Part shown: piece after piece, positions 1-64,000 of the stretch
Numbering within the stretch: position 1 is the stretch's first letter
Layout of the letters: every line of letters starts with the position of its first letter
Assembly: GCF_023952475.1 (NCBI RefSeq)
Contig: NZ_JALHRX010000012.1
Coordinates: 1 to 64,000, forward strand
Length of the DNA stretch: 64,000 nt
Direction: 5' to 3'
Source of the DNA: Cupriavidus sp. WGlv3
GTDB lineage: Bacteria; Pseudomonadota; Gammaproteobacteria; Burkholderiales; Burkholderiaceae
Position numbers and translations under genes: made by a program
Notes under the pieces: generated by a model
What the model saw: the letters and a program-made list of their open reading frames with translations, nothing else
The model's database searches: none
Told to the model about the DNA's origin: nothing

Positions 1-201
1 GCTTTTCCGTCGCCCGTTCGCGCGACGCCTCGCAACTCCGCCAGGCCGCTCCAGAGCCTCCAGGAGCCGTCCGACAAAGCCCCTATAGGGTGAGAACGCA
101 GAAATCCAAACTGCGCTTGTGGGAGCGGTCAGGCAGCGCCAGACGCGAAGCCGGAACGGCCTCCCGATCCATGGCAGCACAGCATCCGCAACGGAAAGTG
201 C
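1..201. other. Left edge, no gene seen
   Basis: No convincing coding region, RNA gene or repeat was found before the tRNA promoter. A short perfect palindrome (CCCTATAGGG) lies at 81-90, but nothing around it suggests a function. Confidence 0.5.
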
Positions 202-230
202 TTGACAGGAGCGGCGAGGAAGCCCATAAT
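202..230 (+). promoter_or_regulatory. sigma70 promoter of the tRNA-tufB operon
   Basis: TTGACA at 202-207 and CATAAT at 225-230 are separated by 17 bases, a near-consensus housekeeping promoter. The predicted transcript start is near 237, only about 8 bases before tRNA-Tyr. It probably drives the three tRNAs and the tuf gene behind them. Confidence 0.8.
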
Positions 231-244
231 CGATAGTTCTCTGC

Positions 245-330
245 GGAGAGGTGCCCGAGTGGCTAAAGGGGGCAGACTGTAAATCTGTTGGCTTACGCCT
301 ACGCTGGTTCGAATCCAGCCCTCTCCACCA
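245..330 (+). tRNA. tRNA-Tyr (GTA)
   Basis: The acceptor stem GGAGAGG pairs with CCTCTCC and the 3' CCA is encoded (328-330). The anticodon GTA lies in the loop and the GGTTCGAATCC T-arm is intact. The long variable arm and 86-base length fit a class II tyrosine tRNA. It is first in a tRNA-tufB operon, the arrangement known from E. coli. Confidence 0.97.
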
Positions 331-381
331 GAATGCAAGACAGCAGCCGGCAACGCCGGTGAAGAAGCAGGAAAGACCCGG

Positions 382-455
382 GCGGGTGTAGCTCAATGGT
401 AGAGCAGAAGCCTTCCAAGCTTACGACGAGGGTTCGATTCCCTTCACCCGCTCCA
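382..455 (+). tRNA. tRNA-Gly (TCC)
   Basis: The acceptor stem GCGGGTG pairs with CACCCGC, followed by T and an encoded CCA. The anticodon is TCC and the T-arm GGTTCGATTCC is canonical. Length is 74 bases. It is the second tRNA of the tufB operon. Confidence 0.97.
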
Positions 456-494
456 GTCGCGCGGTTGCTGTCATAAAGTAGTACGTCTAGTTTC

Positions 495-569
<75 letters not shown>

Positions 570-614
570 AATACCACGCACTGGCAATATCGCTACCGAG
601 ACAGGAGTCGCGAA

Positions 615-1805
<1,191 letters not shown>

Positions 1806-1817
1806 GCTGTTCGATAG

Positions 1818-1845
1818 CGAATGCGGCACCAACCGGCCGCATTCG
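1818..1845 (+). other. Hairpin between tufB and tRNA-Trp
   Basis: A 10-bp perfect stem (1818-1827 with 1836-1845) encloses an 8-base loop shortly after the tuf stop codon. No T-run follows, so it is more likely an RNA-processing or stability element than a full terminator. Confidence 0.5.
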
Positions 1846-1888
1846 TTGCCAGAGGGGTTGGCGCAAGCGTCGACCCCGAAGTTGTTTT

Positions 1889-1964
1889 AGGGGTATAGCT
1901 CAACTGGCAGAGCGTCGGTCTCCAAAACCGAAGGTTGGGGGTTCGATTCCCTCTGCCCCTGCCA
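1889..1964 (+). tRNA. tRNA-Trp (CCA)
   Basis: The acceptor stem AGGGGTA pairs with TGCCCCT (one T-G pair), discriminator G, and the 3' CCA is encoded. The anticodon is CCA. Length is 76 bases. The order tuf - tRNA-Trp - secE - nusG is conserved in many proteobacteria. Confidence 0.97.
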
Positions 1965-2023
1965 AATCAATCAGCCGCGTCGCGAGGAGCAATCGTGACG
2001 CGGCTTAGTCTCGTTTGCGAAAC

Positions 2024-2404
2024 ATGGCCAATCCCAATGTTGAAACCGTGAACGCCAACAGCGGCAAGTGGATGCTCGGCGTCGCGGTGCTGCTGGTGGT
2101 TGCCGGCGTCATCGGTTTCTATGCACTCGCACAGCAACCGTCCTATGTACGTGGCGCTGCGCTGTTCGGCGGTATTGCACTGGGCGTCGTCGTTGCACTG
2201 GTGTCTGCACCGGGCAAGGACTTCATTGGGTTCGCCAAAGAATCGTATCGGGAAGTTCGCAAGGTCGTCTGGCCGACGCGCAAGGAATCCGGGCAGATGA
2301 CCGGACTGGTCTTTGTCTTTGTCGTCATCATGGCACTGTTCCTGTGGTCGGCGGACAAGCTCATCGAGTGGATTGTGTTTTCGCTCGTACTGGGCTGGAA
2401 ATAA
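2024..2404 (+). CDS. secE: Preprotein translocase subunit SecE
   Basis: SecE is the small membrane subunit of the SecYEG channel and clamps SecY. The 126-residue product has two N-terminal hydrophobic segments (about residues 17-35 and 45-60) and the conserved C-terminal part: an amphipathic helix with the KVVWPTRKE motif, then a last membrane helix. This three-helix form is the E. coli type. ATG 2024 is preferred over a TTG three codons upstream. nusG follows after 10 bases, the usual secE-nusG pair. Confidence 0.95.
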   Translation: MANPNVETVNANSGKWMLGVAVLLVVAGVIGFYALAQQPSYVRGAALFGGIALGVVVALVSAPGKDFIGFAKESYREVRKVVWPTRKESGQMTGLVFVFVVIMALFLWSADKLIEWIVFSLVLGWK

Positions 2405-2414
2405 GAGGTAGCAC

Positions 2415-2996
2415 ATGACGGATAACGCTCAGCAGGAAACCACCGCGCCGGAATCGCCTTCGTCGAAGAAGCGCTGGTATGTCGTGCATGCCTACTCCGG
2501 CATGGAGAAGAGCGTGCAACGCGCGCTGCAGGAGCGCATCGAGCGCGCCGAGATGCAGGACAAGTTTGGCCGCATCCTGGTGCCGTCCGAGGAAGTGGTC
2601 GAAATCAAGGGTGGCCACAAGTCGGTCACCGAACGTCGTTTCTTCCCCGGCTACGTGCTGGTGGAAATGGAGATGACCGACGAGACCTGGCACCTGGTGA
2701 AGAACACCAGCAAGGTCACTGGTTTCGTGGGCGGCGCCCGCAATCGCCCGAGCCCGATTTCGCAGCGCGAAGTCGACAAGATCATGACCCAGATGCAGGA
2801 AGGGGTCGAGAAGCCGCGTCCAAAGACGCTGTTCGAAGTGGGCGAAATGGTGCGCGTCAAGGATGGCCCGTTCACCGACTTCAACGGCAACGTCGAAGAA
2901 GTGAACTACGAGAAATCGCGCCTGCGCGTCTCGGTCACCATCTTCGGGCGGGCCACGCCGGTCGAGCTCGAGTTCGGCCAGGTCGAGAAGGTTTAA
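2415..2996 (+). CDS. nusG: Transcription antitermination/termination protein NusG
   Basis: NusG binds RNA polymerase and couples it to Rho or to the ribosome. The 193-residue protein starts after a poorly conserved, Ser/Pro-rich tail and then shows [16 protein letters not shown], the RNP-like NGN domain. A C-terminal KOW domain has [16 protein letters not shown]. Length is slightly above E. coli NusG (181) because of the N-terminal tail. Start ATG 2415 follows GAGGT. It is co-transcribed with secE. Confidence 0.97.
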
Positions 2997-3038
2997 GGAA
3001 TTTGCCGGTTGTCGGCCGCAAGGTCGGCAACGGGCAAC

Positions 3039-3060
3039 GGCAGTGCCCCAGGGCACTGCC
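3039..3060 (+). promoter_or_regulatory. Hairpin in the rplK leader
   Basis: GGCAGTGCCC (3039-3048) and GGGCACTGCC (3051-3060) form a perfect inverted repeat with almost no loop, in the 162-base gap between nusG and rplK. In E. coli, L1 represses the L11 operon by binding this leader. The sequence shows a structured leader but I cannot identify the exact L1 site. No T-run follows. Confidence 0.4.
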
Positions 3061-3158
3061 AAAGAGGAGCGTGAGGCCGTGCCACCGGTGCGGCGACAGC
3101 GCGTTACGACTCAACAGGATCGCAACCCCTCCGTGGAGCGGTCCGGATTGGAGTAGAG

Positions 3159-3590
3159 ATGGCCAAGAAGATCATTGGCTTTATCAAGCTGCAGATTCCG
3201 GCTGGTAAGGCAAATCCCTCCCCGCCCGTTGGTCCCGCACTGGGTCAGCGTGGTCTGAACATCATGGAGTTCTGCAAGGCGTTCAACGCCCAGACCCAGG
3301 GTATGGAACCCGGTCTGCCGGTGCCGGTGGTGATTACCGCCTTCGCCGACAAGAGCTTCACCTTCGTGATGAAGTCGCCGCCGGCGACCGTGCTGATCAA
3401 GAAGGCAGCCGGCATCACCAAGGGTTCGCCGAAGCCCCACACCGACAAGGTTGGCAAGATCACCCGCGCCCAGGCTGAAGAAATCGCCAAGGCCAAGAAC
3501 GCTGACCTGACCGCCGCCGACCTGGACGCCGCCGTGCGTACCATCGCCGGTTCGGCTCGTTCGATGGGCATTACCGTGGAGGGTCTGTAA
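3159..3590 (+). CDS. rplK: 50S ribosomal protein L11
   Basis: L11 forms part of the GTPase-associated centre with 23S rRNA and is needed for stringent-response sensing by RelA. The 143-residue protein has the N-terminal [20 protein letters not shown] segment and the C-terminal RNA-binding domain ending [12 protein letters not shown]. Start ATG 3159 follows GGAG. The stop codon directly abuts the rplA start, so the two are translationally coupled. Confidence 0.98.
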
Positions 3591-4286
3591 ATGGCTAAGG
3601 TTTCCAAGCGCGTCGCCGCCAACAAGGCGAAGATCGAGCGTACCAAGTTCTACCCGATCGACGAGGCCCTGGGCCTGGTGAAGGGCTGCGCCTCGGCGAA
3701 GTTCGACGAGTCGATCGATGTGGCCGTGCAACTGGGCATCGACGCCAAGAAGTCGGACCAGGTGGTTCGTGGTTCCGTGGTGCTGCCCGCCGGTACCGGC
3801 AAGTCGGTGCGCGTGGCTGTGTTCGCTCAAGGCGAAAAGGCCGAGGCCGCCAAGGCCGCCGGTGCCGACATCGTCGGCATGGAAGACCTGGCTGAGCAAG
3901 TCAAGGCCGGCAACCTGAACTTCGACGTCGTGATCGCTTCGCCGGATACGATGCGTATCGTCGGTACGCTGGGCCAGATCCTGGGCCCGCGCGGCCTGAT
4001 GCCGAACCCGAAGGTTGGCACCGTGACCCCCGACGTGGCCCAGGCCGTGAAGAACGCCAAGGCCGGTCAGGTCCAGTTCCGTGTCGACAAGGCCGGTATC
4101 ATCCACGCCACCATCGGCCGTCGTTCGTTCGAAGACACCGCGCTGAAGAGCAACCTGTCGGCGCTGCTGGACGCGCTGGTCAAGGCCAAGCCGGCCACCA
4201 GCAAGGGCGTTTACCTGCGCAAGATCGCCGTCTCGTCGACCATGGGCGTGGGCGTGCGTGTCGACCAGGCTACGCTGGCAGCCTGA
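3591..4286 (+). CDS. rplA: 50S ribosomal protein L1
   Basis: L1 builds the mobile stalk at the E site and, in E. coli, represses its own operon. The 231-residue protein contains the conserved [15 protein letters not shown] segment (about 128-142) and the C-terminal [11 protein letters not shown] end. Its ATG immediately follows the rplK stop codon. A 407-base gap to rplJ follows, where the next regulatory unit begins. Confidence 0.98.
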
Positions 4287-4693
4287 GCTGACGGCAAATT
4301 GCTGACCGGAACCCGATAACACCGGTCGGCAAGAAGAATTGAAGATCCCGGCCGATGGCGGGGGTCATCTCCGGACCGCAAGGAATGGAGCAAGGCTTTG
4401 GGCAGTGGTGTCGTGATGGATGCGCAAGCATTGGCGGCACTGCTGGTTATCAAAGACCGCTGGTGTCCTTGTCCGCGGCAGTGATGCGGAAAGGGCTTAA
4501 TCGGTCGGAGCAGGAGCGAAGGCTTCACGCCTGAGCCATGTCTTCCGGCCAGCCAGCGCAGATGGCGCACCCGAAGGGATTGAAGCAACCGGGCACTGAC
4601 CCGGCTGATTCGGGCCAATCGGACGCCGTTCGTTTGTGCTGACGTGAAGGCTCCGGTATTGCCGGAGACACAGCGTCATTTTGGAGCTTAACC
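4287..4693 (+). promoter_or_regulatory. rplJ (L10) leader region
   Basis: This 407-base gap holds no convincing gene. Near its end TGACG (4640-4644) pairs with CGTCA (4674-4678), enclosing an inner stem CTCCGG (4651-4656) with CCGGAG (4662-4667). The internal loops (TGAAGG opposite ACACAG) give a stem-internal loop-stem shape like the L10(L7/L12)4 autoregulatory leader, which lies at this place in many bacteria. No clear promoter was found in the gap. The assignment as an L10 leader is inference from position and shape. Confidence 0.55.
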
Positions 4694-5215
4694 GTGCCAC
4701 TCAATATTGAAGATAAGAAGGCCGTCGTTGCTGAGGTCTCGGCGCAAGTCGCCAAGGCCCAGACCATCGTCGTCGCCGAATATCGCGGCATTGCGGTTGG
4801 CGATCTGACCAAGCTGCGTGCTACCGCTCGCCAGCAAGGCGTGTACCTGCGCGTTCTGAAGAACACGCTGGCCCGCCGCGCCGTCGAAGGTACGCCGTTT
4901 GCAGGCCTCGCAGAGCAGATGACCGGTCCGCTGATCTACGGTATTTCCGAAGATGCAGTGGCCTCGGCCAAGGTTCTGAACGACTTCGCCAAGACCAACG
5001 ACAAGCTGGTCCTGCGCGCCGGGTCGTATGACGGCAAGGTTCTCGACGCTGCCGCCGTGAAGGCGCTGGCCTCGATCCCGAGCCGCGACGAACTGATTGC
5101 TCAGCTGCTGGGCGTGATGCAGGCACCGGTGTCGGGCTTCGCCCGTCTGCTGGCTGCCCTGGCCGCCAAGAAGGAAGAAGGCGCTCCCGCGGAAGCGGAA
5201 GCTGCCGGCGCCTAA
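4694..5215 (+). CDS. rplJ: 50S ribosomal protein L10
   Basis: L10 anchors L7/L12 dimers on the ribosome and represses its own operon as the L10-L7/L12 complex. The 173-residue protein has the family N-terminus ([25 protein letters not shown]) and an Ala/Glu-rich C-terminal helix for L7/L12 binding. The start is GTG 4694, with GGAG at 4683-4686; no ATG in frame would give the normal N-terminus. rplL follows after 69 bases. Confidence 0.97.
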
Positions 5216-5284
5216 GGCAATCCAGGCCGCGCATCGAAAGATCGCATTACCGATACCGAATCAAATCTAGTAGGAGTATTTCAA

Positions 5285-5659
5285 ATGGCAATCACCAAAG
5301 ACGACATCCTGGAAGCCGTTGGCGCGATGTCCGTGATGGAACTGAACGACCTGGTCAAGGCGTTCGAAGAGAAGTTTGGCGTGTCGGCTGCTGCCATGGC
5401 CGTGGCTGCTGCTCCGGGCGCTGGCGGTGCTGCTGCTGCCGAAGAGCAGACCGAGTTCAACGTGATCCTGGCCGAAGTCGGCGCCAACAAGGTCGGCGTG
5501 ATTAAGGCTGTTCGCGAAATCACCGGTCTGGGCCTGAAGGAAGCCAAGGACCTGGTCGATGGCGCACCGAAGCCCGTCAAGGAAGGCGTGGACAAGGCCG
5601 CTGCTGCCGAAGCCAAGAAGAAGCTGGAAGACGCCGGCGCCAAGGTCGACGTCAAGTAA
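5285..5659 (+). CDS. rplL: 50S ribosomal protein L7/L12
   Basis: L7/L12 is the acidic stalk protein that recruits translation GTPases. The 124-residue protein has an N-terminal dimerisation region, an Ala/Gly-rich hinge (about 36-56) and the C-terminal domain with [20 protein letters not shown]. Start ATG 5285 follows TAGGAG. It is the last ribosomal protein gene before rpoB, with a structured 429-base intercistronic region after it. Confidence 0.98.
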
Positions 5660-5694
5660 TGCTGTACTCGCGTGCCCTCGCGGCACGCGAATGG

Positions 5695-5731
5695 GGCTGG
5701 CAAAGGGAAATTTCCCGGCGCCAGCCTTTTT
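5695..5731 (+). terminator. Terminator/attenuator between rplL and rpoB
   Basis: GGCTGGC (5695-5701) pairs with GCCAGCC (5720-5726), with an inner perfect palindrome GGGAAATTTCCC (5705-5716), followed by five T. In E. coli a partial terminator here lets ribosomal protein mRNA exceed rpoBC mRNA. The same role is likely, as no other clear promoter was found before rpoB. Confidence 0.75.
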
Positions 5732-5840
5732 GCGCTTGTGCGATTGTGTTTTAGTCACCACTCGGCACAGCGCCGATTGCGGAAAAAGTGATGTTTGCGA
5801 TTCGCGGCGAGGTTCGATTTGCCGGCGATTCAGCAGAGGC

Positions 5841-5907
5841 CAAACATCAGTGGCACACTAAGTGGTTGCTGCTGATGTTTGTCTTCTGAACCGACTGCAG
5901 AAGACAA
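5841..5907 (+). promoter_or_regulatory. Tandem hairpins in the rplL-rpoB spacer
   Basis: CAAACATCAG (5841-5850) pairs with CTGATGTTTG (5872-5881), and TTGTCTTCTG (5879-5888) pairs with CAGAAGACAA (5898-5907). The two stems share three bases, so only one can be fully formed. E. coli has an RNase III cleavage site in this spacer; a similar processing element is plausible. The rest of the spacer (5908-6088) shows no gene. Confidence 0.5.
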
Positions 5908-6088
5908 GTTTGGTCGGGTGTCCCCCGGGCGAGTACAGGCGTTGCGCTGAAGCGACGACCACACCGCCCGCAGCGTGCGGACACCGTCAGCCAGAGGTTG
6001 GTAGCGGCCAACCGCCAAATCCCCTCCCAGTCGCTGAACACCTCAGGCGCGGCCAGGTCCAGCCGTCCTGCGATGATTCGGAGATCCC

Positions 6089-10195
<4,107 letters not shown>

Positions 10196-10309
10196 TCGAG
10201 ACGATGCGGGTGCCGGCCACGGCGGGCACCCACCAGCGAAGGATTTCCCACAGATTGAATGCCACGGCACCGGACAGACTCCGGCGCGGTGGCGAAACAA
10301 GGAGTTGCA

Positions 10310-14551
<4,242 letters not shown>

Positions 14552-14587
14552 TCTCGTAGCAGCAATGGCCGCCGCAAGGCGGACCAA

Positions 14588-14618
14588 AGCCCGGCTGATC
14601 CAGCCGGGCTTTTTTTTT
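14588..14618 (+). terminator. Intrinsic terminator of the rpoBC operon
   Basis: A perfect 10-bp stem (14588-14597 with 14601-14610) with a 3-base loop is followed by a run of nine T (14610-14618). This is a textbook rho-independent terminator at the end of the secE-to-rpoC unit. Confidence 0.95.
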
Positions 14619-14736
14619 GTCCGCGCACGGCGGCGCCTTTCGTGAGAAACATCGGAGAGTTTGGCGCGCAGGTGCGGCGGCCGGCCCCCTTAGTGGTAAG
14701 GTTACGGCTTTTCCGGCTCCAGCATTTCCGTTGTCC

Positions 14737-16584
<1,848 letters not shown>

Positions 16585-16614
16585 CCGCTACGGTCCGCCA
16601 GTCGGGTATACGGC

Positions 16615-16643
16615 TTGACGGTATACGATTCCGCTGCTAGGAT
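16615..16643 (+). promoter_or_regulatory. sigma70 promoter of the str operon
   Basis: TTGACG (16615-16620) and TAGGAT (16638-16643) are 17 bases apart. The predicted start near 16650 gives a leader of about 270 bases before rpsL, with no gene in it. The -35 box is flanked by two GTATACG copies at 16606-16612 and 16621-16627. Confidence 0.75.
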
Positions 16644-16922
16644 GCCAGATTCGAGTTTTTGGCTTTGGATTTCGCTCGCCCGTCGGATAAGTGGCCTTCA
16701 GGTCGCGGCCGGCAAGCCTACCGGACTGGGTTTCTTCCATGGACGGGTGGCGGCAGACGCGGGATCCGGGTGCCGGCTCGCGCTCTTTGGCATGCTGTTA
16801 CCGCACAGTCCCGTCTCCAGAGCGCCCGCTCACCTCTCCCGTCCAAAACCCGTAGTTGCCTCTCCAGCCTGGCGCATGCCGGCGCGAGGGGCGTTTTTCG
16901 TAAAACCAAGCTGGATTGAACA

Positions 16923-17300
16923 ATGCCAACTATCAACCAACTGGTTCGCAAGCCGCGCGTCTCGGAAGTCGTCAAGAGCAAGAGCCCGGCGCTTGAGAAC
17001 TGCCCCCAGCGTCGTGGCGTGTGCACCCGTGTGTACACCACGACGCCTAAGAAGCCGAACTCGGCACTGCGTAAGGTCGCCAAGGTGCGCCTGACCAACG
17101 GTTTCGAAGTCATTTCGTACATCGGCGGTGAAGGCCACAACCTGCAGGAACACTCGGTCGTGCTGATCCGCGGCGGTCGTGTGAAGGATCTGCCGGGTGT
17201 GCGTTACCACATCGTCCGTGGTTCGCTGGATCTGCAAGGCGTGAAGGACCGCAAGCAGGCCCGTTCGAAGTACGGCGCGAAGCGTCCGAAGGCAGCCTAA
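16923..17300 (+). CDS. rpsL: 30S ribosomal protein S12
   Basis: S12 lies at the decoding centre and controls accuracy. The 125-residue protein has the [19 protein letters not shown] segment with Lys43 and the [12 protein letters not shown] segment with Lys88, both in the wild-type (streptomycin-sensitive) state. It is the first gene of the str operon. The 224-base gap to rpsG is where S7 binds to repress translation in E. coli. Confidence 0.98.
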
Positions 17301-17524
17301 GTTTTGGCCGCCTGGGCCCGCGAGGCCCGAAGCAACAGACGATAGCCTGTGGCGTGAGTCATGGTGCTGTCACCAGGCGGCGGTACAACGGAGCGCCTTT
17401 TTGGCAACCGTGCCGTCGAGTAAGTGGTCACCCGGCGAATTTGCTGTCTTTGCATGCAAGCTAGTTGGTGGCCGGAGAGCGGGAAATTCTGACCGCGCTC
17501 TCAACTGAATCTAAAGGAAAGAAG

Positions 17525-17995
17525 ATGCCACGTCGTCGTGAAGTCCCCAAGCGGGATGTTCTGCCTGATCCGAAGTTCGGCAACGTTGAAGTTGCCAAGT
17601 TCATGAACGTGCTGATGCTGGACGGCAAGAAGTCGGTTGCCGAACGTATCGTTTATGGCGCGTTCGACCAGATCGAAAAGAAGGCAGGCAAGGCCCCCAT
17701 CGAGGTGTTCTCCGTTGCGATCAACAACGTGAAGCCGGTGGTGGAAGTGAAGAGCCGTCGCGTGGGCGGCGCCAACTATCAGGTTCCGGTCGAAGTCCGT
17801 CCGTCGCGTCGTTTGGCATTGGCGATGCGTTGGCTGCGCGAGGCCGCGAAGAAACGCAGCGAGAAGTCGATGGCGCTGCGCCTGGCAGGTGAGCTGCTGG
17901 AAGCATCGGAAGGCCGTGGCGGCGCGATGAAGAAGCGCGACGAAGTGCACCGCATGGCCGAAGCCAACAAGGCGTTCTCGCACTTCCGCTTCTAA
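17525..17995 (+). CDS. rpsG: 30S ribosomal protein S7
   Basis: S7 starts assembly of the 30S head and contacts E-site tRNA. The 156-residue protein begins [20 protein letters not shown] and contains [20 protein letters not shown], both standard. ATG 17525 follows AAAGGAAAG; an in-frame 20-codon extension upstream has no ribosome site and is not conserved. fusA follows after 117 bases. Confidence 0.97.
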
Positions 17996-18020
17996 AGCGA
18001 GCGAAAACATTGTTGGTTGC

Positions 18021-18060
18021 CGGGCGGGTTGTGTTTTTACACATCTCGCCCGTTTGTGTT
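18021..18060 (+). terminator. Weak attenuator between rpsG and fusA
   Basis: CGGGCG (18021-18026) pairs with CGCCCG (18047-18052) and an inner GTGT/ACAC stem closes the loop. A T-rich but interrupted tail (TTTGTGTT) follows. It may cause partial termination or 3'-end processing, not full operon end. Confidence 0.4.
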
Positions 18061-18112
18061 AGGGGCGCGGGCCATGAGATGCCGGCGCCTCACGGACGAA
18101 TAGAGGATTAAA

Positions 18113-20221
<2,109 letters not shown>

Positions 20222-20232
20222 ATAAGCTGTAT

Positions 20233-20260
20233 GCCGCCGCACCCACCGGGGTGCGGCGGC
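20233..20260 (+). other. 12-bp intercistronic hairpin fusA-tuf
   Basis: GCCGCCGCACCC (20233-20244) pairs perfectly with GGGTGCGGCGGC (20249-20260) around an ACCG loop, 12 bases after the fusA stop. There is no T-run. It is likely an mRNA stability or processing element separating fusA and tuf segments. Confidence 0.6.
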
Positions 20261-20303
20261 GTGATGAATCGACAAGACTGCATTCCATTAGGAGCTGAAA
20301 AAA

Positions 20304-21494
<1,191 letters not shown>

Positions 21495-21503
21495 GCACTT
21501 CCT

Positions 21504-21527
21504 GGGACATGCCCGCGGGCATGTCCC
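21504..21527 (+). other. 24-bp perfect palindrome tuf-rpsJ
   Basis: A perfect 24-base inverted repeat, GGGACATGCCCG at 21504-21515 mirrored at 21516-21527, lies 9 bases after the tuf stop. RNA from it would form a long stem with a minimal loop. No T-run follows, so processing or 3'-end protection is more likely than termination. Confidence 0.6.
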
Positions 21528-21571
21528 CATTCAACGGGCAGCTTGCCCAATCGCTCTTTTAAGGAAATATC

Positions 21572-21880
21572 ATGCAGAACCAGAAGATCCGTATCCGCCT
21601 GAAGGCTTTCGACTATCGCCTGATCGACCAGTCGGCTGCCGAAATCGTGGATACCGCCAAGCGTACCGGCGCGATCGTCAAGGGCCCGGTGCCCCTGCCG
21701 ACCCGCATCCAGCGCTTCGACATCCTGCGTTCGCCGCACGTCAACAAGACCAGCCGCGATCAGTTCGAGATCCGCACCCACCAGCGCCTGATGGACATCG
21801 TCGACCCGACCGACAAGACGGTTGACGCGCTGATGAAGCTCGACCTGCCGGCAGGCGTGGACGTCGAGATCAAGGTGTAA
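21572..21880 (+). CDS. rpsJ: 30S ribosomal protein S10
   Basis: S10 is a 30S head protein and, as NusE, a partner of NusB/NusG in antitermination. The 102-residue protein starts [19 protein letters not shown] and has the [13 protein letters not shown] segment. Start ATG 21572 follows AAGGA. Unusually for the S10 gene, it closes the str operon here: a strong terminator follows and rplC lies 5.6 kb away beyond a catabolic island. Confidence 0.98.
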
Positions 21881-21915
21881 CTATGTTTCGGGCCGCCCAC
21901 GCGGCTTGATGCAGC

Positions 21916-21944
21916 AAAACGGCGAACCTCGGTTCGCCGTTTTT
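21916..21944. terminator. Bidirectional terminator rpsJ / araC-type gene
   Basis: ACGGCGAACC (21919-21928) pairs with GGTTCGCCGT (21931-21940) around a 2-base loop, flanked by an A-run on the left and a T-run on the right. It therefore works on both strands, ending rpsJ transcripts from the left and regulator transcripts from the right. Confidence 0.92.
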
Positions 21945-21983
21945 GTTTGGTGGCGCGCCGCACCGGCAGCGCCCGACAGGCCC

Positions 21984-22997
21984 TTACACGCTGCCGCGCC
22001 GGCGCAGCGTCTCGGCCGGGCACTCGCCGAACGCGCGCCGGTATTCGGCGCTGAAGCGCCCCAGGTGGGTAAAGCCCCAGCGCAGCGCGGCGCCCGTCAC
22101 CGACGCCAGCGCCGCATCGTTGAGCAGGTCGTGCCGTACCCGGTCGAGCCGGACCGTGCGCAGATAGGCCATCGGGCTCAGCCCGCGATGCTCGCGGAAC
22201 CCCGCATACAGGCTGCGCAGGCTGACGCCCGCGATCTCCGCCAGCAGCGCCGGCGTCAGCGCGGCGGCGGCATGAGCGTGGATATACTCCTCGACCACTT
22301 TCACATGGCGCGGCGCCAGTGGCTTGCCGTGCCGCTGCAGCGCCTCCGACAGGCTGTGCGGCTGCAGCGTCAGCAGCGCGCCGATCACCAGTTGCTCGAG
22401 CTGACATGCCGTCAGCGGATGGCGCGCCGCTGCCGGTGCCACCGACAGCATCTGCGCCAGATACTCCATCAATGAATACCAGCCGGCGCTGCGCCAGGCC
22501 ATGGCGAGCTGGAAGCGCAGCGGCGGGTCCGGGCGATGTCCAAGATAGGCGGCGCACACGCGCTCCAGCGCGCTGCGCTCGATGCGCACGATCAGTTGGT
22601 CGTTGTCCGCGCTCCAGCGCATCAGCAGCGGATCGCTGGGCGTCAGCACGGAAGCGCAGTCCGGCGTCGACACGATCTGCTGCGCGCCGCAACGAATCTC
22701 AGCCTGGCCGCTGAGCGGCATCTGCACCAGCAGGAAGTCTCCGAGCGGCCCCGGGTCGATGGTGACATCGGCTCCGTAGGCGAGCCGGTTGAGCGACACC
22801 GCGCCCAGCGGGGCGTGGTGCATGCGGGCCGACAGGCTGGTCCCGCGGATATCGAGCCGGTGAGGCTTGAAGACCTTGCCGACCGCCGCGCGCGTCTGCC
22901 CGAGGTCGGTCGAGGCGAACACCTGGCGCCCGGCATCGTGTAGCAGGGCATGCGCCAGCGGCGCCGGCGCGCGGGCAGTCGGGGGCAGCTGCAACAT
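21984..22997 (-). CDS. AraC-family regulator of the indole-type island
   Basis: The 337-residue protein has a variable N-terminal sensing region and a C-terminal AraC/XylS DNA-binding domain (about 230-335) with two helix-turn-helix segments, including [26 protein letters not shown] and the terminal [22 protein letters not shown]. The N-terminal half resembles the AraC-binding-like-domain type used by regulators of aromatic catabolism. I chose the ATG at 22997 because AGAGGAG precedes it; 29 in-frame codons upstream lack support. It is transcribed away from the oxygenase genes and is probably their inducer-dependent activator. The effector is not shown by sequence. Confidence 0.88.
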
Positions 22998-23276
22998 GGT
23001 CTCGCTCCTCTGGCGTGGCCGCGGCGCTGGCTGGCGTCCACGGCGGCGGGCCGGGTCGCCATGCGCGCAGCATGGTCCACGCAACCACTATAGCGGATCG
23101 ACCCGCGCGACCCTGGCCTTGCGTTGACCGAAGCCTGACTTTCCTGCACTAATCGGATAGCCGCTGCACTCGGCGGCTAGTTTGCTGCGGTGCGGAGCCA
23201 CCATCATGGGATCCAGCACGGCAGCGCAACCCTCCACCAGCTGTCAGCCAACAGAGAACGACAAGGAGCGCAGGCC
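22998..23276. promoter_or_regulatory. Divergent control region of the island
   Basis: On the plus strand TTGACC (23124-23129) lies 18 bases before ACTAAT (23148-23153). On the minus strand a TATAGT -10 box occupies 23092-23087, with no good -35, as expected for an activator-dependent or weak promoter. CTGCACT occurs twice in direct orientation at 23144-23150 and 23164-23170, 20 bases apart, and TAGCCGC (23158-23164) mirrors GCGGCTA (23173-23179). The repeats could be AraC-type half-sites. Promoter choice is tentative. Confidence 0.45.
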
Positions 23277-24506
23277 ATGGGCCAGACCATCCAGATCCAG
23301 ACCACCGAAGGCAGTTTCAGCGGCTATCTCGCCACCCCGGCGGCGGGCAAGGGCCCCGGCATCGTGCTGTGCCAGGAGATCTTCGGCGTCAATGCCACCA
23401 TGCGCCAGGTGGCCGATTACTACGCCGAGGAGGGCTATACGGTGCTGGTGCCGGACCTGTTCTGGCGCATCGCACCCGGGGTTGAGCTGACCGACCGCGG
23501 CGAGGACTTCCAGCGCGCGCTCGGCCTCTATCAGCAGTTCGACGAAGCGAAGGGCGTGCAGGATGTGGGCGCGGCGCTGGAGACGTTGCGCGCGCGGACC
23601 GAATGCGTCGGCCGGACCGGCGTGCTGGGCTTCTGCCTGGGCGGCAAGCTGGCCTACCTGGCGGCCTGCCGGCTGCCCGACGTGGCCTGCGCAGTGGCGT
23701 ACTACGGCGTCGGCATCGAGCACGCGCTGGCCGAGGCCGTCAACGTGCGGGGCCGCCTGGTGCTGCATATCGCCGAGAAGGACGGCTTCTGCCCGCCGCA
23801 GGCACAGGTGGCGATCCGCGAGGCGCTGGCCGGCCGGGACCACATCGAGGTGTACGTCTATGCCGGCGTCGATCATGCCTTTGCGCGCTCCGGCGGCGAG
23901 CATTTCGACAAGCCCTCGGCGCTGATGGCGCACCAGCGCTCGATCGCCGCGCTGCGCCGCGAGCTGGGTCCGCACTACGACTTCTCGGCGCTGTGGGACA
24001 AGCATTGCGAGTATGAATTCGCCACCCGCGATGTCGATGCGACCATGGCGACGATGGTGGCGCAGCCCTACGTGAACCATATCCCGACCATGACCGGTGG
24101 CGTCGGCCACGCGCAGCTGCGCCGCTTCTACCAAAACCATTTCGTCCACAGCAATCCGCCCGACACCACGCTGATCCCGCTGTCGCGCACGGTCGGCGCC
24201 TCGCAGATCGTCGACGAGCTGCTGTTCTGCTTTACCCACACCAGCGAGATCGACTGGATGCTGCCCGGCGTGCCGCCGACCGGCAGGCGCGTGGAGATCC
24301 CGCTGATCGCCATCGTCAAGTTCCGCGGCGACAAGCTGTACCACGAGCATATCTATTGGGACCAGGCCAGCGTGCTGGTGCAGATCGGCAAGCTGGATCC
24401 CGTGGGTTTGCCGGTGGCAGGCGTGGAGACCGCGCGAAAGCTGCTGGACGAGACCCTGCCGTCGAACACGCTGATGGCGCGCTGGCAGCAGAGCGAAGGC
24501 AAGTAA
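23277..24506 (+). CDS. Dienelactone hydrolase-SnoaL fusion protein
   Basis: The 409-residue protein joins two domains. Residues 1-235 are a dienelactone hydrolase alpha/beta fold with the full set E34 (CQEIFG), C120 (GFCLGG), D169 (EKDGFC) and H200 (GVDHAF), spaced as in classical dienelactone hydrolases. Residues about 240-400 look like a SnoaL/NTF2-like domain (HIPTMTGGVGHAQLRRFY; FTHTSEIDWMLPG). ATG 23277 follows AAGGAG. First of four co-directional genes with a dehydrogenase, an indole/styrene-type monooxygenase and its reductase. From memory, iif-type indole clusters contain a cofactor-independent oxygenase (IifA) acting on 3-hydroxyindolin-2-one; this gene is the best candidate for that role, but the match is inference. 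A ring-cleaving hydrolase is the alternative. Confidence 0.85.
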   Translation: MGQTIQIQTTEGSFSGYLATPAAGKGPGIVLCQEIFGVNATMRQVADYYAEEGYTVLVPDLFWRIAPGVELTDRGEDFQRALGLYQQFDEAKGVQDVGAALETLRARTECVGRTGVLGFCLGGKLAYLAACRLPDVACAVAYYGVGIEHALAEAVNVRGRLVLHIAEKDGFCPPQAQVAIREALAGRDHIEVYVYAGVDHAFARSGGEHFDKPSALMAHQRSIAALRRELGPHYDFSALWDKHCEYEFATRDVDATMATMVAQPYVNHIPTMTGGVGHAQLRRFYQNHFVHSNPPDTTLIPLSRTVGASQIVDELLFCFTHTSEIDWMLPGVPPTGRRVEIPLIAIVKFRGDKLYHEHIYWDQASVLVQIGKLDPVGLPVAGVETARKLLDETLPSNTLMARWQQSEGK

Positions 24507-24595
24507 GCGGGCGGCAAGGAACGGGAGCAGGCCCGCAGAGGCCTGCCCCGCCCCGGACACCGGTGACCGAACCGGCGACCAACAAGGAGACAACC

Positions 24596-25384
24596 ATGAA
24601 GGGATTGCAGGACAAGGTGGCCATCGTCACCGGCGGCGCCACGCTGATCGGCGCGGGCGTGGCACGGGCCTTCATCGAGGCCGGGGCGCGCGTGGCGATC
24701 TTCGATATCGACGCCGCCAATGGCGAGTGCGTCGCCGCGGAACTGGGCCAGGGCGCGCTGTTCATCGCGGCGGACATCACGCGGGACCAGCAGGTCCGCG
24801 ATGCGGTGAGCCAGGTAGCGCAGCGTTTTGGCGGCGTCGATTTCCTGGTCAACCTGGCCTGCACCTATCTCGACGACGGCTTCCGCTCGAATCGTGCCGA
24901 CTGGCTGGCGGCGCTCGATGTCAATGTGGTTTCCGGCGTGATGCTGGCGCAGGCGGTGCATCCGCTGATGCGCGCGCGCGGCGGCGGCGCCATCGTCAAT
25001 TTCACCAGCATTTCCGCCCACGTGGCGCAGACCGGGCGCTGGCTCTATCCAGTATCGAAAGCCGCGATCGCGCAGCTGACGCGCAGCATGGCGATGGACC
25101 TGGCGCCCGACCGCATTCGCGTCAACGCGGTGTCGCCGGGCTGGACCTGGTGCCGCCTGATGGACGAGGTCAGCGGCGGCAACCGCGCCCGCACCGATGC
25201 GGTGGCCGCGCCGTTCCACCTGCTCGGCCGCGTCGGCGAGCCCGACGAAGTGGCGCAGGTGGTGCTGTTCCTCTGCTCCGACCACGCCAGCTTCGTCACC
25301 GGCGCCGACTATGCCGTTGACGGCGGCTACTCCGCCATGGGTCCGGAGCAGAACGTGCCTGCCATCGGCAAGCTGGCCGGCTGA
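24596..25384 (+). CDS. Short-chain dehydrogenase/reductase
   Basis: The 262-residue protein is a classical SDR: cofactor motif TGGATLIG at 12-19, acidic D37 after beta-2 suggesting NAD(H), catalytic Ser near 138-140 (FTSIS), Tyr151 and Lys155 (YPVSK), and the C-terminal DYAVDGGYSAMG. ATG 24596 follows AAGGAG. It lies between the hydrolase fusion and the monooxygenase. In iif-type indole oxidation the SDR (IifB) oxidises indole-2,3-dihydrodiol to 3-hydroxyindolin-2-one; this is the expected role if the cluster is of that type. Confidence 0.9.
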   Translation: MKGLQDKVAIVTGGATLIGAGVARAFIEAGARVAIFDIDAANGECVAAELGQGALFIAADITRDQQVRDAVSQVAQRFGGVDFLVNLACTYLDDGFRSNRADWLAALDVNVVSGVMLAQAVHPLMRARGGGAIVNFTSISAHVAQTGRWLYPVSKAAIAQLTRSMAMDLAPDRIRVNAVSPGWTWCRLMDEVSGGNRARTDAVAAPFHLLGRVGEPDEVAQVVLFLCSDHASFVTGADYAVDGGYSAMGPEQNVPAIGKLAG

Positions 25385-25417
25385 ACGCCCTACCACGATC
25401 CCTCAGGAGACCACCTC

Positions 25418-26659
25418 ATGCACCAACGCATCGCCATCGTCGGAGCGGGCCAGTCGGGCCTGCAAATGGCCCTCGGGCTGCAGGCCCACGGCTACCGCGT
25501 CACGCTGCTGTCCAACCGCACGCCGGCACAGATCCGCGCGGGCAAGGTCATGTCCAGCCAGTGCATGTTCGACCGCGCGCTGCAGACCGAGCGCGAGCTC
25601 GGCCTGAACTGGTGGGACGATGCCTGCCCGCCGGTGCAGGGCATCGGCCTGGCCGTGCCCCATCCCGAGCTGCCCGGCGCCAAGGTCATCGACTGGGCCG
25701 CGCCGCTGGATCGTCCGGCGCAGGCGGTCGATCAGCGCCTGAAGATGCCGGCGTGGATGGAGGCCTTTGTGGCGCGCGGCGGCGACCTGCGCATCCTCGA
25801 TGTCGGTGTCGACGAGCTTGAGGACCTGACCCGCGAGCATGACCTGGTGCTGCTGGCCGCGGGCAAAGGCGAGATTGTCAGCCGTTTCGAGCGCGATGCG
25901 TCGCGCAGCCCGTTCGACCGGCCCCAGCGCGCGCTGGCGCTGACCTATGTGACCGGCATGCTGCCGCGCGAGCCGTTCTCGCGGGTTTGCTTCAACTTGA
26001 TTCCCGGCGTCGGCGAGTACTTCGTCTTTCCCGCACTGACGCTGTCGGGGCCGTGCGAAATCATGGTGTTCGAGGGCATCCCGGGCGGCCCGATGGACCG
26101 CTGGGCCGAGGCCAGCACGCCCGAACAGCACCTCGCTGAAAGCCTGCGCATCCTGCGCACCTATGCGCCGTGGGAAGCCGAGCGCTGCGCGCAGGTGGCG
26201 CTGACCGACGACAACGGCATCCTGTCGGGCCGCTTCGCGCCGACGGTACGCAAGCCGGTGCTGACGCTGCCGTCGGGGCGGCTGGTATTCGGCATGGCCG
26301 ATGCCGTGGTGGTCAATGACCCGATCACCGGCCAGGGCTCCAACAATGCCGCCAAGTGCTGCAAGGTCTATCTCGATGCCATCGTCGGGCACGGCGAGCG
26401 GGCGTACGACCGCGACTGGATGGAACAGACCTTCGCCCGCTACTGGCAATACGCCGGCGATGTGGTGGCGTGGACCAACTCGCTGTTGACCCCGCCGCCG
26501 CCGCACATCCTGGCGCTGCTGGGCGCGGCGGGGCAGGCGCCGGCGCTGGCGGCCCGCATCGCCAACGGCTTCGACAATCCGCCCGACTACTTCCCCTGGT
26601 GGATGGATCCGCAGGCCTGCCACCAGCTGATCGACCACCACCTGCCGCAGGCCGCCTGA
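25418..26659 (+). CDS. Styrene/indole monooxygenase, StyA-like oxygenase
   Basis: The 413-residue protein is a group E flavin monooxygenase. It has the FAD-binding IVGAGQSGLQ (GxGxxG at 9-14), the DRPAQAVDQRLKMPAWMEA and LVLLAAGKGEI segments typical of StyA-type enzymes, and a late DPITGQGSNNAAK segment that contacts FAD. Such enzymes use free FADH2 from a partner reductase to epoxidise styrene or indole. The reductase gene begins one base after its stop codon. Together with the SDR and hydrolase fusion, indole is a more likely substrate than styrene, as no styrene oxide isomerase gene is present. ATG 25418 follows CAGGAGA. Confidence 0.9.
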   Translation: MHQRIAIVGAGQSGLQMALGLQAHGYRVTLLSNRTPAQIRAGKVMSSQCMFDRALQTERELGLNWWDDACPPVQGIGLAVPHPELPGAKVIDWAAPLDRPAQAVDQRLKMPAWMEAFVARGGDLRILDVGVDELEDLTREHDLVLLAAGKGEIVSRFERDASRSPFDRPQRALALTYVTGMLPREPFSRVCFNLIPGVGEYFVFPALTLSGPCEIMVFEGIPGGPMDRWAEASTPEQHLAESLRILRTYAPWEAERCAQVALTDDNGILSGRFAPTVRKPVLTLPSGRLVFGMADAVVVNDPITGQGSNNAAKCCKVYLDAIVGHGERAYDRDWMEQTFARYWQYAGDVVAWTNSLLTPPPPHILALLGAAGQAPALAARIANGFDNPPDYFPWWMDPQACHQLIDHHLPQAA

Positions 26660-26660
26660 G

Positions 26661-27161
26661 ATGGACACCATCAGCCATGCCGCCCCCTCGCTCGATCCGC
26701 GCGAACTGCGCCGCGTTTGCGGCCGCTACGCGACCGGCGTGGCGGTCATCGGTGCCTGTACGCCGCAGCGGCGGCCGGTCGGCATCACCGTCAACTCGTT
26801 CGCGTCGCTGTCGCTGGCGCCGCCATTGATCCTGTGGAGCCTGGCCAGGCATTCGCCCAATGCGGGCCTGTTCGCCCCGGGCGCGCCGTTCGGCGTCAGC
26901 ATCCTGCGCGCCGGTCACGGCGAACTGGCGCGCCGCTTTGCCACGCCGTTGCCGGACAAGTTCGCCGGCATTGGCCATCGCCGCTGCCCGCAAGGCGTGC
27001 CTTACCTGGACGAGGCACTGGCGACGCTGTCGTGCCGGGTCGAGCGCGCCGATCCGGTGGGCGACCACCTGTTGATCGTCGGCGCCGTCGAAGCATTCAC
27101 GGCAGGGGAGGGGGAGCCGCTGGTTTTCTATGGCGGCGACTTCGTCCGCATCGCGGCCTGA
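26661..27161 (+). CDS. NADH:flavin reductase, StyB-like partner
   Basis: The 166-residue protein is of the flavin reductase-like (FMN-binding split barrel) family, with RYATGVAVIGA, the GITVNSFASLSLAPPLILWSL block and a C-terminal GEPLVFYGGDFVRI. These proteins reduce flavin and pass it to a two-component monooxygenase. It starts one base after the oxygenase stop codon, so the pair is tightly coupled, as in styAB. It closes the island; a weak GC hairpin without T-run (27185-27205) follows. Confidence 0.92.
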   Translation: MDTISHAAPSLDPRELRRVCGRYATGVAVIGACTPQRRPVGITVNSFASLSLAPPLILWSLARHSPNAGLFAPGAPFGVSILRAGHGELARRFATPLPDKFAGIGHRRCPQGVPYLDEALATLSCRVERADPVGDHLLIVGAVEAFTAGEGEPLVFYGGDFVRIAA

Positions 27162-27292
27162 CCTGCCTTTTTGCTGTGCCTGAGGGGCCGCTCGGATTGC
27201 GGCCCGTCGTCCCGATACCACAACCAGGCAACGCAAGCGTCACTGCTGCGCCGTCCCTGCCTACAACATTGCAGGGAAATCCGCAATTCATA

Positions 27293-27321
27293 TTGCCCTT
27301 TCCAAACTGCTGCGATATAGT
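27293..27321 (+). promoter_or_regulatory. sigma70 promoter of the rplC (S10) operon
   Basis: TTGCCC (27293-27298) and TATAGT (27316-27321) are 17 bases apart. The start near 27328 leaves a leader of about 137 bases with small hairpins such as CTACCC/GGGTAG. It would let rplC and following genes be expressed independently of the island and of rpsJ. The remaining gap 27162-27464 holds no gene. Confidence 0.75.
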
Positions 27322-27464
27322 GTAAGGCTACCCATCGGGTAGTGGGCTGGCCATTTTGGCCGCGCGCAGTCTTGTTTAGCGCAAGTCCATCCGCGCACAA
27401 GCGCAAGCACAGTTTTCGTGTATCAATCAGCCCCGGCCAATCGCAGCTGGGAATGGAGCAAACC

Positions 27465-28115
27465 ATGAGCCTTGGCCTTGTAGGTCGCAAGGTTGGCATG
27501 ACCCGTATTTTCACGGACGACGGTGAAGCGATTCCCGTGACCGTGGTCGAGGTCGGCGACAACCGCGTGACGCAAATCAAGACGGACGAGACCGACGGTT
27601 ACACCGCGGTTCAAGTCACCTTCGGCGCACGACGCGCAAGCCGCGTCACCAAGCCGCTGGCGGGTCACCTCGCCAAAGCCGGCGTGGAAGCCGGCGAAAT
27701 CATCCGCGAATTCCGTATCGACGCAGCCAAGGCTGCCGAACTGCAAGCTGGCGGTTCGCTGTCGGTCGACCTGTTCGAAGTCGGTCAGAAGATCGACGTG
27801 CAGGGCGTGACCATCGGTAAGGGCTACGCCGGTACCATCAAGCGCTACCACTTCGCCTCCGGCCGTGCCACCCACGGTAACTCGCGCTCGCACAACGTGC
27901 CGGGCTCGATCGGTATGGCGCAGGATCCGGGCCGCGTGTTCCCGGGCAAGCGCATGACCGGTCACCTGGGCGATGTCACCCGCACCGTGCAGAACCTGGA
28001 GATCGCCAAGATCGACGCAGAGCGCAAGCTGCTGCTGGTCAAGGGCGCCATTCCCGGCTCCAAGAACGGCAAGGTCATCGTTACCCCGGCCGTCAAGGCC
28101 AAAGCCAAAGCTTAA
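27465..28115 (+). CDS. rplC: 50S ribosomal protein L3
   Basis: L3 is an early assembly protein near the peptidyl transferase centre. The 216-residue protein has the N-terminus [16 protein letters not shown] and the [13 protein letters not shown] and [21 protein letters not shown] segments. ATG 27465 follows GGAG; 41 in-frame codons upstream are leader, not coding. It is the first gene of the S10 operon here because rpsJ is elsewhere. Confidence 0.98.
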
Positions 28116-28127
28116 GGAGCGCATGTA

Positions 28128-28748
28128 ATGGAACTCAAGCTCCTCCAGGACAATGGCCAGATCGGCGCCGGCGTTGACGCGTCGCCCGAAGTGTTCGGCC
28201 GTGACTACAACGAAGCCCTCGTTCACCAGATCGTCGTCGCTTACCAGGCCAACGCTCGCAGCGGCAACCGTAAGCAAAAGGATCGTGAAGAGGTCAAGCA
28301 CACGACCAAGAAGCCGTGGCGCCAGAAGGGTACGGGTCGCGCCCGTGCCGGTATGTCCTCGTCGCCGCTGTGGCGCGGGGGTGGCCGTATCTTCCCGAAT
28401 TCGCCGGAAGAGAACTTCAGCCAGAAGGTCAACAAGAAGATGTTCCGTGCCGGCATGCGCTCGATTTACTCGCAGCTCGCACGTGAAGGTCGTATCAATG
28501 TGGTGGACGGTTTCACCGTCGACGCGCCCAAGACCAAGCTCTTGGCCGACAAGTTCAAGGCCATGGGCCTGGACTCGGTGCTGATCATCACCGACAGCCT
28601 CGACGAAAACCTCTACCTGGCTTCGCGCAACCTGCCGCACGTGGCAGTTGTCGAGCCGCGCCAGGCTGATCCGCTGTCGCTCGTGCACTACAAGAAGGTG
28701 CTGGTGACCAAGGCAGCCGTCGCGCAGATCGAGGAGTTGCTGAAATGA
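28128..28748 (+). CDS. rplD: 50S ribosomal protein L4
   Basis: L4 lines the exit tunnel and in enterobacteria represses the S10 operon. The 206-residue protein has the [14 protein letters not shown] tunnel-loop region (about 63-76). Start ATG 28128 follows AAGGAG. It overlaps rplW by four bases. Whether L4 still autoregulates is uncertain, because the normal target (the S10 leader) is separated from this operon. Confidence 0.98.
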
Positions 28749-29059
28749 CGCAAGTAGCCAAGAACGATCATCGTTTGATGCAGGTGCTGCTCGCGCCGGT
28801 GGTTTCCGAAAAGGCAACCCTGGTCGCCGACAAGAATGAACAAGTCGTGTTCGAAGTGGCTCGCGATGCCAACAAGGCAGAAGTGAAGGCCGCCGTCGAA
28901 CTGCTGTTCAAGGTCGAGGTGCAGTCCGTTCAGATCCTGAACCAGAAGGGCAAGCAGAAGCGCTTTGGCCGTTTCATGGGGCGTCGCAACCACGTGAAGA
29001 AGGCCTACGTTTCGCTGAAGCCGGGTCAGGAAATCAATTTTGAAGCGGAGGCCAAGTAA
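28745..29059 (+). CDS. rplW: 50S ribosomal protein L23
   Basis: L23 sits at the tunnel exit and docks trigger factor and SRP. The 104-residue protein has [16 protein letters not shown] and the C-terminal [20 protein letters not shown] segment. Its ATG overlaps the rplD stop (ATGA), so it is translationally coupled. rplB begins two bases after its stop. Confidence 0.98.
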
Positions 29060-29061
29060 TC

Positions 29062-29892
29062 ATGGCACTCGTCAAGACCAAGCCGACTTCCCCGGGTCGT
29101 CGCTCGATGGTGAAGGTGGTCAACAAGGACCTTCACAAGGGCGCCCCGCACGCTCCGCTGCTGGAAAAGCAATTCCAGAAGTCGGGCCGTAACAACAATG
29201 GTCATATCACCACCCGCCACAAGGGCGGTGGTCATAAGCACCACTACCGCGTGGTCGACTTCAAGCGCAACGACAAGGACGGCATCCCCGCCAAGGTCGA
29301 GCGCCTGGAATACGATCCGAACCGCAGCGCCAACATCGCGCTGGTCGTGTTCGCCGACGGTGAGCGCCGCTACATCATCGCCACCAAGGGCATGGTTGCC
29401 GGCCAACCGCTGATGAACGGCTCGGAAGCGCCGATCAAGGCGGGCAACAACCTGCCGATCCGCAACATTCCGGTCGGTACCACGATCAACAACGTGGAAA
29501 TGCTGCCCGGCAAGGGTTCGCAGATCGCACGCGCCGCCGGCGGTTCCGCCGTGCTGCTGGCTCGTGAAGGCCTGTACGCCCAGGTTCGTCTGCGCTCGGG
29601 TGAAGTCCGCCGCGTGCACATCGAGTGCCGCGCCACCATCGGTGAAGTGGGCAACGAAGAGCACAGCCTGCGTGTCATCGGCAAGGCCGGTGCGACCCGC
29701 TGGCGCGGTATCCGCCCGACGGTGCGTGGTGTCGTGATGAACCCGGTGGATCACCCGCACGGTGGTGGTGAAGGCAAGACTGCTGCTGGTCGTGATCCGG
29801 TTTCGCCGTGGGGTACCCCGGCCAAGGGTTACCGTACCCGCAGCAACAAGCGCACGGACAGCATGATCGTCCAGAAGCGCCACAAGCGCTAA
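29062..29892 (+). CDS. rplB: 50S ribosomal protein L2
   Basis: L2 is needed for subunit joining and peptidyl transfer. The 276-residue protein has [21 protein letters not shown] near the start and the conserved [16 protein letters not shown] segment with the key histidine near residue 230. Start ATG 29062. Fourth gene in the S10 operon. Confidence 0.98.
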
Positions 29893-29914
29893 TCGGTAGG
29901 TAGGAGCTAAAGAT

Positions 29915-30190
29915 ATGACTCGTTCCGCTAAAAAGGGTCCGTTCTGCGACGCCCACCTGCTGAAGAAGGTGGAAGTTGCAGTCAGCGGCAAGGACAAGAA
30001 GCCCATCAAGACGTGGTCGCGCCGCTCGACCATCATGCCGGAATTCATCGGCCTGACGATCGCCGTGCACAACGGCCGTCAGCACGTGCCGGTGTACGTG
30101 ACGGAAAACATGGTTGGCCACAAGCTCGGCGAATTTGCGATTACCCGCACGTTCAAGGGCCACGCGGCTGACAAGAAAGCGAAGAGGTAA
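29915..30190 (+). CDS. rpsS: 30S ribosomal protein S19
   Basis: S19 binds the 30S head with S13. The 91-residue protein has the [18 protein letters not shown] start and the [23 protein letters not shown] segment. ATG 29915 follows TAGGAG. Operon neighbours are 22 and 9 bases away. Confidence 0.98.
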
Positions 30191-30199
30191 GGTGCCATC

Positions 30200-30529
30200 A
30201 TGGAAGTGAAAGCGATTCATCGCGGTGCCCGCATCTCCGCCCAGAAGACGCGCCTGGTCGCTGACCAGATCCGTGGTCTGCCGATCGAGCGTGCGCTCAA
30301 TGTCCTGACGTTCAGCCCGAAAAAGGCTGCCGGGATCGTGAAGAAGGTGGTCGAATCGGCCATCGCCAACGCCGAGCACAACGAAGGCGCCGACATCGAC
30401 GAACTCAAGGTCAAATCGATCTACGTCGACAAGGCAACCTCGCTCAAGCGCTTCACGGCACGGGCAAAGGGCCGCGGCAACCGCATCGAGAAACAAACCT
30501 GTCACATCACTGTGACGCTCGGCAACTAA
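30200..30529 (+). CDS. rplV: 50S ribosomal protein L22
   Basis: L22 has a long hairpin reaching into the exit tunnel. The 109-residue protein shows [20 protein letters not shown] and the loop segment [21 protein letters not shown] 30200 follows AAGG. rpsC starts 9 bases after its stop. Confidence 0.98.
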
Positions 30530-30538
30530 GGAGTCACG

Positions 30539-31336
30539 ATGGGACAGAAGATTCATCCGACTGGCTTCCGTCTGGCTGTCAGCCGTAACTGGGCTTCGCG
30601 CTGGTACGCCAGCAACACGAAGTTCGCCGGCATGCTGAAGGAAGACATCGAAGTTCGCGACTTCCTGAAGAAGAAGCTCAAGAACGCATCGGTTGGCCGC
30701 GTCGTGATCGAGCGCCCCGCCCGCAATGCACGCATCACCATTTACAGCTCGCGTCCGGGCGTGGTGATCGGCAAGAAGGGTGAGGACATCGAACTGCTGA
30801 AGGCCGAACTGCAGCGTCGCATGGGCGTGCCCGTGCACGTGAACATCGAGGAAATCCGCAAGCCGGAAACCGATGCTCAGCTGATCGCCGATTCGATCAC
30901 CCAGCAGCTCGAGCGCCGCATCATGTTCCGCCGCGCCATGAAGCGCGCCATGCAGAACGCGATGCGCCTGGGTGCCCAGGGCATCAAGATCATGAGCGCC
31001 GGCCGTCTGAACGGTATTGAAATCGCCCGTACCGAGTGGTACCGCGAAGGCCGTGTGCCCCTGCACACCCTGCGCGCCGACATCGACTACGGCTTCTCCG
31101 AAGCAGAAACCACCTACGGCATCATCGGTGTCAAGGTGTGGGTCTACAAGGGGGATCACCTCGGCCGCAATGACGCGCCGGTGGTGGAAGAGCCGCAAGA
31201 CGAGCGTCGTCGTCGCCCGGGTCGTCCGGAAGGCCGCCGCCGTGAAGGCGAAGGCCGTCCGGGTGGCAACCGCCGTGGCGGTGCCGGTGCCGGTCGTCGC
31301 GCTGCGCCTGGCGCAGATGGGAAGAGTGGAGAATAA
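30539..31336 (+). CDS. rpsC: 30S ribosomal protein S3
   Basis: S3 lines the mRNA entry tunnel. The 265-residue protein has the [14 protein letters not shown] start, the KH-domain [14 protein letters not shown] motif and the [22 protein letters not shown] block. It is about 30 residues longer than E. coli S3, because of a C-terminal Arg/Gly-rich tail (from about residue 220), which is probably disordered. rplP begins two bases after its stop. Confidence 0.98.
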
Positions 31337-31338
31337 CG

Positions 31339-31755
31339 ATGCTGCAACCTAAGCGCAGAAAATACCGCAAGGAGCAGAAAGGCCGCAACACGGGTAAGGC
31401 TACCCGTGGCAACGCCGTGTCTTTCGGCGAATTCGGCCTGAAGGCAATGGGCCGTGGCCGTCTGACGGCTCGCCAGATCGAGTCGGCACGTCGTGCGATG
31501 ACCCGTCACATCAAGCGTGGCGGCCGCATCTGGATCCGGATCTTCCCGGACAAGCCGATCTCGAAGAAGCCCGCCGAAGTCCGTATGGGTAACGGCAAGG
31601 GCAATCCGGAATACTACGTGGCTGAAATCCAGCCGGGCAAGATGCTGTACGAAATGGATGGCGTGAGCGAAGAGCTGGCGCGTGAGGCGTTCCGCCTCGC
31701 GGCGGCCAAGCTGCCGATCGCCACCAATTTCGTGGTGCGCCAGGTCGGGACGTAA
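31339..31755 (+). CDS. rplP: 50S ribosomal protein L16
   Basis: L16 sits by the A-site tRNA elbow. The 138-residue protein has [17 protein letters not shown] at the start and [30 protein letters not shown] in the middle. Start ATG 31339 lies 2 bases after rpsC, whose end carries the ribosome site. Confidence 0.98.
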
Positions 31756-31766
31756 GGAGAGCAGGA

Positions 31767-31961
31767 ATGAAAGCATCCGAACTTCGCGGCAAGGACGCCG
31801 CAGGCCTGAACCAGGAGCTCTCCGAGCTGCTGAAGGCCCAATTTAGCCTGCGCATGCAAAAGGCAACCCAACAGCTGCAGAACACCAGCCAGCTGAAGAA
31901 GGTTCGCAAGGACATCGCGCGCGTGCAAACCGTGCTGACTCAAAAGGCGAACGCGAAATGA
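31767..31961 (+). CDS. rpmC: 50S ribosomal protein L29
   Basis: L29 lies near the tunnel exit beside L23. The 64-residue protein starts [18 protein letters not shown] and ends with [17 protein letters not shown], the typical two-helix form. ATG 31767 follows AAGGAGAG. It overlaps rpsQ by four bases. Confidence 0.97.
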
Positions 31962-32236
31962 CTGAAGCTGCACAAACGGAAAAGTCGCTTCGCCGTACCC
32001 TGGTCGGCCGTGTCGTGAGCGACAAGATGGACAAGACCGTTACGGTCTTGGTGGAAAACCGCGTCAAGCATCCCCTGTACGGCAAGTACGTGCTGCGTTC
32101 CAAGAAGTACCACGCACACGACGAAGCCAACCAGTACAAGGAAGGCGACAAGGTCGAAATCCAGGAAGGCCGTCCGCTGTCGCGGACCAAGTCCTGGGTG
32201 GTTTCCCGGCTGGTAGAGGCTGCACGCGTCATCTAA
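31958..32236 (+). CDS. rpsQ: 30S ribosomal protein S17
   Basis: S17 is an early-binding OB-fold protein of the 30S body. The 92-residue protein has [22 protein letters not shown] and the [27 protein letters not shown] block. It starts within the end of rpmC (ATGA). It closes the S10 operon; a hairpin CTAAGAAC/GTTCTTAG overlaps its stop codon at 32233-32253. Confidence 0.97.
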
Positions 32237-32259
32237 GAACAACACGTTCTTAGCTTGAC

Positions 32260-32297
32260 TTGCAAGTCCAGGATTATGTAGCTATAATCCTGGACTT
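32260..32297 (+). promoter_or_regulatory. spc operon promoter under a 34-bp palindrome
   Basis: TTGCAA (32260-32265) and TATAAT (32283-32288) are 17 bases apart. Superimposed on them is a perfect 14-bp inverted repeat: AAGTCCAGGATTAT (32264-32277) against ATAATCCTGGACTT (32284-32297), 6-base spacer. The -10 box lies in the right arm. The dyad could be a protein operator, or an RNA stem in read-through transcripts from rpsQ. The rest of the gap 32298-32517 is an untranslated leader of about 220 bases with no gene. Confidence 0.7.
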
Positions 32298-32517
32298 CCG
32301 CTTTATTGCGTTCGCCTTAGCTGTACCACCCGGGCGGGCCTGTTGAGCGAGCCAGGGTCAGGCGGCCCCGATAGTTTTTCATTGGGATTGCCGGGCTCCT
32401 ACCGACTTCAAAGTTGATCAACCCATACGGTGCTGGCGCAAGGCCGGAACCGACGGGACCAAGACTGACCGACGGGCGCTATCGCACCTGGCGGATTAAG
32501 TTGGGAAGACAAACACC

Positions 32518-32886
32518 ATGATTCAGACAGAAAGCCGGCTCGAAGTGGCCGATAACACTGGTGCGCGCGAAGTGCTGTGCATCAAGGTGCTGGGTGGCTC
32601 CAAGCGCCGCTACGCAAGCGTTGGCGACATCATCAAGGTGACCGTCAAGGACGCAGCGCCGCGCGGTCGCGTCAAGAAGGGCGACATCTACAACGCCGTC
32701 GTCGTGCGTACCGCCAAGGGCGTGCGCCGCGCTGACGGTTCGCTGATCAAGTTCGACGGCAACGCCGCCGTCCTGCTGAACAACAAGCTCGAGCCGATCG
32801 GCACCCGTATCTTCGGGCCGGTGACTCGTGAACTCCGTACCGAGCGCTTCATGAAGATCGTGTCGCTCGCTCCGGAAGTGCTGTAA
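32518..32886 (+). CDS. rplN: 50S ribosomal protein L14
   Basis: L14 forms intersubunit bridges and is the target of RsfS. The 122-residue protein starts [19 protein letters not shown] and ends with the [13 protein letters not shown] tail. ATG 32518. First gene of the spc operon, behind its own promoter. Confidence 0.98.
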
Positions 32887-32895
32887 GGAGCCGCC

Positions 32896-33204
32896 ATGAA
32901 CAAGATTCGCAAAGGCGACGAAGTCATCGTGCTGACCGGCAAGGACAAGGGCAAGCGCGGTACCGTGCAAGCCGTCCTCGGCGACAAGGTTGCGGTGCAA
33001 GGCGTGAACATCGCCAAGAAGCATGCCCGCCCGAACCCGATGCTGGGCACTACCGGTGGTGTGGTCGACAAGGTCATGCCGCTGCATATTTCCAACGTTG
33101 CGCTCGTGGATGCCAATGGCAAGCCGTCGCGCGTCGGCATCAAGGTGGAAGACGGCAAGCGCGTGCGCGTGCTGAAGACCACCGGCGCCGTCGTGGCAGC
33201 TTGA
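32896..33204 (+). CDS. rplX: 50S ribosomal protein L24
   Basis: L24 starts 50S assembly. The 102-residue protein has the KOW motif [17 protein letters not shown] near the start and the [22 protein letters not shown] segment. ATG 32896 follows AAGGAG, 9 bases after rplN. Confidence 0.98.
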
Positions 33205-33229
33205 TTCTGGGCACGTATAGGAGTTGAGC

Positions 33230-33772
33230 ATGGCAGCACGTCTGCAAGAGTTTTACAAAGAACAGGTTGTGCCGAAGCTGATCGAGCAGTTCGGCTACAA
33301 GTCGGTCATGGAAGTGCCGCGCATCACCAAGATCACCCTGAACATGGGTCTTGGCGAAGCCATCAATGACAAGAAGATCATTGAAAACGCCGTGGGCGAC
33401 CTGACCAAGATCGCCGGTCAGAAGCCGGTCGTGACGAAGGCCAAGAAGGCCATCGCCGGCTTCAAGATCCGCCAGGGCTACCCCATCGGTGCGATGGTGA
33501 CCCTGCGCGGCGAGCGCATGTTCGAATTCCTCGATCGTTTCGTCACCGTGGCCCTGCCGCGCGTGCGTGACTTCCGTGGTGTGTCGGGCCGCTCGTTCGA
33601 CGGTCGTGGCAACTACAACATCGGTGTGAAAGAGCAGATCATTTTCCCCGAAATCGAGTACGACAAGATCGACGCACTGCGTGGTCTGAACATCAGCATC
33701 ACGACGACGGCGAAGAACGACGAGGAAGCCAAGGCCCTCCTCGGCGCGTTCAAGTTCCCGTTCCGCAATTAA
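33230..33772 (+). CDS. rplE: 50S ribosomal protein L5
   Basis: L5 carries 5S rRNA and contacts the P-site tRNA. The 180-residue protein has [18 protein letters not shown] and the [22 protein letters not shown] block. I chose ATG 33230, six bases after TAGGAG, rather than the in-frame TTG at 33224, which lies against the ribosome site. Confidence 0.97.
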
Positions 33773-33781
33773 GGGGTAACC

Positions 33782-34087
33782 GTGGCTAAACTGGCTCTGA
33801 TTGAACGTGAGAAGAAGCGCGCCAAGCTGGCGGCGAAGTTCGCCCCCAAGCGCGCTGCCCTCAAGGCCATTATCGACGACCAAGAAAAGTCGGAAGAAGA
33901 GCGTTATATGGCGCGCCTCGAGCTGCAACAGCTCCCGCGCAACGCGAACCCGACTCGCCAGCGTAACCGCTGCGCGATCACCGGTCGTCCCCGCGGTACC
34001 TTCCGCAAGTTTGGCCTGGCGCGTAACAAGATCCGCGAAATCGCCTTCAAGGGCGAAATCCCGGGTCTGACGAAAGCCAGCTGGTAA
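33782..34087 (+). CDS. rpsN: 30S ribosomal protein S14
   Basis: S14 is a head protein next to S3 and S10. The 101-residue form lacks zinc-binding cysteine pairs and is the long, zinc-independent type of most proteobacteria. It has [29 protein letters not shown]-like conserved content near residues 58-85. The start is GTG 33782 with AAGGGG upstream; the next ATG is 43 codons in. Confidence 0.97.
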
Positions 34088-34114
34088 TTACGCACAGGCT
34101 ACAGGAGAAACAGT

Positions 34115-34510
34115 ATGAGCATGAGCGATCCTATCGCCGATATGCTGACGCGCATCCGCAACGCCCAGGGCGTGCAGAAAGCGTCGGTTGTCATGCCGTC
34201 GTCGAAGCTGAAAGTGGCAATCGCCAAGGTCCTGAAGGACGAAGGCTATATCGACGACTACGCCGTCCAGGAAGATGGCGGCAAGGCACAACTGAGCATC
34301 GGTCTCAAGTACTACGCCGGCCGTCCGGTGATCGAGCGCATCGAGCGCGTCTCGAAGCCCGGCCTGCGCGTGTACAAGGGCCGCAGCGACATTCCGCAAG
34401 TGATGAACGGCCTCGGTGTGGCGATCATCTCGACCCCGCAGGGTCTGATGACCGACCGCAAGGCTCGCGCCACCGGCGTGGGCGGCGAAGTTCTCTGCTA
34501 CGTCGCTTAA
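34115..34510 (+). CDS. rpsH: 30S ribosomal protein S8
   Basis: S8 binds the central 16S domain and in E. coli represses the spc operon at the rplE start. The 131-residue protein starts [18 protein letters not shown] and ends with [29 protein letters not shown] 34115 follows AGGAG at 34103-34107; the next ATG, two codons on, is less well placed. Confidence 0.98.
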
Positions 34511-34520
34511 GGAGAGAACC

Positions 34521-35054
34521 ATGTCCCGTGTAGGTAAGGCTCCCATCGCGCTCCCCAAGGGCGCGGAAGTGAACGTGGCAGCTGGCGTGCTCTCCGTGAA
34601 GGGCCCGCTGGGTACGCTGTCCCAGCCGATTCACAGCCTGGTCAAGGTCAATGTCGAGAACGACACGCTGACCTTCTCGCCGGCTGACGAGTCGCGTGAA
34701 GCAAACGCCCTGCAAGGCACCATGCGCGCCCTGGCGGCGAACATGGTCAAGGGCGTGACCACCGGTTTCGAGCGCAAGCTGAACCTCGTTGGCGTGGGTT
34801 ACCGTGCCCAGCTGCAAGGTGCTGCGCTGAAGCTCCAGCTTGGTTTCTCGCACGACGTGATCCATGAGATGCCGGAAGGCGTGACGGCGGCAACGCCGAC
34901 GCAGACCGAGATCATCATCAAGGGTGCGGACAAGCAGAAAGTCGGTCAGGTTGCCGCGGAAGTCCGCGCGTACCGTCCGCCCGAGCCCTACAAGGGCAAG
35001 GGTGTGCGTTACAGCGACGAGCGCGTCATCCTGAAGGAAACCAAGAAGAAGTAA
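34521..35054 (+). CDS. rplF: 50S ribosomal protein L6
   Basis: L6 lies near the sarcin-ricin loop. The 177-residue protein has two homologous domains, with VKGPLGTL in the first and [10 protein letters not shown] followed by [18 protein letters not shown] in the second. ATG 34521 follows AAGGAGAG. Confidence 0.98.
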
Positions 35055-35065
35055 GGGGTGCAATG

Positions 35066-35422
35066 ATGAACAAGAAAGACGCTCGTTTGCGCCGTGCACG
35101 TCAGACCCGCGCCAAGATCGCGGAGATGAAAGTCAATCGTCTGACCGTGTTCCGTACGAATTCGCATATTTACGCCCAGGTCTTCTCGGAGTGCGGCACC
35201 AAGGTGCTGGCTTCGGCTTCGACCGCAGAGGTGGAAGTGCGCAAGGAACTGGATGGCAAGGGCGCTACCGCCGCTGCCGCTACCGTCGTGGGCAAGCGCA
35301 TCGCCGAGAAGGCGAAGGCTGCCGGCGTGGAAACCGTCGCGTTCGATCGCGCCGGCTTCCGTTTCCATGGCCGCGTGAAGGCCCTGGCAGACGCCGCCCG
35401 CGAAGCTGGCCTGAAGTTCTAA
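35066..35422 (+). CDS. rplR: 50S ribosomal protein L18
   Basis: L18 carries 5S rRNA with L5. The 118-residue protein starts [18 protein letters not shown] and ends with the [26 protein letters not shown] block. Two ATG codons are adjacent (35063 and 35066); the second is better spaced (7 bases) from AAGGGG. Confidence 0.95.
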
Positions 35423-35443
35423 GCGCATAAAGAGAGATACGTC

Positions 35444-35962
35444 ATGGCAAAGATGCAAGCAAAAGTCCAACAGGACGAACGCGACGACGGCCTCCGCGAG
35501 AAGATGATCTCGGTCAACCGTGTCACCAAGGTGGTGAAGGGTGGCCGGATTCTCGGTTTCGCTGCGCTGACCGTGGTTGGTGACGGCGATGGCCGCATCG
35601 GCATGGGCAAGGGCAAGGCCAAGGAAGTGCCTGTCGCCGTTCAGAAGGCAATGGACGAAGCCCGTCGCAAGATGGTCAAGGTCTCGCTGAAGAACGGCAC
35701 GCTGCAACACGAAGTCGTTGGCAAGCACGGCGCCGCCAAGGTGCTGATGATGCCCGCCAAGGAAGGTACCGGCGTGATCGCCGGCGGCCCGATGCGCGCG
35801 ATCTTCGAAGTGATGGGCGTCACCAACGTGGTGACCAAGTCGCACGGCTCCACCAACCCGTACAACATGGTTCGCGCCACGCTGGACGGCCTTCAGAAGA
35901 TGAGCACGCCGGGCGAAATCGCCGCCAAGCGTGGCAAGTCGGTCGAAGACATCCTGGGTTAA
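35444..35962 (+). CDS. rpsE: 30S ribosomal protein S5
   Basis: S5 helps mRNA unwinding and accuracy. The 172-residue protein has [38 protein letters not shown] and the C-terminal [19 protein letters not shown] segment. ATG 35444. rpmD follows after 10 bases. Confidence 0.98.
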
Positions 35963-35972
35963 GGTGAACGCA

Positions 35973-36155
35973 ATGTCGCAGAAAACCGTAAAAGTGCAAC
36001 TCGTGCGCAGCCTGATCGGCACGCGCGAGGATCATCGCGCCACCGTTCGTGGCCTGGGCCTGCGCCGCATCAACTCGGTGTCGGAGCTGCAGGACACGCC
36101 CGCCGTGCGCGGCATGATCAACAAGGTCTCGTACCTGGTCAAGGTTCTGGCCTGA
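35973..36155 (+). CDS. rpmD: 50S ribosomal protein L30
   Basis: The 60-residue protein has [27 protein letters not shown]-type content, the compact bacterial L30 fold. ATG 35973 follows AAGGTG; 14 in-frame codons upstream fall inside rpsE and are not used. Its presence as a separate gene between rpsE and rplO is the standard spc order. Confidence 0.96.
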
Positions 36156-36174
36156 TCGGGACTTGGAGAGCAAG

Positions 36175-36609
36175 ATGCAACTGAACAACCTGAAACCGGC
36201 TGCCGGTTCGAAGCACGCCAAGCGTCGCGTCGGCCGCGGTATCGGCTCCGGCCTGGGCAAGACCGCCGGTCGCGGTCACAAGGGTCAGAAGTCGCGTTCG
36301 GGCGGCTTCCACAAGGTGGGCTTCGAAGGCGGCCAGATGCCGCTGTATCGTCGCCTGCCGAAGCGCGGCTTCACCTCGCTGACCAAGGCGTTCACCGCCG
36401 AAGTCACGCTGCGTGACATCGAGCGCCTGGAAGCGGCCGAAGTCGACCTGCTGGTCCTGAAGCAGGCTGGCCTGGTCGGCGACCTGGTCAAGAGCGCCAA
36501 GGTCATCAAGGCCGGCGAGCTGACCCGCAAGGTGACGATCAAGGGTCTGGGCGCCACCGCTGGCGCCAAGGCCGCGATCGAAGCCGCCGGCGGCCAGATC
36601 GCAGCCTGA
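36175..36609 (+). CDS. rplO: 50S ribosomal protein L15
   Basis: L15 is a late assembly protein. The 144-residue protein starts [26 protein letters not shown] and has [21 protein letters not shown] 36175 is 6 bases after GGAG (36165-36168); the TTG at 36163 would start before that site. Confidence 0.97.
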
Positions 36610-36656
36610 TACGGCAGCATTCATCGCAGCATAGGCAGTCATAGTCGGAGCATCGT

Positions 36657-38000
36657 TTGGCCACGGCGAAACCCAATGCAAGCGCGCAAGCCAGGAACAC
36701 GGCGAAGTACGGCGACCTCAAGCGCCGGCTGATGTTTCTGGTGCTGGCCCTGATCGTGTACCGCATCGGCGCTCATATTCCGGTGCCCGGTATCGATCCG
36801 GAGCAGCTTGCGAAGCTTTTCCAGAGTCAGTCGGGTGGCATCCTCGGGATGTTCAACCTGTTCTCGGGCGGGGCGCTGTCGCGCTTTACCGTCTTCGCGC
36901 TCGGCATCATGCCGTACATCTCGGCGTCGATCATCATGCAGTTGCTGACGATCGTGCTGCCGCAGCTGGAGTCGCTGAAGAAGGAAGGGCAGGCAGGGCA
37001 GCGCAAGATCACGCAGTACACGCGCTACGGCACCGTGGTTCTGGCCACGTTCCAGGCGCTGTCGATCGCGGTCGCGCTGGAGTCGCAGCCGGGGCTGGTG
37101 CTGGATCCGGGCCTGATGTTCCGGGCCACGGCAGTGATCACGCTGGTGACCGGCACGATGTTCCTGATGTGGCTGGGTGAGCAGATCACCGAGCGCGGTC
37201 TGGGCAACGGCATCTCGATCATCATCTTCGGCGGTATCGCGGCGGGCCTGCCCAATGCGATCGGCGGACTGTTCGAACTGGTCCGCACGGGTTCCATGAG
37301 CATCATCGCGGCGATCTTCATCGTGGCGATCGTGATCGGTGTGACCTTCGCCGTGGTGTTCGTCGAGCGTGGCCAGCGCAAGATCCTGGTGAACTATGCC
37401 AAGCGTCAGGTCGGCAACAAGGTGTACGGCGGCCAGTCGTCGCACCTGCCGCTGAAGCTGAACATGGCAGGGGTGATTCCGCCGATCTTCGCATCGTCGA
37501 TCATCCTGTTCCCGGCGACGATCGCGGGCTGGTTTACGTCTGACTCGACGGGTACGGTCGGCCGGTTCATCAAGGACCTGGCTGCCACGCTGTCGCCGGG
37601 CCAGCCGGTCTACATCCTGCTTTACGCTGCTGCGATTGTATTTTTCTGCTTCTTCTACACGGCCCTGGTGTACAACAGCCGTGAAGTGGCAGACAACCTG
37701 AAGAAAAGCGGTGCCTTCATTCCGGGCATTCGTCCGGGCGAGCAGACGACGCGCTATATCGACAAGATCCTGGTGCGTTTGACGCTGGCTGGTGCGATCT
37801 ACATCACACTGGTCTGCCTGTTGCCGGAATTCCTGGTGCTGCGCTGGAACGTTCCGTTCTATTTCGGCGGAACCTCCCTGCTGATCATCGTGGTCGTCAC
37901 GATGGACTTCATGGCCCAGGTTCAGTCCTATGTCATGTCGCAGCAGTATGAGTCGCTGCTGAAGAAGGCGAATTTCAAGGGCAATCTGACCTTGCGCTGA
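36657..38000 (+). CDS. secY: Preprotein translocase subunit SecY
   Basis: SecY is the channel of the Sec translocase. The 447-residue protein has ten hydrophobic helices, starting [22 protein letters not shown]. It contains the plug and pore segment [16 protein letters not shown] and the [18 protein letters not shown] and [13 protein letters not shown] blocks. The start is TTG 36657, six bases after GGAG (36647-36650); the first internal ATG would remove the first membrane helix. Its place after rplO is standard, keeping translocon and ribosome output linked. Confidence 0.96.
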
Positions 38001-38023
38001 CTTCGGATCGGTACAGGCTAGGT

Positions 38024-38242
38024 ATGGCTAAAGACGACGTCATCCAGATGCAGGGCGAGGTCCTGGAAAACCTGCCCAATGCGACGTTCCGAGTCAAGCT
38101 GGAGAATGGCCATGTAGTGCTGGGCCATATCTCCGGCAAGATGAGAATGAACTACATCCGGATTCTTCCGGGTGACAAGGTGACGGTCGAGCTGACCCCA
38201 TATGATCTGTCGCGCGCACGAATCGTCTTCCGGACGAAGTGA
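38024..38242 (+). CDS. infA: Translation initiation factor IF-1
   Basis: IF-1 occupies the A site during initiation. The 72-residue S1-type OB-fold protein has [21 protein letters not shown] and [21 protein letters not shown]. It is coded inside the spc operon between secY and rpmJ, as in betaproteobacteria and Gram-positives but not in E. coli. ATG 38024. Confidence 0.97.
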
Positions 38243-38272
38243 GCGAACAGGAATTGAAGGAAGAGGAAAATT

Positions 38273-38389
38273 ATGAAAGTGCTGGCTTCTGTTAAGCGCA
38301 TTTGCCGCAACTGCAAAATCATCAAGCGCAACGGTGTCGTGCGCGTGATCTGCTCGTCGGATCCCCGCCACAAGCAACGCCAAGGCTAA
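38273..38389 (+). CDS. rpmJ: 50S ribosomal protein L36
   Basis: A 38-codon gene coding [20 protein letters not shown] and ending RHKQRQG. It is the zinc-binding L36 type, with C11, C14, C27 and H33 as ligands. ATG 38273 follows GAAGAGGAAAA. Its place between infA and rpsM is standard. Confidence 0.96.
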
Positions 38390-38408
38390 TCGGAAAGAGG
38401 ATTGACGA

Positions 38409-38774
38409 ATGGCACGTATCGCAGGGGTTAACATCCCGAACCACAAGCACACCGAAATCGGCCTGACGGCCATTTATGGTGTCGGCCGCTCGCGCGCTCG
38501 CAAGATTTGCGAGGCCACCGGTGTACCGTTTGACAAGAAGGTCAAGGATCTGACCGACGCCGACCTGGAAAAGCTTCGTGACGAAGTGGGCAAGGTCACG
38601 GTCGAGGGTGACCTGCGTCGTGAAACCACGATGAACATCAAGCGTCTGATGGACCTTGGTTGCTATCGTGGCATGCGTCACCGCAAGGGCCTGCCCATGC
38701 GCGGTCAGCGTACCCGTACCAACGCCCGTACCCGCAAGGGTCCGCGCAAGGCCGGCGTGGCTCTGAAGAAGTAA
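38409..38774 (+). CDS. rpsM: 30S ribosomal protein S13
   Basis: S13 contacts L5 and P-site tRNA. The 121-residue protein starts [20 protein letters not shown] and ends with the basic [14 protein letters not shown] tail. ATG 38409 follows AAAGAGG. First gene of the alpha operon group. Confidence 0.98.
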
Positions 38775-38798
38775 AGCCGAAGGCAGAGGAAGAAACTA

Positions 38799-39197
38799 AT
38801 GGCAAAAGGTCCGAATAACGCCGCTCGCGCGCGTAAAAAGGTCAAGAAGAACGTTGCCGACGGCATTGCGCACGTCCACGCTTCGTTCAACAACACCATC
38901 ATCACGATCACCGATCGCCAGGGCAATGCCCTGTCGTGGGCGACCGCCGGTGGCCAGGGCTTCAAGGGTTCGCGCAAGTCGACCCCGTTCGCTGCCCAGG
39001 TCGCTGCCGAAAACGCCGGCCGCGTGGCGCAAGACCAGGGCATCAAGAACCTGGAAGTGCGTATCAAGGGTCCCGGCCCGGGTCGTGAATCGGCTGTCCG
39101 CGCGCTGAACGCGCTGGGCATCAAGATCGCGATCATCGAAGACGTCACGCCGATTCCGCACAACGGCTGCCGTCCGCCGAAGCGCCGCCGCATCTGA
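38799..39197 (+). CDS. rpsK: 30S ribosomal protein S11
   Basis: S11 lies on the platform near the E site. The 132-residue protein has [26 protein letters not shown] and the C-terminal [21 protein letters not shown] 38799 follows AGAGGAAG. Two terminator-like hairpins follow before rpsD. Confidence 0.98.
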
Positions 39198-39216
39198 TGC
39201 GTTGGCGCGTCCGGAG

Positions 39217-39240
39217 CCGGCGGGTTTACCTGCCGGTTTT
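39217..39240 (+). terminator. First terminator after rpsK
   Basis: CCGGCGGG (39217-39224) pairs with CCTGCCGG (39229-39236), one G-T pair, TTTA loop, followed by TTTT. It could partly end transcripts arriving from the spc/alpha operons. Confidence 0.6.
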
Positions 39241-39254
39241 GGATATGGTAGTAT
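39225..39254 (+). promoter_or_regulatory. Possible promoter upstream of rpsD
   Basis: TTTACC (39225-39230) and TAGTAT (39249-39254) are 18 bases apart, overlapping the first terminator hairpin. A start near 39261 would feed directly into the second hairpin. The match is moderate. Confidence 0.4.
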
Positions 39255-39263
39255 CGCGCGCTG

Positions 39264-39293
39264 ACCTGCTGCATTTCAATGCGGCAGGTTTTT
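39264..39293 (+). terminator. Strong hairpin terminator/attenuator before rpsD
   Basis: ACCTGCTGCATT (39264-39275) pairs with AATGCGGCAGGT (39278-39289), one T-G pair, 2-base loop, then TTTTTGTTTT. It lies over 200 bases before rpsD, and the remaining leader 39294-39501 holds no convincing gene. Confidence 0.8.
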
Positions 39294-39501
39294 GTTTTGC
39301 GTCGGAGCAGTGGCTTTCGCGGCACATTGCGATGCCGGCGCATTGGTAAATGCTTGCAGCGACGCCTCCGGCAACGGAGCGCGCTTAATAAGCCCACCGT
39401 CCGTCACGGTCTGGCGCGTGCCTCCATGCACCGCGGCAGCACTGCGTTGGCGGACTCACGGCGCGTCCTGAAGGCGCCGTGATCGATTAAAGGAAGACAA
39501 C

Positions 39502-40125
39502 GTGGCACGTTATACCGGCCCGAAGGCCAAACTTTCCCGCCGTGAAGGCACCGACCTGTTCCTGAAGAGCTCGCGCCGCTCGCTGGCCGACAAGTGCAAG
39601 CTGGACAGCAAGCCGGGCCAGCATGGCCGCACCTCGGGTGCCCGCACCTCGGACTACGGCAACCAGCTGCGCGAAAAGCAGAAGGTCAAGCGCATCTACG
39701 GCGTGCTCGAGCGCCAGTTCCGCCGCTACTTCGCCGAAGCCGACCGCCGCAAGGGCAACACCGGCGAAAACCTGCTGCAACTGCTGGAATCGCGCCTGGA
39801 CAACGTGGTGTACCGCATGGGCTTCGGCTCGACCCGCGCTGAAGCGCGTCAGCTGGTGTCGCACAAGGCGATCCTGGTGAACGGCCAGACCCTGAACGTG
39901 CCGTCGGCCCAGGTCAAGTCGGGCGACATCATCACCATCCGCGAGCAGTCGAAGAAGCAGGTCCGTATCGCCGAAGCACTGTCGCTGGCCGAGCAGTCGG
40001 GCTTCCCGACCTGGGTCGCAGTGGATGCCAAGAAGTTCGAAGGCACCTTCAAGCAAGTCCCGGATCGCGCCGATATCTCGGGCGACATCAACGAAAGCCT
40101 GATCGTCGAACTGTACTCGCGTTAA
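39502..40125 (+). CDS. rpsD: 30S ribosomal protein S4
   Basis: S4 nucleates 30S assembly and in E. coli represses the alpha operon. The 207-residue protein starts (V/M)[19 protein letters not shown], has the [32 protein letters not shown]4 domain, and ends IVELYSR. No zinc cysteine motif is seen. The start is GTG 39502 with AGGAAG at 39491-39496. Confidence 0.98.
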
Positions 40126-40175
40126 TCCGCGAGCACCCGGCCCAGAGCTTGCGTTCGTCGCAAAGCTTCTCCTTC

Positions 40176-40204
40176 AGCCCGACGCGCCTGGCGCGCGTCG
40201 GGCT
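40176..40204 (+). other. 12-bp hairpin between rpsD and rpoA
   Basis: AGCCCGACGCGC (40176-40187) pairs perfectly with GCGCGTCGGGCT (40193-40204) around a 5-base loop. No T-run follows. It sits midway in the 165-base spacer, so it may stabilise or process the mRNA. Confidence 0.6.
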
Positions 40205-40290
40205 TCGCCCATCGTTACGATGGGATTTCCAGGTTCCAAACGTCAGCCTTATCGGTGTAACGAGCCGAGGGTATTGAAAAGGACAACCTA

Positions 40291-41271
40291 ATGCAAACAG
40301 CACTCCTCAAGCCAAAAATTATCGCCGTCGAGCCTCTGGGCGACCATCACGCCAAAGTCGTGATGGAGCCGTTCGAGCGCGGCTACGGCCATACGCTCGG
40401 TAACGCCCTGCGTCGCGTGCTGCTGTCGTCGATGGTCGGTTATGCCCCGACCGAAGTCACGATCGCTGGGGTGGTCCACGAGTATTCCACCATCGACGGC
40501 GTGCAGGAAGACGTCGTCAACCTGCTGCTCAACCTGAAGGGCGTGGTGTTCAAGCTGCACAACCGCGACGAAGTCACGGTGTCGCTGCGCAAGGATGGCG
40601 AAGGCGTGGTCACGGCCGCCGATATCGAGCTGCCGCACGACGTCGAGATCATCAACCCGAACCACGTGATCGCGCATCTGTCGGCCGGCGGCAAGCTGGA
40701 CATGCAGATCAAGGTCGAGCAGGGCCGCGGCTATGTGCCGGGCAACGTGCGCAAGTTCGGCGACGAATCCGGCAAGGTCATCGGCCGCATCGTGCTGGAC
40801 GCCTCGTTCTCGCCGGTGCGCCGCGTGTCGTACGCGGTTGAATCCGCTCGTGTGGAGCAGCGTACCGACCTCGACAAGCTGGTGATGAATATCGAAACCG
40901 ACGGCGTGATCTCGCCCGAGGAAGCGATCCGCCAGTCGGCCCGCATTCTGGTCGACCAGCTGTCCGTGTTCGCCGCGCTGGAAGGCACCGAGTCGGCCGC
41001 CGAGGCCGCTTCGAGTCGCACCCCGCAGATCGACCCGATCCTGCTGCGCCCGGTCGACGACCTGGAGCTGACGGTGCGTTCGGCCAACTGCCTGAAGGCC
41101 GAAAACATCTACTACATCGGCGACCTGATCCAGCGTACCGAGAACGAGCTGCTCAAGACCCCGAACCTGGGTCGCAAGTCGCTCAACGAGATCAAGGAAG
41201 TCCTCGCCTCGCGTGGCCTGACCCTCGGCATGAAGCTCGAGAACTGGCCGCCCGCAGGTCTGGAGAAGTAA
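40291..41271 (+). CDS. rpoA: DNA-directed RNA polymerase alpha subunit
   Basis: The alpha dimer starts RNA polymerase assembly and its C-terminal domain binds UP elements and activators. The 326-residue protein has [18 protein letters not shown] in the N-terminal domain. The C-terminal domain has [20 protein letters not shown] and [24 protein letters not shown] 40291 follows AAAAGGA. Confidence 0.99.
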
Positions 41272-41308
41272 TCGTGGTGCGGGGCCTCCGTCCCGCATCG
41301 CAGCAACC

Positions 41309-41328
41309 GCCCCGGCTTTGGCCGGGGC
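41309..41328 (+). other. Hairpin between rpoA and rplQ
   Basis: GCCCCGGC (41309-41316) pairs with GCCGGGGC (41321-41328), TTTG loop, in the 135-base spacer. No T-run; a weak pause or stability element at most. Confidence 0.4.
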
Positions 41329-41406
41329 ATGTATGACTACCGGCCCGCGTCCAGCCGCATCGGACGATAGAAGAGCTGGTCAAACACTTAACTGAAAGGA
41401 ATCATC

Positions 41407-41802
41407 ATGCGTCACCGTCATGGTCTGCGGAAACTGAACCGCACCTCGTCGCACCGTCTCGCGATGCTGCGCAACATGTCCAACTCGCTGTTCCAGCACG
41501 AGCTGATCAAGACCACCGTGCCCAAGGCCAAGGAACTGCGCAAGGTTGTCGAGCCGCTGATCACGCTGGCCAAGAAGGACACCGTTGCCAACCGCCGCCT
41601 GGCTTTCGCCCGCCTGCGCGACCGCGACATGGTCACCAAGCTGTTCACCGAACTGGGCCCGCGCTATGCCACCCGTCCGGGCGGCTACACCCGCATCCTG
41701 AAGTTCGGCTTCCGTCAGGGCGACAACGCGCCGATGGCGCTGGTCGAGCTGGTGGATCGTCCGGAAATCACCGAAGCCCCGGCCGAAGAAGCCGCGGAAT
41801 AA
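41407..41802 (+). CDS. rplQ: 50S ribosomal protein L17
   Basis: L17 lies near the tunnel exit. The 131-residue protein starts [21 protein letters not shown] and has the [28 protein letters not shown] end. ATG 41407 follows AAAGGAA. It closes the ribosomal block; a terminator follows. Confidence 0.98.
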
Positions 41803-41858
41803 GTGCGTTTCCTGCCCGCTGCCGTCGCGCGACGGTTGCGGGCACACCGCTTACAATC

Positions 41859-41884
41859 GAGCCAGGCAATCGCCTGGCTCTTTT
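41859..41884 (+). terminator. Terminator of the alpha operon
   Basis: GAGCCAGGC (41859-41867) pairs with GCCTGGCTC (41872-41880), AATC loop, followed by TTTTGTTTTG. Confidence 0.88.
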
Positions 41885-41927
41885 GTTTTGGGCGGGCCGG
41901 ATGCAGACGGCCGCAGGGAGAGTGTCG

Positions 41928-42380
41928 ATGCAAAGCCATACAGAGCAGGGTGCCGGTACGGACGAGGTGCTCGTCGTCGTCACCAATGCACCCGATGCCG
42001 ATACCGCGGCGCGTCTGTCGCGAGCCGTGCTGCAGGCGCGCGCCGCTGCCTGCGTGAACCGTCTGGCGCCGGTCGAATCCGAGTACTGGTGGCAGGGCAA
42101 GCTCGAGCAGGCGCGGGAATGGCCGCTGCTGATCAAGACCACGCGCGCGCGCTACGCTGCGCTCGAGGCCGTGATCCGGCAACATCACCCCTATGACGTC
42201 CCGGAGCTGCTCGCGTGGCCCGTGGCAGCGGGCTACGGGCCGTACCTGGCATGGGTACGTAGCGAAACCGCCGGCGTGCCGGCGCAGCCAGGAACGGCGG
42301 CACCGGGCGGCGATGCCCGCGGGGCAGCACCAGGTATGGCAGCGCCCCAGGATCAAGACCAACAGGAATCGGATTCATGA
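41928..42380 (+). CDS. cutA: CutA divalent-cation tolerance protein
   Basis: CutA is a small trimeric cytoplasmic protein linked to divalent metal tolerance. The 150-residue protein has VLVVVTNAPDADTAARLSRAVLQARAAACVN and the WWQGKLEQAREWPLLIKTTRARY and HPYDVPELLAWPVAAGYGPYLAWV blocks of the family, ending near residue 110. The remaining 40 residues are Gly/Ala/Pro/Gln-rich and look disordered; typical CutA is 105-115 residues. ATG 41928 is 7 bases after GGAG. Its stop overlaps the dsbD start by 4 bases, as in E. coli where cutA precedes dsbD. Confidence 0.93.
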   Translation: MQSHTEQGAGTDEVLVVVTNAPDADTAARLSRAVLQARAAACVNRLAPVESEYWWQGKLEQAREWPLLIKTTRARYAALEAVIRQHHPYDVPELLAWPVAAGYGPYLAWVRSETAGVPAQPGTAAPGGDARGAAPGMAAPQDQDQQESDS

Positions 42381-44302
42381 ACATCGGTTTGGCACGGCGG
42401 GTGGGCACGCCCGCGCAGATGTGGGTGCGGCATATTGCCGCAGCGCTGCTGGCGGCACTGGCCTGGCTGTGCCTGGCGGGCAGCCTCCACGCCGCCACCG
42501 AGGACGACTTCCTGCCGCCCGAGCAAGCCTTTCGCTTTGCCGCCAGCCAGCCTGACGACAAGACCATCGAAGTGCGCTTTGACGTCGCGCCGGGCTACTA
42601 CATGTACCGTGAGCGCTTTGCCTTCGCCGCGCAGCCGGCCGGGGTGAAGCTGGGCGCGCCGGCCTACCCGCAGGGCAAGGTCAAGTTCGACGAGACCTTC
42701 GGCAAGGAGATGGAGACCTACCGCGACAGCGTGGTCATCCGCGTGCCGGTCGAGGCCGCGCCAGCCGACGGCAAATGGACGCTGACGGTGACCTCGCAGG
42801 GCTGCGCCGACAAGGGCCTGTGCTATCCGCCGATGGAAAGCGTCTACAAGGTGGGCGGCAGCGCGCTGGCCGACCTGTTCGGCAAGCGCGGTCGCAGCGA
42901 CGCCCCGGCGGCCGAGCCGGTTCCGGCGCCCGCGGTGCCAGCGGTTCCCGCAGTACCGGGTTCGGCCGCGACCCTGCGCGCCGACGACAGCGACCGCATC
43001 GCCGGCGCACTGGCCAGCCGCAACCTCGGCCTGATCGGGGCGCTGTTCTTCGGCCTGGGCCTGCTGCTGACCTTTACCCCATGCGTGCTGCCGATGGTGC
43101 CGATCCTGTCGTCGATCGTGGTCGGCGAGCACGTCACGCGCGGCCGCGCGCTACTGGTGTCGCTGGCCTATGTGCTGGGCATGGCGGTGGTGTACACCGC
43201 GGTCGGCGTGGCCGCGGGCCTGCTCGGCGAGGGGCTGTCGGCCGCGCTGCAGACGCCCTGGGTGCTGGGCGCCTTCGCGGCGCTGATGGTGGCGCTGGCG
43301 CTGTCGATGTTTGGCCTGTACGAACTGCAACTGCCGCAGCGCTGGCAGACCCGGCTGACGGAATCGTCCAACCGCCGCCAGGGTGGCCAGGTGGCGGGGG
43401 CCGCGGCGATGGGCGCGATCTCCGCGCTGATCGTCGGCCCCTGCGTGACGGCGCCGCTGGCGGGTGCGCTGGCCTATATCGCGCAGAGCCGCGATGCCGT
43501 GATCGGCGGCGCCGCGCTGTTCGCGATGGCGCTGGGCATGGGCGTGCCGCTGGTGCTGGTCGGCGTGGGCGCGGGCAACCTGTTGCCGCGCGCCGGCCGC
43601 TGGATGGAGGTGACCAAGCGCTTCTTCGGCTTCCTGCTGCTGGGCGTGGCGCTGTGGATGCTGGGGCCGGTGCTGCCTGCGTGGGCCACGATGCTGCTGC
43701 TGGCGGCGCTGTTGCTGGTGGCGGCGGTGTTTCTCGGTGCCTTCGACGGGCTGGGACCGGATCCGCGCAACCTGGTGCGGGTGGGCAAGGGCGTGGGCGT
43801 GCTGTTTGCCATCGCCGCTGCGATCGTGCTGATCGGCGTCGCTTCGGGCGGACGCGACCCGCTGCAGCCGCTGTCGCATTTGAGCGTGGCGCGTACCGGC
43901 GGCGAAAGCGCCGGCGCTGCGGCGGCGGTGCGTTTCGAGCGCGTGCGCAGCGTGGCCGAACTCGACGCCCGCGTGGCGCAGGCCGCCGCCGCGGGCAAGC
44001 CGGTGCTGCTGGATTTCTATGCCGACTGGTGCGTCAGCTGCAAGGAAATGGAGCGCATGACCTTCGTCGATCCGCGCGTGCGCGCGCGGCTGTCGGAGCT
44101 CGTGCTGCTGCAGGCGGACGTGACCGCCAACAATGCCGACGACAAGGCCTTGCTCAAGCGCTTCGGCCTGTTCGGGCCGCCCGGCATCATCCTGTTCGGC
44201 CCGGATGGTCGCGAGCGCCCGGTGCGCGTGATCGGCTACCAGTCGGCCAACCGCTTCCTGGAAAGCCTGGAGCGCGCTTTCGGCACGCGCACGCGTACCT
44301 GA
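42377..44302 (+). CDS. dsbD: Thiol:disulfide interchange protein DsbD
   Basis: DsbD carries electrons from cytoplasmic thioredoxin to the periplasm for DsbC and cytochrome c maturation. The 641-residue protein has a signal peptide (about 1-40) and the periplasmic alpha domain with the QGCADKGLCYPP cysteine pair (about 138-145). Eight hydrophobic helices follow, holding the FTPCVLPMVP and VGPCVTAPL cysteines, then a C-terminal thioredoxin-like domain with CVSC (552-555). All three redox pairs are intact. It overlaps cutA by four bases and is convergent with the next gene. The system II cytochrome genes at 48014-52297 are likely beneficiaries. Confidence 0.97.
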   Translation: MNIGLARRVGTPAQMWVRHIAAALLAALAWLCLAGSLHAATEDDFLPPEQAFRFAASQPDDKTIEVRFDVAPGYYMYRERFAFAAQPAGVKLGAPAYPQGKVKFDETFGKEMETYRDSVVIRVPVEAAPADGKWTLTVTSQGCADKGLCYPPMESVYKVGGSALADLFGKRGRSDAPAAEPVPAPAVPAVPAVPGSAATLRADDSDRIAGALASRNLGLIGALFFGLGLLLTFTPCVLPMVPILSSIVVGEHVTRGRALLVSLAYVLGMAVVYTAVGVAAGLLGEGLSAALQTPWVLGAFAALMVALALSMFGLYELQLPQRWQTRLTESSNRRQGGQVAGAAAMGAISALIVGPCVTAPLAGALAYIAQSRDAVIGGAALFAMALGMGVPLVLVGVGAGNLLPRAGRWMEVTKRFFGFLLLGVALWMLGPVLPAWATMLLLAALLLVAAVFLGAFDGLGPDPRNLVRVGKGVGVLFAIAAAIVLIGVASGGRDPLQPLSHLSVARTGGESAGAAAAVRFERVRSVAELDARVAQAAAAGKPVLLDFYADWCVSCKEMERMTFVDPRVRARLSELVLLQADVTANNADDKALLKRFGLFGPPGIILFGPDGRERPVRVIGYQSANRFLESLERAFGTRTRT

Positions 44303-44332
44303 GGCGTAACCGAGGCGTACCCAGGCCTGCGG

Positions 44333-45553
44333 CTAGCGCTCCAGCTGCCGCGCCAGCGCCCACAGCGCCGCCAGTACCACCGCCACCGCGCCCATCAGGC
44401 CGATCGACCACCAGAAGCCCTGCGGCTCTTGCAGCCACGGCATGCGCTCGAAGTTCATGCCGAAGACGCCGGTGATCAGCGTCAGCGGCATGAACAGCGC
44501 CGTGATCAGCGTCAGCGCGCGCATGGTGCGGTTGGTCCGGTGCGCCACCGCCGAGAAGTGAATCTGCACCGCCGATTCGATCGAATCCTCCAGCCGGCGC
44601 GCATGCGCCAGCACCCGCTGGATATGCTCCATCACGTCGTTGATGCGCACCAGCAGCACCTCGTCGCGCCCCGGCGCATTGGCCGCGCCGCCGGGCTGGT
44701 CGCTGCTGTAGCGGTTGTCGAGCAGGCTGTCGCGGAATTCCTGCAGCGCGTCGCGCTGCTCCTCGCTCAGGTGTTCCAGCTTGCGCAGCTGGATGCGCGC
44801 ATCCAGCAGGCCCTCCCAGCTGGAGAAGCTGCGGCGCGAGTTCAGCAGCGCGCGCTGCCAGCGGTCAAGCTGGCGCGTCAGCGGCGCGCGCAGTTCCAGG
44901 TAGCGGTCGACCATGGCGTTAAGCAGCCGCAGCATCAGGTCTTCGGGCCGGCTCGGCGGACGGATGCCGTGCAGCAGCGACTGACCGTTGCCACGCGCGG
45001 GCGCGGCTTGTGGACGCGGGGCCTGGCACAGCTCGAGCAAACGCTGGCGCACCTGGTCGATGGTGCGCGACGGCCCCGAGCGTACCGTCACCAGCACGGT
45101 GTCGAACATGAAGAACGTGACCGGCTGGGTATCGATCTTGGCCAGTGCCGGCAGGAAGCCGGGCGCATAACGCTTCTGCCGGGCCGCTGCCTCGGCCGCG
45201 GGCGGCCTGGTGGTGCTAGCGGTGCCGGCGGCGTCCTGCGGCTCGGCCTCGACAATGGCGCGGCTGGTTTCGAAGGTCAGCTTGCGGAAGATCACCATGT
45301 CGTACGCATGGGTCGTATCGAAGTACGACGGATGCGCGGCGTTGGTGGCGTCGGCCAGGTGCAGGTCGAGGATGGGCGCGCCGGCCAGCTGGCGCACCTG
45401 TTCACGCCAGGCGTCGGGCGCCGCGGTGACCTCTTCGGTGGAAAAATCCGCCCACACGAACAGTGACGCGGCATTGCCAGACAGAAAGCTGCTCGCCTCG
45501 GTGAGCGAGGCGAGCGGGTGTACCTGGCTCGCTGAGAAACCTAGCAACTCCAT
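44333..45553 (-). CDS. CorA-family divalent metal transporter
   Basis: The 406-residue protein has a long cytoplasmic N-terminal domain and two C-terminal membrane helices. The family signature GMN lies at 365-367 (GVFGMNFERMPW), preceded by NRTMRALTLITALFMPLTLITG, the first pore helix. CorA-type channels import Mg or Co, and ZntB relatives move Zn; the sequence alone does not settle which. ATG 45553 is chosen as the first start after the hemB stop at 45571. An in-frame extension upstream would overlap hemB and is not real. Confidence 0.9.
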   Translation of the reverse strand: MELLGFSASQVHPLASLTEASSFLSGNAASLFVWADFSTEEVTAAPDAWREQVRQLAGAPILDLHLADATNAAHPSYFDTTHAYDMVIFRKLTFETSRAIVEAEPQDAAGTASTTRPPAAEAAARQKRYAPGFLPALAKIDTQPVTFFMFDTVLVTVRSGPSRTIDQVRQRLLELCQAPRPQAAPARGNGQSLLHGIRPPSRPEDLMLRLLNAMVDRYLELRAPLTRQLDRWQRALLNSRRSFSSWEGLLDARIQLRKLEHLSEEQRDALQEFRDSLLDNRYSSDQPGGAANAPGRDEVLLVRINDVMEHIQRVLAHARRLEDSIESAVQIHFSAVAHRTNRTMRALTLITALFMPLTLITGVFGMNFERMPWLQEPQGFWWSIGLMGAVAVVLAALWALARQLER

Positions 45554-45570
45554 GCGCGGTCGCCCGGCCG

Positions 45571-46797
<1,227 letters not shown>

Positions 46798-46815
46798 GCG
46801 CGCCCGCTGCCAGGA

Positions 46816-47517
46816 TTACGCGGCCGGATCGGACGCAGGGGGCACCGGCTTCGCGGCGGCGGGCTCGCGTTCCACCTTTTGCGCTTCTGGCAGGTTCAGC
46901 CAGCCGGCGATCACGCCCTGCGCCTCTTCGATGCCGCGGCGCTTCAGGCTGGAGAACAGCTGCGCCGTCATCGGCACCGGCGTTTCCAGTTGCTCGGCAT
47001 AGCCTTGCAGCATCTTGCGGGTCTCGCGCAGGGCCTTGGCATTGTCGCTGTTGGTGAGCTTGTCGGCCTTGGTCAGCAGCACGTGGATCGGTCGTCCGGT
47101 GGGCAGGAACCACTCGACCATCTGGCAGTCGAGATCCGTGAACGGCCGGCGCGCATCCATCATCAGGATCAGGCCGGCGAGCTGCTGGCGGGTCTGTACG
47201 TAATCGCTGAGCAGGCCCTGCCAGTGGTACTTGGCCGAGCCCGAGACCTCGGCATAGCCGTAGCCCGGCAGGTCGACCAGGAACGCGAGCGGGTCGGGCG
47301 CCTTGACCGGCGCCACCGAGAAATAGTTGATGTGCTGGGTGCGCCCGGGCGTGCGCGACGAGAACGCCAGCCGCTTCTGGTTGCACAGGATGTTGATGGC
47401 GGTGGACTTGCCCGCGTTGGAGCGGCCGGCGAACGCGACTTCGGGCACGGCCGTGGCGGGCAGGTCGCGCAGGTGGTTCACGGTGATGAAGAAGCGGGCC
47501 TGGTGAAGAAGGGACAT
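46816..47517 (-). CDS. engB: Ribosome biogenesis GTPase EngB (YsxC/YihA)
   Basis: EngB is a small GTPase needed for 50S assembly. The 233-residue protein has the G1 loop GRSNAGKS (31-38), the SRTPGRTQ switch I region, the G3 DLPGYG and the G4 TKAD. A charged/Pro-rich tail (about the last 22 residues) exceeds the usual length of about 200. ATG 47517 is the natural start. It is divergent from cytochrome c4. Confidence 0.96.
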
Positions 47518-48013
47518 GCGCTAGAGCAGTGGGGCGGGCCGCGGAGGCCGCGCGCAAGCGCATGCCGGGGCCGGGGTCTCGCCAGGGTGGGATGGCTGCG
47601 GCCTGGGCCGCCCGCCGGGCTTGACCTGGCGCACCCCAAACGGGCACGACAAGGCGCAAGGCATCAATCCGGCACATAACTTATTGTACAATACGCCGGT
47701 TTACGGTCTCCTGAACGGGTGACGCGTGGCATCCATGCCGCGTGCCTCGGCTGCCGTCGTCCGGGCGGGAAGCCTAGTGTGTCGTTCCATCGTGGGCAAG
47801 GCCTTGCCCCGCATTGCGCATTGCACCGAACGGTGCGGCGGCTGCGGAAGCGGGCTGGCGGGGTCTGCCGCCACGGCCAGCGTTGCGCGGATCGGTCAGC
47901 CGCACGCGGGTCGCCACGATTCCCAGCCTTTTCACCGGCGCGTCCTCACCGCCGGCAAAGCGCCGGAGCGGCACGCATCACGGTATCCAAAACAATTCAG
48001 AGAAGGTGTGCGA
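47518..48013. other. 496-base divergent region engB / cytochrome c4
   Basis: No gene is seen. A perfect palindrome ATTGTACAAT lies at 47683-47692 and contains TACAAT on both strands, a possible shared -10 element, but neither strand shows a good -35. An in-frame open stretch from 47726 to the cytochrome start lacks a ribosome site and a signal peptide, so it is not coding. Confidence 0.5.
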
Positions 48014-48673
48014 ATGAACCGCATTGCGAAGATTCTGGGTGTCCTGGCTCTGGCCGTTCCTGCCGCCGCCCTTTCCGGTCTGGCATCTGCCGCAGAGCAG
48101 GCCGCCGCGAAGGCGGACCCGGCCAAGGGTGAAACGCTGTACACGCAAGGTGCCCCCGATCGCAATGTGCCCGCCTGCCTGAGCTGCCACGGTGCCGCCG
48201 GCAACAGCGCGGCAGCCGCCAATCCCAAGCTGGCCGCGCAGCATCCGGAATACGTCCACAAGCAGCTGGCCGACTTCAAGGCCAAGGCCCGCAGCAACGC
48301 GATCATGGTGCCGATGGCGTCGGTGCTGACCGACGAGGAAATGCGCAACGTCGGCGCCTACCTCGCCAAGCAGTCGCTCAAGCCGGCCACCGCCAAGAAC
48401 AAGGACAGCATCGAAGCCGGCCAGAAGATCTACCGCGCCGGCATCGCCGCCAAGGGCGTGCCGGCCTGCGCCGCCTGCCATGGCCCCGCCGGCGCAGGCA
48501 TGCCGGCGCAGTATCCGCGCATCGGCGGCCAGTGGGCCGACTATACCGAGGCACAACTGGTGGCATTCCGCCAGGGCACCCGCAAGAACAACCCGGTCAT
48601 GACGACCATCGCCGCCAAGATGTCGGATGCCGAGATCAAGGCGGTGGCGGACTACGTCGCCGGGGTTCGCTGA
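48014..48673 (+). CDS. Cytochrome c4, periplasmic dihaem protein
   Basis: The 219-residue protein has a signal peptide (about 1-26, LALAVPAAALSGLASA) and two class I haem sites: CLSCH at 55-59 and CAACH at 152-156, each followed by its own domain with a later Met ligand. This tandem form is cytochrome c4, an electron donor to terminal oxidases. ATG 48014 follows AGAAGG. The resB-ccsB maturation genes lie directly downstream, after a hairpin at 48784-48820. Confidence 0.93.
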   Translation: MNRIAKILGVLALAVPAAALSGLASAAEQAAAKADPAKGETLYTQGAPDRNVPACLSCHGAAGNSAAAANPKLAAQHPEYVHKQLADFKAKARSNAIMVPMASVLTDEEMRNVGAYLAKQSLKPATAKNKDSIEAGQKIYRAGIAAKGVPACAACHGPAGAGMPAQYPRIGGQWADYTEAQLVAFRQGTRKNNPVMTTIAAKMSDAEIKAVADYVAGVR

Positions 48674-48783
48674 CGATCCGGGATTCCGCGACGCTGGCGC
48701 CTTTGCGCGCCGGCGCATCGGTTGAGCGGCCGCCGCCGGATGGCGCGGCCAGGCATGCAACCGAACGCGCTTGTCACAATCGA

Positions 48784-48823
48784 AAAGGGTGGCCTGCTTG
48801 CCAAAGCATGTCCACCCTTTATT
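48784..48823 (+). terminator. Weak terminator after cytochrome c4
   Basis: AAAGGGTGG (48784-48792) pairs with CCACCCTTT (48812-48820) around a 19-base loop, followed by ATT. The T-run is short, so partial read-through into resB is likely. Confidence 0.55.
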
Positions 48824-48861
48824 CATTTCCAGGCCGTACGCTGTTTTAGGTTTCACTGCAC

Positions 48862-51081
48862 ATGTCGACCGCTTCCACTTCAGGGCTGCACCTGAAGACC
48901 TCTCACCGCGTGCTGCGCGACGCGGTCGAATTGTTGTCCTCGATGCGCTTTGCGATCGCGCTGCTGACGGTGATCTCCATCGCCAGCGTGATCGGCACCG
49001 TGCTCAAGCAGAACGAGCCGTACCCGAACTACGTCAACCAGTTCGGACCGTTCTGGGCCGATGTGTTCCACACGCTGTCGCTGCAGAAGGTTTACGGGTC
49101 GTGGTGGTTCCTGCTGATCCTGGCCTTCCTGGTGGTGTCCACCAGCCTGTGCCTGGTGCGCAACGCGCCCAAGATGATCGCGGACATGCGCTCATGGAAG
49201 GACCATGTGCGCGAGCGCAGCCTGCGCGCTTTCCATCATCGCGGCGAGTTCGACGGCGCGCGTGCCCGCGCTGAGGCCGTCGGCCGGCTGACGGCATTGC
49301 TGACCAACCGCGGCTACCGCGTCAAGGCGGTCGAGCACGACGGCGCCACGCTGCTGGCGGCCAAGGCCGGCGCAGCCAACAAGGCCGGCTATATCCTGGC
49401 GCACACCGCCATCGTGGTGATCTGCATCGGCGGCCTGCTCGACGGCGACCTGCTGATCCGCGCGCAGATGTGGCTGGGCGACAAGACCCCGCTCCGCGGC
49501 AACGCGGTAATCAGCGAGATCCCGCCGCAGCACCGGCTGTCGGTGAACAACCCGGGCTTCCGTGGCAACGCCTACGTGCCCGAGGGCTCGACCGTCTCCA
49601 CCGCCATCCTCAACATTGCCGACGGAGCGCTGGTGCAGGACCTGCCGTTCGCGATCACGCTGAAGAAGTTCAAGGTCGACTTCTACGAGACCGGCATGCC
49701 CAAGCTGTTTGCCTCGGACGTGGTCGTGACCGATCGCGCCACCGGCAAGCGCACCGAGGCCACCATCAAGGTGAACGAGCCGCTGATCGTCGACGGCATC
49801 GCCATCTACCAGTCCAGCTTCGAGGACGGCGGCTCGCGCCTGAAGTTCGTCGGCTACCCGATGCAGGGCAGCGGCCATGCCACTTTCACCATCGACGGCG
49901 CGGTGGGCGGCAACAAGCCGCTGGCGGGCACCGGCACCAGCGCGGACAGCGACGGACTGACGGTGGAGTTCAGCGACTTCCGGCTGATGAATATCGAGAA
50001 CGTCACCGATGCCTCGGGCAAGCCCGATGCGCGCGGCGTGGCGCGCAAGTCCTTCAACGAAACGCTGGACAAGCATCTCGGCGCCGCCGCCAGTACCGAC
50101 CGCGCCAAGACCCTGCGCAATGTCGGCCCGTCGGTGCAGTACAAGCTGCGCGACCGCACCGGACAGGCGCGCGAGTACAACAACTACATGGTGCCGGTGC
50201 AGATGGACGGCCAGTCGGTGTTCCTGGCCGGCATGCGCGAGTCGCCCAGCGAGCAGTTCCGCTACCTGCGCATTCCCGCCGATGACCAGGGCAGCGTGGT
50301 CGACTGGATGCGGCTGCGCGCCGCGCTGCAGGACCGCGCACTGCGCGGCGAGGCCGCGCGCCGCTTTGCGCTGGCTTCGATGCCAGGCGACGACAAGGCC
50401 GAGCTGCGCCGTCAGCTGGCCGAAAGCGCGCTGCGCGCGCTCGACCTGTTCGCGGGGGCGACGCGTCCCACACCGGATTCGCCGCCGGGCGGCTTCACCG
50501 CCATCGCCGCCTTCCTGGAAAAGTCCGTGCCGCCGGCCGAGCAGCAGAAGGCCGCCGATGTGCTGCTGAAAATCCTGAACGGTTCGATGTGGGAGCTGTG
50601 GCAGCTCGCGCGCGCCCAGGACCAACTGCCGGTGGTAGCCAACAGTGCCCAGAGCGGCGCCTTCCTGCAGCAGGCCATCAATGCGCTGTCGGATAGTTTC
50701 TTCTACGGCGCACCGGTGTTCCTGCAGCTCGACGACTTCCAGGAAATCAAGGCCAGCGTGTTCCAGCTGACCCGTGCGCCGGGCAAGAACATCGTGTATC
50801 TTGGCTGTCTACTGCTGGTGTTGGGCGTGTTCGCGATGTTCTATATCCGCGAGCGCCGGGTCTGGGTCTGGGTGAAGGACAAGTCCACCGACCTGTCTGC
50901 CGACCGGCCCGCCGCGGGCAACACCGGCGACGGCGATGCCGGCAGCCATGTGCTGATGGCGATGTCGACTCAGCGCCGCACCATGGATTTCGAAAAGGAA
51001 TTCACGGCGCTGCGCGACGACATCGGCCGCGCCGCAGGGGGCCGCAGCGCCGCCCAGGAGCCCGCCGGCACTCCCCACTGA
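48862..51081 (+). CDS. resB: Cytochrome c biogenesis protein ResB (Ccs1)
   Basis: ResB is the large membrane partner of system II cytochrome c maturation, which exports haem and attaches it to apocytochromes. The 739-residue protein has three N-terminal helices (LLSSMRFAIALLTVISIASVIGTVLKQ; the WWFLLILAFLVVSTSLCLVRN block; and ILAHTAIVVICIGGLL). A large periplasmic domain follows, then a last helix (NIVYLGCLLLVLGVFAMFYIRERRVWVWV). ATG 48862 lies 17 codons before the first conserved block. ccsB follows after 16 bases. Confidence 0.96.
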   Translation: MSTASTSGLHLKTSHRVLRDAVELLSSMRFAIALLTVISIASVIGTVLKQNEPYPNYVNQFGPFWADVFHTLSLQKVYGSWWFLLILAFLVVSTSLCLVRNAPKMIADMRSWKDHVRERSLRAFHHRGEFDGARARAEAVGRLTALLTNRGYRVKAVEHDGATLLAAKAGAANKAGYILAHTAIVVICIGGLLDGDLLIRAQMWLGDKTPLRGNAVISEIPPQHRLSVNNPGFRGNAYVPEGSTVSTAILNIADGALVQDLPFAITLKKFKVDFYETGMPKLFASDVVVTDRATGKRTEATIKVNEPLIVDGIAIYQSSFEDGGSRLKFVGYPMQGSGHATFTIDGAVGGNKPLAGTGTSADSDGLTVEFSDFRLMNIENVTDASGKPDARGVARKSFNETLDKHLGAAASTDRAKTLRNVGPSVQYKLRDRTGQAREYNNYMVPVQMDGQSVFLAGMRESPSEQFRYLRIPADDQGSVVDWMRLRAALQDRALRGEAARRFALASMPGDDKAELRRQLAESALRALDLFAGATRPTPDSPPGGFTAIAAFLEKSVPPAEQQKAADVLLKILNGSMWELWQLARAQDQLPVVANSAQSGAFLQQAINALSDSFFYGAPVFLQLDDFQEIKASVFQLTRAPGKNIVYLGCLLLVLGVFAMFYIRERRVWVWVKDKSTDLSADRPAAGNTGDGDAGSHVLMAMSTQRRTMDFEKEFTALRDDIGRAAGGRSAAQEPAGTPH

Positions 51082-51097
51082 ATCGAGCAGGTACGCT

Positions 51098-52297
51098 ATG
51101 TCCTCTAATGTGAAACAGGCCGGTCCCGCCATGCGCGGCACCCCGCGCGCCGACACCGGCGCCGAGGAGGCCTACCTCGAACCTTCCTTCCTGCGCCGCC
51201 TGAGCTGGGTGGACTGGCTGTTCGCGCTGGCGCTGGCCGCGGGCGCCGGCGTGGCGCTGGCGCAATACGGGCAATGGATGGACGGCTACGACAAGGCCGT
51301 GCTGATCGGCGCCGTGCCCACCTTCGCGCTGCTCGGCTGGCACTGGAAGCCGGTGCGGCCGCTGATGGTAGCGCTGGCGGTGCTGTCGCTGTTCGCGATC
51401 CAGCTCTACCAGGGCCAGCTCGCGCGCGCCGAACAGGCCTTCTTTCTCAAGTACTTCCTGTCGAGCCAGTCGGCCATCCTGTGGATGAGCGCACTGGTGT
51501 TCCTGTCCACGCTGTTCTACTGGGTTGGGCTGGCGACGCGCTCGGGCACGGGCTACAGCCTCGGCAGCAAGCTGTGCTGGGGCGCGGTGGTGCTGGGCTT
51601 CACCGGCATGCTGGTGCGCTGGTACGAGTCCTACCTGCTCGGCGCCGACATCGGACACATCCCCATCTCGAACCTGTACGAAGTCTTCGTGCTGTTCACG
51701 CTGATCACTTCGCTGTTCTACCTGTACTACGAAGGCCGTTACGCCACGCGCGCGCTGGGCCCGTTCGTGATGCTGGTGGTGTCGGCCGCGGTGGGCTTCC
51801 TGCTGTGGTACACGGTCAGCCGCAATGCGCAGGAGATCCAGCCGCTGGTGCCCGCGCTGCAGAGCTGGTGGATGAAGATCCATGTGCCGGCCAACTTTAT
51901 CGGCTACGGCACCTTTGCGCTGGCGGCGATGGTCGCGGTGGCCTACCTGCTCAAGCAGCGCGGCGTGCTGGCCGAGCGCCTGCCGTCGCTGGAGCTGCTC
52001 GACGACGTGATGTACAAGGCGATCGCGGTTGGCTTTGCCTTCTTCACCATCGCCACCATCCTCGGCGCGCTGTGGGCGGCCGAGGCCTGGGGCGGCTACT
52101 GGAGCTGGGACCCCAAGGAAACCTGGGCGCTGATCGTCTGGCTCAACTACGCGGCCTGGCTGCATATGCGGCTGATGAAGGGGCTGCGCGGCACGGTGGC
52201 GGCCTGGTGGGCGCTGGTCGGCCTGCTGGTGACGACTTTTGCGTTCCTGGGCGTAAACATGTTCCTGTCGGGCCTGCACAGCTACGGCGAACTCTGA
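51098..52297 (+). CDS. ccsB: Cytochrome c biogenesis haem-handling protein CcsB (CcsA/ResC type)
   Basis: The 399-residue, eight-helix membrane protein is the haem-handling half of the system II synthase. The WWD signature WAAEAWGGYWSWDPKETWAL is near residues 325-345 and conserved histidines flank it. Naming varies: this half is CcsA or ResC in some systems and CcsB in TIGR-type annotation of proteobacteria. It ends in a strong terminator, closing the cytochrome unit. Confidence 0.95.
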   Translation: MSSNVKQAGPAMRGTPRADTGAEEAYLEPSFLRRLSWVDWLFALALAAGAGVALAQYGQWMDGYDKAVLIGAVPTFALLGWHWKPVRPLMVALAVLSLFAIQLYQGQLARAEQAFFLKYFLSSQSAILWMSALVFLSTLFYWVGLATRSGTGYSLGSKLCWGAVVLGFTGMLVRWYESYLLGADIGHIPISNLYEVFVLFTLITSLFYLYYEGRYATRALGPFVMLVVSAAVGFLLWYTVSRNAQEIQPLVPALQSWWMKIHVPANFIGYGTFALAAMVAVAYLLKQRGVLAERLPSLELLDDVMYKAIAVGFAFFTIATILGALWAAEAWGGYWSWDPKETWALIVWLNYAAWLHMRLMKGLRGTVAAWWALVGLLVTTFAFLGVNMFLSGLHSYGEL

Positions 52298-52321
52298 CGC
52301 GCGCATGCTGCGATGCAAAAG

Positions 52322-52346
52322 ACCTGCCTTCGGGCAGGTTTTTTTT
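52322..52346 (+). terminator. Terminator after ccsB
   Basis: ACCTGCC (52322-52328) pairs with GGCAGGT (52333-52339) around a TTCG tetraloop, with T-run 52339-52346. Two further T-runs (52351-52356, 52361-52367) follow. Confidence 0.92.
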
Positions 52347-52376
52347 CGACTTTTTTCAATTTTTTTGGCCGCTGCG

Positions 52377-52404
52377 GGAATAAAGAGATCACATCCAGTG
52401 TTTA
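52377..52404 (+). promoter_or_regulatory. Possible ECF sigma promoter
   Basis: GGAATAA (52377-52383) and GTTTA (52400-52404) are 16 bases apart. ECF sigma factors typically use a GGAA-type -35 and a short -10, and usually drive their own operon. An ECF gene is the second gene downstream, so autoregulation is the simple reading. No comparable site was found before msrP. Confidence 0.55.
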
Positions 52405-52455
52405 CTGGAGGGACGGTGCCGGCTGGCGGCACCGAATTGCATGGAGAACAAGATC

Positions 52456-52893
52456 ATGGCAAGTCTGCGTCATAACGCTGCTGCATCCCTGGTTCGTCCC
52501 GGCGCGCTCGCGCTCGGCTGCGCGGCCGTCCTGCTCGCCGGTTGTGCCGGCATGGGCATGGGCGGGGGCAGCGCCGGCAATCTGCCGCCCACGGTCAAGG
52601 TGACCAATGGCGTGCTGACCGATCCGCAGGGGCTGACGCTGTACACCTTTGACCGCGACACCGCCGGCAGCGGCAAGAGCGCCTGCAACGGGCCCTGCGC
52701 GACCAACTGGCCGCCGCTGATGGCGGCCCCGGGCACCAGCGGTTCGGGCCAGTACACCATCATCACGCGCGATGACGGCAGCAAGCAGTGGGCCTATCGC
52801 GGCCAGCCGCTGTACCGCTTCGCCAAGGACGCCAAGCCGGGCGATCGCACCGGCGACAACGTCAACAACGTCTGGCACGTGGTCAAGCCCTGA
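52456..52893 (+). CDS. Lipoprotein with two secreted-repeat (DUF-type) units
   Basis: The 145-residue protein has a lipoprotein signal (lipobox LLAGC, Cys30) then a Met/Gly stretch and two repeat units of the secreted lipoprotein repeat family: DPQGLTLYTFDRDTAGSGKSAC with NGPCATNWPP, and DDGSKQWAYRGQPLYRF. The function of the family is unknown. Start ATG 52456 is chosen because GGAG (52443-52446) precedes it; ATG 52441 is the alternative. It is first in a unit with an ECF sigma factor, suggesting an envelope-stress target. Confidence 0.85.
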   Translation: MASLRHNAAASLVRPGALALGCAAVLLAGCAGMGMGGGSAGNLPPTVKVTNGVLTDPQGLTLYTFDRDTAGSGKSACNGPCATNWPPLMAAPGTSGSGQYTIITRDDGSKQWAYRGQPLYRFAKDAKPGDRTGDNVNNVWHVVKP

Positions 52894-52944
52894 CGCGGCG
52901 GCAGCCAACTCCAGAGCCACCACAACCACCACAGCCACCCGGGC

Positions 52945-53484
52945 ATGGAAGGGTTTGACGGCCAGCTCGTTGCGCTGGCGCCGCGGCTGCGGCGCCATGC
53001 GCGCGGCCTCACCGGCGACGCGGCGCTGGCCGACGACCTGGTGCAGGACACGCTCGAGCGCGCGCTGCGCTACCGCTGGCGCTTCCGCCTGCGCCCCGGC
53101 GCGTGGTGGGGCGACGGCGCCGATGGCCTGCTGCCGTGGTTGCTGACGCTGATGCACCGCCTGCGCCTGAACGCTTTGCGCCGCAAGGACCTGGTGGTGG
53201 CCACCGACACCCTGCCCGAGGTCAGCGGCCCCGCCGAAGACCCGGGCCTGCGCCGCGACCTGTCGCAGGCGCTGGCACAGCTGCCCGAGCCGCAGCGCGC
53301 GGTGCTGCTGCTGGTCAGCCTGGAACAATTGACCTACGCCGAGGCCGCACGCGTGCTGGACATCCCTCAAGGCACGGTGATGTCACGGCTGGCGCGGGCA
53401 CGCGAACAAATGCGGCGGCTGCTCGACGGCGCGGCGCCGAACCGAACTGCCACGGCCGCCAATGCGCTGCAACGGGTGAAATGA
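52945..53484 (+). CDS. ECF-type RNA polymerase sigma factor
   Basis: The 179-residue protein has sigma region 2 (ALADDLVQDTLERAL) and region 4 (LTYAEAARVLDIPQGTVMSRLARARE), the two-domain form of ECF sigma factors. The start ATG 52945 has a poor ribosome site, so it is less certain. Its stop overlaps the next start, coupling it to its presumed anti-sigma. Adjacent msrPQ and the lipoprotein are likely targets. Confidence 0.9.
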   Translation: MEGFDGQLVALAPRLRRHARGLTGDAALADDLVQDTLERALRYRWRFRLRPGAWWGDGADGLLPWLLTLMHRLRLNALRRKDLVVATDTLPEVSGPAEDPGLRRDLSQALAQLPEPQRAVLLLVSLEQLTYAEAARVLDIPQGTVMSRLARAREQMRRLLDGAAPNRTATAANALQRVK

Positions 53485-54344
53485 TGGCGGGCATCCACGA
53501 AGCCGATCTCCACGCCTATGCCGATGGCCAGCTGGCCGGCGCGCGCCGCGCCGCCGTCGAGGCCTACCTGGCGCAGCACCCGGACGCGGCGGCACAGGTG
53601 GCCGCCTGGCGCCGGCAGGCCGAGGCGCTGCACCGCGCGCTCGACCCCGTACTCAATGAACCGGTGCCCCTGGCGGCCTTGCCGCCGGGTTTGCACGGCG
53701 ACCAGGGACGCAACCGCGGCCGCGACGGCCGGCGCGATGGCGCCCGGCCCTGGACGCGCTGGACCATGGCGATGGCGGCCACCTGCGCGTCGCTCGCGCT
53801 GCTGGCCGTCGGCGGTACGCTGGGCTGGCTGGCGCATGGCCGCCTTGGCGGCAGCACGCTGGTGCTCGCGCCCGGCGAGCGCTTTGCGCGCGAGGCGCTC
53901 GCCACGCACGCGGTCTACGCCCCGGAGATGCGCCACCCGGTGGAAGTCGCGGCAACCGATGAGGCCCACCTGGTCGCCTGGCTGTCCCGGCGCCTGGGCA
54001 CGGCGCTGCAAGTGCCCGACCTGCGCGCGCAGGGCTTTCACCTGATTGGCGGCCGGCTGGGCGTGGCCGAGGGCGGCCCGTCGGCCATCCTGATGTATGA
54101 AGCCGATGACGGCACGCGCCTGTCGCTGCAGCTGCGGCGGATGGCGCAGGGCACCCCCGATACCGGCTTCCGCGTCGAGCGCATGCCCGGCGAGGGCGCG
54201 CGCCGGCGGGCACCGGGCCGCGACCCGATGATGGCGTTCTACTGGGTCGACCGCGATCTGGGCTTTGCGCTGGCGGGGCCCCTGGAACGCGCGCGGCTGC
54301 TGACGCTGGCGCAGGTGGTGTACCAGCAATACCAGGGCGGATAA
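53481..54344 (+). CDS. Anti-sigma factor, membrane anchored
   Basis: The 287-residue protein has a short N-terminal domain like zinc-less anti-sigma domains ([38 protein letters not shown]). One membrane helix follows near residues 95-117 ([23 protein letters not shown]), then a periplasmic domain. This layout matches RskA-type anti-sigma factors that hold their sigma factor at the membrane. No HxxxCxxC motif is seen. The ATG overlaps the sigma stop codon; ATG 53484 is a near alternative. Confidence 0.85.
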
Positions 54345-54513
54345 CGCACCCGCGCCGCGCTTGCGGCACATGCCAGGCGCAGGCCTGCGTCATTTCGACG
54401 CCATCACAAAAAACTGTCAGGACTGGCCCGCACTCCACGACCAAGCCCGGAGTCCAACCCTGCAAGCACGCCGCGCCGCCGGCGCCGGCACCACCAGGCA
54501 ATCGAGGAAAACC

Positions 54514-55514
<1,001 letters not shown>

Positions 55515-55515
<1 letters not shown>

Positions 55516-56213
55516 TGCAAGGCGAGCGCATGGCAACCTCTTCCCCCACCGCCGCGGCCGCCGTGCGCAAGCCGGCGGGCCTGGCAACGCTGTCGCCGCA
55601 GCGGGTGCGCGCGCTCAAGCTGGCGCTGTGGCTGCTGGCGCTGCTGCCGTTCGTGCGGCTGCTGTACCTGGGCGCGACCGAACAGTACGGCGCCAACCCG
55701 CTCGAATTCGTCACGCGTTCGACCGGCACCTGGACCCTGGTGATGCTGTGCCTGACGCTGGCCATCACGCCGCTGCGCCGCCTCACCGGCTGGAACTGGC
55801 TGATCCGGATGCGCCGCATGCTGGGCCTGTTCGCGTTCTTCTACGGCCTGCAGCACTTCCTGCTATGGATCGGCGTGGACCGCGGCTTTGATCTGGCCTA
55901 CATGATCAAGGACGTGTACAAGCGGCCCTTCATCACGGTCGGCTTTACCGCCTTCATGCTGATGGTGCCGCTGGCGCTGACCTCGACCAACGGCATGGTG
56001 CGCCGCCTCGGCGGCAAGCGCTGGCAGGCGCTGCACCGGCTGGTCTATGCCATCGCCGTGCTGGCCATCTTGCACTACTGGTGGCACAAGGCCGGCAAGA
56101 ACGACTTCGGCGAGGTCTCGATCTACGCCGCGGTGGTGTTCGTGCTGCTGGGGATGCGGGTATGGTGGCGGCTGCGCAAACCAGCCGCGGGGACGCGCCA
56201 GCCCGCCGCGTAA
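55515..56213 (+). CDS. msrQ: Haem-binding membrane subunit MsrQ
   Basis: MsrQ feeds electrons to MsrP from the quinone pool or a flavin reductase. The 232-residue protein has six hydrophobic helices with haem-type histidines, in GLQHFLLWIGVDRG and ALHRLVYAIAVLAILHYWW. ATG 55515 overlaps the msrP stop (TGATG); the alternative ATG 55530 would give 227 residues. It is convergent with lysA after 27 bases. Confidence 0.93.
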
Positions 56214-56240
56214 GCAGCGGCGGGCCGGGCCTGTGGTGAC

Positions 56241-57500
<1,260 letters not shown>

Positions 57501-57502
57501 GG

Positions 57503-57724
57503 TTATCGGGTGGTGGGGGCGGCGGGAGACGATGCCGGTGCGGGCGCGGCCGGTGCAGGCTGCACGGCATCGGCACGGCCCAGGCCCGGATCCGGCACGG
57601 TCGGCGGGGCTGGCTCGGCCGGCACCCGGGGCAGGGTCAGCGGCCCGCGGATACCGCATCCGCCCAGCAGGGGCATCGCAAGGGCGGCGGCAAACGCCGA
57701 TACAATCGCAACACGACGCAGCAT
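57503..57724 (-). CDS. lptM: LptM-type small lipoprotein (YifL)
   Basis: The 73-residue protein has a lipoprotein signal with Cys23 (LLGGC) followed by GIRGPLTLP, the LptM family motif, and a Pro/Ala-rich tail. In E. coli LptM helps LptD assembly at the outer membrane. Position next to lysA and opposite cyaY is the common gene order. The next start is 2 bases downstream, indicating coupling to lysA. Confidence 0.88.
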   Translation of the reverse strand: MLRRVAIVSAFAAALAMPLLGGCGIRGPLTLPRVPAEPAPPTVPDPGLGRADAVQPAPAAPAPASSPAAPTTR

Positions 57725-57869
57725 CGGGTCGTCCTTTTGGCTTGTTGGCAAGGCGTTGGATGGCCCGGCGCGATGGCCAGTCATCCGTAGGATTCTTAAC
57801 AAAAAAAGCCGTTCGCGCCACGTACGCCCGGTCCGGGCAGCGGCGGCAACGGCGGTCTCGGAGTTTAGC

Positions 57870-58205
57870 ATGCCCCCCTTGAGCGAAAGCGAGTTCCTGG
57901 CCCTGGCCACGCGCGAGCTGGACCGCATCGAAGCCGCGGTCGAGGCGGCCGCCGACGCAGCCGATGCCGACATTGAAATCAGCCGCACCGGCAATGTGAT
58001 GGAACTGGAATTCGAGAACGGTTCCAAGATCATCATCAACAGCCAGGCGCCGATGCAGGAACTGTGGGTGGCTGCACGCGCGGGCGGTTTCCACTTCCGC
58101 CGCGAGGGCGAGCGCTGGGTCGATACGCGCAACGGCAGCGAACTGTACGCGGCGCTGTCGGGCTATGTCAGCGAGCAGGCGGGCGCCAGCCTCAGTCTGA
58201 CCTGA
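57870..58205 (+). CDS. cyaY: Iron-sulfur cluster assembly protein CyaY (frataxin)
   Basis: CyaY is the bacterial frataxin, an iron-binding regulator of the IscS desulfurase. The 111-residue protein has LSESEFLALATRELDRIEAAVE and the acidic stretch DAADADIEISRTGNVMELEFENGSKIIIN, followed by QAPMQELWVAA and GFHFRREGERWVD. ATG 57870 is 6 bases after GGAG. It is divergent from lptM. Confidence 0.96.
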   Translation: MPPLSESEFLALATRELDRIEAAVEAAADAADADIEISRTGNVMELEFENGSKIIINSQAPMQELWVAARAGGFHFRREGERWVDTRNGSELYAALSGYVSEQAGASLSLT

Positions 58206-58243
58206 CGTCGGCATCCCTGGGCGCGCCCCCGAGCGCAAAAGGA

Positions 58244-58267
58244 AAAGCCGGCCTTGCGGCCGGCTTT
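58244..58267. terminator. Bidirectional terminator cyaY / mrcA
   Basis: AAAGCCGGCC (58244-58253) pairs with GGCCGGCTTT (58258-58267), TTGC loop. The left A-rich flank is a T-run for the minus strand. It separates convergent cyaY and mrcA. Confidence 0.85.
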
Positions 58268-58287
58268 GTGCTGTCTGGCGAGCGCGC

Positions 58288-60663
58288 TCAGGCGCCGCCG
58301 AACATTTCCAGGATCTTGCGTTTCTCGCTCTCGGTATCGACCGACGGGGTGGTGGATTCCTCCGGCTTGCCCGGCCACGGATCGCCCAGGCCCACCGACG
58401 CCACGCCGGCGCCGCCGGCGTTCTCTTCGAAGGTCCAGTCGCCGCCCACCATCAGCACGCCCTCGGGTGCGGGCCGTTCCGGAGATTCCGGCACGCCCTT
58501 GAGCGCCTTGCTCATGTAGCCGACCCAGATCGGCAGCGCCAGGCCGCCGCCGGTCTCGCGCACGCCCAGGCTCTTGGGCTGGTCATAGCCCATCCAGGCG
58601 ATCGCCACCAGGTTGGGCGTGTAGCCGGCGAACCAGGCATCGACCGCGTCGTTGGTGGTGCCGGTCTTGCCAGCCAGGTCGTTGCGGCCCAGGCGCTGCT
58701 TGGCGCTGTTGGCGGTGCCGTAGCGGACCACGTCGCGCAGCATGGTGTCGGCGATAAAGGCGGTGCGGGCGTCGAGCACGCGCACGGCGTCGGTGCCGGC
58801 GCGTTGCGGACGGGTTTCAGAGATCACGTTGCCGCGCGCGTCGACCACCTTCTGGATCAGGTAGGGGTTGACGCGGTAGCCGCCGTTTGCAAATACCGAG
58901 TAGGCACCGGCCATCTGCAGCGGCGTCACCGCGCCGGAGCCCAGCGCCATCGGCAGGTAAGCGGGGTGCTTGTCGGCCTCGAAGCCGAAGCGGGTGATGT
59001 AGTCCTGCGCGTACTGCGTGCCGATCGCACGCAGGATCCGCACCGAGACCAGGTTCTTGGACTTGGCCAGCGCGCGGCGCATGGTCATCGGGCCCTCGAA
59101 GCGGCCGTCGTAGTTCTTGGGTTCCCACACCTGGCCGCCGGTATCGGGGCCGATCGTCAGCGGCGCGTCATTGATCACCGTGGCCGGTGAGAAGCCCTTT
59201 TCCAGCGCAGCCGAGTAGATGAAAGGCTTGAAGCTGGACCCCGGTTGACGCCAGGCCTGGGTCACGCGGTTGAACTTGTTGCGGTTGAAGTCGAAGCCGC
59301 CCACCATCGAGCGGATCTCGCCATCCTGCGGGTTGATCGACACGAACGCCGCCGCCACTTCCGGCAGCTGCGTCACCGACCAGTTGTTTTTCTCGTCTTG
59401 CGTCACGCGGATCACCGCGCCGGGGCGCATCTTCATCTTGGGCTGCGCGTTGGCCGACAGCGACGGCGAGATAAAGCGCAGCGCCGTGCCTTCGATGGTC
59501 GCCACTTCGCCGGACAGCAGCGTTGCCTTGACCTGCTTGGACGACACGCTGGTGACCACCGCCGAGCGCAGGTCGCCGCTGCCCGGGTGCTCGACCAGCG
59601 CATCGTCGATGGCCTGCTCGCGCTCGGCCGGGTCGGAAGGCAGGTCGATGAAGGCCTCGGGGCCGCGGTAGCCGTGCTTGCGCTCGTAGTTCATGATGCC
59701 GGTGCGCACGGCTTCGTAGGCGGCGTCCTGGTCGGTCTTGGTCAGCGTGGTGTAGACCGTCAGGCCGCGCGTGTAGGTTTCCTCGCGGTACTGCGCGTAC
59801 ATCAGCTGGCGCACGATCTCGGCGACGTATTCGGCGTGCGTGGAGAACTCGTTGCCTTCGGTGCGCACCTTCAGCTCCCCTTGCACGGCCTCGTCGTACT
59901 GCTCGGGCGTGATGTAGCGCAGGTCGCGCATGCGCTGCAGGATGTATTCCTGGCGCACCTTGGCGCGGCGCGGGTTGACCACCGGGTTGTACGCCGACGG
60001 CGCCTTCGGCAGCCCGGCGAGCATCGCCGCCTCGGCCGGCGTCACATCGCGCACCGACTTGCCGAAGTACACGCGCGCGGCGCTGTCGAAACCGTAGGCG
60101 CGCTGGCCCAGGTAGATCTGGTTCATGTACAGCTCGAGGATCTGGTCCTTGCTCAGGTTGGCCTCGATCTTGTACGCCAGCAGCATCTCGTAGATCTTGC
60201 GGGTGTAGGTCTTCTCGCTGGACAGGAAGAAGTTGCGCGCCACCTGCATGGTGATGGTGGAGGCACCCTGCGACAGCCCGCCGCGCAGGTTGGCCAGGCC
60301 GGCACGCATCACGCCGACGAAGTCGACGCCGCCGTGCTCGTAGAAGCGGTCGTCCTCGATCGCCAGCACTGCCTTTTTCATCACGTCCGGGATTTCGGCG
60401 ATAGGCACGAAGTTGCGCCGCTCCTCGCCGAATTCACCGATCAGCACATTGTCCGCGGTGTAGATCCGCAGCGGAATCTTGGGCCGGTAGTCGGTGATGG
60501 TGTCCAGCGACGGCAGGTTGGGCGCGGCCACCAGCAGCGCGTAGCCAAGCAGCAGCGCAATCACGACGGCACCGGCGACAACCAGTCCGACCGCCCAGAA
60601 CATGAGCCGCGTCCAGATCGAACGACGGGCAGGGTGGGGCGGCTTGTGTTGTGCTGTGGCCAT
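58288..60663 (-). CDS. mrcA: Penicillin-binding protein 1A
   Basis: PBP1A is a bifunctional peptidoglycan glycosyltransferase and transpeptidase. The 791-residue protein has a membrane anchor near 22-47, the GT51 motif EDDRFYEHGG with catalytic Glu103, and QGASTITMQVARNF. The transpeptidase has SFKP (in QPGSSFKPFIY), SKN, and KTGTTN motifs. The minus-strand start ATG 60663 has a weak ribosome site. Its -10 box TATAAT is perfect at 60699-60694. Divergent pilM is the usual neighbour in betaproteobacteria and gammaproteobacteria. Confidence 0.97.
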   Translation of the reverse strand: MATAQHKPPHPARRSIWTRLMFWAVGLVVAGAVVIALLLGYALLVAAPNLPSLDTITDYRPKIPLRIYTADNVLIGEFGEERRNFVPIAEIPDVMKKAVLAIEDDRFYEHGGVDFVGVMRAGLANLRGGLSQGASTITMQVARNFFLSSEKTYTRKIYEMLLAYKIEANLSKDQILELYMNQIYLGQRAYGFDSAARVYFGKSVRDVTPAEAAMLAGLPKAPSAYNPVVNPRRAKVRQEYILQRMRDLRYITPEQYDEAVQGELKVRTEGNEFSTHAEYVAEIVRQLMYAQYREETYTRGLTVYTTLTKTDQDAAYEAVRTGIMNYERKHGYRGPEAFIDLPSDPAEREQAIDDALVEHPGSGDLRSAVVTSVSSKQVKATLLSGEVATIEGTALRFISPSLSANAQPKMKMRPGAVIRVTQDEKNNWSVTQLPEVAAAFVSINPQDGEIRSMVGGFDFNRNKFNRVTQAWRQPGSSFKPFIYSAALEKGFSPATVINDAPLTIGPDTGGQVWEPKNYDGRFEGPMTMRRALAKSKNLVSVRILRAIGTQYAQDYITRFGFEADKHPAYLPMALGSGAVTPLQMAGAYSVFANGGYRVNPYLIQKVVDARGNVISETRPQRAGTDAVRVLDARTAFIADTMLRDVVRYGTANSAKQRLGRNDLAGKTGTTNDAVDAWFAGYTPNLVAIAWMGYDQPKSLGVRETGGGLALPIWVGYMSKALKGVPESPERPAPEGVLMVGGDWTFEENAGGAGVASVGLGDPWPGKPEESTTPSVDTESEKRKILEMFGGA

Positions 60664-61048
60664 AAGGGAAATACCTAGTCAGGGGTGCCCGCGATTATAT
60701 CTTCCGGCATCGGCCCGCCCGGGCGCACAGTGGCGGGGGCGCCGCTATCGCGCTGTTACAAGATGTAAGGCCGCGGATGCCGGCGCGCAGGGCGACGTTG
60801 GCGGTGACTACGGGGGGAAGCGCGCGGCACAGGCAGGCATGGAAGGGAACCCGACGACCGTGGGGTTTTGGCAACGGATTGATGAGGGCCTTCTCAAAAA
60901 CAAGTTTGGCCCAGTTCGGCACGTTGCCACCGATGCTGGATTTTGTGAGAATCGGCCAACATAAAAAGCAGACGTTTCATTCAAGAAACTAGGCTCGCCC
61001 GATTAGAGCGTTCACGCCAGGGGCGAGTTCAAAAGTCAGGGGGTCACC
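60664..61048. promoter_or_regulatory. mrcA-pilM divergent promoter region
   Basis: On the minus strand TATAAT occupies 60699-60694, with no good -35. On the plus strand TTGCCA (60924-60929) and GAGAAT (60947-60952) are 17 bases apart, a plausible pilM promoter starting near 60959. No gene is seen in the 385 bases. Confidence 0.5.
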
Positions 61049-62134
61049 TTGCGTCGGGGCATTTTGTCGGGGCTTCTGCGCCGGACTACGGTCGGCGTGG
61101 ATATCGGGTCGTCCAGTGTCAAGGTAGTCGAGCTCTCGGTGGGGGGCAGCAGGCAAGACTACCGGCTGGAAAAATGCGCCAGCGAACTGCTGGACCGCAA
61201 TGCCGTTGCCGATGGCAACGTCATCAACATCGAGGCAGTCGGGATCGCGCTCAGGCGTGCGCTCGGCAAGGCCGGCATCCGCTCCAAGGACGTGGTGCTG
61301 GGCGTTCCCTCCATGCTGACCGAATCGCAGACGGTCAGCCTGCCGGACAACCTGTCCGAAGACGAACTCTATTCCCAGGTCGAATCCGAGGCGCATCGGC
61401 TCTATCCCCCGTCGCAGGCGGTCAACTTCGATTTCGCCGTGATCGGTCCCAGCGAGACCGAGGGCGGCATCGGCGTGCGCGTCACCGCGGCGAACAGCGA
61501 TCGCGTGCAGGAGCGCGTGACCGCGGCTGAAATGGCCGGCCTCAAGCCCCAGGTGATGGATGTCGAGGAATACGCGGTGCAGCGCTCGATCGTGCAGATG
61601 CTGGGCGTACCGCAGGAGATGTCCGAAGCCGACGCGCGCGCGCTGCCGGTGGTCGCGGTGGTCCACCTGGGCGGCAGCCGCTCCAAGGCCATCTTCTACC
61701 AGGGCTGGAAAGAACTCTATGAGCAGCCGCTGAACAGCTACGGCGACCAGCTCACGCAAAGCGCGGCGCGCATGTTCACGCTCGACGCGCTCAAGGCCGA
61801 GATCAAGAAGCGCAAGAACACGCTGCCCGAGGCCTGGCGCGCGCAGTTGCTCAAGCCGTCGCTCGATGCCCTGGCCATGGAGGTGCAGTCCGCGATCGGC
61901 AACTTCATCGCCAGTTCCAGCCTCGGCCGGGTCGACGAGATTCTGCTGTCCGGCGGGCACGCATCGCTGTTCGGCGTGCAGGCAGCGATCCAGCACCAGA
62001 CCAAGATCACCACCACGCTGGCGAATCCGTTCGCCAACATGGCGACCAACGCCAAGGTCAATGAGCGCTACCTGCAGCGCGACCTGCCGGCGTATATCGT
62101 CAGTGTCGGCCTGGCCCTGCGCGGCCTGCAATAA
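61049..62134 (+). CDS. pilM: Type IV pilus assembly protein PilM
   Basis: PilM is an actin-like cytoplasmic ATP-binding protein that couples the PilNOP inner-membrane complex to the pilus motor. The 361-residue protein has VGVDIGSSSVKVVEL at the start, the ATPase-fold LPVVAVVHLGGSRSKAIF and the ILLSGGHASLFGVQAAI segments. The start is TTG 61049, 5 bases after AGGGGG; the nearest internal ATG would lose the conserved N-terminus. First of pilMNOP. Confidence 0.94.
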   Translation: MRRGILSGLLRRTTVGVDIGSSSVKVVELSVGGSRQDYRLEKCASELLDRNAVADGNVINIEAVGIALRRALGKAGIRSKDVVLGVPSMLTESQTVSLPDNLSEDELYSQVESEAHRLYPPSQAVNFDFAVIGPSETEGGIGVRVTAANSDRVQERVTAAEMAGLKPQVMDVEEYAVQRSIVQMLGVPQEMSEADARALPVVAVVHLGGSRSKAIFYQGWKELYEQPLNSYGDQLTQSAARMFTLDALKAEIKKRKNTLPEAWRAQLLKPSLDALAMEVQSAIGNFIASSSLGRVDEILLSGGHASLFGVQAAIQHQTKITTTLANPFANMATNAKVNERYLQRDLPAYIVSVGLALRGLQ

Positions 62135-62151
62135 CGTACCGGAGGCAAGAG

Positions 62152-62817
62152 ATGTCAACGAACACACTGCCTTCGGTCAACCTGCTGCCCTACCACGAAG
62201 CCCGCAAGGCGGCGCGGCGCAAGAAGGTCTACACCATGCTGGGTGCAGCGGCCGCCGCCGGCGCGGCCGTGGTGCTGCTGGGCGGCCTCTATATCGACGG
62301 GCGCATCGCGTCCGTGGTGGCACTCAACCAGGTGCTGAGCGCGGAAAACGCGAGGCTCGACGGCCAGATCCGCGAGGTCAACAGCCTGAAGAAGGACATT
62401 GACGCGCTGCTGCAGCGCCAGAAGGCCGTCGAAAGCCTGCAGACCGAGCGCAACCGCCCGGTGCAGCTGCTCGAGGAACTGGTGCGACAGGTGCCCGAAG
62501 GCGTCTACCTGACCAGCCTGAAGCAGGCCGGCGAGGCCTTCACCATCGCCGGTGTGGCGCAGTCCAACGAACGTATTTCGGAACTGCTGCGCAACCTGGG
62601 CGGAGTGGCCTGGCTCGACAAGGCCGAGCTGGTCGAGTCCAAGGCGGTCACCATGACCAACAACCTGCGCGAGCAGCGCCGGCTGTTCGATTTCTCGATG
62701 CGCTTTGCGTACCGCGCGCCCGAGGCCCCGGCCGACGGCAAGAAGGCTGCCGCGGGCGCTTCGGCGCCATCCGCCGCCCCCGCACCTGCACCCGCCCCCG
62801 CGGCCGGAAAGGCCTGA
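62152..62817 (+). CDS. pilN: Type IV pilus assembly protein PilN
   Basis: PilN has a short cytoplasmic N-terminus (SVNLLPYHEARK) that binds PilM, one membrane helix near residues 27-47, and a periplasmic coiled coil. The 221-residue protein ends in an Ala/Pro-rich stretch. ATG 62152 follows GGAGG. pilO starts 3 bases after its stop. Confidence 0.94.
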   Translation: MSTNTLPSVNLLPYHEARKAARRKKVYTMLGAAAAAGAAVVLLGGLYIDGRIASVVALNQVLSAENARLDGQIREVNSLKKDIDALLQRQKAVESLQTERNRPVQLLEELVRQVPEGVYLTSLKQAGEAFTIAGVAQSNERISELLRNLGGVAWLDKAELVESKAVTMTNNLREQRRLFDFSMRFAYRAPEAPADGKKAAAGASAPSAAPAPAPAPAAGKA

Positions 62818-62819
62818 CC

Positions 62820-63491
62820 ATGGCGCTCAATACCGAAATCAACCTGGCTGACCTGACCAGCCAGTTCCGCGGGCTCAACCTGAACGAGCCGGAGACTTGG
62901 CCGGCCGCGCCGCGCGTGCTGTTCGCGATCCTGGCCGCGGCGGTGGTGCTGCTGCTGGGCTGGCAGTTCTACTGGAGCGCAAAGTTCGACGAACTCGAGC
63001 GCCAGCGCCAGGAGCAGGAAAACCTGAAGCAGGCGTACCAGTCCAAGGTGGCGCAGGTGGCCAACCTCGAGGCGCTGCGCGAGCAGAAAAAACAGGTCGA
63101 GCAGCGCGTGGCGCTGCTGGAGCGGCAGCTGCCCAACAAGACGGAAATGGACGCGCTGCTGGCCGACGTCAACCATGCCGGCGTGGCGCGCGGGCTGCAA
63201 TTCGAGCTGTTCAAGCCGCAGGCGGCGGTGATCAAGCCCTACTTCGCCGAGATCCCGGTGAACCTGCGCGTGACCGGGCGCTATCACGAGGTGGCGCAGT
63301 TCAACGCGGATGTCGCGGCGCTGTCGCGGATCGTGTCGATGCAGAACCTGCAGCTTGCCAATACCAAGGATGGCGGGCTGTCGATGGAAGCGGTGGCGAT
63401 GGCCTACCGCGCGCTCGACGCCGAAGAACAGGCGGCGCAACGCAAGGCCGCCGCGGCTGCGGCCGCGGCCAAGGCAGGAGGCGCGAAATGA
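62820..63491 (+). CDS. pilO: Type IV pilus assembly protein PilO
   Basis: PilO pairs with PilN in the periplasm. The 223-residue protein has one membrane helix near residues 36-58, a coiled coil (about 60-105) and a ferredoxin-like fold, then an Ala-rich tail. It lacks enzymatic motifs, as expected. Its stop overlaps the pilP start by four bases (ATGA). Confidence 0.94.
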   Translation: MALNTEINLADLTSQFRGLNLNEPETWPAAPRVLFAILAAAVVLLLGWQFYWSAKFDELERQRQEQENLKQAYQSKVAQVANLEALREQKKQVEQRVALLERQLPNKTEMDALLADVNHAGVARGLQFELFKPQAAVIKPYFAEIPVNLRVTGRYHEVAQFNADVAALSRIVSMQNLQLANTKDGGLSMEAVAMAYRALDAEEQAAQRKAAAAAAAAKAGGAK

Positions 63492-64000
63492 GCCGCACCG
63501 TTCGAACCCGCGCCCTGGCATGGAGCGCGTCGCGGCGCACGCTCGCGGCGGCGCTGGCGCTCGGCCTGCTGGGCGCCTGCGGCGCCAGCGACGAGGACGC
63601 GCTGCGCCAGTGGATGGATACCACCCGCAGCGCCCGCGCCAAGCCGCCCGAGCCCGTGCCCGACGCCCGCCCCTACGTGCCGCGCGAATACGCCGCGGCC
63701 AGTGCGCCCGAGCCCTTCGCGCAGGCCAAGATCGGCGAACTGAACAAGACCCTGGCCGATTCGCCCGAAGCCGGCCGGCGCCGCGAGCCGCTGGAGGACT
63801 ATCCGCTCGAAAACTTCAAGATGCTAGGGATGATGAAGAAGCAGGGGGAAACCTTCGGCATCGTCCGTGTTGATAACAAGATCCACCATGTGAAGGTGGG
63901 TCAGTATCTCGGCCAGAGCTATGGCCGGGTGGTCCGCATCACCGATCAGGAGATCGTGCTGCGCGAATTGGTCCGGGAGGGGGTATCCGAGTGGAAAGAG
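63488..64000 (+). CDS. pilP: Type IV pilus lipoprotein PilP (partial, cut by window end)
   Basis: PilP is the lipoprotein that links PilNO to the PilQ secretin. The visible 171 codons start MSRTVRTRALAWSASRR, with a lipobox LLGAC (Cys31), a disordered Pro-rich stretch and then the beta-rich domain with HHVKVGQYLGQSYGRVVRITDQE. No stop codon falls before base 64000, so the gene continues outside the window, probably followed by pilQ. Typical PilP is 170-180 residues, so little is missing. Confidence 0.93.
   Translation, partial: MSRTVRTRALAWSASRRTLAAALALGLLGACGASDEDALRQWMDTTRSARAKPPEPVPDARPYVPREYAAASAPEPFAQAKIGELNKTLADSPEAGRRREPLEDYPLENFKMLGMMKKQGETFGIVRVDNKIHHVKVGQYLGQSYGRVVRITDQEIVLRELVREGVSEWKE

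Follow-up and report, generated by a model that had tools for sequence, protein, structure and literature searches.

Predicted indole-oxidation genes between rpsJ and rplC in Cupriavidus, a genus-wide location with repeated loss and selection on iifA

How a set of genes for the oxidation of an aromatic compound came to lie between two ribosomal protein genes, and what has kept it there, is the question raised by a 64,000-nucleotide stretch of Cupriavidus sp. WGlv3 (positions 1 to 64,000 of contig NZ_JALHRX010000012.1, here called the window). The left border is rpsJ (ribosomal protein S10; 21,572–21,880, forward strand), which is 96–100% identical in 56 of 60 genomes of the genus, and the right border is rplC (ribosomal protein L3; 27,480–28,115, forward strand), placed by the open reading frame (ORF) list and genome comparison. 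Between them, an IifR-like regulator of the AraC/XylS family is encoded divergently on the reverse strand (21,984–22,997; Pfam AraC_binding_2, E 6e-49, and HTH_18); its start is the ATG at 22,997, the ORF of 21,984–23,084 beginning at an earlier TTG. The forward strand then carries homologues of iifA (23,277–24,506; 409 aa, a fusion of DLH, E 2e-41, and SnoaL_2, E 1e-7), iifB (24,596–25,384; 262 aa, a short-chain dehydrogenase (SDR), adh_short_C2, E 4e-61), iifC (25,418–26,659; a predicted indole monooxygenase, StyA-like, Smoa_sbd, E 5e-45) and iifD (26,661–27,161; a flavin reductase, Flavin_Reduct, E 2e-34). This confirms the gene order and positions given by the first-pass annotation, with Pfam backing the enzymes and the regulator; its description of the four genes as tightly spaced holds for iifB, iifC and iifD but not for iifA and iifB, which are 89 bp apart. 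The composition, previously called host-like, had to be corrected, as the GC content of the island is 69.3%, whereas that of the window is 64.8% and that of the ribosomal stretch about 61%. A mobile island was rejected: in agreement with the earlier remark that no mobile element borders the genes, neither an integrase nor a transposase was found among the island ORFs, no tRNA border or long direct repeat was found in the flanks, and the tRNAs are far off.

We examined the same site in related genomes. The rpsJ-rplC gap is 5.5–7.6 kb, with a monooxygenase inside, in 31 of the 55 genus genomes that have both genes on one contig (counting G039, where the monooxygenase is in two pieces), whereas it is 301–308 bp by hand subtraction, stop codon included, in all 16 near-genus genomes (15 of g24 and one of g4, the nearest other genera by rpsJ/rplC identity). 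The contrast between the two gaps means that the island is not there by chance, and it bears out the earlier statement that a usual rpsJ-rplC order is interrupted here. When the site was scored in the 60 genus genomes, 32 had the full set, nine had iifA only, 15 were empty and four could not be scored. An intact iifA is present in 40 of the 60, and in two pieces in G053, always at rpsJ-rplC; at E 1e-90, no second iifA was found elsewhere across the 60 genomes, and none at all in the 16 g24 genomes and the one g4 genome searched. Likewise, among the loci of genome_contigs, rpsJ adjoins the cluster in 17/17 close ones, with rplC at the opposite end in 16 (the contig of the 17th ends), and neither gene is near the cluster, within the fetched flank, in 63/63 more distant loci. 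The position between rpsJ and rplC is characteristic of the genus, within which the genes have been lost repeatedly. The first-pass annotation did not include this genus-wide pattern, nor the iifA-only relatives and the second, isatin-type cluster described below.

The reading that we consider probable is that an ancestor of Cupriavidus acquired the iifR-iifABCD indole set, most simply once, by insertion into the seam that separates the rpsJ terminator from the rplC promoter, and that the set was then inherited, often lost and perhaps exchanged among lineages within the genus. The rank correlation (Spearman) with rpoB distances is 0.84 for iifA (39 genomes) and 0.86 for iifC (30 genomes), which supports the old insertion suggested earlier, although the trees partly disagree. 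Loss has left scars of the reductase end in three of the 15 empty sites, where the match exceeded that of each of 200 shuffles, which preserve base content only; the scars are clear in G040 and G007 and narrow in G004. A less likely account is one of several independent insertions of the set, or of its spread by locus exchange, the seam being a safe landing place because it lies between a terminator and a promoter. Other genes have settled in the same seam, namely a decayed gene of the tannase family (G030) and a DUF3079 gene (G018), and some empty-site clades carry no scar, so that the set may never have been present in them. In addition, the iifA tree places G058, G017 and G044 with G006, G031, G051, G011, G054, G036, G013 and G010 (support 100), whereas the rpoB tree places them with G055 (support 99) and the rpsJ+rplC tree keeps them apart from the former group; G038 and G046 also shift between trees, and strictly vertical descent is weakened by these conflicts. 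(The rpoB tree was rooted with G127 and G069, the stretches of G082, G123 and G062 having no usable rpoB match; G048, whose rpoB match is in two pieces, was omitted.) However, tree agreement was not rejected by AU tests (p 0.054–0.34), gene order and borders are identical, distances track rpoB, and the reductase scars show loss. The iifC copies at the site are 83–100% identical to that of the window (82–86% for the two pieces in G039), compared to 73% for the next copy outside the genus among the matches listed. These points favor the single ancestral entry.

The borders of the seam were then considered with respect to expression. A terminator-like hairpin (21,916–21,943; 12 pairs, T-rich on both strands) lies where the rpsJ and araC ends converge, and a sigma70-like promoter for rplC and the S10 genes (TTGCCC-17-TATAGT; 27,293–27,321, forward strand, by sequence match) follows the set, as the first-pass annotation had it. 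The count of terminator matches in the window (two, against a shuffle mean of 2.1) is by itself not above shuffles. Compared by eye, the hairpin recurs in the printed full, iifA-only, empty and near-genus spacers and the promoter in the printed spacers of relatives; both are present in the three printed empty near-genus spacers (G082, G123 and G062). The regulator adjoins the operon, as expected for an iif/ind cluster, and its best NCBIfam match is AndR (185 bits, below the cut-off of 350). Upstream of iifA lies a putative AraC operator, a direct repeat of TGCA-N6-GGNTA with a 20-bp period (23,145–23,179, forward strand), which is the only such tandem in the window and has the same motif as that described for XylS; IifR probably activates the operon through it. 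The tandem is found in 31 of 32 full-set genomes compared to two of eight iifA-only loci, being broken or gone in six of the eight.

It had been suggested that the location may link the genes to a permissive locus with high expression. The comparison does not support this, since the rpsJ terminator and rplC promoter around the set are already present in the empty near-genus spacers and the set has a regulator and operator of its own. In the strong form of the suggestion, transcription from tuf-rpsJ would read into the set and couple it to growth rate, which we regard as improbable. Ribosomal co-expression of the full set is rejected as the main reading because a conserved terminator and the antisense araC lie between rpsJ and iifA and the set has its own operator. 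Nevertheless, in the iifA-only locus of G054, some 80 nt separate the rpsJ terminator from the start of iifA and the operator is gone, so read-through is possible there.

On the rpoB tree, the set is reduced to iifA at some five or six points, with differing breakpoints. Changes between the full and iifA-only states number at least six on the rpoB tree and five on the iifA tree; the count of six lineages leans on weakly supported forks, and the iifA tree does not resolve G029, G002 and the full-set G030. In the reduced lineages, the regulator and iifB-C-D were deleted on both flanks of iifA, which was left intact and selected. We calculated dN/dS for iifA in 11 pairs drawn from 25 of the 40 intact genes (later comparisons used all 40): two pairs of iifA-only sisters gave 0.040 and 0.141, four full-set pairs 0.049–0.095 and five other pairs 0.072–0.132. 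Furthermore, seven of the eight intact iifA-only proteins are unchanged at all 114 family-invariant columns. Thus, iifA remains under purifying selection in the iifA-only lineages while the tandem XylS-type operator decays.

It is quite unlikely that the iifA-only loci are instead cases of neutral decay caught mid-way, in which iifA survives by chance or owing to a nearby promoter. The partial remnants of iifB, iifD and araC, which differ between loci, show ongoing erosion, and the state of the operator fits with it. However, of the five genes it is always iifA that is intact, in 8/8 complete loci and with deletions on both sides, a count qualified by G002, where the reductase may be intact too (residues 12–166 matched), and the iifA-only sisters G017 and G044 have a dN/dS of 0.04 at a dS of 0.38 without a stop codon. 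Selected retention is therefore preferred to neutral decay, and the repeated reduction to iifA suggests that the enzyme is useful on its own.

What IifA might do alone depends on the pathway. By analogy with characterized homologues, IifC and IifD would convert indole to the 2,3-dihydrodiol, IifB would oxidize this to 3-hydroxyindolin-2-one, and IifA would cleave the latter to anthranilate. The best PDB match of iifC is 7z4x (E 4e-189), deposited as a putative dehydrogenase/oxygenase subunit and which we take to be the Acinetobacter indole monooxygenase, compared to E 6e-41 for StyA (3ihm). Indole monooxygenases (group E) have the fingerprint S46-Q48-M50-V/I73-I76-A96 and StyA has N46-V48-H50-Y73-H76-S96 (PMC13101512). 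The window iifC has S46, Q48, M50, V73 and I76, that is, five of the six indole-type positions, the sixth (A96) being alignment-dependent, with WAAPL at 93–97; the first five are found in 31/31 complete island copies, and the StyA type was found in none of these. The StyA-like oxygenase adjoins a flavin reductase, as iif/ind clusters require, and the IifB-type SDR and IifA-type DLH protein sit in the same gene run. As five of the six fingerprint positions agree, indole is the best-supported substrate of the predicted monooxygenase, and the earlier assignment to the iif rather than the sty type is upheld by the fingerprint, the nearest structures and the presence of iifA and iifB. It is very improbable that styrene or a different aromatic is the main substrate and indole a secondary one, and styrene degradation was rejected, since StyA/StyB homology and a match to the NCBIfam StyA model below its cut-off (217 bits against 550) are opposed by indole-type nearest structures and fingerprint, by iifA and iifB, and by the lack, as previously stated, of a styrene oxide isomerase family match among the five island genes. 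In IifA, C120, D169 and H200 are invariant (36/36). Its AlphaFold model (mean pLDDT 82.8; below 50 at residues 270–274 and 383–409) matches dienelactone hydrolase across roughly the first 230 residues and gives no sign of which domain performs the oxygenation; the best PDB relative of the SnoaL domain by sequence reached only E 0.03.

The enzymes are of a known kind, that of the iif/ind clusters, one of which has been described in Cupriavidus, and no published account of the history of the locus was found in the searchable literature. These clusters have the same gene set and roles (PMC6221969, PMC4577076, PMC12538310). The iifABCDE-iifR cluster of Acinetobacter baumannii ATCC 19606 has the same A-B-C-D order, an IifA of the DLH family (416 aa), an IifB with adh_short_C2, IifC, an IifD with Flavin_Reduct and an AraC regulator in which both Pfam domains of the window regulator recur; the set studied here differs in the divergent upstream regulator, in its place between rpsJ and rplC and in the lack of iifE (PMC4577076). 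No iifE MetA-type porin was found among the five island genes, and the porin is an accessory whose role, according to PMC6221969, was ruled out. The same source describes, for the iif genes of Acinetobacter sp. O153 and the ind genes of Cupriavidus sp. SHE, the gene set found here and a pathway from indole through the dihydrodiol and 3-hydroxyindolin-2-one to anthranilate; the SHE cluster, from the same genus, may correspond either to the set studied here or to the second, isatin-type one. The whpR-dhoAB-ipoABC genes of Pseudomonas savastanoi (PMC12538310) are alike in their enzymes and AraC-type regulator but differ in having two operons in a virulence island, a regulator reported as a repressor and a porin. 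The Providencia rettgeri GS cluster (PMC9871250) shares the SDR, monooxygenase, flavin reductase and AraC regulator, with an isatin-hydrolase-like cyclase (PF04199) and the oxidoreductase GS-O in place of IifA; in this it resembles the second cluster of Cupriavidus and not the window set.

This second monooxygenase cluster, of the isatin type and without iifA, is found elsewhere in the genome in 11 of 60 genus genomes and consists of a regulator, an SDR, a monooxygenase, a reductase and an FAD oxidoreductase, with an isatin hydrolase alongside or elsewhere. It is present in seven of nine iifA-only genomes, compared to four of 32 with full sets (Fisher p 0.0004). With phylogeny controlled for, this association loses its significance, the independent pairs being too few: two or three the same way and none opposite on the rpoB tree (p 0.25–0.5), and one or two the same way and none or one opposite on the iifA tree (p 0.5–1). 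We propose that iifA is kept for cleaving 3-hydroxyindolin-2-one, which a lone IifA may draw from the second cluster or from neighboring cells. Since G015 and G054 keep iifA while no monooxygenase was found in them at E 0.001, supply by the second cluster does not suffice as a reason, and an explanation of iifA retention by that cluster in full is weakened both by these genomes and by the independent-pairs test. Across the 63 non-genus loci, iifA and the isatin branch never occurred in one fetched stretch. A wider version, which we put forward tentatively, is that indole breakdown is being rewired across the genome, the isatin-type cluster replacing the front half while a lone iifA serves it in trans or uses what neighbors release. 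In such a rewiring, iifA would have been kept repeatedly at rpsJ-rplC after losing its regulator and in many cases its operator, and iifA and the isatin branch look like alternative exits from one intermediate.

These observations bear on two questions posed in a review, namely whether indole degradation involves isatin and the roles of the several clusters of strain IDO (PMC6221969). The genome that we take to be strain IDO has one cluster of each type. In summary, the genus offers a natural experiment in which the pathway is intact, gone or reduced to one gene, and this pattern points to IifA as the step worth keeping.

The island between rpsJ and rplC (21984..27161) carries an araC gene on the minus strand and the iifA, iifB, iifC and iifD homologues on the plus strand; the ORFs, borders and domains proposed in the first-pass annotation were all confirmed by ORF and domain calls. 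A hairpin 3′ of rpsJ and a promoter 5′ of rplC recur in relatives, and the four tRNAs of the window all lie upstream of position 2000. The leader ahead of rplC (window 27322-27479, ATCAATCAGCCCCGGCCAATCGCAGC) is, by eye, almost invariant in the printed spacers of Cupriavidus (hereafter the genus) and of the near genus g24, and is maybe an S10 leader regulatory site. Other spacer contents were also seen: genome G030 (locus L150) has ~2 kb extra between rpsJ and araC, in which a tannase/feruloyl esterase gene (PF07519) has decayed, the 725 bp rpsJ-rplC spacer of G018 (L154) holds a DUF3079 ORF instead of the indole set, and rpsJ and rplC lie ~32 kb apart on contig C9 of G079, a small family genome.

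According to Pfam, IifA joins a dienelactone hydrolase (DLH) domain to a SnoaL-like tail, and its residues C120, D169 and H200, which we take to be the DLH triad positions, do not vary in 36/36 aligned homologues. A second iifA-like gene (60% identity) lies 5-6 kb upstream of the first in Burkholderia sp. SRS-W-2-2016 (L038:2492-3688) and Paraburkholderia sejongensis (L045:1545-2741). In a PDB comparison, the iifC monooxygenase aligned with 7z4x across 398 residues (E 4e-189) and with StyA (3ihm) at E 6e-41. From the indole-monooxygenase fingerprint given in PMC13101512, S46, Q48, M50, V73 and I76 are present in the window iifC (A96 is uncertain), and the same five positions are found in 31/31 complete island copies. 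The iif/ind enzymes are already published, and PMC6221969, PMC4577076 and PMC12538310 provide, by analogy, the putative enzyme roles in the island.

We then examined where the set occurs, comparing the 80 of 538 loci encoding a relative that were nearest to the window protein (genome_contigs). At ≥85% identity (n=17), rpsJ adjoins the set in 17/17 loci and rplC is also visible in 16/17; by name, 15 are Cupriavidus, one is 'Burkholderiaceae bacterium 16' and one 'Ralstonia sp. 25mfcol4.1'. Neither rpsJ nor rplC was found within the fetched flank (≤10 kb) in the remaining 63/63 loci. A search of 200 family genomes gave IifA relatives at E ≤1e-90 in 82, of which 13 belong to the genus; among the 69 carriers outside it, inspection by hand placed iifA on a different contig from rpsJ or rplC, or at least ~70 kb away, in 65, and G067, G073, G103 and G108 had no rpsJ or rplC match listed. 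No IifA match at E 1e-90 was found in the 16 g24 genomes or in G062 of the near genus g4.

Within the genus, 60 genomes were searched with iifC, rpsJ, rplC and iifA, and 55 had rpsJ and rplC on one contig. The gap is 5.5-7.6 kb with iifC inside in 31 genomes, 1.7-3.3 kb in nine that retain iifA with scraps of the other genes at most (iifA-only), and 335-725 bp in 15 that are empty, with no iifA at E 1e-90 and no iifC. G050, in which the set lies on a contig ending short of rplC, was scored as full, giving 32 full sets, and G012, G022, G032 and G049 were unscored. In the nine iifA-only gaps, iifA is 86-95% identical and intact in eight; that of G053, a genome 86% complete, is in two pieces. Remnants of the other genes include pieces of iifB (G029 and G054), most of iifB with a reductase (residues 12-166 of 166; G002) and a scrap of araC (G017). 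Scars of the iifD end beat all 200 shuffles at 3/15 empty sites, clearly in G040 (141 vs 33 in shuffles) and G007 (45 vs 34) and narrowly in G004 (34 vs 30); scores at the other 12/15 did not exceed all 200 shuffles. The top matches in the open-licence PMC literature contain no description of the rpsJ-rplC location or of the iifA-only state, though the location may already be in print elsewhere; it is mentioned neither in PMC4357760 (IDO genome) nor in the accessible part of PMC8280871 (KK10).

The rpoB tree covers 56 genus genomes and two outgroups (G048 was omitted, its rpoB hit being in two pieces, and G012, G032 and G049 had no rpoB hit); on it, the three locus states require at least 14 changes. 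Full versus iifA-only requires at least six on this tree and five on the iifA tree. Since G035 and G042 have, by eye, a common right-hand junction and G017 and G044 are sisters, we count about five or six separate reductions to iifA-only. Gene distances track rpoB (Spearman 0.84 for iifA, 0.86 for iifC). Several placements speak against simple descent: the iifA tree places G058, G017 and G044 within the G006-G031-G051-G011-G054-G036-G013-G010 group (support 100), the rpoB tree places them with G055 (support 99), and the rpsJ plus rplC tree also leaves them outside that group; G038 and G046 shift position as well. In these five genomes, iifA departs from rpoB and from flanking rpsJ/rplC as if exchanged between lineages. 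AU tests of the rival groupings gave p 0.319 (rpoB), 0.054 (iifA), and 0.228 and 0.34 (rpsJ plus rplC), so that neither tree agreement nor exchange is established. Read most simply, the set entered once long ago, was lost many times and underwent some exchange within the genus; several entries of the set at this locus are also conceivable.

Nei-Gojobori dN/dS of iifA, computed for 11 of 15 named pairs, was 0.040 at dS 0.38 in the iifA-only sisters G017-G044 and 0.141 at dS 0.11 in G035-G042, 0.072-0.132 in five further pairs in which one or both genomes are iifA-only, and 0.049-0.095 in four full-set pairs. The 114 family-invariant IifA columns are unchanged in 7/8 intact iifA-only proteins, with one change in the eighth, and changes occur in 4/32 full-set proteins. 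A TGCA-N6-GGNTA pair with a 20-bp period, the XylS repeat according to PMC4225500, lies upstream of iifA in 31/32 full-set and 2/8 iifA-only genomes when the second half-site is permitted to start TGCG; the sole tandem in the window is at 23145-23179.

An extra monooxygenase, 59-63% identical, is encoded elsewhere in 11 genomes (the G053 copy is in two pieces): 4/32 full, 7/9 iifA-only and 0/15 empty. Its loci (L181-L191 in G038, G019, G017, G042, G029, G044, G002, G055, G030, G035 and G053) share the order regulator, SDR, monooxygenase, reductase, FAD oxidoreductase in 11/11, followed in 6/11 by an isatin hydrolase and a MetA-type porin (Phenol_MetA_deg). The cyclase aligns with 5nmp, an isatin hydrolase, at E 5e-119, and an isatin hydrolase relative at E 1e-40 occurs in 12/60 genomes, namely these 11 and G056 (partial match). 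Judged from sequence, this second cluster would be an isatin route alongside the iif route, and G055 carries one cluster of each type. Outside this count, G050 (L192) has a third monooxygenase (~40% identical; 41%) with a reductase and SDR, which may be of the skatole type covered in PMC13101512. Among the 63 non-genus loci, 40 carry iifA but lack the isatin branch, 19 carry isatin hydrolase plus FAD oxidoreductase but lack iifA, two have one of the latter pair and two none of the three; iifA occurs with either in 0/63 (≤10 kb flank), a split that may soften in a wider set because these loci are those nearest to the window protein. PMC9871250 limits the oxidoreductase GS-O to Providencia; homologues of the FAD oxidoreductase occur in Burkholderiales as well as at three Providencia loci (L067, L072, L073), which would speak against that limit if the enzyme is GS-O.

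The second cluster is associated with the iifA-only state among iifA carriers (Fisher p 0.0004) and with iifA presence (p 0.026). With independent pairs, however, few informative comparisons were left. For the iifA-only state, 2-3 pairs agree with the expectation and 0 oppose it on the rpoB tree (p 0.25-0.5), and 1-2 agree and 0-1 oppose it on the iifA tree (p 0.5-1); for iifA present versus empty, 1-2 agree and 0 oppose it (p 0.5-1). G015 and G054, iifA-only with no monooxygenase match at E 0.001, are misfits to an account of iifA retention through the second cluster. 3-Hydroxyindolin-2-one seems to have two outlets, IifA and the isatin branch. On that reading, carriers of the second cluster could drop iifB-C-D at the ribosomal locus and still benefit from iifA.
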